Position numbers and translations under genes: made by a program
The notes under the pieces: generated by a model
The model's input: the letters and a program-made list of their open reading frames with translations, nothing else
What the model was told of the DNA's origin: nothing
Databases searched by the model: none
Shown here: piece by piece, positions 1 to 64,000 of the stretch
Layout: the number at the start of each line of letters is the position of its first letter
Numbering within the stretch: the first letter of the stretch is position 1
Origin: Watersipora subatra
Lineage: Eukaryota; Bryozoa; Gymnolaemata; Cheilostomatida; Watersiporidae
Reading direction: 5' to 3'
Length of the DNA stretch: 64,000 bases
NCBI RefSeq assembly: GCF_963576615.1
Contig: NC_088710.1
Location: 2,460,001 to 2,524,000, forward strand

Positions 1-18
1 CGGCTCTCATATGGGCGG

Positions 19-746
19 GGTTTAATGATGGAGCTCTGTTGGGATGAACCCAAACACGGCACCCGAACAAACAAATATGCTGAATAAAGCCCCTTGTAAA
101 TTTACAAATATTATGAACTATAGTAGTTATTTTACTTATCTGTTGAATTCACTTTGTTGTCAAATAAATATAGTATCCCAATATTGTCACCATTATGATC
201 ACTGATCAGTTAGTTGCCATTCGCAAGCATTCGTGATATTAATAGTCACAATCGTTAAATAGCCCAAATTCGGTTTTGTATTTAGATTTTGAATATGAAA
301 ACTACACTGCACAGCTTTGTCTGCTGTCCCATCTTATTGGCCAGGTAAAACAATGTGACAACGATGAAAGACTTTGTCACTTTATATTAGGGTTGGTAAA
401 ATATTAATCAAAAACTAGGAAAAAAAGGCTGTTGTTCGGGTGATTTTGCGTAAATTATATTCAACTATAAGCGTATACTACGACCTTTAACAATTTTAAA
501 ATTACTAAAAGTAGGTAATTTGAAATGTTTGATTTTGCACGGTTCTATTATTTTGGTTAGGTATCACCCATAAATTGTAGAAATTCAAGGTGTGCTATTG
601 TGAACCGCGGGGTCTACTGACTGACTGAGGTGATGAAACGATAACAGCGACCAAAACCTAACAAGGCAACGCAACCGCCCCGCGAGAGTCGTGTTTGCTC
701 CGAAACCCAGGCTAGCACAATCCTAACATGGCTCCATCATTAAACC
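19..746. mobile_element. Possible MITE with short inverted ends
   Basis: A 16-bp sequence GGTTTAATGATGGAGC at 19-34 reappears inverted at 731-746, and similarity continues patchily inward (TGTTNGGAT). The interior is AT-rich with no protein signal. No target duplication was recognised, so this is a tentative call of a non-autonomous DNA element. Confidence 0.3.
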
Positions 747-3060
747 TTATGATAGCCGTTGACTATCCTTGGGGGCTGTATATCATTGGTATAACAAACA
801 GATCCACTCTTGCCCAATTATGTGAGAATCAGACATGGCTACAAGTTTTAATTACATGCATAAATTAATAATAGTTCAGATGCAATATATCAAAACATGC
901 AGTAGTTTCTAAAACACTAGTTGAAATCATATCAAGAGAAACCATTAAATTTATTTTTTTCAAAACAAAATATTAAACCTAAGATTCGATTCTGTCTTAC
1001 AAAGTTATGGTTCATTTAATACTACTTGACCTAAGAATGAACCGTTTCTCGACTGTCTAAAAGCAATATAGGTGTTTTATCTTCTATATTTCAAACCAAT
1101 TATTTGATACTCTGCTATTCTTTTTATGATTCTTGTATTGTATACAATAGAAAACAATTTTGTCTAAACCAAAATCATTGCCAATAAAGTAAAAACAGAA
1201 TTGCTACCCAGTCTCCATTAAAAACTCCAGGAAAAAATTCAAGTCCATTTAATCACCTTTTTGTGGATGCTACCATCCTATTGTAGGCTCAGTGTAAATA
1301 AGTATAATTTTAGATTCAATAATAGAAGCTTTTGGATGTGTCTGTAGCCTCATTCGCTGATAAAAAGATTTTACTAGTTTAATCAGAAAGAATCAGTATT
1401 TTTCTATCATTTGTGATTGTTTTTGATTTTTGAGGTGATCTAACTACCACGATGTTTTAAGATTAAAATGCTCAGAAGAGAAATATGCGTGAAATGACGT
1501 CGCTAGTTGTTATCATTGATATCAGCAATTTTATTCAAATTGCAGCTTTCCACGGTTGTATTCTGTTAATATACGTGTGTTGCATAAGGTTATCAACAAA
1601 GTCTCTATGACTGAATGTTCAATCACTCATGTGGACCTCAAATATCATGAAAACTATAACAATCCTAAAATTATGGTAGGCGCACCATCGGGTCCACATG
1701 ATCTTTATTTCAGGTATCCATTTGTGCTGGGCACGAGCACTTACTGGCCAACGAGTTTAGATTCGACCCCTCTTGCTCGAGTTTTTCGAGTATCATGTAG
1801 CTGGTAGTGCTTGGCACTAGTACTTCTTGGCCAACAGGCTTTTAAGGTATTAGGTTTGTTGATGTGGGTTTTATGTCTAAAATTTCTAAACATCAGACAT
1901 TAAAATTTACAATGCAATTATAATTTGATTCAATTTATTTATTATTTTTACTACTATTAAACAATATTCGTGCTAGCATCGTTAACAGGCGGGTTATTAA
2001 ACCGTGCTTAGAACGCAGGGCGCAATAGACCCGAGTTTTTCCCACTCGGATTTGTGTACTAAAGCCCAAACCCGGAAGATCGAAATGCTCAAAATTTCTA
2101 TTACCAGAGACTCGAGAGAAGATAAACTCCTGAGTTCAATAAGTTTTATTACCCGTGCCCAGCACTAGTATTCATACCCACTAAGTGTGTAAAATTCGAT
2201 TGCGCATGTGTCTACAAAATGTTTGAAATACGAATACTACAACTATTTAAATGAAGAATATTTTTGTTTTCGGGTGGCTGACCGCAAAAAGTGCTCTCCA
2301 TATACTGTTTATAGATCTTGTGATAGAATAAATAGATTCTGCTACAATTTGCTTCTTGTTTATGCAATAAAGAGCCATAGAATGTCTAGATGTCAGACAC
2401 TAGAAAGGCCTTTTTTAATGTCAGACAATTGTACAAATAGTCAACTGATTGAAGCCCAAGTTCATTTCTGTGCAGCTCATTTTACTTATTCTCAACAAAG
2501 CATGCACACATTTCTTTTTTAAGTCTCCAACAACTAAAACTACAAGGCAATGTGTGCAGCTGCGGTATATCCTAATAAGCATATTAGAATTATTACTTGT
2601 AAACCTGATCAATATTTACTAAAGTAAAAGTAAAGAAGTCACATCTTTATGTACCTAAATGTCTTGTAAAGAAGCTCATAGGAACTGCACAAGTGATTTG
2701 CTGATGTGTTTACAAGGGTCATCTGAGATAGCTTAGTTTTTCTATTGCTAGTTGAAGTGGATTTACGCACAATTTCAAAGAATATCACCAATTCGCTTCA
2801 GATGAGGTTATCTTATTAAGCGGGTAACATTTGCACCTTATGTTGTACAAATAGATAGCACGGGCAATGTTCATTCTGAAGCATTCATTGAGTTGACATA
2901 TGTGTACAAGGTTTCTTTATTATTTCACAAATGTTGCATATGTATACGTTTAGAAAGATTTTGGCTGTGTTGTACAGTTGAAAGGTTGGAATGTTTTTTT
3001 TATAGAGCTTTTTAAAACAATCTTTAATGTGAACCTGCTGTACGATTAAAGACAGCAAGT
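747..3060. other. No recognisable feature
   Basis: AT-rich sequence. Two open frames (1556-1807 and 2208-2522, +) resemble no family I know and look like chance. A first exon for PABPN1 was looked for here and not found. Confidence 0.5.
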
Positions 3061-3066
3061 TTCTCC

Positions 3067-3110
3067 TATATATATATATATATAGGAGAATTTATGAATT
3101 TATATATATA
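3067..3110. repeat. AT dinucleotide microsatellite
   Basis: Runs of TA/AT including a self-complementary TCCTATATA...TATAGGA block. It lies just upstream of the hammerhead palindrome, which is followed on its other side (about 3381-3390) by another short TA run. Confidence 0.8.
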
Positions 3111-3232
3111 TTAACTAAAAGCAAGTGCAAAAGCATATAAAAAGAGAACTCTACACTAAAAACCTAAAAGATTATTAGTGGAGTATGAAATATTTGAAAA
3201 ATTATTGCGAAAAAAGTAAACTTTTAGTATTT

Positions 3233-3272
3233 GCGTTACAAATTTGTTTCGTGCGGAGCACTCATCAGACGC
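3233..3272 (-). ncRNA. Hammerhead ribozyme, type I, minimal stem III (left arm)
   Basis: Read on the minus strand from 3272 to 3233: stem I strand GCGT, core CTGATGA, stem II GTGC-TCC-GCAC, core GAAA, a very short stem III (CA-AATT-TG), then TA followed by ACGC, which pairs perfectly with GCGT to close stem I. All conserved core positions (CUGAUGA, GAAA, UH at the cleavage site) are present. Self-cleavage is predicted after the TA. The two-base-pair stem III matches the small hammerheads described in Penelope-like elements, which usually work best as dimers. Activity is inferred, not shown. Confidence 0.8.
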
Positions 3273-3300
3273 GATTGTACTAAAATCTTTTAGTACAATC

Positions 3301-3340
3301 GCGTCTGATGAGTGCTCCGCACGAAACAAATTTGTAATGC
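3301..3340 (+). ncRNA. Hammerhead ribozyme, type I, minimal stem III (right arm)
   Basis: Same motif on the plus strand: GCGT at 3301-3304, CTGATGA at 3305-3311, stem II hairpin 3312-3322, GAAA at 3323-3326, short stem III 3327-3334, TA at 3335-3336 and ATGC at 3337-3340. The one difference from the other arm (ACGC to ATGC) turns a stem I G-C pair into a G-U wobble, so the fold is kept. A transcript crossing the palindrome on either strand would carry one functional-looking motif. Confidence 0.8.
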
Positions 3341-3383
3341 AAATACTAAAAGTTTACTTTTTTCGCAATAATTTTTCAAATAT

Positions 3384-4455
3384 ATATATATGAACCTGTC
3401 TATAAGATATGGGTCTCAGAAGTCAAAAGTCAGTCTGGAAACTTGGGAAAGCCAAAATGTTTTGTAATGTTTTAAAATTTCATAACATTCTGATCAACGG
3501 TTCTCAAGCTGTGAGCATTTTCTTCTGGCAGTGATGCAAAGTTGAGTTTTTTGTCAAGATGTCAAGATTTAATAACAGCTTTTTAACATATTAAATTCAT
3601 TATTATCTTTGTTTAGGACTTTAGTAATATTGATCCTTGGTAAAATTAGGAAAAAGTGTAATAATATTGGAAACTCATGTCTCTGGTTAATATGCTCTAT
3701 ATAAAAGAAATGCGTTTGTCATGTCATACATGAAAAATGCGTAAAAGTTGCTGCAAGGCGAACAAGTTTAATATCAAATGTATATTTTTGCATGTTTTTT
3801 CATTAAATGATAACACCAATCCATATAACAGAGTTTCTTTATTAGCCTCATCAAGTTTAAAAAAAGGATAATTTAATCTTGTCATATATATGTATAACGT
3901 GATACATATACCAGGGGTGTCGCCTCATACATATGCATGATGTCGCAATTGATGTGACAACCCTAGTGTCATGACATATATTGATTTTATCCATTTATGA
4001 ATCTGAATTATGAGATTGTGTTTGTTTGTCATAGTTGGTGATGAGATATCTTGAGCAGTCTAATATAGTATGACTGATAAACAAATGCTTAGTGAATTCT
4101 GTCTCTTCATAAATACAATGAAACTAACACTATCATAGACAGCTTTTATAGTCAGTTTTCACGTTACCTACACCATCAGTTTCGCTTATGAGCTAACATG
4201 GGCAAGACTAATGTTGAAAGAAATAGAAGGCAAATTATAAAATTGCTGTTTATACACCTCAAGCTATAAATTAGTATCTGTGTAATATCCAACCTGGACC
4301 ATAGCAAAGTCTCCATATTCAAATTTATTAGTATTATATTTGAGACCATCAAAAAGTTGTTTCCAGATATAGAGGCAGTAAAGGTTTTTTCGGATGGAGT
4401 GGTTGGCAGTTCAAAGATCACTACCTCTTTTCAAAATAAGCTCGCTTGAAAGATG
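3384..4455. other. No recognisable feature
   Basis: AT-rich filler between the hammerhead palindrome and the transposase remnant. The minus-strand open frame at 4176-4421 has no recognisable motif. Confidence 0.5.
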
Positions 4456-5094
4456 ATTTGAATTTAAGTTAGAGGGGAACCTATTTTTTACTGGTTACGG
4501 AAAGGGACCTGTAGATGGGCTGCGAGGTAGTGTGAAAAAAACGGTAAAACCAAAGGTGGAGCGAGTTATTGTCAAAGATGCAGATTCATTCAATGCTCAA
4601 TGTTCATCATCAGACGCAATACTTATTGTCGTGAAGCCAAAGGAAATTCATGAAAGTGAAGCCTCTCCAAACCAGAAGTGGAAGCGTGTCTAATGAGTAA
4701 AGGAACACAACAAATTCATTGTGTGCAAAATGATGCCTGTCAGGAAGAGCTGCGTGTTAGCTGTGTCAGTGGTTCTGAAGACATAACTAATCAGAAAAAA
4801 GAAGTTACAGCTGCGATTCAAATTGGATCAAACTTTCATCAGTGTGGCAATCATGTTGTAGTCAAATACCAAACAAAGTGTAGGAAAGACCGTCGTTATG
4901 TGGCCATCATAAAAGCTTGTGACGTAGAAATCATAAAGTTTGAAGTGCAGTTTGTAAAGAATGTCCCTATAGGTTTAGAATTTGTTATAAAGGAAAATGA
5001 ACAGTCCTGGGTAGCGGAGAAACAAGTACTCACTATGTATCTTCGCACGCTAACTTCTAGACAAACGATTTATTTTGTTTGCCGAGTTCGATGA
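4456..5094 (+). pseudogene. C-terminal remnant of a DNA transposase, frameshifted
   Basis: The frame from about 4456 reads LFFTGYGKGPVDGLRGSVKK and on to SPNQKWKRV before a TAA at 4691. The GKGPxDGxxGxxK block followed by an aspartate- and phenylalanine-containing stretch and an SPN motif is the tail of transposase-like proteins common in invertebrate genomes. The protein then continues in another frame (4678-5094) with a GNHVVVKYQTK...YVAIIKACD block, typical of the same tail, and stops at 5092-5094. A frameshift near 4675-4690 therefore separates two halves of one former coding region. The N-terminal and catalytic parts are absent. The superfamily is not assigned. Confidence 0.55.
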
Positions 5095-5714
5095 AACTGC
5101 TATCTTTAAATGTCTAAATGTGAGTGTTCAACGCTAGGGCAGTTATTTGCATTCTTGGATAGATATCTAGCTGAATAGTTGGTTATTGTGTAGCTCTGTT
5201 CAAAGTCTCTATTCGCGTCATGTACCCGCACTTGTTATATGTAATCCTTAATTTTATAAACTATTATTATGTTATTTTATTCCATGAAAATATGCAATTA
5301 AGCGAAATTAAAATTTTAATCAACAGTGTTACGTTTCCTATAAACCTTAACACCTAACTGGCTGATAACCACATGACAATCACAGTGTCTTGTCATACAC
5401 AATATGCTGGTCTTGTCATACGCGCACCCTCAACTATCTGTACGTGTTATTGTTATAAGTCTTTACCTTTTTGCAAATTGTGTCTTCAAAACCTTGTCCA
5501 TTTCACATTTTAAAGTCTAATGGTGGATTTAGTCACTTCAGAAAGGTTACTTACACACGGAAAATAGGTTCACAAAAATCAGTGTTTTTGTGATGTCACG
5601 TCATACATGCCCTAAATGGACCCTCATGATCTCAAGATCTGGTTAAATTAAGCAAAAGCAGCATCTTGTTGAGAATTATATGCTCTTTTAGATTAGACAG
5701 TTTAAAGTTGTATA

Positions 5715-6473
5715 CAGTAGACTCTCGGTTCTTGACCACAATCCATTCCAGAAGGTCGTTCGAGAACCGAGTTGTTCGAAATCCGAAACAATTATTGCTA
5801 TTAGAATTAATGTATGTAAATTTCAATCCGTTCCAAGCCGAGATAACAACTTCGGGAAAGTATTTTTTTAACGCTTCACACCATAAACAGTACTGTATAC
5901 TACATACTATAAATAAAAACGGGGAGATATAGATCGTGTTCATTTTTAATAAACTATTTTTATCTATGATGATGAAAACAGAGAACATACGTTTCGTATG
6001 TTTTGCTCTTAAAACATCACAAACAATCTAGGTTAAGATACAGTACCAAAAATTGCAGAAATTGATAATGAAACAGCGAAAAATACAACAGATCAGTTAC
6101 ATCAAAATTCGTGTGAAAAAGAAAATTTAAACAGCAATATCGCGTTTACTTCACATTTTTGAAGGAGAATTCTCCCTCCAAAACAATTTAGGGTAACTCG
6201 ACTGGAAGAGTTTTCTCCCTAGCAAATCTCTTCGGTAGAGGGACGTCGTCCCAGATGGTTCTTTCCTATTTTTAAAGAATTTATGCAGCATTGCTTGCTT
6301 CACCTTTTGTTAACGAATGTTTCCATGCTGTTTCCAGAGCTGTTCTGAATGTTTAATTCTAATGCGCATGTTCCGGTTTGGTCGAAAAGCAAATTTATGT
6401 TCGAAATCTGAGGCGAACTAATCTCAATTATTTTGGTCGAGAACCGAAGTGTTTCAAAAATAAGGTTCCACTG
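5715..6473. mobile_element. MITE, CTCGG-end family, copy 1
   Basis: About 760 bp flanked by TA. It begins CAGTAGACTCTCGG and ends GGTTCCACTG, an imperfect inverted repeat rich in CTCGGTTCTNGA / TCGAGAACCGAG blocks. Homologous copies lie at 7059-7840, 12693-13471 and, more diverged, 42384-43075. No transposase is present, so it is non-autonomous. A TA target fits Tc1/mariner/pogo-type mobilisation (inference). Confidence 0.75.
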
Positions 6474-6847
6474 TATATTCAATCAGAGATACAGAACTTA
6501 GTAAAAACCTCTCTGACTGACACTTCATAAATTATGTCTTGACTTGTCTTTAACGAAAAAATATCATAAATAATAAATCGTCAATGTGTTGCCTGATTAT
6601 CCTTGCCTTGTTATGACTTTTTCCGCATTCCTTATTCAATGATGCGATGTTCATTCTAAACTCGGCAGAACCAAGTATTTTCTGAAGCTGTTCAATTGAA
6701 CTTTTTGATGACTCAAGCGCTACATTCCATTGTAGCAGTTGTCAAAACAAACTGAGATGAGTTGCCGTATGTCATATAGATTTTACGGCAATGTAAATGC
6801 GCTTTCATGTGCCCCCATTCTGCATTGTATTCTTTTGGTAATTGTAG

Positions 6848-7015
6848 AGTCTTGAATCGATAAAGGCAAGGATGGCTCAGATGGAGGAAGAAGCCAACAA
6901 GCTGACGCAGTATACGGAACAGCATGCTGCTACCCCAACATCTCCAACAGTTCCAACCTTTCACACACCAGATGAAAAGAAGGAGATAGACTCTCGCTCA
7001 ATATATGTAGGCAAT
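6848..7015 (+). CDS. PABPN1: PABPN1 exon: coiled coil and RNP2
   Basis: Encodes [18 protein letters not shown] through SIYVGN, then donor GTACGT. The internal ATG at 6872 could start translation, but family similarity extends before it, so the exon is taken from the acceptor at 6846-6847. That exact acceptor is uncertain by two bases. Confidence 0.88.
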
Positions 7016-10000
7016 GTACGTATTGCTCGTTTATTCCGAATCTTTATCAATTTACACACAGTAGAACTTCGGTTGTCGAACAGAATCCTTTCTAGAAGGC
7101 CGTTGGAAAACCGAGTTGTTCCGAGATCCGAAACAACTTTTCCCATTAGAATTAATGTATTTAAATTTAAATCCGTTCCAAGTCGAAATAACAACTTCGA
7201 TTAAGTATTTTTCAACATTTTACACCATAAACTGTACTGTATACTGCATACTAAAAGTAAAAATGGGTAAATATAGATCGTGTTTAATTTTCATAAAATA
7301 TTTTTCATCTATGAAAAAAGAAAACAGAGTAAACATTTCGTATGTTTAGCTCTTAAAACATTGAAGGTTATGATACACTATCAAAAATCGATAATAAAAC
7401 AGCAAAGAATGCAACAGATCAGTTACATCAGAAATCATGTGAAAAAGAAAATACAAACAGCAATGGCACGTTCACTTCACATTTTTGAAGGAGAATCCTC
7501 CTTCAAAACAATTTAAGACTCGAATGGAAGGGATGTCTCCTTAGAAATCTCTCTTCAGTAGAGGTGACGTCCTCCCAGATGGTTCTCTCCTTTTTGTCAA
7601 GAATTTATGAAGCGAAACTTTTCCTTTTGTTTGAGAACCTTCCGAAAGTGGCTCATAATACCGTTGTTCAACGTATAAACATGCTGTTTCTGAAGTTGTT
7701 CCGCCAGTTTACTCTGAATGCACATGCTCCGGTTTGGTTGAGAACTGACTTTATGTTCGAGATCCAAGACGAACAAATCACAATTTATTGAAAGCCGAGT
7801 TGGTCGAGAACCTAAGCGTTCGAGATCCGAGGTTCCACTGTACAGTCACCTCTACTCCAATCATTTTTACGTATGAATTTCTCAGCATTTATGATGAAAA
7901 GTTTGAAGTAGTTTTCAATGTAGGACTTTCATGGTTTTTCGTGATCTTGCCTTTTCAATAGAACGAAGCGGATGGTGGACATGAAAAGTTATATAGAAAA
8001 AATATACATGTAGATAAAAACATATCAATCGTTTTAGTTTATGTTTACCTGGTTAAAGGTTGACTTGCAACAGAGTTCACATTACAGTTATTTGGTATCA
8101 AAAGATTCACCATGTCTTACTATGCTGTGTTGGAGGTGCAAAATATGTGGAAATGTGATTACAAGCTCTTAGAATGCTAAAAAATGAACAGTTAATCACA
8201 GCCATCACGAAAACGCCGGAGATTAGAATCTTCTTCCTAAACGGCTCAAATGGGATGTAGCTGAACAAGGTGGCTTCTGTTTACACTTTCATGCAACCTC
8301 ATTCGTCCAAATATTTTCACAAATATACTTCTCGCATTCATCAAAACCATGTCTATTGTCCTCACGCGTCTATTTCATCATCATTGTAGTGCTGTCATTT
8401 TGAGCACTGATATCTCAAAACCCATGTAAAATTTCATTTAATTTTGTAACCTTAGCTCGAAGGAGTGCATATCATCCTCTAATAAACATGCAGAGCCTAT
8501 TGGTCTTCTGTGATAATCAAAAAAATGCTGCAAAAATTATTCTCGCTGCTTGGCAGGAAGTATGGGTCACATGATCAGATTACGACTAGACGATTAGACC
8601 AATGCAAAACAAAACTGTAAAGTAGCGAGCATTTATATTTGATACTGGCTTTTTGGTAAAACCCCAAAGTGTTAGTCATAAACTAGTGCTACGAGATGTT
8701 TTATATTGAGCCTTTTATTTGCCTTTCATTTCACATGCATCACGAGTCTAAACAATAACCAAATTGTTTGAGTACATCAGAGAAATAAATTGATTCCAAC
8801 CTACGGCGTTTCCGTGATGGCTGCGATTAACTGTTCGTTTTTGAGCTTTTAAGAGCTTGTAATCATATTTCCACATATTTTGCACCTACAACACAGCAGA
8901 GTAAAATATGGCTAATCTTATAAAACCAAATAACTGCATTGTGAAGTTTGTTGCAAGTCAGCCTTTATGTTAGTCATTTACCTGGGATACGTCATCACCA
9001 CTTCTGCTTCATTACCTATGTGTTGCCCTGAGTTTACTATCACTTATTTATGTCTCTGCAGTGAGCTAACCCTAAACTCTCATTTTATTGATTGTTTTAT
9101 ATATTTGTGTAATTTATATGCATATACATATATATTTTCGTTTTACATATATTGTTCTGTCATAGTTTCACCTGCTGTATTTAGTATAATGCTGTGCGTA
9201 GTTTCTAGAAGCATTTACTATTAGGCTTTTGGGCAGTGGACCTAATTAACTGAAATAGGGATATTTGTTCCAAAGTACGATGGTTTTGGCATAAGAACCA
9301 TAACATCGTTCATCTTATATTATCTCAAAACAAATCAACTTTGTATGCAGAGGTTTTACTGTAAATTTTCAACTAGTGTTGCGTCGATGGCTTGCGTCTC
9401 TAGCCTGTATTTGATACCACATTCACAAGGTCGATGGCTTGCGTCTCTAGCCTGTATTTGATACATTCACAAGACATTCTCTACACTAACAAAGTTTTTG
9501 TAAAATGATTGTAAAAAGAGACGGAGGATAGATGTCGAATGCATCATAGGTAACTTGAAGTGCAATGAGTGTCACACAGATCAATGTATTATCACAGCTC
9601 TTTATAAGATTATGAACTCATACCGGTGTGAGGTACAATAAAGGCATCACATAGGAATTGGCACTTTTTATCGTACTTTAGGTTGATTATGGGGCGACAG
9701 CGGAGGAGCTGGAGACCCATTTTCATGGCTGCGGTTCTATTAACAGAGTTACTATAAACTGTGACAAGTACACGGGACACCCCAAGGGGTGAGTAGGCTT
9801 ATTTTCTAGTTATAGAAAATATATGAGCCTTTGACAGAGGGAGTGCAGAAATGCTGCATGGCAATATCAAATTGAGTTGGAAATAATACAATAATAGCAG
9901 TTTCTTTGGAACACTTCATAACTTAACAGTAAGAGTGAAATATTTTTAATGTGTCTATATATACTCACATGTATATACACACATGTAGATATATACATGT

Positions 10001-13000
10001 GTGTATATATCTACAAGTATATATATACAGTATATACACATGTGTATATATAAACAAACATGCATATATATATATATATAAACATGTATATACCCTACAG
10101 GATGAAATTATTCGATGGATTTAATAATTTGCGTGCTGTCAATTCCGCGAATTATTAAAATCCGTGAATCATTGGTTTTACTTTTAATGCAAGGGAGAAT
10201 AACTACTACCTTAAACTAAAAACTAAGTAGCTAGGCAGAGTTAGTAAACGTAGTTGAGTTCCAAACTCTTTTGAAATCATCGCCGAGGCGTTGAGTTAAG
10301 CCCATTGCCGATGCATCACACTTCTTTACAAGAGTATTCAAAGTTGTCACAAGTTATTCGGATTTTGGCACGGCGTCATTATCGCAAAAATCTCTCCTGC
10401 AGTTCTTTACGTTGAAACAACTCATAACTTACCACAAGCTGTTGGTTTACCAAAGGCTTCCAAATCGATGAATATTCATGAAACCCTCTGAATTCAGTCA
10501 AAAGTTTATAGCTTAGCATGATCGACAAAAATTTCCTGGCTAAATAGAAACCTAAACACGTGGTATACGCACGTGAAGATTTTACTCCATTGCTAGCTGC
10601 TTTCACGGATTAATGTATTCACGAATGTGTTCATCCGCGAATAATTCAGTCCACGAATGTGCATGAAAAGACAATTCTCGTGAAATTCAATTCCGCGAAT
10701 AATTTCATCCTGTATGGTATATGGGGCATTTACATCAAAATTCTCTCTAAGCGGCCATTATTTTATAATGATTAGATTTTGTCCATTTTTTAATATCCAT
10801 ATGACAAATGTTCAAAGGCACAAGAGGGAAATAGTTACACCAGAACACTCTGAAAATAAAGCTAAGTCAGTATTCTTGTATATAGAATACAAGAATACTT
10901 TATCCGGATGATCATAGTGGTATCACTCCACAATGTGTACTTGATGCTATGATGATTTATCTATATGTAAACACGCAAAGATTTAGCATTTCTTCTGACC
11001 CTTTTGCCTATTATTCTTCAATACAATTTGAAAGCAAAGTTTGATAGCTTTTAGCTTCACATTTGCCTCCATTTTAATTTTTAATGAAGTTGCTTTCCGA
11101 CCAGATCTCACAGGTAGGGAGACAAGGGAAAATGTAAGTCTACGGAAAAAACAATTGAGCATCCTTCAGTTTTGTTACCTAAGTGCTCGACAGCTGGTTT
11201 TGTATGTCTACTTGCTCTATGATATATATGTGCCACTGTATTTCCTTATTTTGTACTTATACAAGTGCTAGCATTTGGTTTTCATTCAAATATAACCTTA
11301 CACATTATTCACGAGTAATCTAATTATTATACAAGATGTCGATTACAAATATCCAGTTTTACTTAACATTTGGCAATCACAATATTGCATTACACTTTAG
11401 CCCTTACTGAACACATAGATGCATGAATCGGTACATCTGGCTAGCTCATTGCTTTGTTTCCAGAAACATGAGAATCATAGTATTTCTTTGAATACACGAT
11501 GCACTGCTTTGTAATCAACATCTTGTTACGGAAATTCTCTTTGTGATAAAATCCATTTTCATTTCGGCGTTATGCTTGTTTTGGGCTTTTGACCATCAGT
11601 GGTGTTTCTTTCTAATGCAGTTTTGCATACGTGGAGTTCAGTGAGGCGGAATCAGTAGAGAATGCAGCAGCCATGGATGAGTCACTGTTCAGGGGAAGAC
11701 AAATCAAAGTAAGTAAAATTTTAAAACTGAAAAGTTTCAAATGATGCAATTTTTGCAGGATACTTCTAGATCATCAACCATAGCTGCTATTGGTAGAGCT
11801 TGTGTTGGCATGGGTTTAAAAAAGATTGTAAATAAGCTTCAAATTATGAGATGTAACTTAAATTGTAAATGAAGTATGAGTAATACGACTTTCCAATGTT
11901 GCTCAGGTTTTGTAACACGGAGTTACTGTCTATTGAAATTGGTCATGCTAAATAAGCTAGTGGCTAATGTGAAGCCATGAGCTTGAAAAGGTTTTATGTT
12001 GAGATGGAGGTCTTTCACAAAGGTTTTATGTTGAGATGGAGGTCTTTCACAAAGGTTTTATGTTGAGATGGAGGTCTTTCACAAAGGTTTTATGTTGAGA
12101 TGGAGGTCTTTCACAAAGGTTTTATGTTGAGATGGAGGTCTTTCACAAAGGTTTTATGTTGAGATGGAGGTCTTTCACAAAGGTTTTATGTTGAGATGGA
12201 GGTCTTTCACAAAGGTTTTATGTTGAGATGGAGGTCTTTCACAAAGGTTTTATGTTGAGATGGAGGTGAAGATGGTCTTTCACAAAGATTATTGTCTAAA
12301 TTTTGGTATCTGCAAACCCGCATCATTCATTGCTATGCTTGAAGGGGTCACATAGTAACTATGCTTAGATATAAAGCTAGGACTGCCATATATGACGAAC
12401 AACAAAATAAAATGTAGTCATGAGATGGAATATTCTCTAAGCAATACGCAAATCTTACTGACAAGCCTCCAAAATTAATTCAAAAGCTTATAAATTCACC
12501 TGTTTTTTGGCAGTTGTTTTTTCTTGTACAGTGCACCCTCAGGATACGATTACCCAGTTACACGGTTTTTTCACCTTACGAAGTGGAATATGATGATTTT
12601 TTCACCTCGCCGTATGAATCTTATTTGACCGTAGTAATTCAACAAAGTTTTTGTCCGAGTTTAAATTCAGCAACCAGTGTGCTTATCACATACAGTGAAA
12701 CTTCGGCTTTCGCACATAATCCATTCGAGAAAGTTGTTCGAAAACCGAGTTGTTTGAGATCCGAAACAATTATTCCCATTAGAATTAATGTATGTAAATT
12801 TTAATCTGTTCCAAGTCGAGAAAACATCTTTGGCAAAGTATTTTTTTAACATTTTACGCTATAAACTGTACTGTATACTACATACTATAAATAAAAAGGG
12901 GTAGATCTAGATCCTCTTTCTTTTTAACAGAAGATTTTCTATCATGATGATGACAAAAGAAAACTATAAGTAAACATTTCGTATGTTTTGCTCTAGAAAC

Positions 13001-16000
13001 ATAAAAAACATCCTAGGTTAAGATACAATACCAAAAATTGCAGAAATTGATAATGAAACATTAAAAAATTCAACAGATCAGTTACATCAAAATTTGTGTG
13101 ATAAAAGAAAATATAAACAGCAATGGCACGTTTGCTTCATATCTCTGAAAGAGAATCCTCCAAAACAATTTAGGGTAACTCGATTGGAGGAGTTGTCTAC
13201 CTAGCAAATCTCTTCGGTAGAAGGACGTCGTCCCAGATGGTTCCTTGCTTTTTGTAAAGAATTTATGAAGCGTAAATTGCTTCTCCCTTTGTTAACTAAC
13301 GTTTCCATGCTGTTTCCGGAGCTGTTCCGAACGTTTGATTCCTATTCGCATTCTCTAGTTTGGTCGAAAACCGAATTTATGTTCGAGATCCGAGACAAAC
13401 AAATCTCAAATATTTTAGTTAAAAATCGAATTGGTCGAGAACTGAAGCGTTCGAGAACCGAGGTCCCACAGTATATCGAAATAACAAAGACGCCCGATTG
13501 CTGTTCGCCGAAAATGTTTTTACAATGCCTGAAAGAGACACGATGACCGATTTCTCTCAGTTCAGCATTTCTCATGTGTAAAACGGTAATATGTTTGATT
13601 TAAAACTCAGTAGCAAAGTTGGAGTTGCAATCAAAACCAATAAATTATACACTACATATACTAAAGTTACTGTAGGTAACTATAGTTACTATGGTTAACA
13701 TAACATGCCATTTTGTAACTAGTTTTCAATATGTACAGTACTTACTTGAAATTCTGGTAATTGTAACCAGATGTTTGTATTATATAATTATTATGGTTTC
13801 TATACCCCTACATACGATTTTTTCACCATACGATGCCAACTCTGGAACGTATTAAAATTGTCCTGAGGGTGCACTGTATACCAATAATCGCAAAAATTAT
13901 CTAGAGATATGAAAGTTGTGTTTGGGAAAAGTTTGAATACTATTAAATAATTATGGAGTTGGTTATTTATTACATTTTAACTCTTTGTTCAATGTATACT
14001 TCACATCTCGGTAAAATAGAACATTTTACATAAAATTCTTTGGTCAAGTCTATGACTTCTTTGGTCAAGTTTATGGCTTTTTTGGCAAAGTCTGTGTCTT
14101 CTTTGGCCAAGTCTATGACTTCTTTGGTCAAGTCTATGACATCTTTGTTCAAGTCTGAATCAATGTTGGGATCTCAGTTGCATTAATAGGTTTATATAGA
14201 CTTTTGACGAGTTTGAAACACGATGTAGTTAGCTAGTAACCTAGTCCCTTGGCTCATTGCACAGAAGTATGACTCTAGATAAAGCAAACAGTCATAGTTT
14301 TCTATCGAAATACAGCAGATTATGAGCTTGACAGCCAAATATTTATCAGATAAAATAATAAAGTTGATTAAGTCTAGAGAAAAATCCTTGTCTATTCAAA
14401 ACCAAATTTGTTGTTGTTGTTGTTAGAAATTGAATGATTTATTCTCTATTTATTTCTAAAAGGCAACAAACCATATTCATAGAATTCTCACTAACATCTC
14501 TACTAACTCATGAAATTTGAAAATCCTAATTGCAAGAACAAAAAAGCTATGCAGATGAGTAGAAAGTCTTTATTTTTGGATTCAGCGTGTCTCTGCTTAT
14601 CTTGGGGATGTTTGGATTCCAAAGTTTTGTTCAGCATTCGAGGCAAAATTTTTAAGTTTTTAGCGGGAATTCCAATTTGTTCGAGTTTGAGGACACTCGA
14701 ACACATAGGTTGAAGCATGGATAGGAAATTTATGTACCAGGTCGTTACGCTAATTCTTCTCCTAATGCCTTTATTCAGTACTTTAGAAGTGCTAATATGC
14801 GCACCTACATGCTCATAAAATTATAAGGACTGCTCATGATTCGACGCTTCATGGCATGTTTTTACAGGTAACACCTAAGCGTACAAATATACCTGGCCAC
14901 AGCACAACCAACAGGCCTCCTAGAGGGCGTGGCAGGGGCTACAGAAGTCGTGGGTTTAGAGGTGGTTACCGCGGGCGTTACCGAGGTGGATATAGGTAAG
15001 TGAATTCTTGTGATCAAAATTTCATCTATGATAAAGACTTAATAGTGTTTTTGTGCATCACTGTTACTATATTTAATATCAATACAACTAGAATCTTTGT
15101 GCAGTGCAATTGTTGGCCACACATACCCGTTCTATTGACAAGTGGAGTTATTTCAACTTGCAACAACTGAATTGCTCAAGGTACAGTTCACCACGAGTTG
15201 CGATGTCTCTGTTATAGTTTTTTTTCGCCTCATGGTGTCACTCACAATGTTTTTTCGTCCTTGCCATACGATATCAACAGAGATTTCTCTCGAATTTCAA
15301 ATTTGGCAGTCGGTGTGCTGATTACATCAGAATAACAAAGATGCCAATATGCTGTTCTCCTAGTTCCCGCCCACAACTCCTGAAAGAGATACGATACTCT
15401 CTCTCTCTCCCTCAGATCACCGTTATTCATTATGTTATAGTGAAAAAGAAACCAAAAACAGTAAAGTGATATAATTTTAAACGATGACAAAATTAAGGTT
15501 TAATTTAGTGAAATACATACCGAAACTTAGCTTTAAGTGTGTGTTGTGTGTTTAGTCAACTAAATTCATTTAAGTTGAATTCGACGCTTACATCATACGT
15601 CTGTCTCGAAGGTGAGATCTCACTATGGTACTTACTGCATACAGTGCATTGTAATGTTACATTTTGTTGCAGATTATATTCACTAAATACATTGAAGTTA
15701 TTTTAGGTAACTATAGTTACTAAGGTTAATAAATTATTCTGTTACCAATTTCTACATACCGTAAAACCTTTAATTGAAAGCCATTGTGCTCTATTTTTCA
15801 ACCCTTCCTCTATAGTTGCAGTCGATTGGAGGTGGCGTTCAAATATTTGTATTTTTCAAATGACTCATCAGAATTTTGGGAAGATAAATGTTGCCCTCTT
15901 TTTCTGATGGAGCGATACTAAACCTTTTGGATGCAATAAATCTGCTAACTTACCTCTATATTGTCCAATATCTCTTAATAACTATGCATTAACTCATTCG

Positions 16001-19000
16001 CACCCGACTAATCTCTAGGCGATTAGCCCCAGATACCGCTAATTTTTCAGGAGGTTGCCGTAATTCAAATTACTACTACAGGAGACAGACTTAAAGGTTG
16101 ACTTGCAACAAAATTTACATTACAGTTATTTGGTATCAAAAGATTCACCATGTCTTACTCTGTTGTGGTGTAGGTGCCAAATATGTGGAAATGTGATTAC
16201 AAGCTCTTGAAAGCTCAAAAACGAACAGAAAATCGCAGCCACACAAGACTGCCGTAGTTTGGATTCGTTTTCCAAAACGACTAAAATGTGACGTAGTTGT
16301 GCGAGATGGTTTCTGTTTACACTTTCTTGCAACCTTATTTGTCGAAATATTTTCACAAATACACTTCACGTTTGCAATAAAAACCATGTCTATTGTTCTT
16401 ACGCGTCTATTTCATCGGCATCGTAATGCTGCAACTTCGAGCACTGATATCTCAAAACCTACCATAAAAATATGTTTAATTTTTTAATCTTAGCTTGAAC
16501 GATTACATATCATCCTCTGATGAACATGATGAGCCTTTTGGTCCGCTGTGATGGTCGAAAAATGCTGTAGAAATTGTTCACGCCATATGGCGGGAATTGT
16601 AAGTCACGTGATCAGATAATGTTAGTTTCAGTTCAACTTTGATCTATCGCAAATAACGGACACGCTTTCTCGTATTAAACTTGTTAATTTCAATTCGTCA
16701 TAATGTCTAATGCGCCACATCGTGTTTGTGCAGCTGCCAAGCTGAGAAGCACCTTTTTTCTTGGCCAATAGCAGAGAAAAGACCAGACCTTCACCGGGCA
16801 TGGAGCAACTGGGTGAAGCTGGATGTGACAAACTTTATTTATTCGCCTGCTTGCTCTTACCTTTGTTTTCGCCATTTCAAAGATTACATGTTTTCTAACC
16901 GGTTTGCATACTCCACATGTCACCAAAGCACGTGAGTAATTTATTTTATGAGCTACTTGTATTAGTAATAGTAACTCGGGTTATTTTCTAGAATTCTCCT
17001 AATACTACTGTATTAATCTATATTTAATATTACAATATTAATGTCATTTAATTGTAATATGTTATTATTAGTATTTTATCTTTTTAATTACATATACTAT
17101 TCTTATTATAATAACAAAACTAATTCATACTGCATATCTATCTGTAAAACGTAATATATTAATCTATAATTGATAAAATAATGTTATAAGTTTCACGATT
17201 AATTTTGCCAAATTTCTTAACCCCACTCACTTATAGATATGTTATATAAAACAGTTATTGTCATTTTCTTGTATCATCGTTAATAGCATATTAATATTAT
17301 TAGATGATTATTATTAGTATTAGATGATGAAGAGTTTGTGCCACCCACTGAAGACTGGGAAGAGTTTGAGCGCTATGTTGGCCAGCGTGAAACGCTCTCC
17401 AATTACATGTAAGATAGAGCTGAACTTAACCAAACTTGACAAAATATAAAGAATATCCATAGAGTTATTACTCAAATTTTTATGTTTACAATATCATGGA
17501 TTCTGATAAGGTTTTGTAAAATCCGCGTCATGATTGCATGGCTATATATTTATTCTTTTTCTGATCAAGCAAATATGATATAATAACAGGAAACGATGTT
17601 GTACAAATCTTATTGCAAGTCAACTATTGTGTTGTGATTTCAGACCCGAATCCTCCTTCAAAGAGGAGAAAATAATAGTAAGTGTGACAGCACTCCAGCG
17701 GCTATTTCACTGTCACGCTTGCGCCCTCTCCTGCTCATTCACGATGGTGCGAGAAGGCGGATGGGTAGAGTTCAAGGTTACATGTGCTTCCTGTCACCAA
17801 TCTTACACTTGGGAAACAACTTCCAGAGTGAACAGAGCTCACGTCATCAACCCCCTTCTGGCGGCTGCAGACCTCTTTTTTGGCGGATGCTTTACGCAGA
17901 ACCTCCAGTTTTTGTCGCTCATGAACATCGCGATACCAAGCCACAGCGTTTGCCTCTACCAACAAAGAGAATATTTACATGGTGTGAGTGTTAATATTTA
18001 CCCATAAACTTGGAAAATGTGAGTAAAAGCTTGGCACACTAATTGCATAACGACATTTAGAAACAATTTTTTTCTTGAAATGAAAATATGTCATCCTTCA
18101 AGCGAATTATATTGTAATTTAAAATTCTTCATCATAATATAGCACAAAAAGGGGGAAGAGGATTCTACATTCTTAGACTAATGATACAAATTAATCTTGT
18201 ATAATGAAGTTCTACCATATTTTACGGTGTATTGCTGAGCAGTACACCCTGCATAACGAAGGATTGATGGCAGCAATCGATTGGGAGCTTGATTTGGCAG
18301 GTGACGGTAGATGCGATAGTCCAGGGCATTGCGCACTATACGGGGCCTACACTATGATGGATCAGAGCTGCGGTTTAATAGTCAGCAGCCATCTTGTCAA
18401 GGTAAAACTTTGACAGTTTTTACTTCACAGCCTGACAAAAACCCAAATTTTTTAGTCATCAATACATAAACACGAAGTTGCTGATTTAGCTAAATAATTC
18501 ATTCAAATAATGTGAAAGTGATTGTTGGTCGTAACTTTCTTTACTTTGCAGTCAATGGGGACCACCAGCTCTAACGCCATGGAGCTGGAAGGTTTCAAGC
18601 GATGCCAGTCCGATCTAATTTCCCACGGCCTGATAGAGAGGTCCATTACAACGGATGTTGTTACAAAGGTTGTGTGCATACCGCAAGCTTGTGTTTTGGC
18701 TTATGCCGCAAATTCGTCGCGGTGAGCGACAGCCTCTACCTGCCTGCTTGGAGTCTAAGATTCAGGCTCTTTTCCCACCAACGGATGATGAAGAGTTTGC
18801 AGACTTGCAAACAAGATTTGCGGCATAAGCCAAAACACAAGATTGCGATATGCACACAACCTTTTCCGAGCATTTGGTGATGGCTCTCCAAATGGGAATA
18901 GATTATCTACCAAAACAATTATTGAAAAACAATAATTGCTGATCATCAAAATAATCTCGATCTTTATATAATAAAATCATAAAACTGGTACACTCTCTAC

Positions 19001-21819
19001 TGTAGTAAGTGTACAAGCCAAATATAACAGTTCTCCTTGTGTTCCACGAGTTCAGAATATGTGTGTTCAACCGATGCATTAAATGTGTAACACAAGAATT
19101 GTAGATAATGCTTGACACATTAGCATAGCTTTGGTGTTGTTGGCATTAAATGAAAATCCAACTCACTATGATATCGCAAGTAATTATTCCACCCCAACTC
19201 AAGGGATGCAGGCGCCACACGTTCGTCCACACCAGGATGCATACACAAGCATTCATGCTCCCCGCGGTCATGGAGATGATGCGCAAACTCAGCATCATGG
19301 CAGCACAAACATTCAGGAAGAGATGGCATGTCTTGACAGCACTTGCAGACATACCACTCTGTAGCCGGTGGTATTAGCTCCTAAAGAAATGAACAGATAT
19401 GTCTATGCAACCATAGCTAATACATCAGGTCGATGTTATCCAACAGTATATCAGTGCAGCACTAGATTTAAATATTAAAATTGTTAATGTTGTCATTCGA
19501 GAAAAATCTGTAATTATTTTTTCGCAATATGAAGCGATAATTATCATCATTAAAATCATATATATATATAATATTCGTACTATCACTCGCTAGCTAAAAC
19601 TATTACTACTAGCTAGCTTGGCACATAAGAGCTGGCTAGTGGCGGTGCTTACTTGCTGGGAGCTTTGATTCTGTTGAGGATCTTTTTCAGATAGAGTGTC
19701 AGGCTCGAAACGCCAGGGTCTTAACTCTTCAGAATTTGACATTTTTATGATCGCAACTCAGACATGTACACGTACGTTGAATTGTCGGACGGAATGGCCA
19801 AGCTGAAACTGTAAAGTAACGAGCATCTATATTTGATACGGGGTCTTAGGTTAAACCCGAAGTGTTTGTCATAAACTATTGCTACGATAAGTTTTATATT
19901 GAGCTTTTTATTGGCCTTTCAATTCACGCGAGAACATCACGTGACAAGACAATAACCAAAATCCGCGGATACGTCATCGAAATCAAGAGATTCCAACCTA
20001 CGGCGGCTTTTCGTTTTTGAGCTTTTAAGAGATTGTAATCACATTTCCACATATTTGGCACCTACAACACAACAGAGTAAGACATGGCGAATCTTTTGAT
20101 ACCAAATAACTGTAATGTGAATTTTGTTGCAAGTCAACCTTTAAGATAATTTACTCATTCTAATTTCACAAGAACAGCCAAGTCTTATCTTTCAAATTAT
20201 ATTATTTAGACAACTCATATCCCTTTTATGTAGATTCGGGCCTCAAAGAAGGTAGTTTCAGGAAATCTCTAATTTTGAAAAAATTGTCATTTGCAAAGTT
20301 AGATTTGCAAATGAAAGTTGCAAAATATACAAAGTTTGACTGAAATTACTTATTTATTACATACAATACATAGTTCTGAGTATTATTGATACATATGCAG
20401 TTAGTCATGAACATGAAAATCATGAAACTAACTTTTCCTCACGAGTATCATCCCTCAAACAAAAGTATAGCAAATCTATATGCCAATATAACTCAAATAA
20501 AACGTCATGAAAATGTTTCAAATAATAAAAATATGTTCAACAACTCTGTTCTTGACTTTTCAGACTTCATAGACAGCTCTAAGAATCAATATGATCCTAT
20601 CGAAACTGAAAGATAACGTTAGTCTGACTGCAGCTGGCAGCTCGAAGATTGCATTTTTATTTGAGCATAACGATTCAATTTGGCGAAATTAAAAGTTGAT
20701 AAAAACTTTGAAACATTAAAAATAACGTTTTAATTTAATTTATGCAGTCTTTCAATGTCTTACCACTTCTGAATCTGCATATTTACTTCGTGAGTTTTGA
20801 AAAAAAATTATCGCGAACGATAAAATCTCAAGTCGGCACGGTGATTTCGGTTTTGGTAGATATTGAAATGGGTGTACTAATTTGGTTATAACTTTTGCCA
20901 GGGACGTCATAGAGGCATAATTTAAAGTTATGTAATGGTAATCTATCAAATGCTACATATATATATTCATGAACAAGTGACATGTAATATAATTATGGTT
21001 CATTTATGTCACTTGTTCATGAATATATATTTGTAGTATTTAATAGATTATCATTACATAACTTATAAATTTCCAGATTTATAGCATATTATTTGATAGC
21101 AACATTGTCGCAATCTGATCTTGCAATCGTTTGACGCTCGTAACTCCTTTTCTATTGCACATAAAAAGCTAGTTTTTGTTGCAAACTGTAGCTAACATAT
21201 GAGTGCAATGAGCTTTTACACAACATTTGTAAATATAGATATACAATAAAAAATATGTCTTCAAATTTAGTATAAAATAAAAATTGCAAAGCAGGGCCCA
21301 GGCTATAATATCATCGCAGGTTAATTGCAAGCAATAGATATCAACTGGTAAAGATATTTCTCGGTTTTTCAATTCAAAATTATTGAAAACTCTTTGACAA
21401 GTTGGAGGTAAGTTAGCAGATTTATTGCATCCAAAAAGGTTTAATAATCGCACCACTGAAAAGAGTGGCAATATTCGCTTCACCCGTAAAAGGGCTAAAT
21501 GTATCTCCCCAAAAATCTCACGAGTCATTTGAAAAATACAACACCCGCCTCTATTTGAACGCCACCTCTAATTGACCGCTACTAGGGTCGAAGGGTTGAA
21601 AATAAAGCACCATGGCATTCAATTAGAGGTTTTACAGTAATTACTATGGGTTTCTATACCACAATATAACATTTTTGCCTTTGGAGGCCATCACTGGAAC
21701 GAATTAATATCGTATGGTGAGGGTTCATTGTACAAGATGAATTTTTTTTACATGAATTGCACTTGTCAATGTGTGTTTTCAGAGGCAGAGGGCGGGGCAA
21801 CTATTACTCTCCATACTGA
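6848..21819 (+). CDS. PABPN1: Polyadenylate-binding protein 2 (nuclear), 3' five exons
   Basis: Nuclear poly(A)-binding protein that binds the growing poly(A) tail, stimulates poly(A) polymerase and sets tail length. Exons 6848-7015, 9682-9788, 11621-11708, 14868-14995 and 21783-21819 join in phase to 175 codons plus stop. Visible domains: the coiled-coil segment [15 protein letters not shown], then one RRM with RNP2 IYVGNV (split at 7015/9682) and RNP1 GFAYVEF, the block [18 protein letters not shown], an Arg/Gly/Tyr-rich tail (substrate of arginine methylation in other animals) and the family's exact end YYSPY. The acidic/Ala-rich N-terminal part of the family is missing. An acceptor-like TTGTAG before 6848 and an open frame upstream of ATG 6872 suggest an unrecognised upstream exon. 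The introns carry many transposons. Confidence 0.95.
7059..7840. mobile_element. MITE, CTCGG-end family, copy 2 (PABPN1 intron)
   Basis: Begins CAGTAGAACTTCGG and ends GAGGTTCCACTG followed by TA. It is homologous along its length to 5715-6473 and 12693-13471, including the shared internal GTTACATCA and CTCCTTCAAAACAATTTA blocks. It inserted 44 bp after the PABPN1 donor at 7016. Confidence 0.75.
8057..8964. mobile_element. Kolobok-derived non-autonomous element, copy 1 (PABPN1 intron)
   Basis: Left end TTAA followed by AGGTTGACTTGCAACA; right end is the inverse, ...GTTGCAAGTCAGCCT followed by TTAT (mutated TTAA). The inverted ends exceed 130 bp. The outer ~560 bp and ~350 bp match the two ends of the 4-kb element at 16095-20140, whose transposase-coding centre is absent here. 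This marks it as an internal-deletion derivative mobilised in trans. Confidence 0.85.
9384..9474. repeat. 47-bp tandem duplication
   Basis: GTCGATGGCTTGCGTCTCTA and the following bases occur twice in direct succession, with a small difference in the second copy. Confidence 0.8.
9682..9788 (+). CDS. PABPN1: PABPN1 exon: central RRM
   Basis: Reads [20 protein letters not shown] through GHPKG, nearly identical to the family. Acceptor TACTTTAG, donor GTGAGT, phase 0 in and 2 out. Too short for simple ORF detection. Confidence 0.95.
9955..10090. repeat. Imperfect TA/CA microsatellite
   Basis: TATATACACATGTATATA-type alternating purine/pyrimidine sequence with several self-complementary segments. 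Confidence 0.8.
10098..10712. mobile_element. MITE with CAGGATGAAATTATTCG ends (PABPN1 intron)
   Basis: 615 bp flanked by TA on both sides. The left end CAGGATGAAATTATTCG is inverted at the right as CGAATAATTTCATCCTG, and internal CGCGAATTATT / AATAATTCNCG blocks extend the symmetry. No coding content. Confidence 0.8.
10869..10899. repeat. Perfect 13-bp-arm hairpin
   Basis: AGTATTCTTGTAT and its inverse complement are separated by 5 bp. Confidence 0.75.
11621..11708 (+). CDS. PABPN1: PABPN1 exon: RNP1
   Basis: Reads [20 protein letters not shown] then SLFRGRQIK, containing RNP1. Acceptor TCTAATGCAG, donor GTAAGT; phase 2 in (GG+T giving Gly), phase 0 out. Confidence 0.95.
11987..12283. repeat. 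32-bp minisatellite, nine copies (PABPN1 intron)
   Basis: The unit starts AAAGGTTTTATGTTGAGATG and repeats with exact 32-bp spacing and almost no divergence. The ninth copy carries an 8-bp insertion. High identity implies recent expansion. Confidence 0.95.
12529..13876. mobile_element. MITE, CAGTGCACCCT-end family, copy 1, interrupted
   Basis: The left end CAGTGCACCCTCAGGATACG is inverted at the right end (CCTGAGGGTGCACTG), with TA on both sides. A second MITE (12693-13471) is inserted inside. The family also shares an internal GTAACTATAGTTAC palindrome near 13677. Other copies are at 15184-21730 (split), 45632-46080 (partial) and 61263-62011. Confidence 0.8.
12693..13471. mobile_element. 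MITE, CTCGG-end family, copy 3 (nested)
   Basis: Starts CAGTGAAACTTCGG, ends CGAGGTCCCACAG, flanked by TA. Sequence of the outer CAGTGCACCCT-family element resumes on both sides, so this insertion is the younger one. Confidence 0.8.
14039..14156. repeat. 21-bp tandem repeat, about 5.6 copies
   Basis: The unit TTGGTCAAGTCTATGACTTC plus T recurs with some substitutions. Because 21 is a multiple of 3, the minus strand shows a chance open frame of a 7-residue repeat (DLTKEVI); this is not a gene. Confidence 0.9.
14868..14995 (+). CDS. PABPN1: PABPN1 exon: Arg/Gly-rich tail
   Basis: Reads [20 protein letters not shown] followed by repeated RG, GYR and RYRGG motifs. Acceptor TTTTTACAG, donor GTAAGT; phase 0 in, 2 out. 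Confidence 0.95.
16703..19364 (+). pseudogene. THAP-domain Kolobok transposase, multi-exon, broken
   Basis: Recognisable pieces in order. THAP domain (to donor at 16932): residues [20 protein letters not shown] then [11 protein letters not shown], giving the C-x2-H half of the C2CH zinc finger; the preceding ATG at 16703 is in another frame, so a frameshift is likely. Acidic exon 17324-17408 ([20 protein letters not shown]) joins in phase to 17644-17983, which carries a CHAC / [11 protein letters not shown] zinc-binding pattern and [11 protein letters not shown]. An exon ending 18401 holds [20 protein letters not shown], the core signature. Exon 18552-18664 holds [14 protein letters not shown]-terminal exon ends with the stop at 19364. 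The region between TTDVVTK and the C-terminus is mostly lost, and a hairpin element sits there. Confidence 0.75.
18665..18864. mobile_element. Nest layer 4: 200-bp hairpin MITE inside the transposase
   Basis: The left arm AAAGGTTGTGTGCATACCGC and its continuation through TTGTGTTTTGGCTTATGCCG reappear inverted at 18808-18864. The element follows directly after the transposase exon at GAT-GTT-GTT-ACA. Its first bases (AAAGGTTG) resemble the Kolobok end, but the rest differs. Confidence 0.7.
20919..21070. repeat. Inverted repeat inside layer 2
   Basis: Arms of about 55-60 bp (around 20919-20975 and 21008-21070) share TTCATGAACAAGTGACAT and its complement and are separated by a short AT-rich spacer. 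One arm's sequence is also present in the relatives at 29490-29580 and 44600-44695, so the second arm is an inverted duplication particular to this copy. Confidence 0.7.
21783..21819 (+). CDS. PABPN1: PABPN1 terminal coding exon
   Basis: 37 coding bases: AG+A gives Arg, then [11 protein letters not shown] and TGA at 21817-21819. The tail NYYSPY is diagnostic for PABPN1. The acceptor TGTGTTTTCAG lies 52 bp after the end of the nested elements (21730). Confidence 0.95.
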
Positions 21820-22305
21820 AGGCAATTAGTTTGAAATCTGCTGCTCGACGTGAGACATAGCTACGGTACCCTACACAGTCTGACACCTTGGTTGACCTTG
21901 TACATAATGATGGATCTGTGTGAATGTGTACATTGACTGTTATCCGCCTTCCTTATAGTTATCTCATGCACTAGCAGACGTAAACTGCTCGATGTCCAAT
22001 GTACATATGATGATACAAGCCTATTTATATTACAAAATGGAACATGTGAGTGTATTGTAGGTCTCTATATTTGGCATTTACTGTCTATTTTATCATGTGC
22101 TAGCCAAAAAACGGTTTGAGCACAAATACAAAAGAAAGAATAACTCCAAAAAAATATTGATAAAAGATACTTTCAAAATTACAAGCACCACAATTACAAT
22201 TGGATGAAGCATAAAATGGAAATCCAAAATCTTGTTTATTAAATTTGAATTTTCTCCTAATCAAAGCTGATGACGAAAAGACGAAACACATTGTTGGGCA
22301 TCCAT
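21820..22305. other. Convergent 3' ends of PABPN1 and SWEET
   Basis: 486 bp between two facing stop codons. It should hold both 3' UTRs. No canonical AATAAA was found for PABPN1 close to its stop. Confidence 0.6.
22235..22240 (-). promoter_or_regulatory. Likely poly(A) signal of the SWEET gene
   Basis: AATAAA on the minus strand, 65 bp after the SWEET stop codon. Confidence 0.5.
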
Positions 22306-22395
22306 CTAGTCATCCTTGTTTTTCCCATGTGAAGAGAATGTAAACATCAATATGATCTTCATTAATCCTATGACAACAAAAGGCAGTGCTGGTCC
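22306..22395 (-). CDS. SLC50A1: SWEET exon 6 (terminal)
   Basis: Residues 182-210: GPALPFVVIGLMKIILMFTF and a short polar tail SSHGKNKDD, then TAG. Acceptor TTGTCTTTGTAG. Confidence 0.85.
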   Translation of the reverse strand, partial: GPALPFVVIGLMKIILMFTFSSHGKNKDD

Positions 22396-25300
22396 CTACA
22401 AAGACAAACAATTGCTCTTTAGATGTCAACAGAAAAACCCATTTTCTTGTCTGCCACTCAAAGAAATTGACTAATGGCTTGAAGTTACCATTGTATGTAC
22501 GTTGTGATGCTGAATGTGATGGGAGACTGTCTACTACACACTGGAGTGCAAGAGGACTGTGTTGACATTTTAACAACGCAGCCAAACATGGCTAGTCTAC
22601 CACAACATTCAGGCAAGCGCATTGCAAGTATTTGCCATTCATATCTTGTAGTTGAATCAAGTCTTTACAGACAAAATTGATGGAATAGCGATGCTAAATT
22701 TGCGAGAACATCCCTTGTTTACTAGGAAAGCAGCATTCCAAGTGTGGTTAGCCTAGCAAAATGAATGTGCAAACATACAGACTCTTTGTCAGTCAAGTAA
22801 ACTAGTCAGGAACTTGGCGAATGGGAAGGGATACATCATAAATAAGTGACAGAGATATTGAATAGGTTTAACACAATGGTGTAAAGTTTACACCTAGTTT
22901 CACTGTAAACGAACTCGACCTGCTACCACAGAAGATGTGCTGAAAAGTTTACTCACATATATAAAAAGGTCATTGAGAAGCAATCCATAGGTTATCCAAA
23001 GTGCATTGCTCAACATCCCAAACATCAGCATCGTTAGGTCGAACCTTGCAGATTTGGCTTTCACTGCACTAATCTAAAATCGTGTAAACCAAAACTAGTT
23101 TGTTGGCAAATCACAACACTCCGAAGTGGCATAAAGCCAGTAGTTACTGATTTGCCTAATGGCATTCTGAATGACACAGTAATAACTCGCTGGATCATCC
23201 GAAGCAATTTCAAATAAAAGATATCAACCAAAAAAGTATTCATGTAAGGCAAAAATGGATCAGTTTGATGTTTTTGGAGTTGCTTTTCCTTATGTCAGTT
23301 TTTAATGCTTGAACTGACATACATGTAGCTGTGCAAATCAATTGTGACTTGAAGTTTTATATTCAGGGTTTTAAAATGGCTAGGCAAAGATGTCTAAGAA
23401 ACTTAGCGCTAATGCATTAATCTCTTTTTCCTTCTGATATTATATGAGATTATCACTTTTCAATACTACAAAGTAGAATTTTTAAATGCAAATACGAACA
23501 TATAAAAACAACAATTTGTGGCATAATGGGGTCATAACTAAATGCAGCCCGTAGCGAGTAAAAAGACTACATGACTTATTGTCATTTGGAGATATTTAGA
23601 CTGGTTGAATGCAGGCGCCTTTTATACATATATAGTAGAGCTGCCCCGATTTTGGTATCGGAATCGGTATCGGTGCCGATATGAGTGTCAAGTATCTGAA
23701 TCGGTATCGGCCGATCTTATCTTAAAAAATCTGAACCTTCCGATACTTTTTACAGATCAACCATTTAGCAGAAAACTGTATTTTAGCCTGCTATACTAAT
23801 AAAAAATCATCAGCTGTAAGCTTCTTACTTTTACTTAATGAATTTCAGGCCTGCCACACAATTTATTTCATGTCTATAGCCTGATCAACACAGCGAAGGA
23901 AACTTTTTAGCCAGAACGTAAACAAAAAGTGTGGTATTTCCCAATTACAGATAGGTTTTATTGCAAGCAATCACGAACAAGATAACAAAAGTGGGAAACA
24001 AGAACGCAGTGTAATATTTTTATTTGCTAGCATTACGAAAGTAATTTAAACAGTCGACGCATAAAGCTATCCATCACTCTCTTGATCCTGACGATACAAT
24101 GGATCGTTTGTATTGTACAAAAAACGGTAACCCCAGTGGCGTATCGGTATGTAACCTGTCCTCCAACATCTGTTACAAGGGAATCCCCCTTCAGTACGCT
24201 CGGCTACATTGATAATGATGGAAGAAAAGAGACGTCTTACTGAGATAATTGAATCACTAACGGTTTTTAAAAGAAACATTGATTTGCTCTAAACTTGTAC
24301 AGACACAGCAGTTCATTCAACAATAGAAGAGGGACTTCGTTATCACAGATAGAATTGTACCACTAACAGTAATTACCTTTATTTACAAATTACAAGAAAC
24401 ATGGACTGTTTTGTTACTACATGCACGGTATGTCAGTATGTGAATATGTATATATTTTTTTCCATAAATGCAAACAATTAAATACAATAATATTCATGTT
24501 TTCTTTGCATTATGTTTGTATTTGCATAATAAAATGAGTTACTATCTATGCAACACAAAAGATCTGAATCGGATTATTTTTCAATTAGGATCGGTATATC
24601 GGATCGGTATCTGAATCGGCTGGTGAATTTAGAATCGGGGCATCTCTAATATATAGCACCAATACTCTACATGCTTCTGTGATATTTGTGCTTTTATAGA
24701 GGTCATAAAATCAACCCAAAATACAAAATGATGAATCTCAAGCAAAGGTGCTACATATGAACTGATAATTGCTAGTCACTGTGGTTTATTAAGGTGCTTG
24801 TAGAAATGCCCATGTAAAAATGTCTAGCAGCCATACAAAAACTAACACTGCATAGTGATTGAGAAAACCTGATAAGCTACATACCACTTCAAGGATCGTC
24901 GAACAGTTCATAAGAAAGAAGATGGCACTGGTAGAGGATCCAATGAGATTGAGTCTCTCATCGAGCTGTGAGCTGTCGTAGCTGTGATAGGCACCATAGA
25001 GACCAGCTAGGTAGGTCGCAGCAACAGTCAAGTATATCATACAGTCTGTCTATAAAACAATAGCTGATTGCATGCTCTAATAGAACCAAGTGTTACCTAG
25101 CCTTCCTTGACAAACTGGTGATTTTGCAGAGTTGTCCCCGTTAAGCGGGGCGAGCAAAACAACAGCCTGTCACAAAACGCACTACACCTGATGCATCAGC
25201 TGCACTTGAAGGGAGTTGTTCTCTTCCGTCTATGCGGCTTGGCTGCGATGTTGTAGGTCGCTCCATTGGTAATCATAACGGATGTTGCGCTAAAGTTTAT

Positions 25301-28300
25301 ATAGAAAAAAAAGATAACTGTTCAACCTGAGACCAGTCTTTGTGGTAAACTTTAGTAGAACTTAGGAATAAAATAAATTAATAATAAAATCAATAAGAAC
25401 AAATAAAACTGACTGATACAAAAATAGAAATATAACTGACTGAGCGCACGAATAACGACATGTTTAGTCGCTGTTGTTGCCTAAGTTCCTAAGTTCTACT
25501 AAAGTTTACCACCGAGACTGGTATCTGGTTAAACTTTTATCTTATTTTTTCTACATAAATATCTGCGCGTCATCCGTTATGATTACTAATGGAGCGACCG
25601 ACAACATCGAAACCAAGCCGCATAGATGGAAGAGAACAACTCCCTTTCAGCTGATGCATCAGGTGCAGTGCTTATTGTGACGAGCTGTTGTTTTGCTCGC
25701 CGCACTTGCCGGGGGACAACTCCGCAAAAACAACAGTTTGTAAAGAGAGGCTAAGTGCTACTTTGCTATACAAGTTATAACAAGTTGTCTAACTAACCAG
25801 CATGAACTCATCAGTCAGAAGGAGACAAAATTACAGCTAAGGAAATGCCAAAAAGATGCATAAGGGATAAATGTCTATCCACGAAACACACGCACAACTT
25901 AGTAGCTATGGCAGTACATGAAACAGCATTTAAAAACAAAACCAACTTAAATACTACATGCTCTGCTTGCAGAATTGACACAGTTAAAGGTATGACACTT
26001 GCATTTTTCATTGTTTTACGCGGTACTAACTTTATCATGCTTACATGATGCCACAACCAATTATGGATTTGTCTCCCCTGTTCTGCACATCAGCATGATG
26101 ACATGTTGATGACTAGCCACTTTAATAGCTGACTATAAAATACATCATACTGAAGCTTTTAACGAAAAATTGTGGTTTTATATTTGAGGACAGTTAATGT
26201 TGAGTGTGCTTGAATGTGCCATTTTAGGGCAGTTAACTTTCAGTGTGTTTCAAAGTGCTACTTTTAAATATTGAAGATATTCATGAAAACAAAAATGTAA
26301 CTGGCATTGGCCTTGCTTGGAGCTAATGTAATGAGCGACATAATATTGCTTGTATTGAAAGGGAAATGACAATGCACCCATAATTATATTAAAAATAAAT
26401 TTGTTGTAACAAAGTTGGCTCACATAAATTTTTTCAAAAGTCTCAGCATAAAAAATCAAATCCATTTTTTAGTTAGTTCAGTCACGTTTCTCATTAACCT
26501 TCATACCTGCTCATGCACGAATGCACCAAATAATGATACACTTTTACATGAAGAAATTATTTTCCGTTAGTGTGAAGTTGTTGACCAGGTAACCATTTTA
26601 GCAAAGTAAGCACTCCCCGTTGCCACCACAACTATTTTAAGCAAACCAAATAAGCAAGAGTAAGCAACTACCACAATGCGCTGATCAATCATAAGAAGCT
26701 TGATCTGGCAACCTCTGTTACCCACTATCGTCCAATCTAAGAAGCAGCAATTGCATGCTCAACGATGCTTATACGAACAGTAATAAGAGTTTCAAGGAAT
26801 ATCAGCAGTGCCCATTTTGGAATATGGACGACAATGTACTTGCAGAGGCGTACTTGATAGAGAACTGAAACAAAGAGACACAAGTACTGACCATTAAACT
26901 ATTCGAACACAACTAGTTAAATGCTGACCTCTGAAGCCTATATAAAAAATCATTCAAATATCAAAAATATGAAGTTGCCTACACTGAGATTGACTACGGA
27001 TTAGGCTTGCAAGAGAAAACAACCAACAACAAAGCACATTCAAATAGGTCTTTTGCGTCAACACTGTATGGTCAGTATGCTTGAAAAAAGGAGTTTTGCT
27101 AAAGAATCTCTGGGAACAGAAAAAAATAATCTTTTGCCAAGGATTCTTTGCATAAAAGGCTTGTTGTTGACAAGCCATGAATTGTTAAAGATATCTGTAT
27201 CCCTGATAACAAGTTACCTGTAATCCAGCGAGTAGAATGAAGGAAAGGACATAGTATGTGTTGGTGAGCACCTGGAGGCCATTCAGAACATAGAGTGTAG
27301 GGTTGTTCTGGAGCAGCCCATAGGCAAACATTCCGACAGCCCTGGTGGAACAGACAGTATATTGTCAAAAATTGGCTGAATGGGTGCTGTACATTTCCAC
27401 AGGCGGCAGTTGGGCTTGCTCTGTTCAGTATTACATAGCAACTGGGACCATCAGGTACATTGTTAGGTAGCACCTGAGACAGTCTTGTACATTGGCATGT
27501 AGCAACAGGGGCTGCCCCGTACATTGTCACATGGCACCTGAGACTGTCATGTACATTGTCACATAGCACCTGAGACTGCCCCGTACATTGTCACATAGCA
27601 CCTGAGACTGTCATGTACATTGTCACATGGCACCTGAGACTGTCCTGTGCATTGTCACATGGCACCTGGGTGTAACAGTCAATGTTACGATACTAAAGGC
27701 TCTCTTTATGTGAAAAAGTTGTGATCAAGTTAAATAGGCTACAAAAGGCAAATGCTTCATCCCCTGCTGGTCAACTCTCCGTTGAGGTCAACTCTCCGTT
27801 GAGACAGCTATGCAATGAATTAGTCCTTGGCTAAGCTAACTCCATTGTGAAATAATCAAAGCGAGTAAATTGAGGAAATTAAATTAGAAATCTAGACTAC
27901 TGCAACCCTCTAGAATGTTCTAGAATGAACATAGACACTTGTAATTAATATTTTTATCACAAGTTCTGAGTGACTGAACTATTTCACTCTGTCTGATTAA
28001 CTAGACAAACACAATCTCCATACTGCACACAGCAACACATTACGCATTCAAAATAGGTCTGTTATCATTGCTGCAGATTTCACAGCACTGTATTCTTGGA
28101 TGAAGAGTTTGGTTTTAATATAGCCAATCCACACTGAGCATCGTATAGCACAAAATAAAAGCTGCACACTAGGAACAACTGGCGGACATGTTTTTCAAAT
28201 GCTCATGTTCTTATAAGAAACATTAATTAAAATGCAAACATCCTTTTATTGATATGACTCACCCACATAGCCCGATGATGAAAAATAGTGTAGGCCACCC

Positions 28301-28563
28301 TGCAGTCTTTCCAGTTTTCCACATTTTCAGCGAACCAGGACTACAACAGCAGAGACCAGACACTAACTATCTGATACAATTGTATCAACAATAATCGACA
28401 ACGTCACTTTATGAGCCAGTAATATAAATTGTATATAATTATAAAGGAACACACGTGACAAGTATTTGTAACTTATGAGTGCTATAAAGAATGGAGCAAC
28501 TCACATTCCAGCGAGAATGTTAAAAAGTCCAACGGCTTGCAGGGAACGCTCCAAAACCTCCAT
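22306..28563 (-). CDS. SLC50A1: SWEET/SLC50-type sugar transporter
   Basis: Bidirectional sugar uniporter family of the plasma and Golgi membranes, built from two three-helix MtN3/saliva repeats joined by a linker helix. Six exons (28505-28563, 28263-28340, 27218-27341, 24885-25049, 22957-23073, 22306-22395) join in phase to 210 residues; animal relatives are about 220. First repeat: LQAVGLFNILAG, then PGSLKMWKTGKTAGWPTLFF in the place of the conserved proline/K-S/T motif, then YGLLQNNPTLYVLNGLQ, the usual TM3 with its Asn. Second repeat: STSAIFFLMNCSTILEVI, then ALWITYGLLLNDLFIY and the last helix FVVIGLMKIILMF. The second repeat has MNC where the family usually has a proline. The first ATG at 28563 is used; the frame is open a little further upstream, so the N-terminus could be longer. 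Confidence 0.88.
22957..23073 (-). CDS. SLC50A1: SWEET exon 5
   Basis: Residues 143-181: ISAVKAKSARFDLTMLMFGM then LSNALWITYGLLLNDLFIY. Phase 0 at both ends; acceptor GATTTTAG, donor GTGAGT. Confidence 0.88.
23636..24648. mobile_element. hAT-type element with perfect 8-bp duplication (SWEET intron)
   Basis: ATATATAG occurs at 23628-23635 and again at 24649-24656. Between them the ends are inverted: TAGAGCTGCCCCGATT at the left and AATCGGGGCATCTCTA at the right, with multiple internal ATCGGTATCGG motifs near both ends. An 8-bp target duplication with such ends is hAT-like. No transposase is seen; it is non-autonomous. Confidence 0.85.
24885..25049 (-). CDS. SLC50A1: SWEET exon 4
   Basis: Residues 88-142, from TDCMIYLTVAATYLAGLYGA through LNLIGSSTSAIFFLMNCSTI to LEV: the linker helix and first helix of the second repeat. 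Acceptor TTTTATAG, donor GTATGT, phase 0. Confidence 0.88.
25097..25752. mobile_element. Long-armed foldback element (SWEET intron)
   Basis: Arms of roughly 250 bp are inverted copies (for example AGAGTTGTCCCCG near 25130 against CGGGGGACAACTCC near 25714; GGTCGCTCCATTGGTAATCA near 25257 against its inverse near 25583). The 9-bp flanks AAGTGTTAC (25088-25096) and AAGTGCTAC (25753-25761) differ by one base, as expected for an older 9-bp duplication. Long inverted arms with 9-bp duplication suggest a Mutator-like foldback element (inference). Confidence 0.75.
25762..27217. other. SWEET intron 3 remainder, nothing recognised
   Basis: AT-rich sequence without protein motifs or clear repeat ends. 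Confidence 0.5.
27218..27341 (-). CDS. SLC50A1: SWEET exon 3
   Basis: Residues 46-87: AVGMFAYGLLQNNPTLYVLN then GLQVLTNTYYVLSFILLAGLQ. Acceptor TTCCACCAG, donor GTAACT. Confidence 0.9.
27389..27670. repeat. 32-bp minisatellite, about nine copies (SWEET intron)
   Basis: The unit contains GTACATTGTCACATAGCACC and GAGACTG and recurs every 32 bp, with divergence rising toward the low-coordinate end. It begins 48 bp from the SWEET exon at 27341. A minus-strand open frame across it (27099-27569) is a by-product. Confidence 0.9.
28263..28340 (-). CDS. SLC50A1: SWEET exon 2
   Basis: Residues 20-46: PGSLKMWKTGKTAGWPTLFF then IIGLCG. Acceptor CTGTTGTAG, donor GTGAGT; 1+75+2 bases fit the phases of both neighbours. 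Confidence 0.9.
28505..28563 (-). CDS. SLC50A1: SWEET exon 1 (first coding)
   Basis: MEVLERSLQAVGLFNILAG plus two bases of the next codon; donor GTGAGT. An acceptor-like TATTGCAG about 37 bp upstream of the ATG leaves open a 5' extension. Confidence 0.8.
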
Positions 28564-28722
28564 GTTGAAGAGCCTGCAGGTTGCTTTCACAAATCTGCAA
28601 TATGTTTGAGTATGAAGGAGCTAGCAAGTCGCGTCTTACATAGCGTACACCTAGCTAACTAGCAAGGTAACTGTTTGCTGCTTAATCGTGGTCCAAACAA
28701 GGTGATAATCAAACCATGGTTA

Positions 28723-30171
28723 CCATAAAACCTGTATTTGAACGCCATCTTTATTTGAACGTCACCTCTATTCGAACACCACTATGGGAAAAGAGTCGCA
28801 AAATTGAGGGCCAACCTTGAATTGAATGCCACTTATATTTGACTGCTACTATTTGAAGTACTTGATCTTTACAAACTCATAATAGCAAGTGATCAGTACT
28901 ATAAAGTGTCCACAAAACCATACTAATGAAGACTCCATTACATCAGTAACAATTATTTCGTTTGTTGTTTCAGTTCGCATCAAAGTCCATTCTCCAACTC
29001 CGAAAAGGATAAAAACGTTTTTAACCTTTCACGATAAAACATTAAAAACTTTGATTGCAACTCCATAGAAATAATTAGTAACTGTATCAGGCTAAAATTA
29101 GTTCCTTTTTCAACACGGTCTTGATATTTCGATGTACAATGTATGTAAAAAACAAAGTTTTCACATTTACAATGGAGTCTCCGCTACTACGAATTTTGAG
29201 GCAAGTTTGATTACGCGCAGTTTGTCTTTATTTGCATAGAAGTGTCTATTCAAAATGTCGTTGCGTACAAGTTTTGCTGTTTTAAAAAATTGTTTGTACT
29301 CAGACAGGTTGAGGTCAGAAAATACTGTGGAAGGTATTGAACAGACAGAAGAATATGAAATGGTTCCAAATAAATGTGATAAGCCAAACACAACTGACCG
29401 AGCAAACGATGCTAATATTTTTATTTTGAAAATGTTAATATTTTTTCTAAATGGTAATTTTTGTTTCTGCATGTATTATAGTTATCGTTTGTTTATGACA
29501 CTTGTTCTTGAATATATATTTGTAGTATTTGATAGAATATTATTATTATAAAACTTATAAATTTGCAGATTTATAGCATATTGGTTGATAGTATTAATGC
29601 GGTAATCTGAACTCAGCGTACAATGGATCAACGCTCATAGCTTGTTCTATTGCACATACAAAGCCAGCTTTGGATTCCAACTGTAGCAAACAAATTGATG
29701 AGTGCAATGAACTTTTATGCAACCTTATTAAATATAGTTTCAAAATGAAAATGACTTCAAATTTAAAATGAAATAAAAAACTTGAAAGCTCCAACAAATT
29801 GCAGCCCAGGCTATAAGATGCTAGGTTCGATAAGATGGTAGATTAAATGCAAGCAATAGATATCAAATGGTAGAAACATGTATCAGCTTAGTCGTACATA
29901 TTCATTCAGAAATCTATAAGTTGGAGGTAAGCTGGCGAATTTCCTACATCCAAAAGGGTTAATGTCACACCGCCCGAAGGAGAGTGCAAAACATAGGTGA
30001 CATGACACTCGACTTGCCATAAAAGAGTTAAATTTATTTTTTTAACATTCTGACAAGGTGTTTAAAAAATACAATGCCACCCTTTATTTAAAAGTCACCT
30101 TCAATAAAGCGCCAATCTAAGGAAAGGGTTGAAAAATAGAGCGTCATGGTATCCAGGTAAAGGTTTTACTG
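28723..30171. mobile_element. CTGTAAAACC-end element, copy 2
   Basis: Left end CATAAAACCTGTATTTGAAC, right end TCCAGGTAAAGGTTTTACTG. Sub-terminal CACCTCTATTCGAACACCAC and inverse blocks are present, and the 29310-29990 segment is homologous to 44455-45110 and 21000-21500. Diverged and non-coding. Confidence 0.7.
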
Positions 30172-30410
30172 TAAATCCAGTTCCCACCTGTCTTTGGGAA
30201 GTTATGCTCACGTACACACATATGGCGCTTTCATCCCAATGTATGGTTATAGCATCTATCTAGACTTTGCTTATATCAAGTTTAGCAGCAGATCCTTGTG
30301 AGTCAAAACAATCACAATAAGTTGTTGTCCGAAATAATAGTTTTTCTTTCAACTAAGATATACATAGCTGAATGTATATATGGGAATGGCAGTTATCCCT
30401 CTTGCATACT

Positions 30411-30824
30411 AGCAGAATTCCCGGTGTCGCGCAGATAATAAGAATCAGCTTATAAACAATGACAGGTAAAATTTACTTGCCTGCCACTTGCCATTGGCCT
30501 GGCACATTGTCAATGACTAATTTTAGTAAGCTAGCAGTTTGAGTAACTTACTAATAAGAGCCGTGAGACCAAGCATAAAATGGCATTACACCATAACGTG
30601 ATGCTATGCGTATTTTAACTTGGGACAACCAATCATATCGCCAAATAAATTCAATATACCTCACATAGCTTAATTGGTAAGATATTTGCCCGGCGAACGG
30701 GAGCTTCCGAGATCAAATCCAGCATGAAACGAATATTTCTTTCCTAAGTTTTACAGCTATAGCTGGTCAAACCAAAACACATATACATACGCACAGACTT
30801 TGAGATTTATATATATATATAGGT
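30411..30824 (+). mobile_element. tRNA-headed SINE-like/RTE-like copy 1
   Basis: Shares blocks with 35430-35837 and 51812-52165: CCTGGCACATTG, GCTATGCGTATTTTAACT and a tail with CATACGCACAGACTTTGAGA followed by a TA run. It includes the tRNA-like segment at 30663-30725. No reverse transcriptase is seen. Confidence 0.6.
30663..30725 (+). repeat. tRNA-like segment of SINE (box A and box B)
   Basis: TAGCTTAATTGG at 30666-30677 fits an RNA polymerase III box A, and GAGATCAAATCC at 30709-30720 fits a degenerate box B. A diverged partner starts TAGCTTAAATGG at 52039. Acceptor-stem pairing is poor, so this is a tRNA-derived promoter rather than a tRNA gene. Confidence 0.55.
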
Positions 30825-30970
30825 ATACATGTAGTATAATGTATAACAAAAAGAGTTTTTAGCTGTTAGTTAACCATTACTGATCAGTTTTAAACAGACA
30901 TAGGACTGCTCTCCTTAGATGATAACTTCTGACAGTTATCACCTGATAAGGATTTCTTCAGAAAGCTTAA

Positions 30971-31854
30971 AGGTTGACTTGCAACAAAATTCACATTACA
31001 GTTATTTGTTATCATAAGATTCACCATGTCTTACTATGTTGTGTTGTAGGTGCAAAATATATGGGAATGTGATTACAAGCTCTTAAAAGCTAAAAAACGA
31101 ACAGTTAATCGCAGCCAAACGAGACCGCCGTAGTTTGGATTCGCTTTCCAAAACGGCTCAAATGGGACGTAGTTGTTACAGGATGGTTTCTGTTTACCCT
31201 TTCATGCAACCTCATTCGTCGAAATATTTTCACAAATATACTTCACGCATTCAATAAAACCATGTTTATTGTTCTTCCGCGTCTGTTTTATCGTCATTGT
31301 AATGCTGTCACTTTTAGTAGTGATATCTTATAACGTACCGTAAAAATTCATTTAATTTTTTAACCTTACCTTGAAGGAGTACATAATTATTATTGTCTGA
31401 TAATCATGATGAGCCTGTTGGTCACCTGTGATAATCGAAAAGTGCAGCAAAAATTATTTGCGAAGTATTGGGTCACATGATTAGATTACGACTTGACGAT
31501 TAGATAATGCCGAAACAAAACTGTAAAGCAGCGAGCATCTATATTTGATACGGAGTCTTCGGTAAAACCCGAAGTGTTTGTCATAAACTAGTGCTACGAT
31601 AAGCTTTATATCGAGCTTTTTATTGACCTTTCAATTCACATGAGAACATCACGTGACAAGACGATAACCAAACCGTAATGACTACATCAGAGAAATAAAC
31701 AGATTCCAATCTACGGCGGCTTTTTCGTTTTTGAGCTTTTAAGAGCTTGTAATCACATTTCCACATATTTGGCACCTACAACACAACAGAGTAAGACATG
31801 GTGAATCTTTTGATACCAAATAACTGTAATGTGAATTTTGTTGCAAGTCAACCT
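30971..31854. mobile_element. Kolobok-derived non-autonomous element, copy 2
   Basis: Flanked by intact TTAA at 30967-30970 and 31855-31858. Ends AGGTTGACTTGCAACAAAAT and its inverse. It lacks the transposase-coding centre of 16095-20140 and aligns with 8057-8964 along its length, so both derive from the same kind of internal deletion. Confidence 0.88.
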
Positions 31855-31858
31855 TTAA

Positions 31859-34788
31859 TGAAGTTCACCTGATGAGAGCGATGTAACTAATTTGAATACA
31901 AAAATATTCCAACATGCGGGTTTCTACTAGTTACACTCCCTCAAAAGATTAGAACATTGCCCACACTTTAAAAGTGTCAGGTGAACCAGCGCAGTACATT
32001 TAGGTGACCTGATGTGTGCATCAACAGTGATTCCTGATAAAATAGCAACTATTGTAATTGAACAAGGTAGTCAATGGTTTGGTGCTCTTGCTTGCACATG
32101 ATAGCTATTAGAGTTTTAAAAAACAGTGTGGCGTGCTCAATGAAAATTTTTTTTATTAAAAACACACTTATCAGCAATTAAACTTGATTATTGCGCTTAT
32201 GACATTTTACAGATTCTAACAACCTTCATACAGACTAATAAGTGATAGATAGGTAATGTATTTGTTATAATGTTATGGTTAAAATTGTGAGCTCCAAAGC
32301 AAATGAAATGGAACAGAGAGGAGGGTTTTACCTTTGCCCACATTATGTCATTACTATTTCAGTAACCAAATTGTATTACCTTTGCAAAGTGTTATTAATC
32401 ATGGTACCCAATGAATCTTATTATTTTTAAGCATTGTCATAACCTATTTGTAGTCTATCTGCTTCATAAAAAACTTATGAAGGTGAAGTAAACAAAAAAG
32501 CTAGAAGAGTCATACACTTGAACAAAGTAATGACCCTGAAATAAACCTTTTGAGCGAATGTAAGTTTGGTACTACAAGCTGTAGTCGGAGCGAAAGATCT
32601 CGAAGGAAGTTATCGGCCAAACAGCAACAGAAGCTAATGCCAGCTCTAGCTCACGTCTATGTATCTTTGTAGGTTGCTATTGAGGTCACCGCAGAGAGCA
32701 AACATTTCTAGGGCATTCCTCACTTGTGTAAGGAGGATGCTGGCGATGAGAGCGAGTATCACACCGCTTGCAAAACTGCTTATCTAGAGACCTCCGAGGA
32801 GACAGGCCATGACTAGGAGGTGCCTCAGTCTGACACGCATGTCGTCGAGTGTTGACGTAGCTTGTGCTGCTTCAGCACATCTTGAACAAGAAGCTGAGCA
32901 CTGTACTGAGAACCGCACACTCGACAATGGTAAAGCCGCTTGTGCTTTTACAGGTCACAAAGACCACTTGTTTTGAAAAAACATCCCACACAGGATCACA
33001 CCCTCGCACTCAGGTAAAATGGGAAGTATTTCTAGGTAATAGTCAGGTGTACTAGCGATGTCTCTATTGTAATGGGATGTAAAAGACATTAAAATTGTTG
33101 ACTATTGCATGTTTATAGTAAATTCTAATTAATTGGTATATGTAATTTTCTTTACCTTATTAGGTATATTGCCTAATCATAGCCGGTAGGCTCTACCTAT
33201 ATTGGTTTCAACTAAGCACTTGTGTTTCCTTAGTTCTCTTCGGTATACAAGGCCTGTGCATTAGACCTATTCGACAGTCTATTTGTGCCATGTTCAGTTT
33301 GGTTCTTTATAAACTTTATAATTCGTCCACTAAAAAACATTAATTGAATCATTAGCAGGCCAATTACACTAGTTAGATAGAACACTAGTTAACTCTGTTT
33401 GTCCTTTTTTTGTTTTGCCATTATAGCCCATGGAATAGGTCAACAATTTCAAAGCTGCAGTCATTTTAGGTTTCAGGAAATGACTAGTGGGTTTTACATG
33501 TCCATGACTCTTGGTAATATACATGGTGGAATAAGGCAGCGAACTATAGAGATGTCTGCTCAAGCGTATTAACTTAGCTAGACAAGTGGCGTTTGAAAAG
33601 GTAGCAGATACCACCTAGTTGCATTTTTTTTAAATAACCTAAAAAGTTGAGTAAATTAGAGATAAGGTTCAGGTGGTTGAAATTATGCGTGTATCGTATT
33701 AATGAGCTATCCCTTCCCTATGAGCAGTTACGACCAGCACCTCCAATTTAGCCATACTAGTCTTCAAGCCAACTCAGCCAGGCCAGTCTTGAGTAACAGT
33801 TAACAAGGCCTAAGCTCAATCTAACTCAGTTCAATTCAATTCGACTAGTATTCAAACCAACAAAGTGCTGCAGTAAACCCTTCTAAATTTTTGCATCATT
33901 TCACTGAAAGCTCATTTGCAAGTTAGTCGGCAGAAAGGTTACCCAGCTAAATTGCACAAAAAACCTAGCGTCTCCTAGCTAGCTCCGGCCATGAGTTGCA
34001 AGCAAAACACCTGCCCCTCCTAAAATTCAAGCGAAAAACTGAAGCGCAGAAACAAAATCCTCAAAACGAACGCAATGGCACTTTTGGTATTGAAAGGAAA
34101 CAGATCATCCTGTCAAATTGCAAATGAACGTACTCCAAAATACCACCCTATATATGATGAGTGTTCCTATAGGGTGGGCCCTTTAGCACTCCTATAGGGG
34201 CTTCTACTACACTTTTTAATTTTCCCAAACCTTCTATTTTTTCTTTGTGCTCATGCCAATATTTGGCAATTGCTTGGTCCACCAGATGCTGACTGTAACT
34301 TTTTCATCATTCGCTAGAGCTTATGTAATACTATCAGATCAGAAATTGTCCCACTAAAATCCTCAAAATGAGGCTGCAGTGTGGGAACTCTTTGCAAAAA
34401 CTCTGCACGACGTTTTAATTTTACTTTTGTTAGTGATTATACTTTTTTTCAGAATTCTTTCAAATTACTGTTAAATAGTCTGCCTCGGTGAGTTGGTGTT
34501 ATTAGATGATAATCAAAGATATAAAAAAACTATTAACAGCCGACGATATTATCAGGAGCAAAAAACTCCTTCAACTTCCACAACAGTCACACGTTTTGCA
34601 AACTCTCACAGTATAAAACCAATTTATCCGGTAGAGTGGCGAATGATTAAATAAATACGTCATGAGCAAGCGTGTTACTGATAACCTAGAGTAAGCTCAG
34701 GTCAATACGTGTGCAGTCACAGAACGCAACCCAAGGTCTTTTAATTTGAAATGTCATGTTGCGAGGGGTTATCTACATTTGTGGAACC
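31859..34788. other. Mostly featureless intergenic sequence
   Basis: Apart from the weak exon-like segment at 32640-32930, no gene or repeat end is recognised. A short AT-flanked CCTATAGG repeat occurs around 34165-34200. Confidence 0.45.
32640..32930 (-). pseudogene. Possible membrane-protein exon remnant with in-frame stop
   Basis: On the minus strand one frame reads AEAAQATSTLDDMRVRLRHL then LVMACLLGGL, a TAG, then FASGVILALIASILLTQVRN and ALEMFALCGDLNSNLQRYID before a stop. The composition (hydrophobic helices, amphipathic DDMRVRLRH, balanced codons, higher GC than its surroundings) looks protein-like. The internal stop argues for decay. The family is not recognised; chance is possible. 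Confidence 0.3.
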
Positions 34789-35013
34789 CTACCTATTTGT
34801 CGCTGCTGTCTGAATAACGCGCCTATTCAATTTAGAAGGGCATAAACTCGACCATGAACTTTGTGCACAAAAACCTCGGCTTATTTCGTGAACGAACTTT
34901 GAGGCTAAGTTTGGTAGCCTGTAACAAACAGTGCGCGATGCATAAAGTTCCTTAGCAATGGACAGCACTGTGTAGATCAAAGAATCACAGGCTTTATCGA
35001 CCGCTGCATACAT
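34789..35013 (-). other. Orphan 74-codon open frame ending at a donor-like site
   Basis: Starts MYAAVDKACDSLIYTVLSIA and runs to TAATNR, where the sequence AATAG/GTAGGG could be a splice donor. It has more CpG and GC than its neighbours. It could be a first exon of an unrecognised gene; no homologue is recognised and no downstream exon was identified. Confidence 0.25.
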
Positions 35014-35221
35014 TTAATTATTTTGTGTAAAATCGTGGCGTGAAAAATTGCGCGGAAAGCAATGCTCCTAACATTGAGCGACCGCTCGATATGCGCTACA
35101 ATGTCCAATACTGTATAGTTCTTTTCTTACTGTTCGTAAATTTTTGATTAGGAAAAATACAACGCCATATAATTAGTCTAGTTAATTAAAATTGTACAGG
35201 TCCAAAATGGATATCTGGGAA

Positions 35222-35399
35222 CAGACCTGCCAACCCAAGAGTGAGGCAATGCGTGAGATTTGGTTTTGGGGCAATTGATGTATCAATGATAGTATATATA
35301 AAATTGTGGAAATTGGGGCAAAAATCTCACGCATTTTCATTTTTTCTTTGAGGTGATTGCGTGAGTCTCACGCCCAAAGCGTGAGAGTTGGCAGGTATG
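35222..35399. mobile_element. 178-bp hAT MITE with perfect 8-bp duplication
   Basis: TCTGGGAA at 35214-35221 is repeated at 35400-35407. Ends CAGACCTGCCAAC and GTTGGCAGGTATG are inverted, followed inward by CTCACGC motifs in both orientations. Confidence 0.9.
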
Positions 35400-35429
35400 T
35401 CTGGGAACAATGCCGAGCTCGTTTTTATT

Positions 35430-35837
35430 CACGACTAGCTGTGCCACCCGGCGTTCCCCGTGTAATAGAAGAGTCTTTGGACAGAAAATTGATTTGTATT
35501 TAGCATATAACAACATTTGCCTTTCTAACTTTCAAACTACATATCATGAGAGAAGTGTCTCCGTGTAGTTGAACTAAATTAAGAGAGAAATAAAAACAAC
35601 TGTAAAGGTTTTAAAACTTTGTCAAACAACTGTACCTTTCAAGCTAGTGGCCTGGCATATTGCCAATGGAAACTCCACTAAGCTAGTTAATAAGGTTAGG
35701 CTTCCAATGACAGTAAGAATTCCATGAAATTCCATGAACTTGAGTCTTTATTGTTGTCAAGCTCAGATGTTCTAATAATAGCTATAACCGGATTTCCAAC
35801 AGACAGACATACGGACTTTGAGAAATATATATATAGA
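35430..35837 (+). mobile_element. SINE-like/RTE-like copy 2
   Basis: Begins CTAGCTGTGCCACCCGGCGT, a head seen in many invertebrate retroposons. It includes CTGGCATATTGCCAATG and ends CATACGGACTTTGAGAAATA plus a TA run, as in 30411-30824. The tRNA-like part is not recognisable here. Confidence 0.55.
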
Positions 35838-37549
35838 TTGAAAATTGTGTAAAATAAAATCTAAAATGGATGAGATGTATACCTGCATAAAAGTAGTGTA
35901 TCAAATCGTGAAAAGCTGAAAAACGTTTGAGAGCTAGGTAACATCTAAACCTTATTATTGAACATTCTTTTAAATATAACCAAGCTGCACCGCACTCGTC
36001 AAAAGCAGAAAACATACCTGCCACATGATACGACAAATTCTTTTTCACTTTTTGGTTCAGTGGCCTGAACTTTGCGATATTTAAAGCAGAACATTTGGCA
36101 CCCATGTTAATAATCTTATTTACAATTACATATGGTCATATATATAAATTTTAGTGGTTTTGCGAAACTGTATTTCTTTTTTGTAGTAATTAATGTGGAA
36201 GTCACCGCTGACTAGCCACTTTCAAGTGGGTTTTGCATTCAAGTTGTCTTATACTGAATAAGCGATAGATCTCATGCACAGTTGCTCTTGTTGCTAGTAA
36301 TGTGATTGATTGATCAGTAGGCCTATGGCTCTATTATTCCAGCTCTATAAGCATGAAAAAGCAGAAAACATTGAAGGACAGTTCAATACAATCAGGTGTA
36401 ATACTGAAATGAGTTTGCAAATAATAAATACCCAAGCAGTTACACTTGAAAATGCAAGAATGTAAATAATGTATATATGCTGTGCAAAGGTTTAAATCAA
36501 TGTTACCACAATGTTGTTCTTGACAGTGTTTGCTAGTTCATAACTTTGTTGTTCGCTAGACCTCGCTCTGTACTCTATCTCTAGAATTTTTTTTTATGTG
36601 TGCTTTCTTCTCCATTCTTTTAGAACACTGCATTCTAGCTGCTTATACAGCAAGTTGTGTTATAGTTTGGTGGCTTTCTGCGAAAGCTGGCGAATTACTT
36701 TCTGCGAATTACTTACGAAAAGCTTTCTGTGAATTACTAGACTAATTTGAAGATAGCTGGACAAATATAGCGATTAGGAAAGCTGGACTTGGCAAATCCA
36801 TCACATAATTGTGTCCACGACTTTACACACTGACAATGTGTTATCCGTGAGAAAAATTCTAGTCCAATCCAACATTGTGTATCGAGATGTGTAGCGATTT
36901 ACTGCATGAGGTTCTTCTGATAAGAAGTTTTGAAACAGCTCTCTACTGCTAATAAACCAACTATTACAAGTGTATTCGATGTAGTTTTTAACTGTAAATC
37001 ACGTTCATTGTTTCATGTAAGTGAGAAGAATGTATGATATTTGTTTCATCTTGAAATGTAGACTGGTTTTATAAAATTTTATCTTGCATAAAAGTGTTGC
37101 GGCTTTAAGGCATTTTTGGTTGAAATAAACAGCCTCGTGCGTTTTTAATTTTTGCAGCATGTAGGTTCAGGGTTAAAATAAAGTGTTTCAAACATATCAA
37201 CACAATTGAAGTACTGCAATAATTTTGAACTGCAACTGAAAGTTACAGAAGAAAAGGAAAGACGCTTTTTGATACAGTGATTGACAAAGGCGTGGGACTC
37301 TCTAGAACAAATTATCATTCTTGATTTTAATATAATGCAAGACAAGCTATATATCGGTGAATGCAGCATTTTCTGTAGTTTTGAAAAAAAGCATAGTTTT
37401 GTCATAAGAAGGTCTCTGCAAAAGTTAACACTCAAATTAGTACGAAGGTGTCTACCCTACCATACAATAAATAAATATAAAGGGATAAATAATGCAAGTT
37501 TTAATAGTTTTATTTTAGTATCTAAACAAATAATGCTTTTACACAGATT
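35838..37549. other. No recognisable feature
   Basis: AT-rich; a short local repeat GCGAATTACTTTCTGCGAAT occurs near 36690-36740. Small open frames are unsupported. Confidence 0.5.
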
Positions 37550-37591
37550 GATAGCCTTTAGAAGGGCCATTGGGCCCTTCTAAAGGCTATC
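37550..37591. repeat. Perfect 19-bp-arm hairpin
   Basis: GATAGCCTTTAGAAGGGCC and its inverse complement flank a 4-base loop, just before the C-terminal end of the Tc1-like relic. Confidence 0.9.
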
Positions 37592-37599
37592 ATTAGTGA

Positions 37600-38370
37600 T
37601 GTAAAGTCAATACTTAATTGATCCACTTTTGGCTCTGATCTCCAATTTGCAATGCTTCAGCATGCTCTTACTCAGTTTTTCCAGGTGCTCCTGGTGGCTG
37701 TGTGCTTTCATGCCTTTATAGTGTCTTCGATTAGAAATATTTTTATTTTTAGCTTGTCCCTCACTAGCTGTTCGCTGAACATCTGCCATGAGTTTTTGAT
37801 TGGGTTGAGGTCAGGACTTTGGGCTGGCCAGTCTCACCGCTCCGCTCTATTTTCGTGGTACCAATCTTTCACAGAGCTTGCACAATGGCAAGACATTGTT
37901 GCCTTCAAATAACCACCAGCCTCTATTTGCAAATAGATCCTGAGCACTTCTCAAAATTCTCTTTTCCAACATGCCCATGTACTTGCTCCCATCCATCATC
38001 CTTTCACAAAACTGCAGGGGTCCAACTCCATCAGCAGTCATACAGCCCGTACATCACAAACGGGGGCGGGGGGTTTCACTGCCAATTGCAGGCATTGTGG
38101 CAAGAACTCCTCACCTGGTTTTCGACGCACGTAAGCACTTTGAGAGTGACTGTGGGTGGACAGCATAATCTGCACTTTCCGAAGTCGTATCATAACCTGT
38201 CTGGTCAATGTGTGGCCTTTCTTGGTAGACCACTCCTTTTGCATGCATCAAAGCCTCCAGTCTGAGCATATCCCTTGGCAATTGTGTTAACTCCATTCTA
38301 CACTTCCTCAGCAATATGTCTCACAGTCTTCTCATGCATGTGAAGGTGGATAATCACCCCTTTCTTGTGT
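37600..38370 (-). pseudogene. Tc1-like transposase, heavily broken
   Basis: On the minus strand, spread over several frames: HEKTVRHIAEEV (helix-turn-helix region near 38300), GVGPLQFCERMMDGSKYMGM then LEKRILRSAQDLFANRG (catalytic core), and DWPAQSPDLNPIKNSWQMFS, the SPDLNPIE-type motif preceding the last catalytic acidic residue (here Lys replaces Glu). Multiple frameshifts and stops. Full-length relatives are about 340 residues. Confidence 0.8.
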
Positions 38371-38490
38371 TGTGGTAGTGGTTTGCTCGTCTCTACTGAT
38401 TAGTGCTTCTAAAACCACTCACAATGAATCCCAAGTTCATGCTGTCTTTTTAAAAAATGCGCACCAATGCTTGACAATTTTCAAAATCTT

Positions 38491-38515
38491 GTCAGTGATG
38501 CATTGCATCACTGAC
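38491..38515. repeat. 25-bp perfect palindrome with a nearby partial copy
   Basis: GTCAGTGATGCA-T-TGCATCACTGAC. The first half recurs at about 38531 (GTCAGTGATGCATTGG). Confidence 0.85.
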
Positions 38516-38889
38516 AGGATTGAAGCATTTGTCAGTGATGCATTGGATCGCATGCTTCCTATGCACTTTGCAGAAATATATTTGTGTGTCTTCATATTGA
38601 TGATGTGGCCATTCTTATTTTCATCAAATCTGGTTAGTACTATGTAATAGCTAGCAGTTAACAATGTTCATCATTAATCCTATTGTATTAATCTGATCAT
38701 CATGTGTTGTGAATAATGTTAATATATTCGATACTAATTACATTAACATTACAATGAGGTTATCTCACAAGAAAAAGTAGTGTCAATGGCACCAAGAACA
38801 TCATGTGCTCCAGACTTGCCGATTGCTTTAAGAATGTTATCTTAGAAAATAAGCTTTGGTGTCAGGATGTGGCATCAAATGATTGAGAA

Positions 38890-39291
38890 TACCATACTTT
38901 TCGGCCTATAAACCACACCCCTATATAAGCCGCATCCGCTTTATTTTTCAAAAAATGATAATAAAACAATACATAGGCCGCACCTTTGTATAGGCCGCAG
39001 AACTCAGGACGGTGCTTTTTAGCGTGGCAGCAACTTTGCTGTTTAAAACGAAACGGCGCCTAACGGCACTGTTTCGTATTAACCGATGCTTTTTAACCTA
39101 GTGTCTAACGGAACAGTACCGTTAGGCATTGTTTCGTATTTTATTTCACCGCTAGAGGCGTACTAACCGGAGATTCTGGTTAATGCGCCCTAGCGGTGAA
39201 AGAAAAGCCACAGAACAGCCGCACCCTTATATAAGCCGCATGGCTCAAATCGTCAGAAAAGGTAGCGGCTAATAGTCCAAAAAGTACGGTA
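38890..39291. mobile_element. MITE with TACCGTACTTTT ends
   Basis: The left end TACCATACTTTTCGGCCTAT is inverted at the right (CCAAAAAGTACGGTA). Sub-terminal TATATAAGCCGCA blocks occur near both ends, and there are internal inverted AACGGNNCNGTT segments around 39050-39140. No coding content. Confidence 0.8.
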
Positions 39292-41021
39292 GATATATGG
39301 TTCACCAAAAGTTTGTGCCCAAAGGAAAGCCTTGCTTCAGATGTTTGGCTGTTGTGTAAGGTATAGCTACAAGCTATACCTCACGAACAATACAACTAAC
39401 TCAAAACGACCAACAATGACCTTTATTCTGTTCAACGAGAAACATCGCAATCAACAGCTATTACTAATCACCAATTCACCTGTCAGACCACCCATCCGCT
39501 TATCTCCCCACATTGGAATATTTAATAATAACATTTTATAGTTTGTTTGACACCTGTTATCTCTTGGTATTCCACTCAACTGATAACCTGTTTAGTGCTT
39601 TGTTTTGCAACTGGATTTCTACTGATATTGTCTGTTCTTGTGTCTGTAACTAAATTCATACAGCAAATTAATTATGTATGTGTCTCTCGCAACCTGCTCT
39701 TGTATTCATAACAAATTCATATTATACTTACAACATCCTGACAGATGTTATTTTATCTGATGCCTAAATACTTTTGGTATTGCCAAACCTATAAAAGGCA
39801 ATACACTTTTTATATGCAGCAGTCTGTTGTATACAACCTTCACTAATGCTTGTATATACGTACTCAAATATACTTATTCGCATCTACGCAAGATAAACTT
39901 GTTACTTAGTATAACTAAGTAGTGAACTTGTTGCTGTGTGCAAGAACGAGTTCAAGTGTCAGTTGGCTGTGTGCCCTGACAGTTGTACCATATCAATATT
40001 TTGCACAGATTCATGTCAAATGTGTGGATCTTTTCTGTAGAAGTTGAAGATTTCTTTTCTACAACTATAAATATATGTCAGTTCAAAGAACTAATTGTTA
40101 GATAAGCTAGTGTAATAATAGAGATCTATGATGACATCAATATCCAATACCATTATAGCACATTTATTTTGCACAATAGTAATTCATTTTTTAAATGCTT
40201 GTAAAGATGTTAATTTGCAAATAAAAACTTTACAAACTGAGCGTAATATAATATGATTTCTAACAATTAATGCTTGCAAATTCAAAGCAAATATCTCTAA
40301 GTTCAGGAAGGTTAAGGACCTCTGACAGCGCAAGTACCTCGTACATCCCTTAATAAACTCTTTTGTAAAAGGTTGGTTAGAGGACAGTGGTTAAATGTCG
40401 GACTTGTCAAACTGTTCGTTCATGTATGGTCTTTAAGCAACACAAGTAACTAAACTAGGCTTTTATGTAGGTTTGTTTTGGTACCTCGGCATGTTTTCTC
40501 AGTTGCCTTGCCAAGCACGACTGCCGCTTGCGTTCAATTAAACAACATCAATAAAAAAAAGTGGAAATCTCTTTGTTAGTTATGGAAATCTCCTAATCTG
40601 CTCCTATGTCTGAGGCCGCTGTAACCCTGATCTTCCAGGAAGCCACTATCAATGTGGCTGATGCTAGTTCTCATTTATAGTGGAGCGTATTTACCGTGTT
40701 GCCCCTCTACAAAAAAGAAAATCTGCAAAGTTATTTTCTTTTTTGATTTTGCTCTTTTAAGTCTATTTCAAGGTAATTTATAAGATCACACAATACTCAT
40801 CTGTATAGCATGAAAATTAGTTCGAAAATCGGGCAATGGTACATCAGGTTGGGTACAGATAGGGTTTTTTGAGTGACATTTGTCAATCCTTGAAATGGCA
40901 TACTTTAATTAGTTTCCATTAATCAAATTAATGGAGTTTTTAATAAGTACAACAATCTTTAACCTTGACCTGTATGCGCGCAGACATTGTCAGTTGTTGC
41001 AATCGTCAATTTTTAGAAGAA
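39292..41021. other. Upstream region of QTRT2, no feature recognised
   Basis: Should contain the QTRT2 promoter and 5' UTR. No TATA-box assignment is made because the region is AT-rich throughout. Confidence 0.45.
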
Positions 41022-41215
41022 ATGAAGTATGTGCCGCGCTCAACATCATCACATGTCCGAAGAGGTTGTTTGTCATCATTCAAACGACGACCTAATGCAT
41101 CAATGGAGACTCCTGGCTGCATGCTGTTCACAAGATGTGGTGCAGTTCCTCACCTCTCGCTAGACATACTCAGTAATATGGACAAACTGCCCCCTATTGT
41201 AGTGATGAGTATGAG
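41022..41215 (+). CDS. QTRT2: QTRT2 exon 1
   Basis: Residues 1-65, ending VVMSM plus AG; donor GTTAGT. The AG joins C of the next exon to give Ser. Confidence 0.9.
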
Positions 41216-44200
41216 GTTAGTTAGCCACTGACCTTACATTGACCTTACAGCCCATTAGCCCAGCTCATTTACAGTTTCTGTTTAACAAGTGCTTAGTCCT
41301 GGATCCCTAATGCATATTAGGACAGCACTTTAACATTCACGCTGTATACATCTTTTATATTTGTCTAAAACATCTTGGCACCAGAAGCTCACTCCACAGA
41401 CCTATGCAGTCATTATGCATTTGATTTAACCTTATACCAGCACGCAACTAAATCACCTTTACTTGCCCATTTGTGATAAGTGTTCAGAAAACATCAAAGT
41501 TCACTTCCTAAAATAAATGTTATGAAATGAACTTTGATGTTATCTTAGAACTGAATTTGATGTAATTTATTAGAACACTAATATAATTTAGCATTTGATT
41601 AAACAAAAGATAGTAATTTATTTTTCAGATTTCACTAAGGTAGAGCATCGTAAATTTCAAAAAACTTTTTTCAAGACACCCAAGAACTTTATCGAACCGT
41701 TGCGCGAGTTTTTTCTTTCATTTAGAATATGATTGACCTTTCATGCTGTATATCATCCACTAGTCTTTAAAGATGTGATTGCGTCAAAATTGTCAATCAA
41801 ATGAAATTAAGACCAATAAAAGGCTAAAACATCAGCTACAGTTTGATGTCATTTCGTCTCTGTAGACTAACCCTGTCCAAAGATATATGCGGTTGAATGG
41901 GGCCATATTTTAAAACGCTCAGATTCGAGCGGGTGCTTCATTCGCGATGTAACGAGTGATACATGTGAAACGAGTCCACGTGCGATTAATATAAGATCTA
42001 TTCTTTAGCCAATCATCAGCTCATGATTCGCCAACATGAGCAAATACAAAAGAAAATATATGCCTATAGAGACTAGACTTTTATCGCAGTAGCTGATAGA
42101 GAGATAGAGACAGGTTATATCACTAGTTACATCATTTTGGGCAAGTCAGGGCATGTTTTTTTTTCCTGAGCATTTTACCGCGATCATTTTTTGTCGATTT
42201 TAATCTTCAAATATCTTGACAATGAGATCGCCTAACACAACAAACAACATCTCAACTGATAGACAAAAAAAATACTTTTTAAAATCAACTAAAATTTGAT
42301 GCAACCACATCTTTAATAAAGAGAAAATTAGATCATTGGAGGATTTATTAGTATGCTGAATGCTGCAACATAAATGTGAAGTGCAGTAAAACCTCAGTTT
42401 TAAACCAGACTCCATTACTGAACACTGTTCAGTAAGTTATTTGTTCAAAATCTGAAACTATTTTGCCCTTCGTAATTAATGTAAATAATTTTAATGTCTC
42501 AAATCTGAAATACAACCTTCTAAAGCATTGTTACTATTTTCCACCATAAACCATACACACATGTAATAAGAGGGTATATAATATGTACAATCAGTCATTG
42601 TCTCATGAAAAACCTATTAATAGACAAGACTAGGTTGGGGAATGTATCGTTGTATCTGGAGCAAGTCGTATCTCAGCCTCGTTTGCTCAGTCTTGTATTA
42701 TGTATGACAAATACAAAAGCATAGAAGTATTGTGTTTTAGTTTAGTAAAAGATATCCTATCTTAGATCCTGAAAGAAAAACAATATTTTGTATGTTTTGT
42801 TTTTAGCAACTGTCACATGATCATTAAAGTAGCGAAAGCTTGCCTTTTGCTACGATTTCATTCTGAAAAATTCAGATCAAAGAACGCAGAGCTGAATTTT
42901 AGCAAAGATTGCACAGAATAAAAAAGCACAGGAAAAACATTCAATGTTTCCCTTTGTTACCAATTGTAACATGATAAATTCAGTTTGGTCGAAAACTGAA
43001 TGTTTAGTCAAATTTTCTGGTTGAAATCCGATTCGGTCAACAACATAGATGTTTGAAAGCCGAGGTATGACTATAGTTTGAAGCTTTGTTGCTTATTATT
43101 GAACTTAACAAAACAAGTCCTTAAAATTTTAGTGGCAGCAGTGCAAAGGATGCGAACTACCCTCCGGCATCAATAGGAATAAGACATGAAATAGATGTAG
43201 TTCACCTTTCAGTATATGCAATATCGAAAATCCTCGCGTGTCTATGATACTCTTGAGATCTTTTGTTGACTATGGAGTGGCAGCGGTCTTGTTGAGCAGC
43301 CACCACTGTATGCTTCAGGGTTTGTTGGACAGCCACCACTGTATGTTTAGGGATGTGTAGCAAATTTGTTTCAATGAAATGTTTGCTTTTGTTTCTCGGC
43401 ATAACTGGTAATTTGAAATAATACAATCTTTCTTTTTCAAAAAAGTAGGTCAACACGTTTTATCACCACATCAATCGGACATTTTAACTGGAAAATCGTT
43501 TGTTCCATCTCCCCCATCTGCCAGTTATTTTTACTATGCTTCTGGTCTCCCCTTCTTTCACACTAATCGGTTACTGGCAAACTTGTCCATTTAGTAAACT
43601 GTTTTACAGACTCCCAGTAAAATTATAAACTACATTGTGTACTTTGCAATCTTGTGTGATGGTATATCCAGGTTTTATTAGTTGTAGCTCTTCACTCCTA
43701 CAAATAATGTTGTTGCAGCACGTTGAGTGACTGGTCACAGACGGTGAAGGAGTGCAAAGGAGGTTTGGGAGAGTTCACATGCATGCAAGACTATCTGATC
43801 TTCTTCACCAGCCATGATGTGAGCAGGGAACTGGAAAAGTTTAACTGTAGCACTAAGAAAGCTCTTGCTGTGCGCAGCAGGGGAGGCAATAGATTGTACA
43901 GTCCTCAGGAGTTTGTGAAGGTCAGTCTAGTAGCAAGGGATACCACATGAGTTGATGAATGTAACATGAGTTAGTAGATATAGCACGAGTTAGTAGATAT
44001 AACATGAGTTGGTAGATATGACATGAGTTAGTAGATATGACATGAGTTTGTAGATATGACATGAGTTACTAGATATAACATGAGTTGGTAGATATGACAT
44101 GAGTGAGTAGATATGACAAGTTCTAGTAGGTATTATACTAGTAGTATATACTATAGATATACAACTATAGCATATACTATAGATACTAGTGTACTGTTGC

Positions 44201-47200
44201 AACTATAGTTTGTACAACTATCACTGTACACTAGCTACTAGTGTACTGTTACAGTCGCTAGTGTACTATTACAGTCGCTAGTGTACTATTATGGCCTTGA
44301 TGGTATATGAACTAGTTTTAGGCTAAAAGTTGTGCTTAACACGCATGCGGCTAAAATTCTATCGTTACATGTACACTATTTGTTTGAAATGCGATGCGTA
44401 AAAGCTTTGCTCTGCTAAAAAGAATTGCTTTGACGCTAATATCGACTAGTTCAGAAGACATTGTGGAAGGTATTGGACAACTAGAAGATGTTCGTTTTAT
44501 CGAAAGTAACAATTAGAACACAGCTATCCGAGCAAACATTGCAAACATTTTTGTTTCAAGACTTTTAATTTTTGTTTCTGCATGTATTATAAGTATGGTT
44601 AGTTTATGTTACTTGTTCATGAATATATATTGGTAGCATTTGACGGATTATTATTGTATAACTTATAAATTTGCAGATTTATAGCATATAATTTGATGGC
44701 ATCATTGCGCTAATCTGATCTTATAATTGATAGACGCTCACAACTCCTCTTCTATTGCGCATAAAAAGCTAGTTTTGGCTGTAAAATGTAGCAAACATAT
44801 TAATGAGTGCCATGAGCTTTTATGCAACATTGTTAAATATAGATATAAAATAAAAATATGTCTTCAAATTTAGAATGAAATAGAAATTGAAAGCTCCAAC
44901 AAATTGCAAAGCAGGGCGTAGGCTACAATATCATCGCAGGTTAATTGCAAGCAATAGATATGAGCTGGTAGAGATATTTCTCGGTTTCTCAATACATATT
45001 AAAAGATCTTTGACAAGTCGGAGGTGTGTTAGCAAATTTATTGTATCCAAAAAAGTTGATGTCGCTCAACCGGAACAACCAGGCAAAATATAGGTGACAT
45101 TCGCTTCGCCGGTGAAAGGGCTAAATTTATCTTCCCAAAATTCTGATGAGCCATTTGAACACCACCTCTATTTGAACACCACCTCTATTTGAACACCACC
45201 TCTATTTGAACACCACCTCTATTTGAACACCACCTCTATTTGAACACCACCTCTATTTGATCGCCACTATAGGGCAAAGGGTGAAAAATAAAGCGCCATG
45301 GCTTTCAATTAAAGTTTTACAGTATCTATCATTTTATCTACTTTTTATAACTATTGTAAGGTAAGCCTTTTTTACTTGATAGATACAGCAAGTATTCAAG
45401 TGTGACATGGTACAGGTTCTGGGAGATTTTGAATGTAATGAGGCCATGGCAACAGGGCAGTCTAGGATGAACAAAGCATATCAGAGAACAACAGGTTTCC
45501 TGAGTGATGTGCTAGCCATCAGTAAAGGTAGAGTACCTAGAAACAATATACAACTGTCAATACAAACTTCTATATAAGGCTTTTGGAGGAGGATTGTATT
45601 CATTGTCAGGCAGTCTCCTCATAGTGTAGTACAGTGCACCCTTAGAATACGATGTGTTCATCCATTTCAGGGTTGGCGTCATATGATGAAAAATCCGTAG
45701 GTAGGGTATAGAAACCATTGTAATTATACAATGCAAACATCCCCTGGTAAAATTCATCAAAATTTTATGAAAATGTTGCACAGATTGAAAATTAGTAATA
45801 AAATATTGTTAACTTTAGTAACTATAATTACCTACAGTAACTGTATTCTATTTAGTGGTTATGATCTGCTATAAAATGCAATATTATAATGTGTGTACCA
45901 AATGCAATACATACGGTAAGGAGTTCTTACCTTCAAGACCTACGTACGTACATATAACATAAACTTTGAATTCACTTCAGCTTACCTAAGGCACACAATT
46001 AAAGCTAAGTTTTAGTATGTATTTTAACTATTTTACTGAATTTCAATTTTTATCACTAAAATTCTTATCACTTATCAGTTTCTGTTTTCGCTTTTCCTAT
46101 AACTTTTAGCATGTCCGGTTAAAACCTTTTTCAACCTAAGTCAGCAAAAAAGGCCGAGCGATGCAGTTCTCGAAAGCCGCCTCTCGCTCCCTTGATAGTG
46201 TAATGGCCATCGGAAAGAAAAACAAAATTTTATTTGCTATCAGTACGTACATACCTTTGGAGTAGGGTGACTTGAGCTGGTACATATAGCGAGTCGAATA
46301 AAGAAGAGGCAAGAGCGTATCAATGCTAATTATGTTACTGTAAACTTGAAAATAAATTAAATACATAATGAAATGAAATTTTTTTAGCAGACTAAAAGAA
46401 GTTGTTTATTCCTGTCTAAGGGATCGCAACTCCAATGTTTCTACTAGTTTTCAAAGAAAGAAAAAGTACCACTTTTGGGTCCTAAAATGAGTGCTAAAAA
46501 AAACAAGCTAACTTGGTGCAATGTAGAATATAGCCTATTTGATCTCTTGTTGAGGATGATGCTTGCTGGTGCACCGTAAATGCTGGTGCAATGAAGACAA
46601 TTGCTAGCTAACTAAGGCTTATAAAAAAGATCCAGAAAAGGTTTATAGTTTGTCTTGTATGAAATGTGCACGAGAATTAATGTAATCATACATACAGAAG
46701 TTTGTACTTATTTATACCCTAGAGGGCAGGGCTTTAGCAAGTTCTAGAAGGTAATGTGGATGCGTCAACTATCTTGAGTAGTTAGTTATATGAGTTACAT
46801 ACATACAATGATTTGTATTTACGGAATAAAAAACAAGCCAGTCTGCAAAAATTCGATTAAACATCAAATGAAATATATAAAACATGATTAAACATGAAAT
46901 AAAATAGAACATAAAATGAAATGAATAAAACATGAAAAACATGACACACAAAGATAAATAATGATATACGTTATGCATGCATTGTACAGCATTGTTTTTA
47001 TGTCCAGATCAGTAAATTTAACACTTGAAATGAAAAATTATTTTTAAAAAACTTACTCTAACAACTTTCATTTCTAGCTTTTTTGTTAGGTTCTATTCAG
47101 ATTATCATGTGTGCTTTATCTACTCTATTCAGATTATCATCTGTGCTTTATCTACTCTATTCAGATTATCATCTGTGCTTTATCTACTCCATTCAGATTA

Positions 47201-50200
47201 TCATTTGTGCTTTATCTACTCTATTTAGATTATCATCTGTGCTTTATCTACTCTATTCAGATTATCATCTGTGCTTTATCTACTCTATTCAGATTATCAT
47301 GTGTGCTTTATCTACTCTATTTAGATTATCATCTGTGCTTTATCTACTCTATTTAGATTATCATCTGTGCTTTATCTACTCTATTTAGATTATCATCTGT
47401 GCTTTATCTACTCTATTTAGATTATCATCTGTGCTTTATCTACTCTATTCAGATTATCATCTGTGCTTTATCTACTCTATTCAGATTATTATCTGTGCTT
47501 TATCTACTCTATTCAGATTATCATCTGTGCTTTATCTACTCTATTCAGATTATCATCTGTGCTTTATCTACTCTATTTAGATTATCATCTGTGCTTTATC
47601 TACTCTATTCAGATTATCATCTGTGCTTTATCTACTCTATTTAGATTATCATCTGTGCTTTATCTACTCTATTTAGATTATCATCTGTGCTTTATCTACT
47701 CTATTTAGATTATCATCTGTGCTTTATCTACTCTATTTAGATTATCATCTGTGCTTTATCTACTCTATTTAGATTATCATCTGTGCTTTATCTACTCTAT
47801 TCAGATTATCATCTGTGCTTTATCTACTCTATTTAGATTATCATCTGTGCTTTATCTACTCTATTCAGATTATCATCTGTGCTTTATCTACTCTATTTAG
47901 ATTATCATCTGTGCTTTATCTACTCTATTTAGATTATCATCTGTGCTTTATCTACTCTATTTAGATTATCATCTGTGCTTTATCTACTCTATTTAGATTA
48001 TCATCTGTGCTTTATCTACTCTATTTAGATTATCATCTGTGCTTTATCTACTCTATTCAGATTATCATCTGTGCTTTATCTACTCTATTTAGATTATCAT
48101 CTGTGCTTTATCTACTCTATTCAGATTATCATCTGTGCTTTATCTACTCTATTTAGATTATCATCTGTGCTTTTTCTACTCTATTTAGATTATCATCTGT
48201 GCTTTATCTACTCTATTTAGATTATCATCTGTGTTTTATCTACTCTATTCAGATTATCATCTGTGCTTTATCTACTCTATTCAGATTATCATCTGTGCTT
48301 TATCTACTCTATTCAGATTATCATCTGTGCTTTATCTACTCTATTTAGATTATCATCTGTGCTTTATCTACTCCATTCAGATTATCATCTGTGCTTTATC
48401 TACTCTATTCAGATTATCATCTGTGCTTTATCTACTCTATTCAGATTATCATCTGTGCTTTATCTACTCTATTTAGATTATCATCTGTGCTTTATCTACT
48501 CTATTCAGATTATCATCTGTGCTTTATCTACTCTATTCAGATTATCATCTGTGCTTTATCTACTCTATTTAGATTATCATCTGTGCTTTATCTACTCTAT
48601 TTAGATTATCATCTGTGCTTTATCTACTCCATTCAGATTATCATTTGTGCTTTATCTACTCTATTTAGATTATCATCTGTGCTTTATCTACTCTATTCAG
48701 ATTATCATCTGTGCTTTATCTACTCTATTCAGATTATCATGTGTGCTTTATCTACTCTATTTAGATTATCATCTGTGCTTTATCTACTCTATTTAGATTA
48801 TCATCTGTGCTTTATCTACTCTATTTAGATTATCATCTGTGCTTTATCTACTCTATTTAGATTATCATCTGTGCTTTATCTACTCTATTCAGATTATCAT
48901 CTGTGCTTTATCTACTCTATTCAGATTATCATCTGTGCTTTATCTACTCTATTCAGATTATCATCTGTGCTTTATCTACTCTATTCAGATTATCATCTGT
49001 GCTTTATCTACTCTATTTAGATTATCATCTGTGCTTTATCTACTCTATTCAGATTATCATCTGTGCTTTATCTACTCTATTTAGATTATCATCTGTGCTT
49101 TATCTACTCTATTTAGATTATCATCTGTGCTTTATCTACTCTATTTAGATTATCATCTGTGCTTTATCTACTCTATTTAGATTATCATCTGTGCTTTATC
49201 TACTCTATTTAGATTATCATCTGTGCTTTATCTACTCTATTCAGATTATCATCTGTGCTTTATCTACTCTATTTAGATTATCATCTGTGCTTTATCTACT
49301 CTATTCAGATTATCATCTGTGCTTTATCTACTCTATTTAGATTATCATCTGTGCTTTATCTACTCTATTTAGATTATCATCTGTGCTTTATCTACTCTAT
49401 TTAGATTATCATCTGTGCTTTATCTACTCTATTTAGATTATCATCTGTGCTTTATCTACTCTATTTAGATTATCATCTGTGCTTTATCTACTCTATTCAG
49501 ATTATCATCTGTGCTTTATCTACTCTATTTAGATTATCATCTGTGCTTTATCTACTCTATTCAGATTATCATCTGTGCTTTATCTACTCTATTTAGATTA
49601 TCATCTGTGCTTTTTCTACTCTATTTAGATTATCATCTGTGCTTTATCTACTCTATTTAGATTATCATCTGTGTTTTATCTACTCTATTCAGATTATCAT
49701 CTGTGCTTTATCTACTCTATTCAGATTATCATCTGTGCTTTATCTACTCTATTCAGATTATCATCTGTGCTTTATCTACTCTATTTAGATTATCATCTGT
49801 GCTTTATCTACTCCATTCAGATTATCATCTGTGCTTTATCTACTCTATTCAGATTATCATCTGTGCTTTATCTACTCTATTCAGATTATCATCTGTGCTT
49901 TATCTACTCTATTTAGATTATCATCTGTGCTTTATCTACTCTATTCAGATTATCATCTGTGCTTTATCTACTCTATTCAGATTATCATCTGTGCTTTATC
50001 TACTCTATTTAGATTATCATCTGTGCTTTATCTACTCTATTTAGATTATCATCTGTGCTTTATCTACTCCATTCAGATTATCATCTGTGCTTTATCTACT
50101 CTATTCAGATTATCATCTGTGCTTTATCTACTCTATTCAGATTATCATCTGTGCTTTATCTACTCTATTTAGATTATCATCTGTGCTTTATCTACTCCAT

Positions 50201-52975
50201 TTAGATTATCATCTGTGCTTTATCTACTCTATTTAGATTATCATCTGTGCTTTATCTACTCTATTTAGATTATCATCTGTGCTTTATCTACTCTATTTAG
50301 ATTATCATCTGTGCTTTATCTACTCTATTCAGATTATCATCTGTGCTTTATCTACTCTATTCAGATTATCATCTGTGCTTTATCTACTCTATTTAGATTA
50401 TCATCTGTGCTTTATCTACTCTATTCAGATTATCATCTGTGCTTTATCCACTCTATTCAGATTATCATCTGTGCTTTATCTACTCTATTCAGATTATCAT
50501 CTGTGCTTTATCTACTCTATTTAGATCATCATCTGTGCTTTATCTACTCTATTTAGAATATCATCTGTGCATTATCTACTCTATTCAGATTATCATCTGT
50601 GCTTTATCTACTCTATTTAGATCATCATCTGTGCTTTATCTACTCTATTTAGAATATCATCTGTGCATTATCTACTCTATTCAGATTATCATCTGTGCTT
50701 TATCTACTCTATTCAGATTATCATCTGTGCTTTATCTACTCTATTTAGATTATCATCTGTGCTTTATCTACTCTATTTAGATTATCATCTGTGCTTTATC
50801 TACTCTATTCAGATTATCATCTGTGCTTTATCTACTCTATTCAGATTATCATCTGTGCTTTATCTACTCTATTCAGATTATCATCTGTGCTTTATCTACT
50901 CTATTTAGATTATCATCTGTGCTTTATCTACTCTATTTAGATTATCATCTGTGCTTTATCTACTCTATTCAGATTATCATCTGTGCTTTATCCACTCTAT
51001 TCAGATTATCATCTGTGCTTTATCTACTCTATTCAGATTATCATCTGTGCTTTATCTACTCTATTTAGATCATCATCTGTGCTTTATCTACTCTATTTAG
51101 AATATCATCTGTGCATTATCTACTCTATTCAGATTATCATCTGTGCTTTATCTACTCTATTCAGATTATCATCTGTGCTTTATCTACTCTATTTAGATTA
51201 TCATCTGTGCTTTATCTACTCTATTTAGATTATCATCTGTGCTTTATCTACTCTATTCAGATTATCATCTGTGCTTTATCTACTCTATTTAGATTATCAT
51301 CTGTGCTTTATCTACTCTATTTAGATTATCATCTGTGCTTTATCTACTCTATTTAGATTATCATCTGTGCTTTATCTACTCTATTCAGATTATCATCTGT
51401 GCTTTATCTACTCTATTTAGATTATCATCTGTGCTTTATCTACTCTATTCAGATTATCATCTGTGCTTTATCCACTCTATTCAGATTATCATCTGTGCTT
51501 TATCTACTCTATTCAGATTATCATCTGTGCTTTATCTACTCTATTTAGATCATCATCTGTGCTTTATCTACTCTATTTAGAATATCATCTGTGCATTATC
51601 TACTCTATTCAGATTATCATCTGTGCTTTATCTACTCTATTCAGATTATCATCTGTGCTTTATCTACTCTATTTAGATTATCATCTGTGCTTTATCTACT
51701 CTATTTAGATTATCAAGTCTGACCTTGTTTCAGACCATTGTTGTTTGACCTTGTATCAACCATCAAGGTAGATTTGTTGAAGTATTTAATGTTTTAGTGC
51801 ACAGTATTTATTAGCCGAATGGCTGGCGTTGCCCGGGTATTAATAAACAGCTTTTAGACAGCGGCTAGTAATGTAGTTGCCTGGCACATTGCCAATGACT
51901 AATTTGAGTAAGCTGCCATCCGTATTGCTAAATTTACTCATAAAAGTGGTGAGAGCAAGCTTTAGTGACGTCACGCAGAGTGCTATGCGTATTTTAACTG
52001 ACATAACGACTCACTTAATGGATTCATTGCATCTGGTGTAGCTTAAATGGTTAAGTTATTGCCTGGTGAACGGGAGGTTTCAACATAAAATCTAGTACAA
52101 GGAAGATCTTTTATTCCTCGATTTTAATAGTTATAGATCTATATATATATACACTATATATAAGTTGTTTTTATCTAGCTATAAGGTTTTTAGTGTTTAT
52201 AAGTGGTTTTTTCTCTGCAGAGTCAGCAGAGGAAATGCCCCCTCTCTTTGCTTCACTAGAGGGAGGCCTTCTCAAGGAGCCCCGTACTAGATGTGCAGAG
52301 GAATCAGCAGCGCATAGCCGCATCTCAGGTTTCATTCTTGAGGGTTTTCACTCCTACTCCAGGCAGTCAGAGCTGTTCTGGGATGAGGCAACTCACATGT
52401 CCGTGCTGAGCAGTACAATTTCTCACCTTCCTACTGATAAAGTGCGGGTGTTATTCGGATCTGTTCATCCTCTGGCTGCGCTCAAACTGGTGAAGGCTGG
52501 CATTGATCTCTTTGATACATCCTATACGTATCAAGTGACGGAGAGGGGTGGAGCACTGTGTTTTCCCTATGATGATCGGCAAGCTTTTCCCAAAACAGAC
52601 AAAATGTTTGAGTTGGACTTGACTGACAGCAAGTATGCCGAGCAGTTTGTGCCGATAATGGAGAACTGTACATGCCGTACTTGTGCTGGAGACCCTGGTA
52701 ATCCTGAAGATCCCGGTTTCACGAAAGCCTACATACACCATCTGCTCAACACGAAGGAGATGAATGCGAGTATACTGCTCTCGAGGCACAATATTCATCA
52801 CTATCTTTCCTTCTTTGAACAAGTACGGCAGCGGCTTGACAGCGATGACCCGACAGCACTAGATCACCTCGAAAGCCTCGTCTCCGACTCAAAGGGTGCC
52901 GAGATTGATTACACTAGTCAGCCAACTGATGAGTCGTCCCAACCTGTTAGGACAAAACGCAAACTCTCTCCCTAA
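41022..52975 (+). CDS. QTRT2: Queuine tRNA-ribosyltransferase accessory subunit 2
   Basis: Non-catalytic partner of QTRT1; together they exchange guanine-34 for queuine in tRNAs with a GUN anticodon, at the cytosolic face of the mitochondrial outer membrane. Exons 41022-41215, 43719-43920, 45416-45527 and 52221-52975 join in phase to 420 residues; the human protein is 415. Landmarks: METPGCMLFTRCGAVPHLSL near the N-terminus, GFILEGFHS, the barrel segment VRVLFGSVHPLAALKLVKAG, FDTSYTYQVTERGGALCF, and the zinc site C319-x-C321-x2-C324 with H359 (TKAYIHHLLNTKEMNASILL between them). Start ATG 41022 (MKYVPR) matches the usual N-terminus; an upstream in-frame ATG at 40965 would add 19 residues. Intron 3 (6.7 kb) carries the giant 32-bp array. 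Confidence 0.96.
42384..43075. mobile_element. MITE, CTCGG-end family, diverged copy 4 (QTRT2 intron)
   Basis: Starts CAGTAAAACCTCAG and ends near CCGAGGTATGACTATAG. Internal order matches copies 1-3 (CCACCATAAACC, TTGTATGTTTTG, TTTGGTCGAAAACTGAA), with more substitutions, so it is an older insertion. Confidence 0.6.
43719..43920 (+). CDS. QTRT2: QTRT2 exon 2
   Basis: Reads TLSDWSQTVKECKGGLGEFT onward to SPQEFVK; the GxGxF-M...SLHD-like region of the family appears as GLGEFTCMQDYLIFFTSHDV. Acceptor GTTGTTGCAG, donor GTCAGT. Confidence 0.94.
43945..44120. repeat. 19-bp tandem repeat, about nine copies (QTRT2 intron)
   Basis: The unit AGTAGATATGACATGAGTT recurs with small changes, starting about 25 bp after the exon 2 donor. 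Confidence 0.9.
44320..45322. mobile_element. CTGTAAAACC-end element, copy 3 (QTRT2 intron)
   Basis: The right end CAATTAAAGTTTTACAG and the interior match 28723-30171 and the right part of 15759-21637. The left end is not recognisable, so it is probably truncated. Confidence 0.6.
45154..45260. repeat. 17-bp tandem repeat, about six copies
   Basis: The unit TTTGAACACCACCTCTA is an expansion of a sub-terminal motif (single or double in the related elements) inside element copy 3. Confidence 0.95.
45416..45527 (+). CDS. QTRT2: QTRT2 exon 3
   Basis: Reads VLGDFECNEAMATGQSRMNK then AYQRTTGFLSDVLAISK plus one base. Acceptor GGTACAG, donor GTAGAG. It matches the human DGEV-KEATSIKRVRKSVDRSLLFLD region in position. 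Confidence 0.93.
45632..46080. mobile_element. CAGTGCACCCT-family MITE, partial copy
   Basis: Begins CAGTGCACCCTTAGAATACG. Homology to 61263-62011 runs through the GTAACTATAATTACC block to about 46080, then stops; the other end was not found. Confidence 0.65.
47092..51715. repeat. 4.6-kb array of a 32-bp unit, ~144 copies (QTRT2 intron 3)
   Basis: The unit reads CTATTYAGATTATCATCTGT then GCTTTATCTACT, where Y (C or T) is the main variable position. Rare variants (CTCCATTCAG, TCATTTGTGC, CATGTGTGC, GTGTTTTATC, CTTTTTCTAC) recur 1,440 bp apart (for example 47181 and 48621, 48231 and 49671), showing a tandem duplication of a 45-unit block. Near the right end a TCCACTC / GATCATC / GAATATC / GCATTATC variant group recurs at 480 bp (15 units) and other multiples of 32. 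Open frames across it are artefacts of repetition. Confidence 0.98.
51812..52165 (+). mobile_element. tRNA-headed SINE-like/RTE-like copy 3 (QTRT2 intron)
   Basis: Starts TTAGCCGAATGGCTGGCGTT GCCCGGG, shares CCTGGCACATTGCCAATGAC and GCTATGCGTATTTTAACT with 30411-30824, and contains the tRNA-like TAGCTTAAATGG at 52039-52050. It ends in a TA run about 60 bp before QTRT2 exon 4. Confidence 0.6.
52221..52975 (+). CDS. QTRT2: QTRT2 exon 4 (terminal, zinc site)
   Basis: Residues 170-420, with the C-x-C-x2-C zinc ligands (CTCRTC) and their histidine, then a short basic end TKRKLSP and TAA. Acceptor TTTTTTCTCTGCAG. Confidence 0.97.
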
Positions 52976-53990
52976 AGTTCATCATATCATCCTGGTATTT
53001 CACCTGAACATCTTATGCAAAGTCTGCACAGCGTTTTACTCGCGTGACAAATCTTGAATGCCTGCTGGATACATTACTAATGCCACCAGCTTTGCTATGC
53101 CCTGGACTCATTTTGAGTTTGTTATATGCTGTGAGTGGTTGGCAGATCTATCTCTTGGTAGCATTATTAGTCAAACCCTGTAGTGTTGATAGGAATCTTT
53201 GTTTCCTGTCTATTTTTATTACATTTTGTAACAGTGTAATTCCGGTGTATTCATGTGAATGCCTTGATCGTCTAAGATATATGTGATAGAATTTTAAGAG
53301 TTATATCTGAAGCTTTCCTATACTCAAGGCTTGATTGGCTCATTGTTTTCTTATAAATACTAGCAATGTGTATCAGCAGCTAAATTATACATTCGAATGA
53401 ATTTTTAAGCACCACCCATTGTTGTTCGTTCCACTCTGCTTTATTTGCAGAATGGCATAGTACATCTGCTGCCATATATCCATAGTGCTTGGTACAATAC
53501 AATTTATATGAAGAATTTTTTCATATTTCTTTTATGGACTTCTCTAAGGAGTTTTTATTGCACTACAGTTTAGCGCTAGGAAACGGCCCACATTTATGTG
53601 GTACATGTGCATTCAGAAATCGTACGAACAAGCATACCACGACTAAAATCTTTGCTTTTGCTTGTAAACTAGCCATCACACTTTTCTCTTGGAGTCTATG
53701 TGAGTCTCACAGTGCATCAACTTAAAAATGTATTTAAAACTCACTCTTTATATGCTAAAGCACATATGGTGACCAAAATAGATGCATCCCTTACAATTAG
53801 TTTTGTAATATCTATCCTTGTTTTGTTAAAATTGAAAAACATTTACGTTCTTGTCTTTCCAAGCTCTAACATGGACATAGCAAGACTTGGTTGTGTTACA
53901 GGCTAAGCGGGACCAAAACAATGCTTTGGTCGTGCTAAGCTCAGGCGATGGTTTCCAAATTTTATTTAAAAATAGGCAAGCCTGGACTTA
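52976..53990. other. QTRT2 3' UTR and flank
   Basis: T-rich sequence. Small open frames (53044-53286, 53489-53725, 53700-53906) have no recognisable motif. No clear AATAAA close to the stop. Confidence 0.5.
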
Positions 53991-54257
53991 GTGGTAACCA
54001 TAGAGTTATCTCCCCCTAGAGTGATAACTGCGCATTCAACAACACGAGCATTTCCGGTGCCAATAAGGAGCGTTTAGGCCACGCCCTTTTTTTGTGCTAG
54101 TCAATCGTAGTGATTGACAAAACGATAACATCAGCCATGTGAATGATCATGAATTCCCACAGTTAAGATAGTAATTATTGCTCATATTAAAGAAATGATG
54201 ATTATAGTTTATCACTCTAATATATGTTTATTATTTAAAGCAATTCAATATCTACAT

Positions 54258-55560
54258 GCCTTGCAAAGGCACTGAATAGATAGTGTTAAGTAAGTGAGTT
54301 AATGCAATCAGTTACTCCAGTGATATGCAGCCCCCACACATGGGGGGCAGTATATCTTTGGTTACTCATAGATAAGATAGATAGTCATAATGGAGTTGTA
54401 TTACATTGGTGTGATGGGAAGCTAATCGACTGCCATCAACTGAAAGTATTGACATTGTATGGTGATAGAGTGATTCATTGACACCACAGTTCACAAACAG
54501 CCCTTGCATGTAATATTAGATTCCAATACATATCAATCAAATACATAGACTAGCTTGTCCACTAGTTAGTGGACATCTTTGCTTGATGTAAGCAAGCAAA
54601 AAGTTTGAAAGTTAGAGTGGCAAATGTTGTTATATGTTAGATAAAAATAAATTATACTTAATTATACTAAATTATAATTATTTAAAAATAAAATAGACTT
54701 TTTTATTACTTTATTTATTAAATAATTTTTTATTGTAATCATAGCTAAACAAATTATATTTAGCCATCACTTGCTAATTATTTCACATTTACATTTAAAC
54801 ACATTTGCAGTTTCATTTTTCTTCCTAATTTATTTTAACAAAAAACTTCTTTCATGATATGAAGTTTAAAAGTTGTAGTTGTTTGAAAAAGCTTGAAAAC
54901 ATTTACAGTTGTTTTTATTTTCTCTCCTCTCTTTATTTATTTCAATTACACAAAACACTTCTCATAATATGTAGTTTGAAAGTTAAAGTGGCAAATGTTG
55001 GTATATGTTAAATAAAAATAAATTATAACGTACTTAATTATACTAAATTATAATTATATAAAAATAAAATAGACTCTTTTATTACCTTAATTATTAAATA
55101 ATTTTTCATTGTGATCATAGCTAAACAGATTATATTTAGCCATTACTTGCTAATTATTTTACATTTAAACACATTTACAGTTTTTTTCCTAATTTATTTC
55201 AACAAAACACTTCTTTCATGATACGAAATTTAAAAGTTGTAGTTGTTTGAAAAATCTTGAAAACCTTTACAGTTGCTTTCTTTTTCCTCTTAATTCATTT
55301 GAACTGCTTAAAAATATTTTCTCATGATATGAAGTTTAAAAGTTAGAATGGTAAATGTTATATAAAAATAAACTTTCTGTCCAAAGACTTTTTCATTCCT
55401 CGGGCAACTCGGATAGTACAGCTCATAGTTGATGGCAGTCGATTAGCTTCCCATCACACTAATGTAATACAACCCCAGTATGACTATCTTTCTTATCTAT
55501 GAGTAACTGATTGCATTAACTCACTTACTTAACACTATCTATTCAGTGCCTTTGCAAGTC
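54258..55560. mobile_element. Inner element with ~200-bp inverted ends
   Basis: CTTGCAAAGGCACTGAATAG near 54260 and TGATGGGAAGCTAATCGACT near 54412 reappear inverted at about 55540-55560 and 55440. The interior consists of two diverged copies of an AT-rich segment (around 54610 and 54980) and a third partial one. It is nested inside 53999-58719. Confidence 0.75.
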
Positions 55561-55584
55561 AAGTAGGTATCAGGGATTACGTGT

Positions 55585-55930
55585 AGGTCTGTCACAATTT
55601 CCATTTCCATAATTCATTTCCATATCATTTCCATAAAATTTCCATAATTTATTTCCATATTAATTCCATAACATTTTCCTACATCATTTCTATATTATTT
55701 CCATTTCCATAACATTTCCCTACTTCATTTCTATATTATTTCGATTTCCATAACATTTCCATAATTCATTTCTATATTATTTCCATATTAATTCCATTTC
55801 CATAACATTTTCATATTATTTCCATTTCAATAACATTTCCATATTATTTCCATTTCAATAACATTTTCATATTTCTAAAATAAAATTTCCATATTCATTT
55901 CCCTAAAATTATGGAAATATTTATGTATAT
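55585..55930. repeat. ATTTCCATA-type simple repeat
   Basis: Irregular repetition of TTTCCATA / ATTTCCATATTA motifs. Confidence 0.9.
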
Positions 55931-56289
55931 GGAAACAATGATATACAGGGGGCTGTATATCATTGGCTGTATATCATTGCTGTATGGGGCTGTATATCAT
56001 TGATGGAAATGGAGATGAAAAAGTAAACATTTCCATAATATGTTTAGCGATCCCTGGTAGGTATTGAATTGCTTTAAATAATAAGCATATATTAGAGTAA
56101 CTAGAAATTCCACTGTCATACCGCCCACGACCAAAGTAGTAATGGAAAAAAGAAAGGGTACTGATGGTTGTCGAAAAAGTAGTTCTCAGCAGGAATTGAC
56201 AGAGTATAATGTAAATGAGACTTGTTTGAGATGATATAAAATAAATTTGAGAGAGCACGACTCTAAAAACGCGCAACATAAATAACATA

Positions 56290-56960
56290 AATGTAACAGA
56301 AATAAATATTAATAAAATAAATAATTAACTATCTCAAACTTATGTTTTACAATAATAAAATAAATATTAATTCAAGCTGTAGACTCAAACTACTGTACGT
56401 AATTTAAATAACAACAGCAATAATGATATATGTTTATTATATCTCTTATTATATTGAAATGCAATATTAAAAGTAAATGGCAAGCTGCCGTGTAATATAC
56501 AATTTGAAAGTTGTTTGTTGGTTAAAATAAACATTAATTCAAGCTGTAGACCTAAATTACTGTAAGTAATTAAACTAACAACAGCAATAATCAAATATGT
56601 TTATTACATATCTGAAATGCAATGTTAAAAGTAAAATATATTGTAATATACAGTTTGAAAGTTGGTCGTGTTGAATGTAGAACGGTTTTGACAGCGATAT
56701 GTAACAGAAATAAATATTAATAAAATAAATATTTAACTATCTCAAACTTATGTTTTACAATAATAAAATAAACATTAATTCAAGCCGTAGACCTAACCTA
56801 CTGTACGTAATTTAACTAACAACAATGCCAACAATAAAGAAATATGTTTATTATATCTCTGCAAATGTAAATCTAAATGCAATATTAAACGTTAAACGGC
56901 AAACTGATGTGTAATATACAGTTTGAAAATTGGTTGTGTTGTGATGAATGTAGAATGGTT
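56290..56960. repeat. Diverged tandem repeat, 2-3 copies of an AT-rich segment
   Basis: AACTATCTCAAACTTATGTT and the following CTGTAGAC / TACTGTACGTAATTTAA blocks occur at about 56325 and 56728, with a shorter copy near 56520. Part of the composite element. Confidence 0.8.
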
Positions 56961-57309
56961 TTGACAGCGATATGTAACAAAGAGCAAGCGTTGGCATTTA
57001 CACGTCTGGAAGTTTTATGCAAACTGGAGTGAAATAAAGAAATATTCTTGTCATAAAAGGGAGTTGTAGTAACGGCCCTACCTTTTAGATAAGATGTAAA
57101 GAAATCTGGCTGATGTTCTAGATAATTTGAAAAACCTTCGGTAATTGGACAAAACCGTAGGCTGATAAACTGTGTACCACATTTTCGTACCTGTAAATCG
57201 GTCTACGCCTCTAACAGTAGACAAACAGTACACAGTAAATAGTTCTACTATCTGTCGCACGGCTTTTTTGGCGTTTCGTAGATCGGTCGAAACTATTAAT
57301 TAACCCAGA

Positions 57310-58077
57310 GCCGTATAGTTTCACAGAGTCCCGCGACTAACAGAAGCGTATACGGGATCTCGCTCGATTCCAAACAAACAGGCCACGCCTACTATTTTTA
57401 TATAAGTTATAATGGAGAGGTCGCAACATCAATCAACAAAAACTACTCCCATTAGCAGTCATTTTGAAATTGATTGTTGTATCATAAACCATTTGAAAGA
57501 AAACAAAATTTCCTACAAAAAGGTGCTAACAACGTTTTTGTAAAAACGTAAAGTAAATGCAAAAAAGAGCGGTATTGAGAGTGAGGTATGAATATTCCAT
57601 TATAGATCAGTATGTCGATCGAGTTTGTTTGGAATCGGACGTTTTTGTTTCCGGTTTTGGTCGCGAGACTTTTTAAAGCTATATGACTCTGACAGTACAT
57701 AGCTGAATAACTTCACAGAGTTTGTTGCTAACGGATGCGCATATCGAAGCTCGCACGGCTCCAAGCAAACAAGCCGCGCCCACTATTGTTTTATATAAGT
57801 TATAATGGAGATGCCGCAACACTAACCAACAAAAATTACTACCATTGGCAGTCCCTTTGAAATTGATTATTGTATTATACACCATTTGAAAAAGGACAAA
57901 ATTCTCTACAAGAAACGTCTAATGATTTTTTGTAATAAAGTAAAGTAAATGCAAAAAAGTGAGATGTTGAGAGCGAGGTAAGAATATTCCATTAGAGATC
58001 AGTATGTCGATCGGGTTTGTTTGGAATCGGACGTTTTTGTTTCCGGCTTTTGGTCACGGGACTCTGTGAAACTATAC
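57310..58077. mobile_element. Inner inverted-end element with internal duplication
   Basis: GTATAGTTTCACAGAGTCCC near 57313 is inverted as GGGACTCTGTGAAACTATAC near 58057. Between them a ~380-bp segment (TATATAAGTTATAATGGAGA... and GATCAGTATGTCGATCG) is present twice. Confidence 0.7.
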
Positions 58078-58859
58078 GACACTGAATAAACCAAGCTGTT
58101 CAAGCGTTTTGTGGCGATTTGTGGCAAGACTTTATCGTTCTATTCTCTGTCGCTCGGCATTTCAATTTCCGGTCTTAACTTTTATTAAACGAAGCTTTTC
58201 AAGCGTTTTGTGACGATTTTCGTCCTAATAAATCTGTCTATTTATGTATAATCCGATCAGATGGGTTAGTTTTAGGTATTTGCGTCAACCTTTCAAAGGC
58301 TTGGTAACATATTTAAATAGGTTTATATGCGTTTTGTATCATTATTATACTTAAACGACTTTACTGAAAAATAGTTAAATTTGTTGATAGGATTTCGTTG
58401 CAAGGGTTTGGTGACGGCCGTTAACGGATAATTTTTCGGGAGTTGTGTGCACATGTGCATTTATCATAATTCTCCCAATCAATCGTTTCACTCTTGTTTG
58501 GTCGTGGGATAAACTATAATCATCATTTCTTTAATATGAGCATTAATTACTATTTTAACTGGAACTTCATGATCCTTGTTTAACCCTTCTCATGGCTGAT
58601 GTTTTTGATCTAGTCAATCACTACGACTGACTAGCACAAAAAGGGGCGTGGCCTAAACGCCCCTTGTTGGCACCGGAAACGCTCGTGTAGTTATCACTCT
58701 AGAGGGAGATAACTCTATGGTGGTAACATCAGATGCGAGAATAAGTTGGAGTTGTTTACTCTTTACATTAAAGCTAAACAATAAATCTGCTACGTGATAT
58801 TTGTAGCAGTAATCCTCATAGAATTAGTATTTGCGTGAAAGATATTTCTATGGCTACAC

Positions 58860-59001
58860 GCAAATACAGGTACGTACTGTAGTTGTAAATCTGATGTGCC
58901 TCGCGCGCTTCACGATATCACTCATCTACCGACATATGCCCGCGGTGATAGTAGTGGTGAATCTAGACCTAGCTATTTCCGTCGGTCGCAACTCTTGTTT
59001 T
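58860..59001 (+). other. GC-richer pocket, possible terminal exon
   Basis: One frame reads SDVPRALHDITHLPTYARGD then SSGESRPSYFRRSQLLF and TAA, with a CAG that could be an acceptor near 58869. Its composition differs from the AT-rich flanks and looks like a polar C-terminal tail, but an overlapping hydrophobic frame (58831-59067) is also open and no family is recognised. Confidence 0.2.
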
Positions 59002-61260
59002 AAGAGTATGCCGAAAATATTTCGCGTGACAAAACTGATAGGAAGACACCGTTTCTCGAGCTGTTAGTATTGCGTGAATTTATAGGAGTTGCATTTCGCA
59101 TATGTTCATTGTGGTAGTAAATGCATGGAAATGCAGTGAATGCTTACAAATCTATTTTACGCTATCAAAATAAAAGGGTAGTAATTTTGTGTACATTGTT
59201 TAAAAAACATTGAGCTTTTATTGCGACATTTTTACCATTTGTTTTGCAATATGTTGGAGTTGTTGTCTTGTGCGTCAATGGATAGTGATAATTTCATTAT
59301 ATCTCGCACAACTGGGACATATTTTTATGCTGTTCTCTCGCTTTACATCTGAAGTTTATACACTTTCGTTGGATAAACCAATGTTGTCGAAACAATCCTC
59401 ACGAACGTGTTTAATTTTTTGCGTTTTGGAAATAATCGCTTTTTGCAGTTTTCTACGTCGATTTGGCGTATGGTTTTTTACTAAAAGCCATGCACAAAAT
59501 GTCTTGGAACAACAGAATTACTTAGTAAAAGTTAATGGCTTAATGCACAGCTTGTTTTTTTTGTTATTGTTGGTTTTGAAAGTCGCGTACTTGTTTTCAC
59601 TCGTTCTCGAAATTTGGTTAACCAACTGCAATGCAAAATGAGCATAACTCTGGTTACTGATTGGAAAAACTGAAAATGTGTAGCTGTGGTTAGATTAGTT
59701 AATTTTCTTTGCGGACTGGGTACTAACCTTGTTTAAAGATACGGCGTTGTTAGCAAGTTTTTGTTGTCATAAATAATAATGTAGTTATAAATACAGGATA
59801 ATGATTCGGTAAAGCACGTGTTTGTTAGTGCCCTTTTGTTAGTGCACAAATACTTTTTGGTGTACACGAAATGCGTTATAAAGCAAAACTCGATTCAAAA
59901 GCACTGTAAGTTACCATAATTGACTAGTATTTAATATTGTTTGTCACTGTCAGCTTTTCCACTTTCACTCATATTAGGCGTTATTTTCTCCACATCACAT
60001 TTCCATACTATACTTCATCTACTTTAATTTTTTTTACGTGTACTGTCTTTAAAAAAACATGTTCCAAGGATATTTGTTCGTATTTTTCTGTGATTTGTTT
60101 TTTATATAGGAAAATAATTGCTTTTTTTCCCACTTCTACCATTCACACTAGTGTACTCAATATTTATGGTTTTTAAACTACAAAGTGAAAGTGCAAACAT
60201 CATTCAGTAATCTTCAAAAACCGTAGAGCTGCACTATGTGAAAGAGAACTGCATATTTGTGCACCAGTTTACAAAACTGCAGTGTTTCTAGACGCCTTGG
60301 ATGTTGTGTGTTGAACATAACATTAAAATGTTGTGTAAATTATGTGCCCACATGGTACGTTGTCTTTCACAAAGTTCTGTGCAGTCTAAGAAACTGCAAT
60401 GTAGACTATTACTATCCCTCTGGGTCTTTAAGTGGGCTGTTAACAGAAAACCTTTTATCTTTATTACATACGTATTTAGGCAGTAGTGTAACTCTATTAA
60501 TTATTCAACAACTACGTGTCCCAAGCAAATATCGTGTTTCATGTTCTCCCACTTTTACCAAAGTTAGTTTTAACATATTTTGACTCTGGTCTAGGCATGA
60601 TGTTAAATTAGACACTCTAGTAACCAGACCCCTTTTTAGCTGAGCACTTGTGACCTAAAGTATCAAATTCCAAAATGCGCACATGATCTAGGGCACTATT
60701 AATAGCTCATTTACAAGCGCATACTGCATTGGCTAAATCTGTTCATATTATTTCTGAATCGTATAAAACCATTCTTACTTGAAGTTTTGTTATTCGAATA
60801 GAAGTTTTATGAGATACACGCGGGTAGCATATCTAGTAAAATCTTATGTCGACTCCATTTTTTCTACTGATGAGAGACTGTCAATGGTCTAAAAGGAGGG
60901 CAAACATAGTAGTGATCAAATCAAAGTGATGTCTCAAACAATTGATGTTTCTCTCAGGTAAAAACTGCCTGTCACTAGATTGTGCTATTGTCTCTAGTAT
61001 GCAAAAGCACACTCTCCTAGTTTCATTGAGCAGAACCCAGCATTAGTATTTTTCTTTTACATTGTATTGTCATGTTTTGATTCAAATAATGCCATCTTTT
61101 AAATTGAAGTATTATTTGCTCACTGACAAGATATTAACATCACAAAGCAAACGTGTAAAGCATAAAAAAAATGTGGTTAGTGTCAGTGTGTTGCTCGGCT
61201 TTTTATATCCGCTTCCCAGGTTGCACATAACTAAAATTTTCTACAGCTATGTATTACAGT
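59002..61260. other. T-rich stretch without supported genes
   Basis: Open frames at 59210-59641 (143 codons), 59937-60176 and 60257-60583 are low-complexity, Phe/Leu/Cys-rich readings of T-rich DNA without recognisable motifs. It could be a long 3' UTR. Confidence 0.4.
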
Positions 61261-61262
61261 AT

Positions 61263-62011
61263 AGTGGACACCCCCCCCCCCCTCCCCACCATACAGCATT
61301 AATCCGTTCCGGTGTTGGCATTGCAAGACGAAAATGTATAGAAACCCATAGTAATTATATAATGGATAGTGCAACCATTCTCTGGTAAAACATCAAAATT
61401 TCATATACATATTAATGTGTATAAAATATTAATATACATACATCAATATATTATATATTTTAATATTATGTACATTTTAAAAATTAGTAACAAAATAATA
61501 TATTAACTTTAGTAACTATAGTTACCAACAGTAACTTTAGTGTATTTAGTGGTTTTGATCTGCGACAAAATGTAACATTTATATGTACAGTACGCATCGT
61601 ATGAAATCCTTACCTTTGAGACAGACTCATTACATAAATTTTGAATTCAACCTAAACGAGTTTAGCTTACTAAACACACACCTGAAGCTAAGCATAGCAT
61701 TTATTTTATTAACCTTTAATTTGACATGGTCGTAATTGTCTTATAAAACACGAAGAATGGTTTCATGACTGAGTGAGGGAGAGAACATTGTAGCCCTTTT
61801 AGGCATTGTGGGAGGGATTTCAGCGAATACCATATTGGCATCTTTGTGACTCTCCTGTATGCACCACACCCACTACCAAATTTGAATTTTGAGACATTTT
61901 TGATGTTGTTTGGTGAACAGAATGTCATAATGAGGGGATGAAAAATATCATGCTCAACATCGTATGGTGAAAAAACTGTAAAACAGGGCCGCTGTGATTG
62001 GGGGTGCATTG
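61263..62011. mobile_element. CAGTGCACCCT-family MITE, full copy
   Basis: Left end TAGTGGACACCC (expanded C run), right end GGGGGTGCATTG, inverted. The GTAACTATAGTTACC block near 61512 and the TAAATTTTGAATTCAACC region match 45632-46080 directly and 15184-15758 in reverse. Confidence 0.75.
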
Positions 62012-62455
62012 TAATCGATTTTAAGCAGTCTAGTCACTCATTTTGCATTTCGATCTTCGTGATTTGAATCAAACAAAAATTTGTGTATGATCATCTGTGT
62101 TCATGTAAAACTAATGTTTTTATATTTTTTGTGAAAAAATGTAATTTTTAACAATGACAAATTTTATCTTTAATAAATTGTCTCATATATACTTATACAT
62201 TAGCCTATGTCACGAATAGGCTAACCTTGAATAAGTGCCCATGGGATTTCGTAAGGACTGACACAGTTTTGCACCCAGATACCATGGTGTGCTGATCACA
62301 AAATATTGATTTGCTAGGGCATGTGTTTATAAAGGTAGAGCAACAAAGTACGTCTAAATTTCTCTAAACTGCAAAGTTCCACATGACTAGTACGAATGTG
62401 ACCACATTATTATCAGCTGATTGAAAGAGGAATAAGGCAGCATCTAGATTACGCA
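62012..62455. other. No recognisable feature
   Basis: AT-rich spacer between a MITE and a minisatellite. Confidence 0.5.
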
Positions 62456-62457
62456 GC

Positions 62458-63245
62458 ATGTATGTACATATACATAGAATGTATGTATATACATAGAATG
62501 TATGTATATATATATACATAGGATGTATGTATATATGCATAGGATGTATGTACATATACATAGGATGTATGTACATATACATAGAATGTATGTATATATA
62601 CATAGGATGTATGTACATATACATAGGATGTATGTACATATACATAGAATGTATGTATATATACATAGGATGTATGTACATATACATAGGATGTATGTAC
62701 ATATACATATGATGTATGTACGTATACATAGAATGTATGTATGTATACATAGAATGTATGTACACATACATAGGATGTATGTACATATACATAGAATATA
62801 TGTACATATACATAGGATGTACATGCATGTACATAGGATGTATGTGCATATACATAGGATGTATGTACATATACATAGGATGTATGTACATATACATAGA
62901 ATGTATGTATATATACATAGGATGTATGTATATATACATAGGATGTATGTACATATACATAGGATGTATGTACATATACATAGAATGTATGTATATATAC
63001 ATAGGATGTATGTACATATACATAGGATGTATGTACATATACATAGAATGTATGTATATATACATAGAATGTATGTATATATACATAGGATGTCCATACG
63101 TATACATATTATGTATGTACGTATACATAGAATGTATGTACGTATACATAGGATGTACTTGCATGTACATAGGATGTATGTGCATGTACATATGATGTAT
63201 GTATGTATACATGGGATGTATGTGCGTGTACATAGGATGTATGTC
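62458..63245. repeat. 21-bp minisatellite, about 37 copies
   Basis: The unit is roughly TGTACATATACATAGGATGT plus A with GGATG/GAATG and TACATA/TATATA variants. Since 21 is divisible by 3 and the unit lacks stops in most frames, open frames of up to 289 codons appear on both strands as 7-residue repeats (MYVHIHR on plus; MYIYIHP on minus). No evidence that any is translated. Confidence 0.97.
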
Positions 63246-63351
63246 CTTAATTAGATGTGATTATGTTCGATTCTGTTTAGGTTGCAACGTAAAATATCGA
63301 GATGAGTTTTAGCTTTTATTTCAAATTATCTTTATGTGATCATCAATTTTT

Positions 63352-63420
63352 ATGGTCATGTCTATGACTATGCCTATGGTCATGTCTATGACTATGCCTA
63401 TGGTCATGTCTATGCCTGGA
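63352..63420. repeat. 24-bp tandem repeat, about 2.9 copies
   Basis: The unit TATGGTCATGTCTATGACTA plus TGCC. Confidence 0.9.
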
Positions 63421-63563
63421 ATATTGGTGATGTCAAGTTAGCCGAGAAGTGGTCCTTGGAATTTCGTTTTTGTGAGACTAAAATTATTCGCATAACTTGC
63501 TAGTTAGACGAAAATTAATGCTTTTTCAATTCTCAAGTCAGCTATTAAGGGATCATATATGGC

Positions 63564-63700
63564 ACTAGCTGTGCTACCCGGCATATGTACAATTTGCATA
63601 AGCTTAATGAGCCTTAGCTGAAAGCAAAGACAGAGTCTAAAAGTGGGTTTATTCATAAAAAAAAAACAATCATAAATGGGAAATGGTGACATGGTTTTGT
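63564..63700 (+). mobile_element. SINE/RTE-like head fragment
   Basis: Begins CTAGCTGTGCTACCCGGCAT, the same head as 35430. The body is not clearly matched. Confidence 0.35.
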
Positions 63701-64000
63701 ACTACACTTTGTTGAAGGTGGTGTTTGTTGACACTTACCCGTTACAACTCCTGTGCTAGAGACAACCAGGTCTGGTAAAGGCACCTACACCTCACTACGA
63801 GTAGATGAGTCTGTTTTGCCTATAGCGTGCCGTCACCGTGCCGTCACTGTGCTTTAGTATTATCTGATGCTATCAGTTATCTTTTCAAGATGAACTTCCA
63901 TAAAATTTTAGTAGATTTTTTCAGAAAGTATCAGTATTTTTTCATCGTTTGCGATTGTTTTTGATGTTTGAGGGGAGTCGACTGTCAGGATGTTTCAAGA

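Follow-up and report, generated by a model that had tools for sequence, protein, structure and literature searches.

Two head-to-head hammerhead ribozymes in Watersipora subatra as a probable twin insertion of a Penelope-like element

The palindrome analysed here is most likely a twin insertion of an endonuclease-type Penelope-like element of which only the 5' end is represented: the 5' pseudo-LTR region occurs twice, joined head-to-head in an AT-rich tract, and each arm carries a type I hammerhead. The window, i.e. the whole stretch of 64,000 nucleotides that was analysed, corresponds to positions 2460001-2524000 of contig NC_088710.1 (C3) of Watersipora subatra. The parts of the insertion are as follows, where element coordinates are counted from the first C of CTGATGA (position 0).

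3104..3383, no strand: whole insertion, the 5' pseudo-LTR region of the element in two head-to-head copies within an AT-rich tract (blastn against a natural element copy)
3099..3103, no strand: left target tract, AT-rich, running into the element's own terminal ATAT
3104..3286, minus strand: long arm, ending at the distal 3' site A (+164, GTTAATATAT) (blastn)
3104..3189, minus strand: element tail (+79..+164), in one arm only (left)
3222..3285, minus strand: type I hammerhead ribozyme, predicted cleavage between 3237 and 3236 (core, fold, covariance model)
3287..3287, no strand: single C between the arms, fitting the template of neither arm there
3288..3383, plus strand: short arm, ending at the proximal 3' site B (+78, CAAATAT) (blastn)
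3288..3351, plus strand: type I hammerhead ribozyme, predicted cleavage between 3336 and 3337, with a G-U pair in stem I (core, covariance model)
3384..3391, no strand: right target tract, (AT)n

Blastn against the natural element copy aligns 3104-3286 on the minus strand with element positions -18..+164 (100%) and 3288-3383 on the plus strand with -17..+78 (99%). The insertion is larger than the palindrome, as the tail at 3104-3189 adds to the left side only. The inverted repeat itself spans 3190-3285 and 3288-3383, with 95 of the 96 positions complementary, a spacer of 2 nt and the centre CTAAAAT-C-TTTTAG. Its sole mismatch, at 3235/3338, changes ACGC into ATGC and turns a G-C pair of stem I into G-U. 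An earlier note on this DNA had described a near-perfect palindrome with two inverted hammerheads, whose only difference keeps the pairing of stem I as a wobble, and both parts of this description are borne out, the full core being present in each arm. When the natural element unit was compared to the window, blastn returned this insertion and one 60-nt match of 77% identity at 46901-46959, and nothing else.

Both arms contain CTGATGA, a stem II of 4 bp (GTGC-TCC-GCAC), GAAA, a UA at the predicted cleavage point and a minimal stem III, all of which had been listed before. Stem III has 2 bp, is closed by A15.1-U16.1 and carries the self-complementary loop AAUU. Stem I reads GCGU/ACGC in the minus arm and GCGU/AUGC in the plus arm, and it is closed by an outer helix of 8 bp, TTTTAGTA/TACTAAAA, that was absent from the earlier note. 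Each arm thus shows the type I arrangement, i.e. the core CUGANGA...GAAA...UH, three helices and an opening at stem I.

In structure prediction, the minimum-energy structure of the 59-nt minus arm is the hammerhead with the stems described above. The minimum-energy fold of the 59-nt plus arm, which has the G-U pair, is not the hammerhead, but its 45-nt cut does fold to one. None of five arm folds was more stable than its own shuffles (z 0.2 to 1.3). In longer element context, the hammerhead is the best fold for -18..+47 and -25..+55; for -50..+78, an alternative fold beats it by 2.6 kcal/mol in the common variant, and in the variant of locus L316 the hammerhead is best. The RNA of the whole palindrome is predicted to form a single hairpin of -153.6 kcal/mol, in keeping with the earlier suggestion of one long hairpin, so that the window locus is probably inert.

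The 23-nt core, with up to 3 mismatches, occurs twice in the window and in none of 100 shuffles. A loose type I descriptor gave 18 matches in 300 simulated windows and is by itself weak evidence. A strict descriptor had found 70 distinct type I hammerheads in viral contigs, and a covariance model was built from 43 of these; its covariation is partly there by construction, since the descriptor had demanded the stems, and at least four rows of its alignment are visibly misaligned. In the window (E up to 10) this independent model reports three matches: the two arms rank first with 24.7 and 23.9 bits, and the third has 12.1 bits. The E-values of the arms, 2.2e-4 and 3.8e-4, are rough, and the arms are not independent of each other. 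The earlier note had named background covariance scores as grounds for giving up the claim, and an Rfam search of the window, which returned no hammerhead, would on its own formally amount to this. The same search was, however, also blank for two well-paired hammerheads of the viral contig L086, and for this reason we do not count it as a negative result.

Scans of the viral contigs with the window's own core and with a near form gave no match, and a phage collection contained no match. A head-to-head pattern was found in at least 120 stretches of viral contigs; among the matches listed only L086 showed hammerheads at the threshold applied, both on the same strand. This IMG/VR contig of 4.4 kb carries two type I hammerheads and two Twister-P5 ribozymes (1318-1377 and 1810-1867), all on the minus strand. 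Four matches in genome contigs (L001-L004) were set aside, being chance-like by eye and without an Rfam match.

The search for other copies that the earlier note had suggested was rewarding: the genome (783.7 Mb in 239 contigs) contains 87 exact copies of the core, 48 forward and 39 reverse, and the reversed control gave 0. Three direct core pairs lie 2455-2460 bp apart, in L292 (2460), L259 (2459) and L316 (2455). L292 is a full copy in which the ribozyme is found in two direct repeats flanking an RT-like ORF of 709 aa, i.e. direct pseudo-LTRs surround one ORF, as in Penelope-like elements with an endonuclease. A 286-aa piece of this ORF matches RVT_1 with E 0.0042, under the Pfam cut-off, and RT motifs are seen by eye. 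Pfam reports neither RT nor GIY-YIG for the full 709-aa ORF, and NCBIfam and PDB gave nothing relevant; the ORF ends in what we take, by eye, to be a GIY-YIG-like stretch with a cysteine motif. It has at least 63 scored matches. An adjacent reverse transcriptase, which the earlier note had proposed to search for, has a counterpart in relatives (L292, as an RT-like ORF), but blastn with the natural element unit shows none beside the window copy.

The same genome harbours a second Penelope family (family 2), whose protein is 58% identical. Its core, CUGAAGA-GUGC-ACCA-GCAC-GAAA, lies in the repeats that flank the ORF on either side (L320-L323), and it was not reported by the 43-sequence covariance model. 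Comparison of the two families shows that stem I has changed from GCGU/ACGC to GUCAC/GUGAC, that the loops and H17 have changed and that stem II is identical; the pairing is retained under sequence change. With a third core type, CUGAGGA (L343 and others), N7 is T, G or A in three related cores of the genome, and the fixed core is constant. Since patterns or homology around the core were used to find these sequences, they lend support to the ribozyme identity, short of proof of function. Beside a diverged Penelope copy, L325 has at 320-369 the decayed remains of a different kind of hammerhead, with 27.4 bits and a broken core.

It is the combination of layout, tail, targets and hammerhead that identifies the element as Penelope-like, and domain evidence alone would not suffice. 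Inverted copies are head-to-head, have an optional tail and lie in AT-rich targets, and the arms match the hammerhead-bearing pseudo-LTR of longer copies. The earlier note was right in seeing a head-to-head pair of type I hammerheads of a kind known from Penelope-like elements. We also considered a retrozyme, i.e. short direct tandem repeats without an ORF, and rejected it: the window pair is inverted and the relatives bear ORFs.

The earlier note had treated the inverted layout as exceptional. It is instead a regular product of this element, and the layout has been in print since 2013 (PMC3846280). Close pairs on opposite strands are head-to-head in 13 of 13 cases in the exact-core set, in 17 of 17 in family 2 (first 100 of 210 places) and in 19 of 19 obtained with a downstream-of-core pattern (first 100 of 437 places); the exact-core and downstream-pattern sets overlap. 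Among the exact-core neighbours on opposite strands at up to 3 kb, 15 pairs are head-to-head and 1 is tail-to-tail, the latter joining two adjacent insertions in L265. Short twins occur in 31 of the 68 exact-core stretches (29 plus two duplicates), so not every copy is twinned.

The arms of short twins end at two recurrent sites, around +78 (B) or +164 (A) in family 1 and around +107 or +171 in family 2. These sites are AU-rich stretches followed, where the flank was fetched, by AT-rich DNA. One distal and one proximal end were found in 56 of the 57 resolved short twins, which lie in or beside AT-rich tracts. In the exact-core set the rule of one A and one B end holds for 28 of 29 (L275 and L276 were dropped as duplicates of L274, and L263 as unresolved), the exception being L261 with two B ends. 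It holds for all 12 pairs of the downstream-pattern set, which are the 14 new close pairs minus L356 (a near-copy of L348) and the unresolved L346, and in which the A end is visible only to about +161, where the stretches stop. In family 2, where the prediction was fixed after fetching but before any sequence was inspected, it holds for 16 of 16; of the 17 pairs fetched L339 was dropped, its centre and spans being equal to those of L338, and two ends deviate slightly (+97 instead of +107 in L332 and +169 instead of +171 in L337). Long insertions can also have A and B ends (the second insertion of L265, and L281), while in L262, L266 and L283, all of them long and inverted, one end belongs to neither class; L254 extends past the limit of its stretch. 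Since the target is (AT)n, target-site duplications are not visible. The unique flanks of L261, the sole B/B exception among the resolved short pairs, resemble each other's reverse complements.

We propose that a twin arises when both strands of an (AT)n target are cut. A single element RNA has two AU-rich stretches, A and B, and each 3' end of the target would anneal to one of them and prime reverse transcription; both cDNA copies would be extended to the 5' end of the RNA, and the two cDNA 3' ends would be joined, either with filler or by short overlaps that are self-complementary. In this picture the hammerheads are passengers of the insertion, and each arm alone could fold. The central step, in which one RNA is copied from both target strands and the cDNAs are joined, is the reading that we favour, although we hold our confidence in it to be evenly balanced. 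One RNA offers each site once, hence one A and one B end per twin, and two copies of it should both stop at the RNA start, giving arms with equal inner ends and a shared haplotype. As a picture of Penelope-like integration in general we put it forward somewhat more tentatively: one capped RNA, uncleaved by its hammerhead, may be copied twice from different internal sites at a cut (AT)n, both copies running to the cap and their ends being fused, so that the centre would mark the transcription start, in this family often at the 5' edge of hammerhead stem I.

The two arms of a pair usually have coupled inner ends. The distance between these is at most 3 nt in 21 of 28 short pairs of family 1 (shuffled mean 7.0, and 0 of 200000 shuffles reaching this count) and in 13 of 16 family 2 pairs, mostly at -16 (shuffled mean 9.9, 375 of 100000), the counts being based on blastn ends entered by hand. 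Family 1 has two common stops, -17/-18 and -34 to -37, and no pair of the 28-pair list combines one with the other. At each of the usual inner ends (-18 and -35, and -16 in family 2) the template has CA at -1/+1, a dinucleotide typical of many transcription starts. A stricter exact-match walk shifts some inner ends, for example L290 to -30 and -36 and L335 to -25. In family 2, 16 arms have their end at -16 exactly (L339 dropped), and the base before the inner-end A is G in 8 of them, A in 6 and T in 2, the templated C being absent because the definition of the inner end excludes it; the G is a small hint of cap copying. In L355 and L347 the centre is expanded to long runs of A and T, as if copying had stuttered at the U-run of the supposed RNA start. 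The idea that inner ends generally coincide with the 5' borders of extended stem I was rejected, as it is true for one variant only, apart from -17, at which the TTTTAGTA/TACTAAAA helix has its 5' edge.

Templates cut by the hammerhead would leave inner ends at +32. None was found among the fetched arms, the nearest being +28 and +23 (L350), and the smallest gap among the 19 downstream-pattern pairs is 30, where +32/+32 would give about 8. The exact-core sets are unfit for this comparison because the core itself was the search key.

The two arms also share their sequence variants. Of 34 usable pairs (40 loci given), 33 have the same haplotype at three subfamily sites in their two arms, the exception being L264, as compared to a mean of 19.9 of 34 after shuffling, with 0 of 100000 shuffles reaching the observed value; one haplotype is common here because most loci were selected for an exact core on one arm or both. 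The 7 pairs with G at N7 include no mixed one. A C-to-A variant, -5A, is present in L259, L280, L281 and L289 in one arm only each time, which fits a mutation hotspot or a second template. The notion that pairs with equal inner ends share variants and unequal pairs do not was dropped, since non-CpG variants are 2 concordant/8 discordant versus 4/19 (Fisher p = 1). Against the copying of one RNA speak this one-arm -5A, the irregularity of the long insertions and the many copies that are not twins.

Another reading, which keeps the same element identity and which we consider rather unlikely, is that a single cDNA folds back: reverse transcription would start from A on one target strand and run to the RNA 5' end, and the cDNA would then snap back, copy itself outward and reach the (AT)n at B. 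This explains almost as much as one RNA copied twice, because coupled inner ends, shared haplotypes and one A plus one B end are expected from it as well. Self-templated filler or loops in the centres of L267, L264 and L283, the last hairpin-like with a loop, point the same way, and self-priming, on an antisense template, has been proposed for rotifer Penelopes (PMC3846280). It is strained, however, by arms that do not overlap and by centres without a spacer. The A arm stopped early in L255 (+133), L296 (+67) and L308 (+111), the B arm being at its usual end; in L255 and L308 the arms are non-overlapping, so the B arm was not copied from the surviving A arm unless there was a later central deletion. 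Zero-spacer centres are found in L256, L313 and L287, and in L327, L330 and L342; in L256, L313, L287, L330 and L342 no loop is needed, and such centres are consistent with two annealed cDNA ends. Finally, in 6 of 7 long insertions the inner ends are separated by 109 to 1242 nt (the other differs by 7), which speaks against a fold-back, though central deletions could explain it.

It is improbable, in our opinion, that two independent RNAs, one per target strand, were each copied once. The arms that differ in -5A (see above) would agree with this, as would the 7 of 28 short pairs whose inner ends are more than 3 nt apart. The haplotypes do not, unless one source locus gave both RNAs, and neither does the lack of mixed pairs with G at N7; moreover, two RNAs do not explain why a twin has one end at A and the other at B.

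The window copy by itself resembles a palindromic unit, being a near-perfect palindrome with AT flanks, which might suggest a palindrome mobilised as a whole, either as a DNA element (MITE or foldback) or as a ribozyme circle. We regard this as highly improbable. The same centre does recur at different loci (L256/L313, in family 2 L330/L342 and L333/L337, and the near-copies L348/L356), but the centres mostly differ, and so most palindromes are separate events. Longer copies with an RT-like ORF exist, and the tail is on one arm only in all resolved short twins but one. Flanks match on both sides only in L274-L276 among the 31 family 1 loci compared for duplicated flanks. These three loci (C5) represent one twin insertion in triplicate, and in L275 the centre is shorter, as if a filler repeat had been lost. 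An assembly or library artefact (foldback read) can produce perfect inverted repeats, but it is the least probable explanation of all, since the same two outer ends recur at dozens of loci on large contigs, where the flanks differ and so do most of the centres.

It is useful to compare these insertions to the known systems. The general layout is already known for Penelope elements, and palindromes are frequent for the present one. Endonuclease-containing Penelope-like elements of Adineta vaga were described in 2013 with head-to-head inverted pseudo-LTRs and palindromic junctions (PMC3846280). These elements have in common with ours that the inverted pseudo-LTRs are mostly head-to-head, that the junctions are palindromic, that the tail is optional on one repeat and that the targets are AT-rich. 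In contrast to what is described there, many insertions in the present genome are twins that consist of the 5' end only and have no ORF, a tailed and an untailed end are combined in 56 of 57 short twins, the arms share their haplotype and the centres lie at CA dinucleotides. In that paper the word 'hammerhead' occurs 0 times, and the model given is self-priming on antisense RNA.

Poseidon PAc of Anolis has a hammerhead in its pseudo-LTR, as is the case here, and its main substrate is unprocessed RNA; its protein cuts and extends both target strands in vitro, with internal RT starts that bound the tail (PMC11167929). The steps after priming are stated there to await validation, and the PAc ribozyme is reported to depend on its protein. 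The PAc start site is not homologous to the cut DNA, whereas both end sites found here are AU-rich and match the (AT)n target. Animal retrozymes (PMC7229834) likewise have a type I hammerhead with a weak stem III and a tetraloop, but they are direct tandem repeats without an ORF and with RNAs of about 170-400 nt, as opposed to the inverted arrangement and the ORF-bearing relatives seen here. For the one-of-each-end rule, the shared haplotype and twin hammerhead palindromes, we found no report in a literature search that covered mostly papers outside subscription.

For the mode of Penelope-like insertion, self-priming on antisense RNA has been proposed from rotifer copies (PMC3846280), and priming on both strands has been seen in vitro (PMC11167929). 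Short twins are compact records of single events in this respect, with a legible junction and with outer ends that fall at two recurrent sites, almost always one at each, and they offer simple tests for other genomes, i.e. end classes, haplotype identity and junction bases. Inverted hammerhead pairs require no new ribozyme biology.

A few other features of the window deserve mention. A tandem array of a 32-bp unit occupies 47092-51715 (144 copies, 97% match), and a strong strand skew is seen at 48-52 kb. Among the ten ORFs searched against Pfam, an open frame of 301 aa at 52070-52972 matches queuine tRNA-ribosyltransferase, best to accessory subunit 2 (QTRT2-like), and a weak Mutator-like transposase match (E 3e-5, below the Pfam cut-off) lies at 17579-18004.
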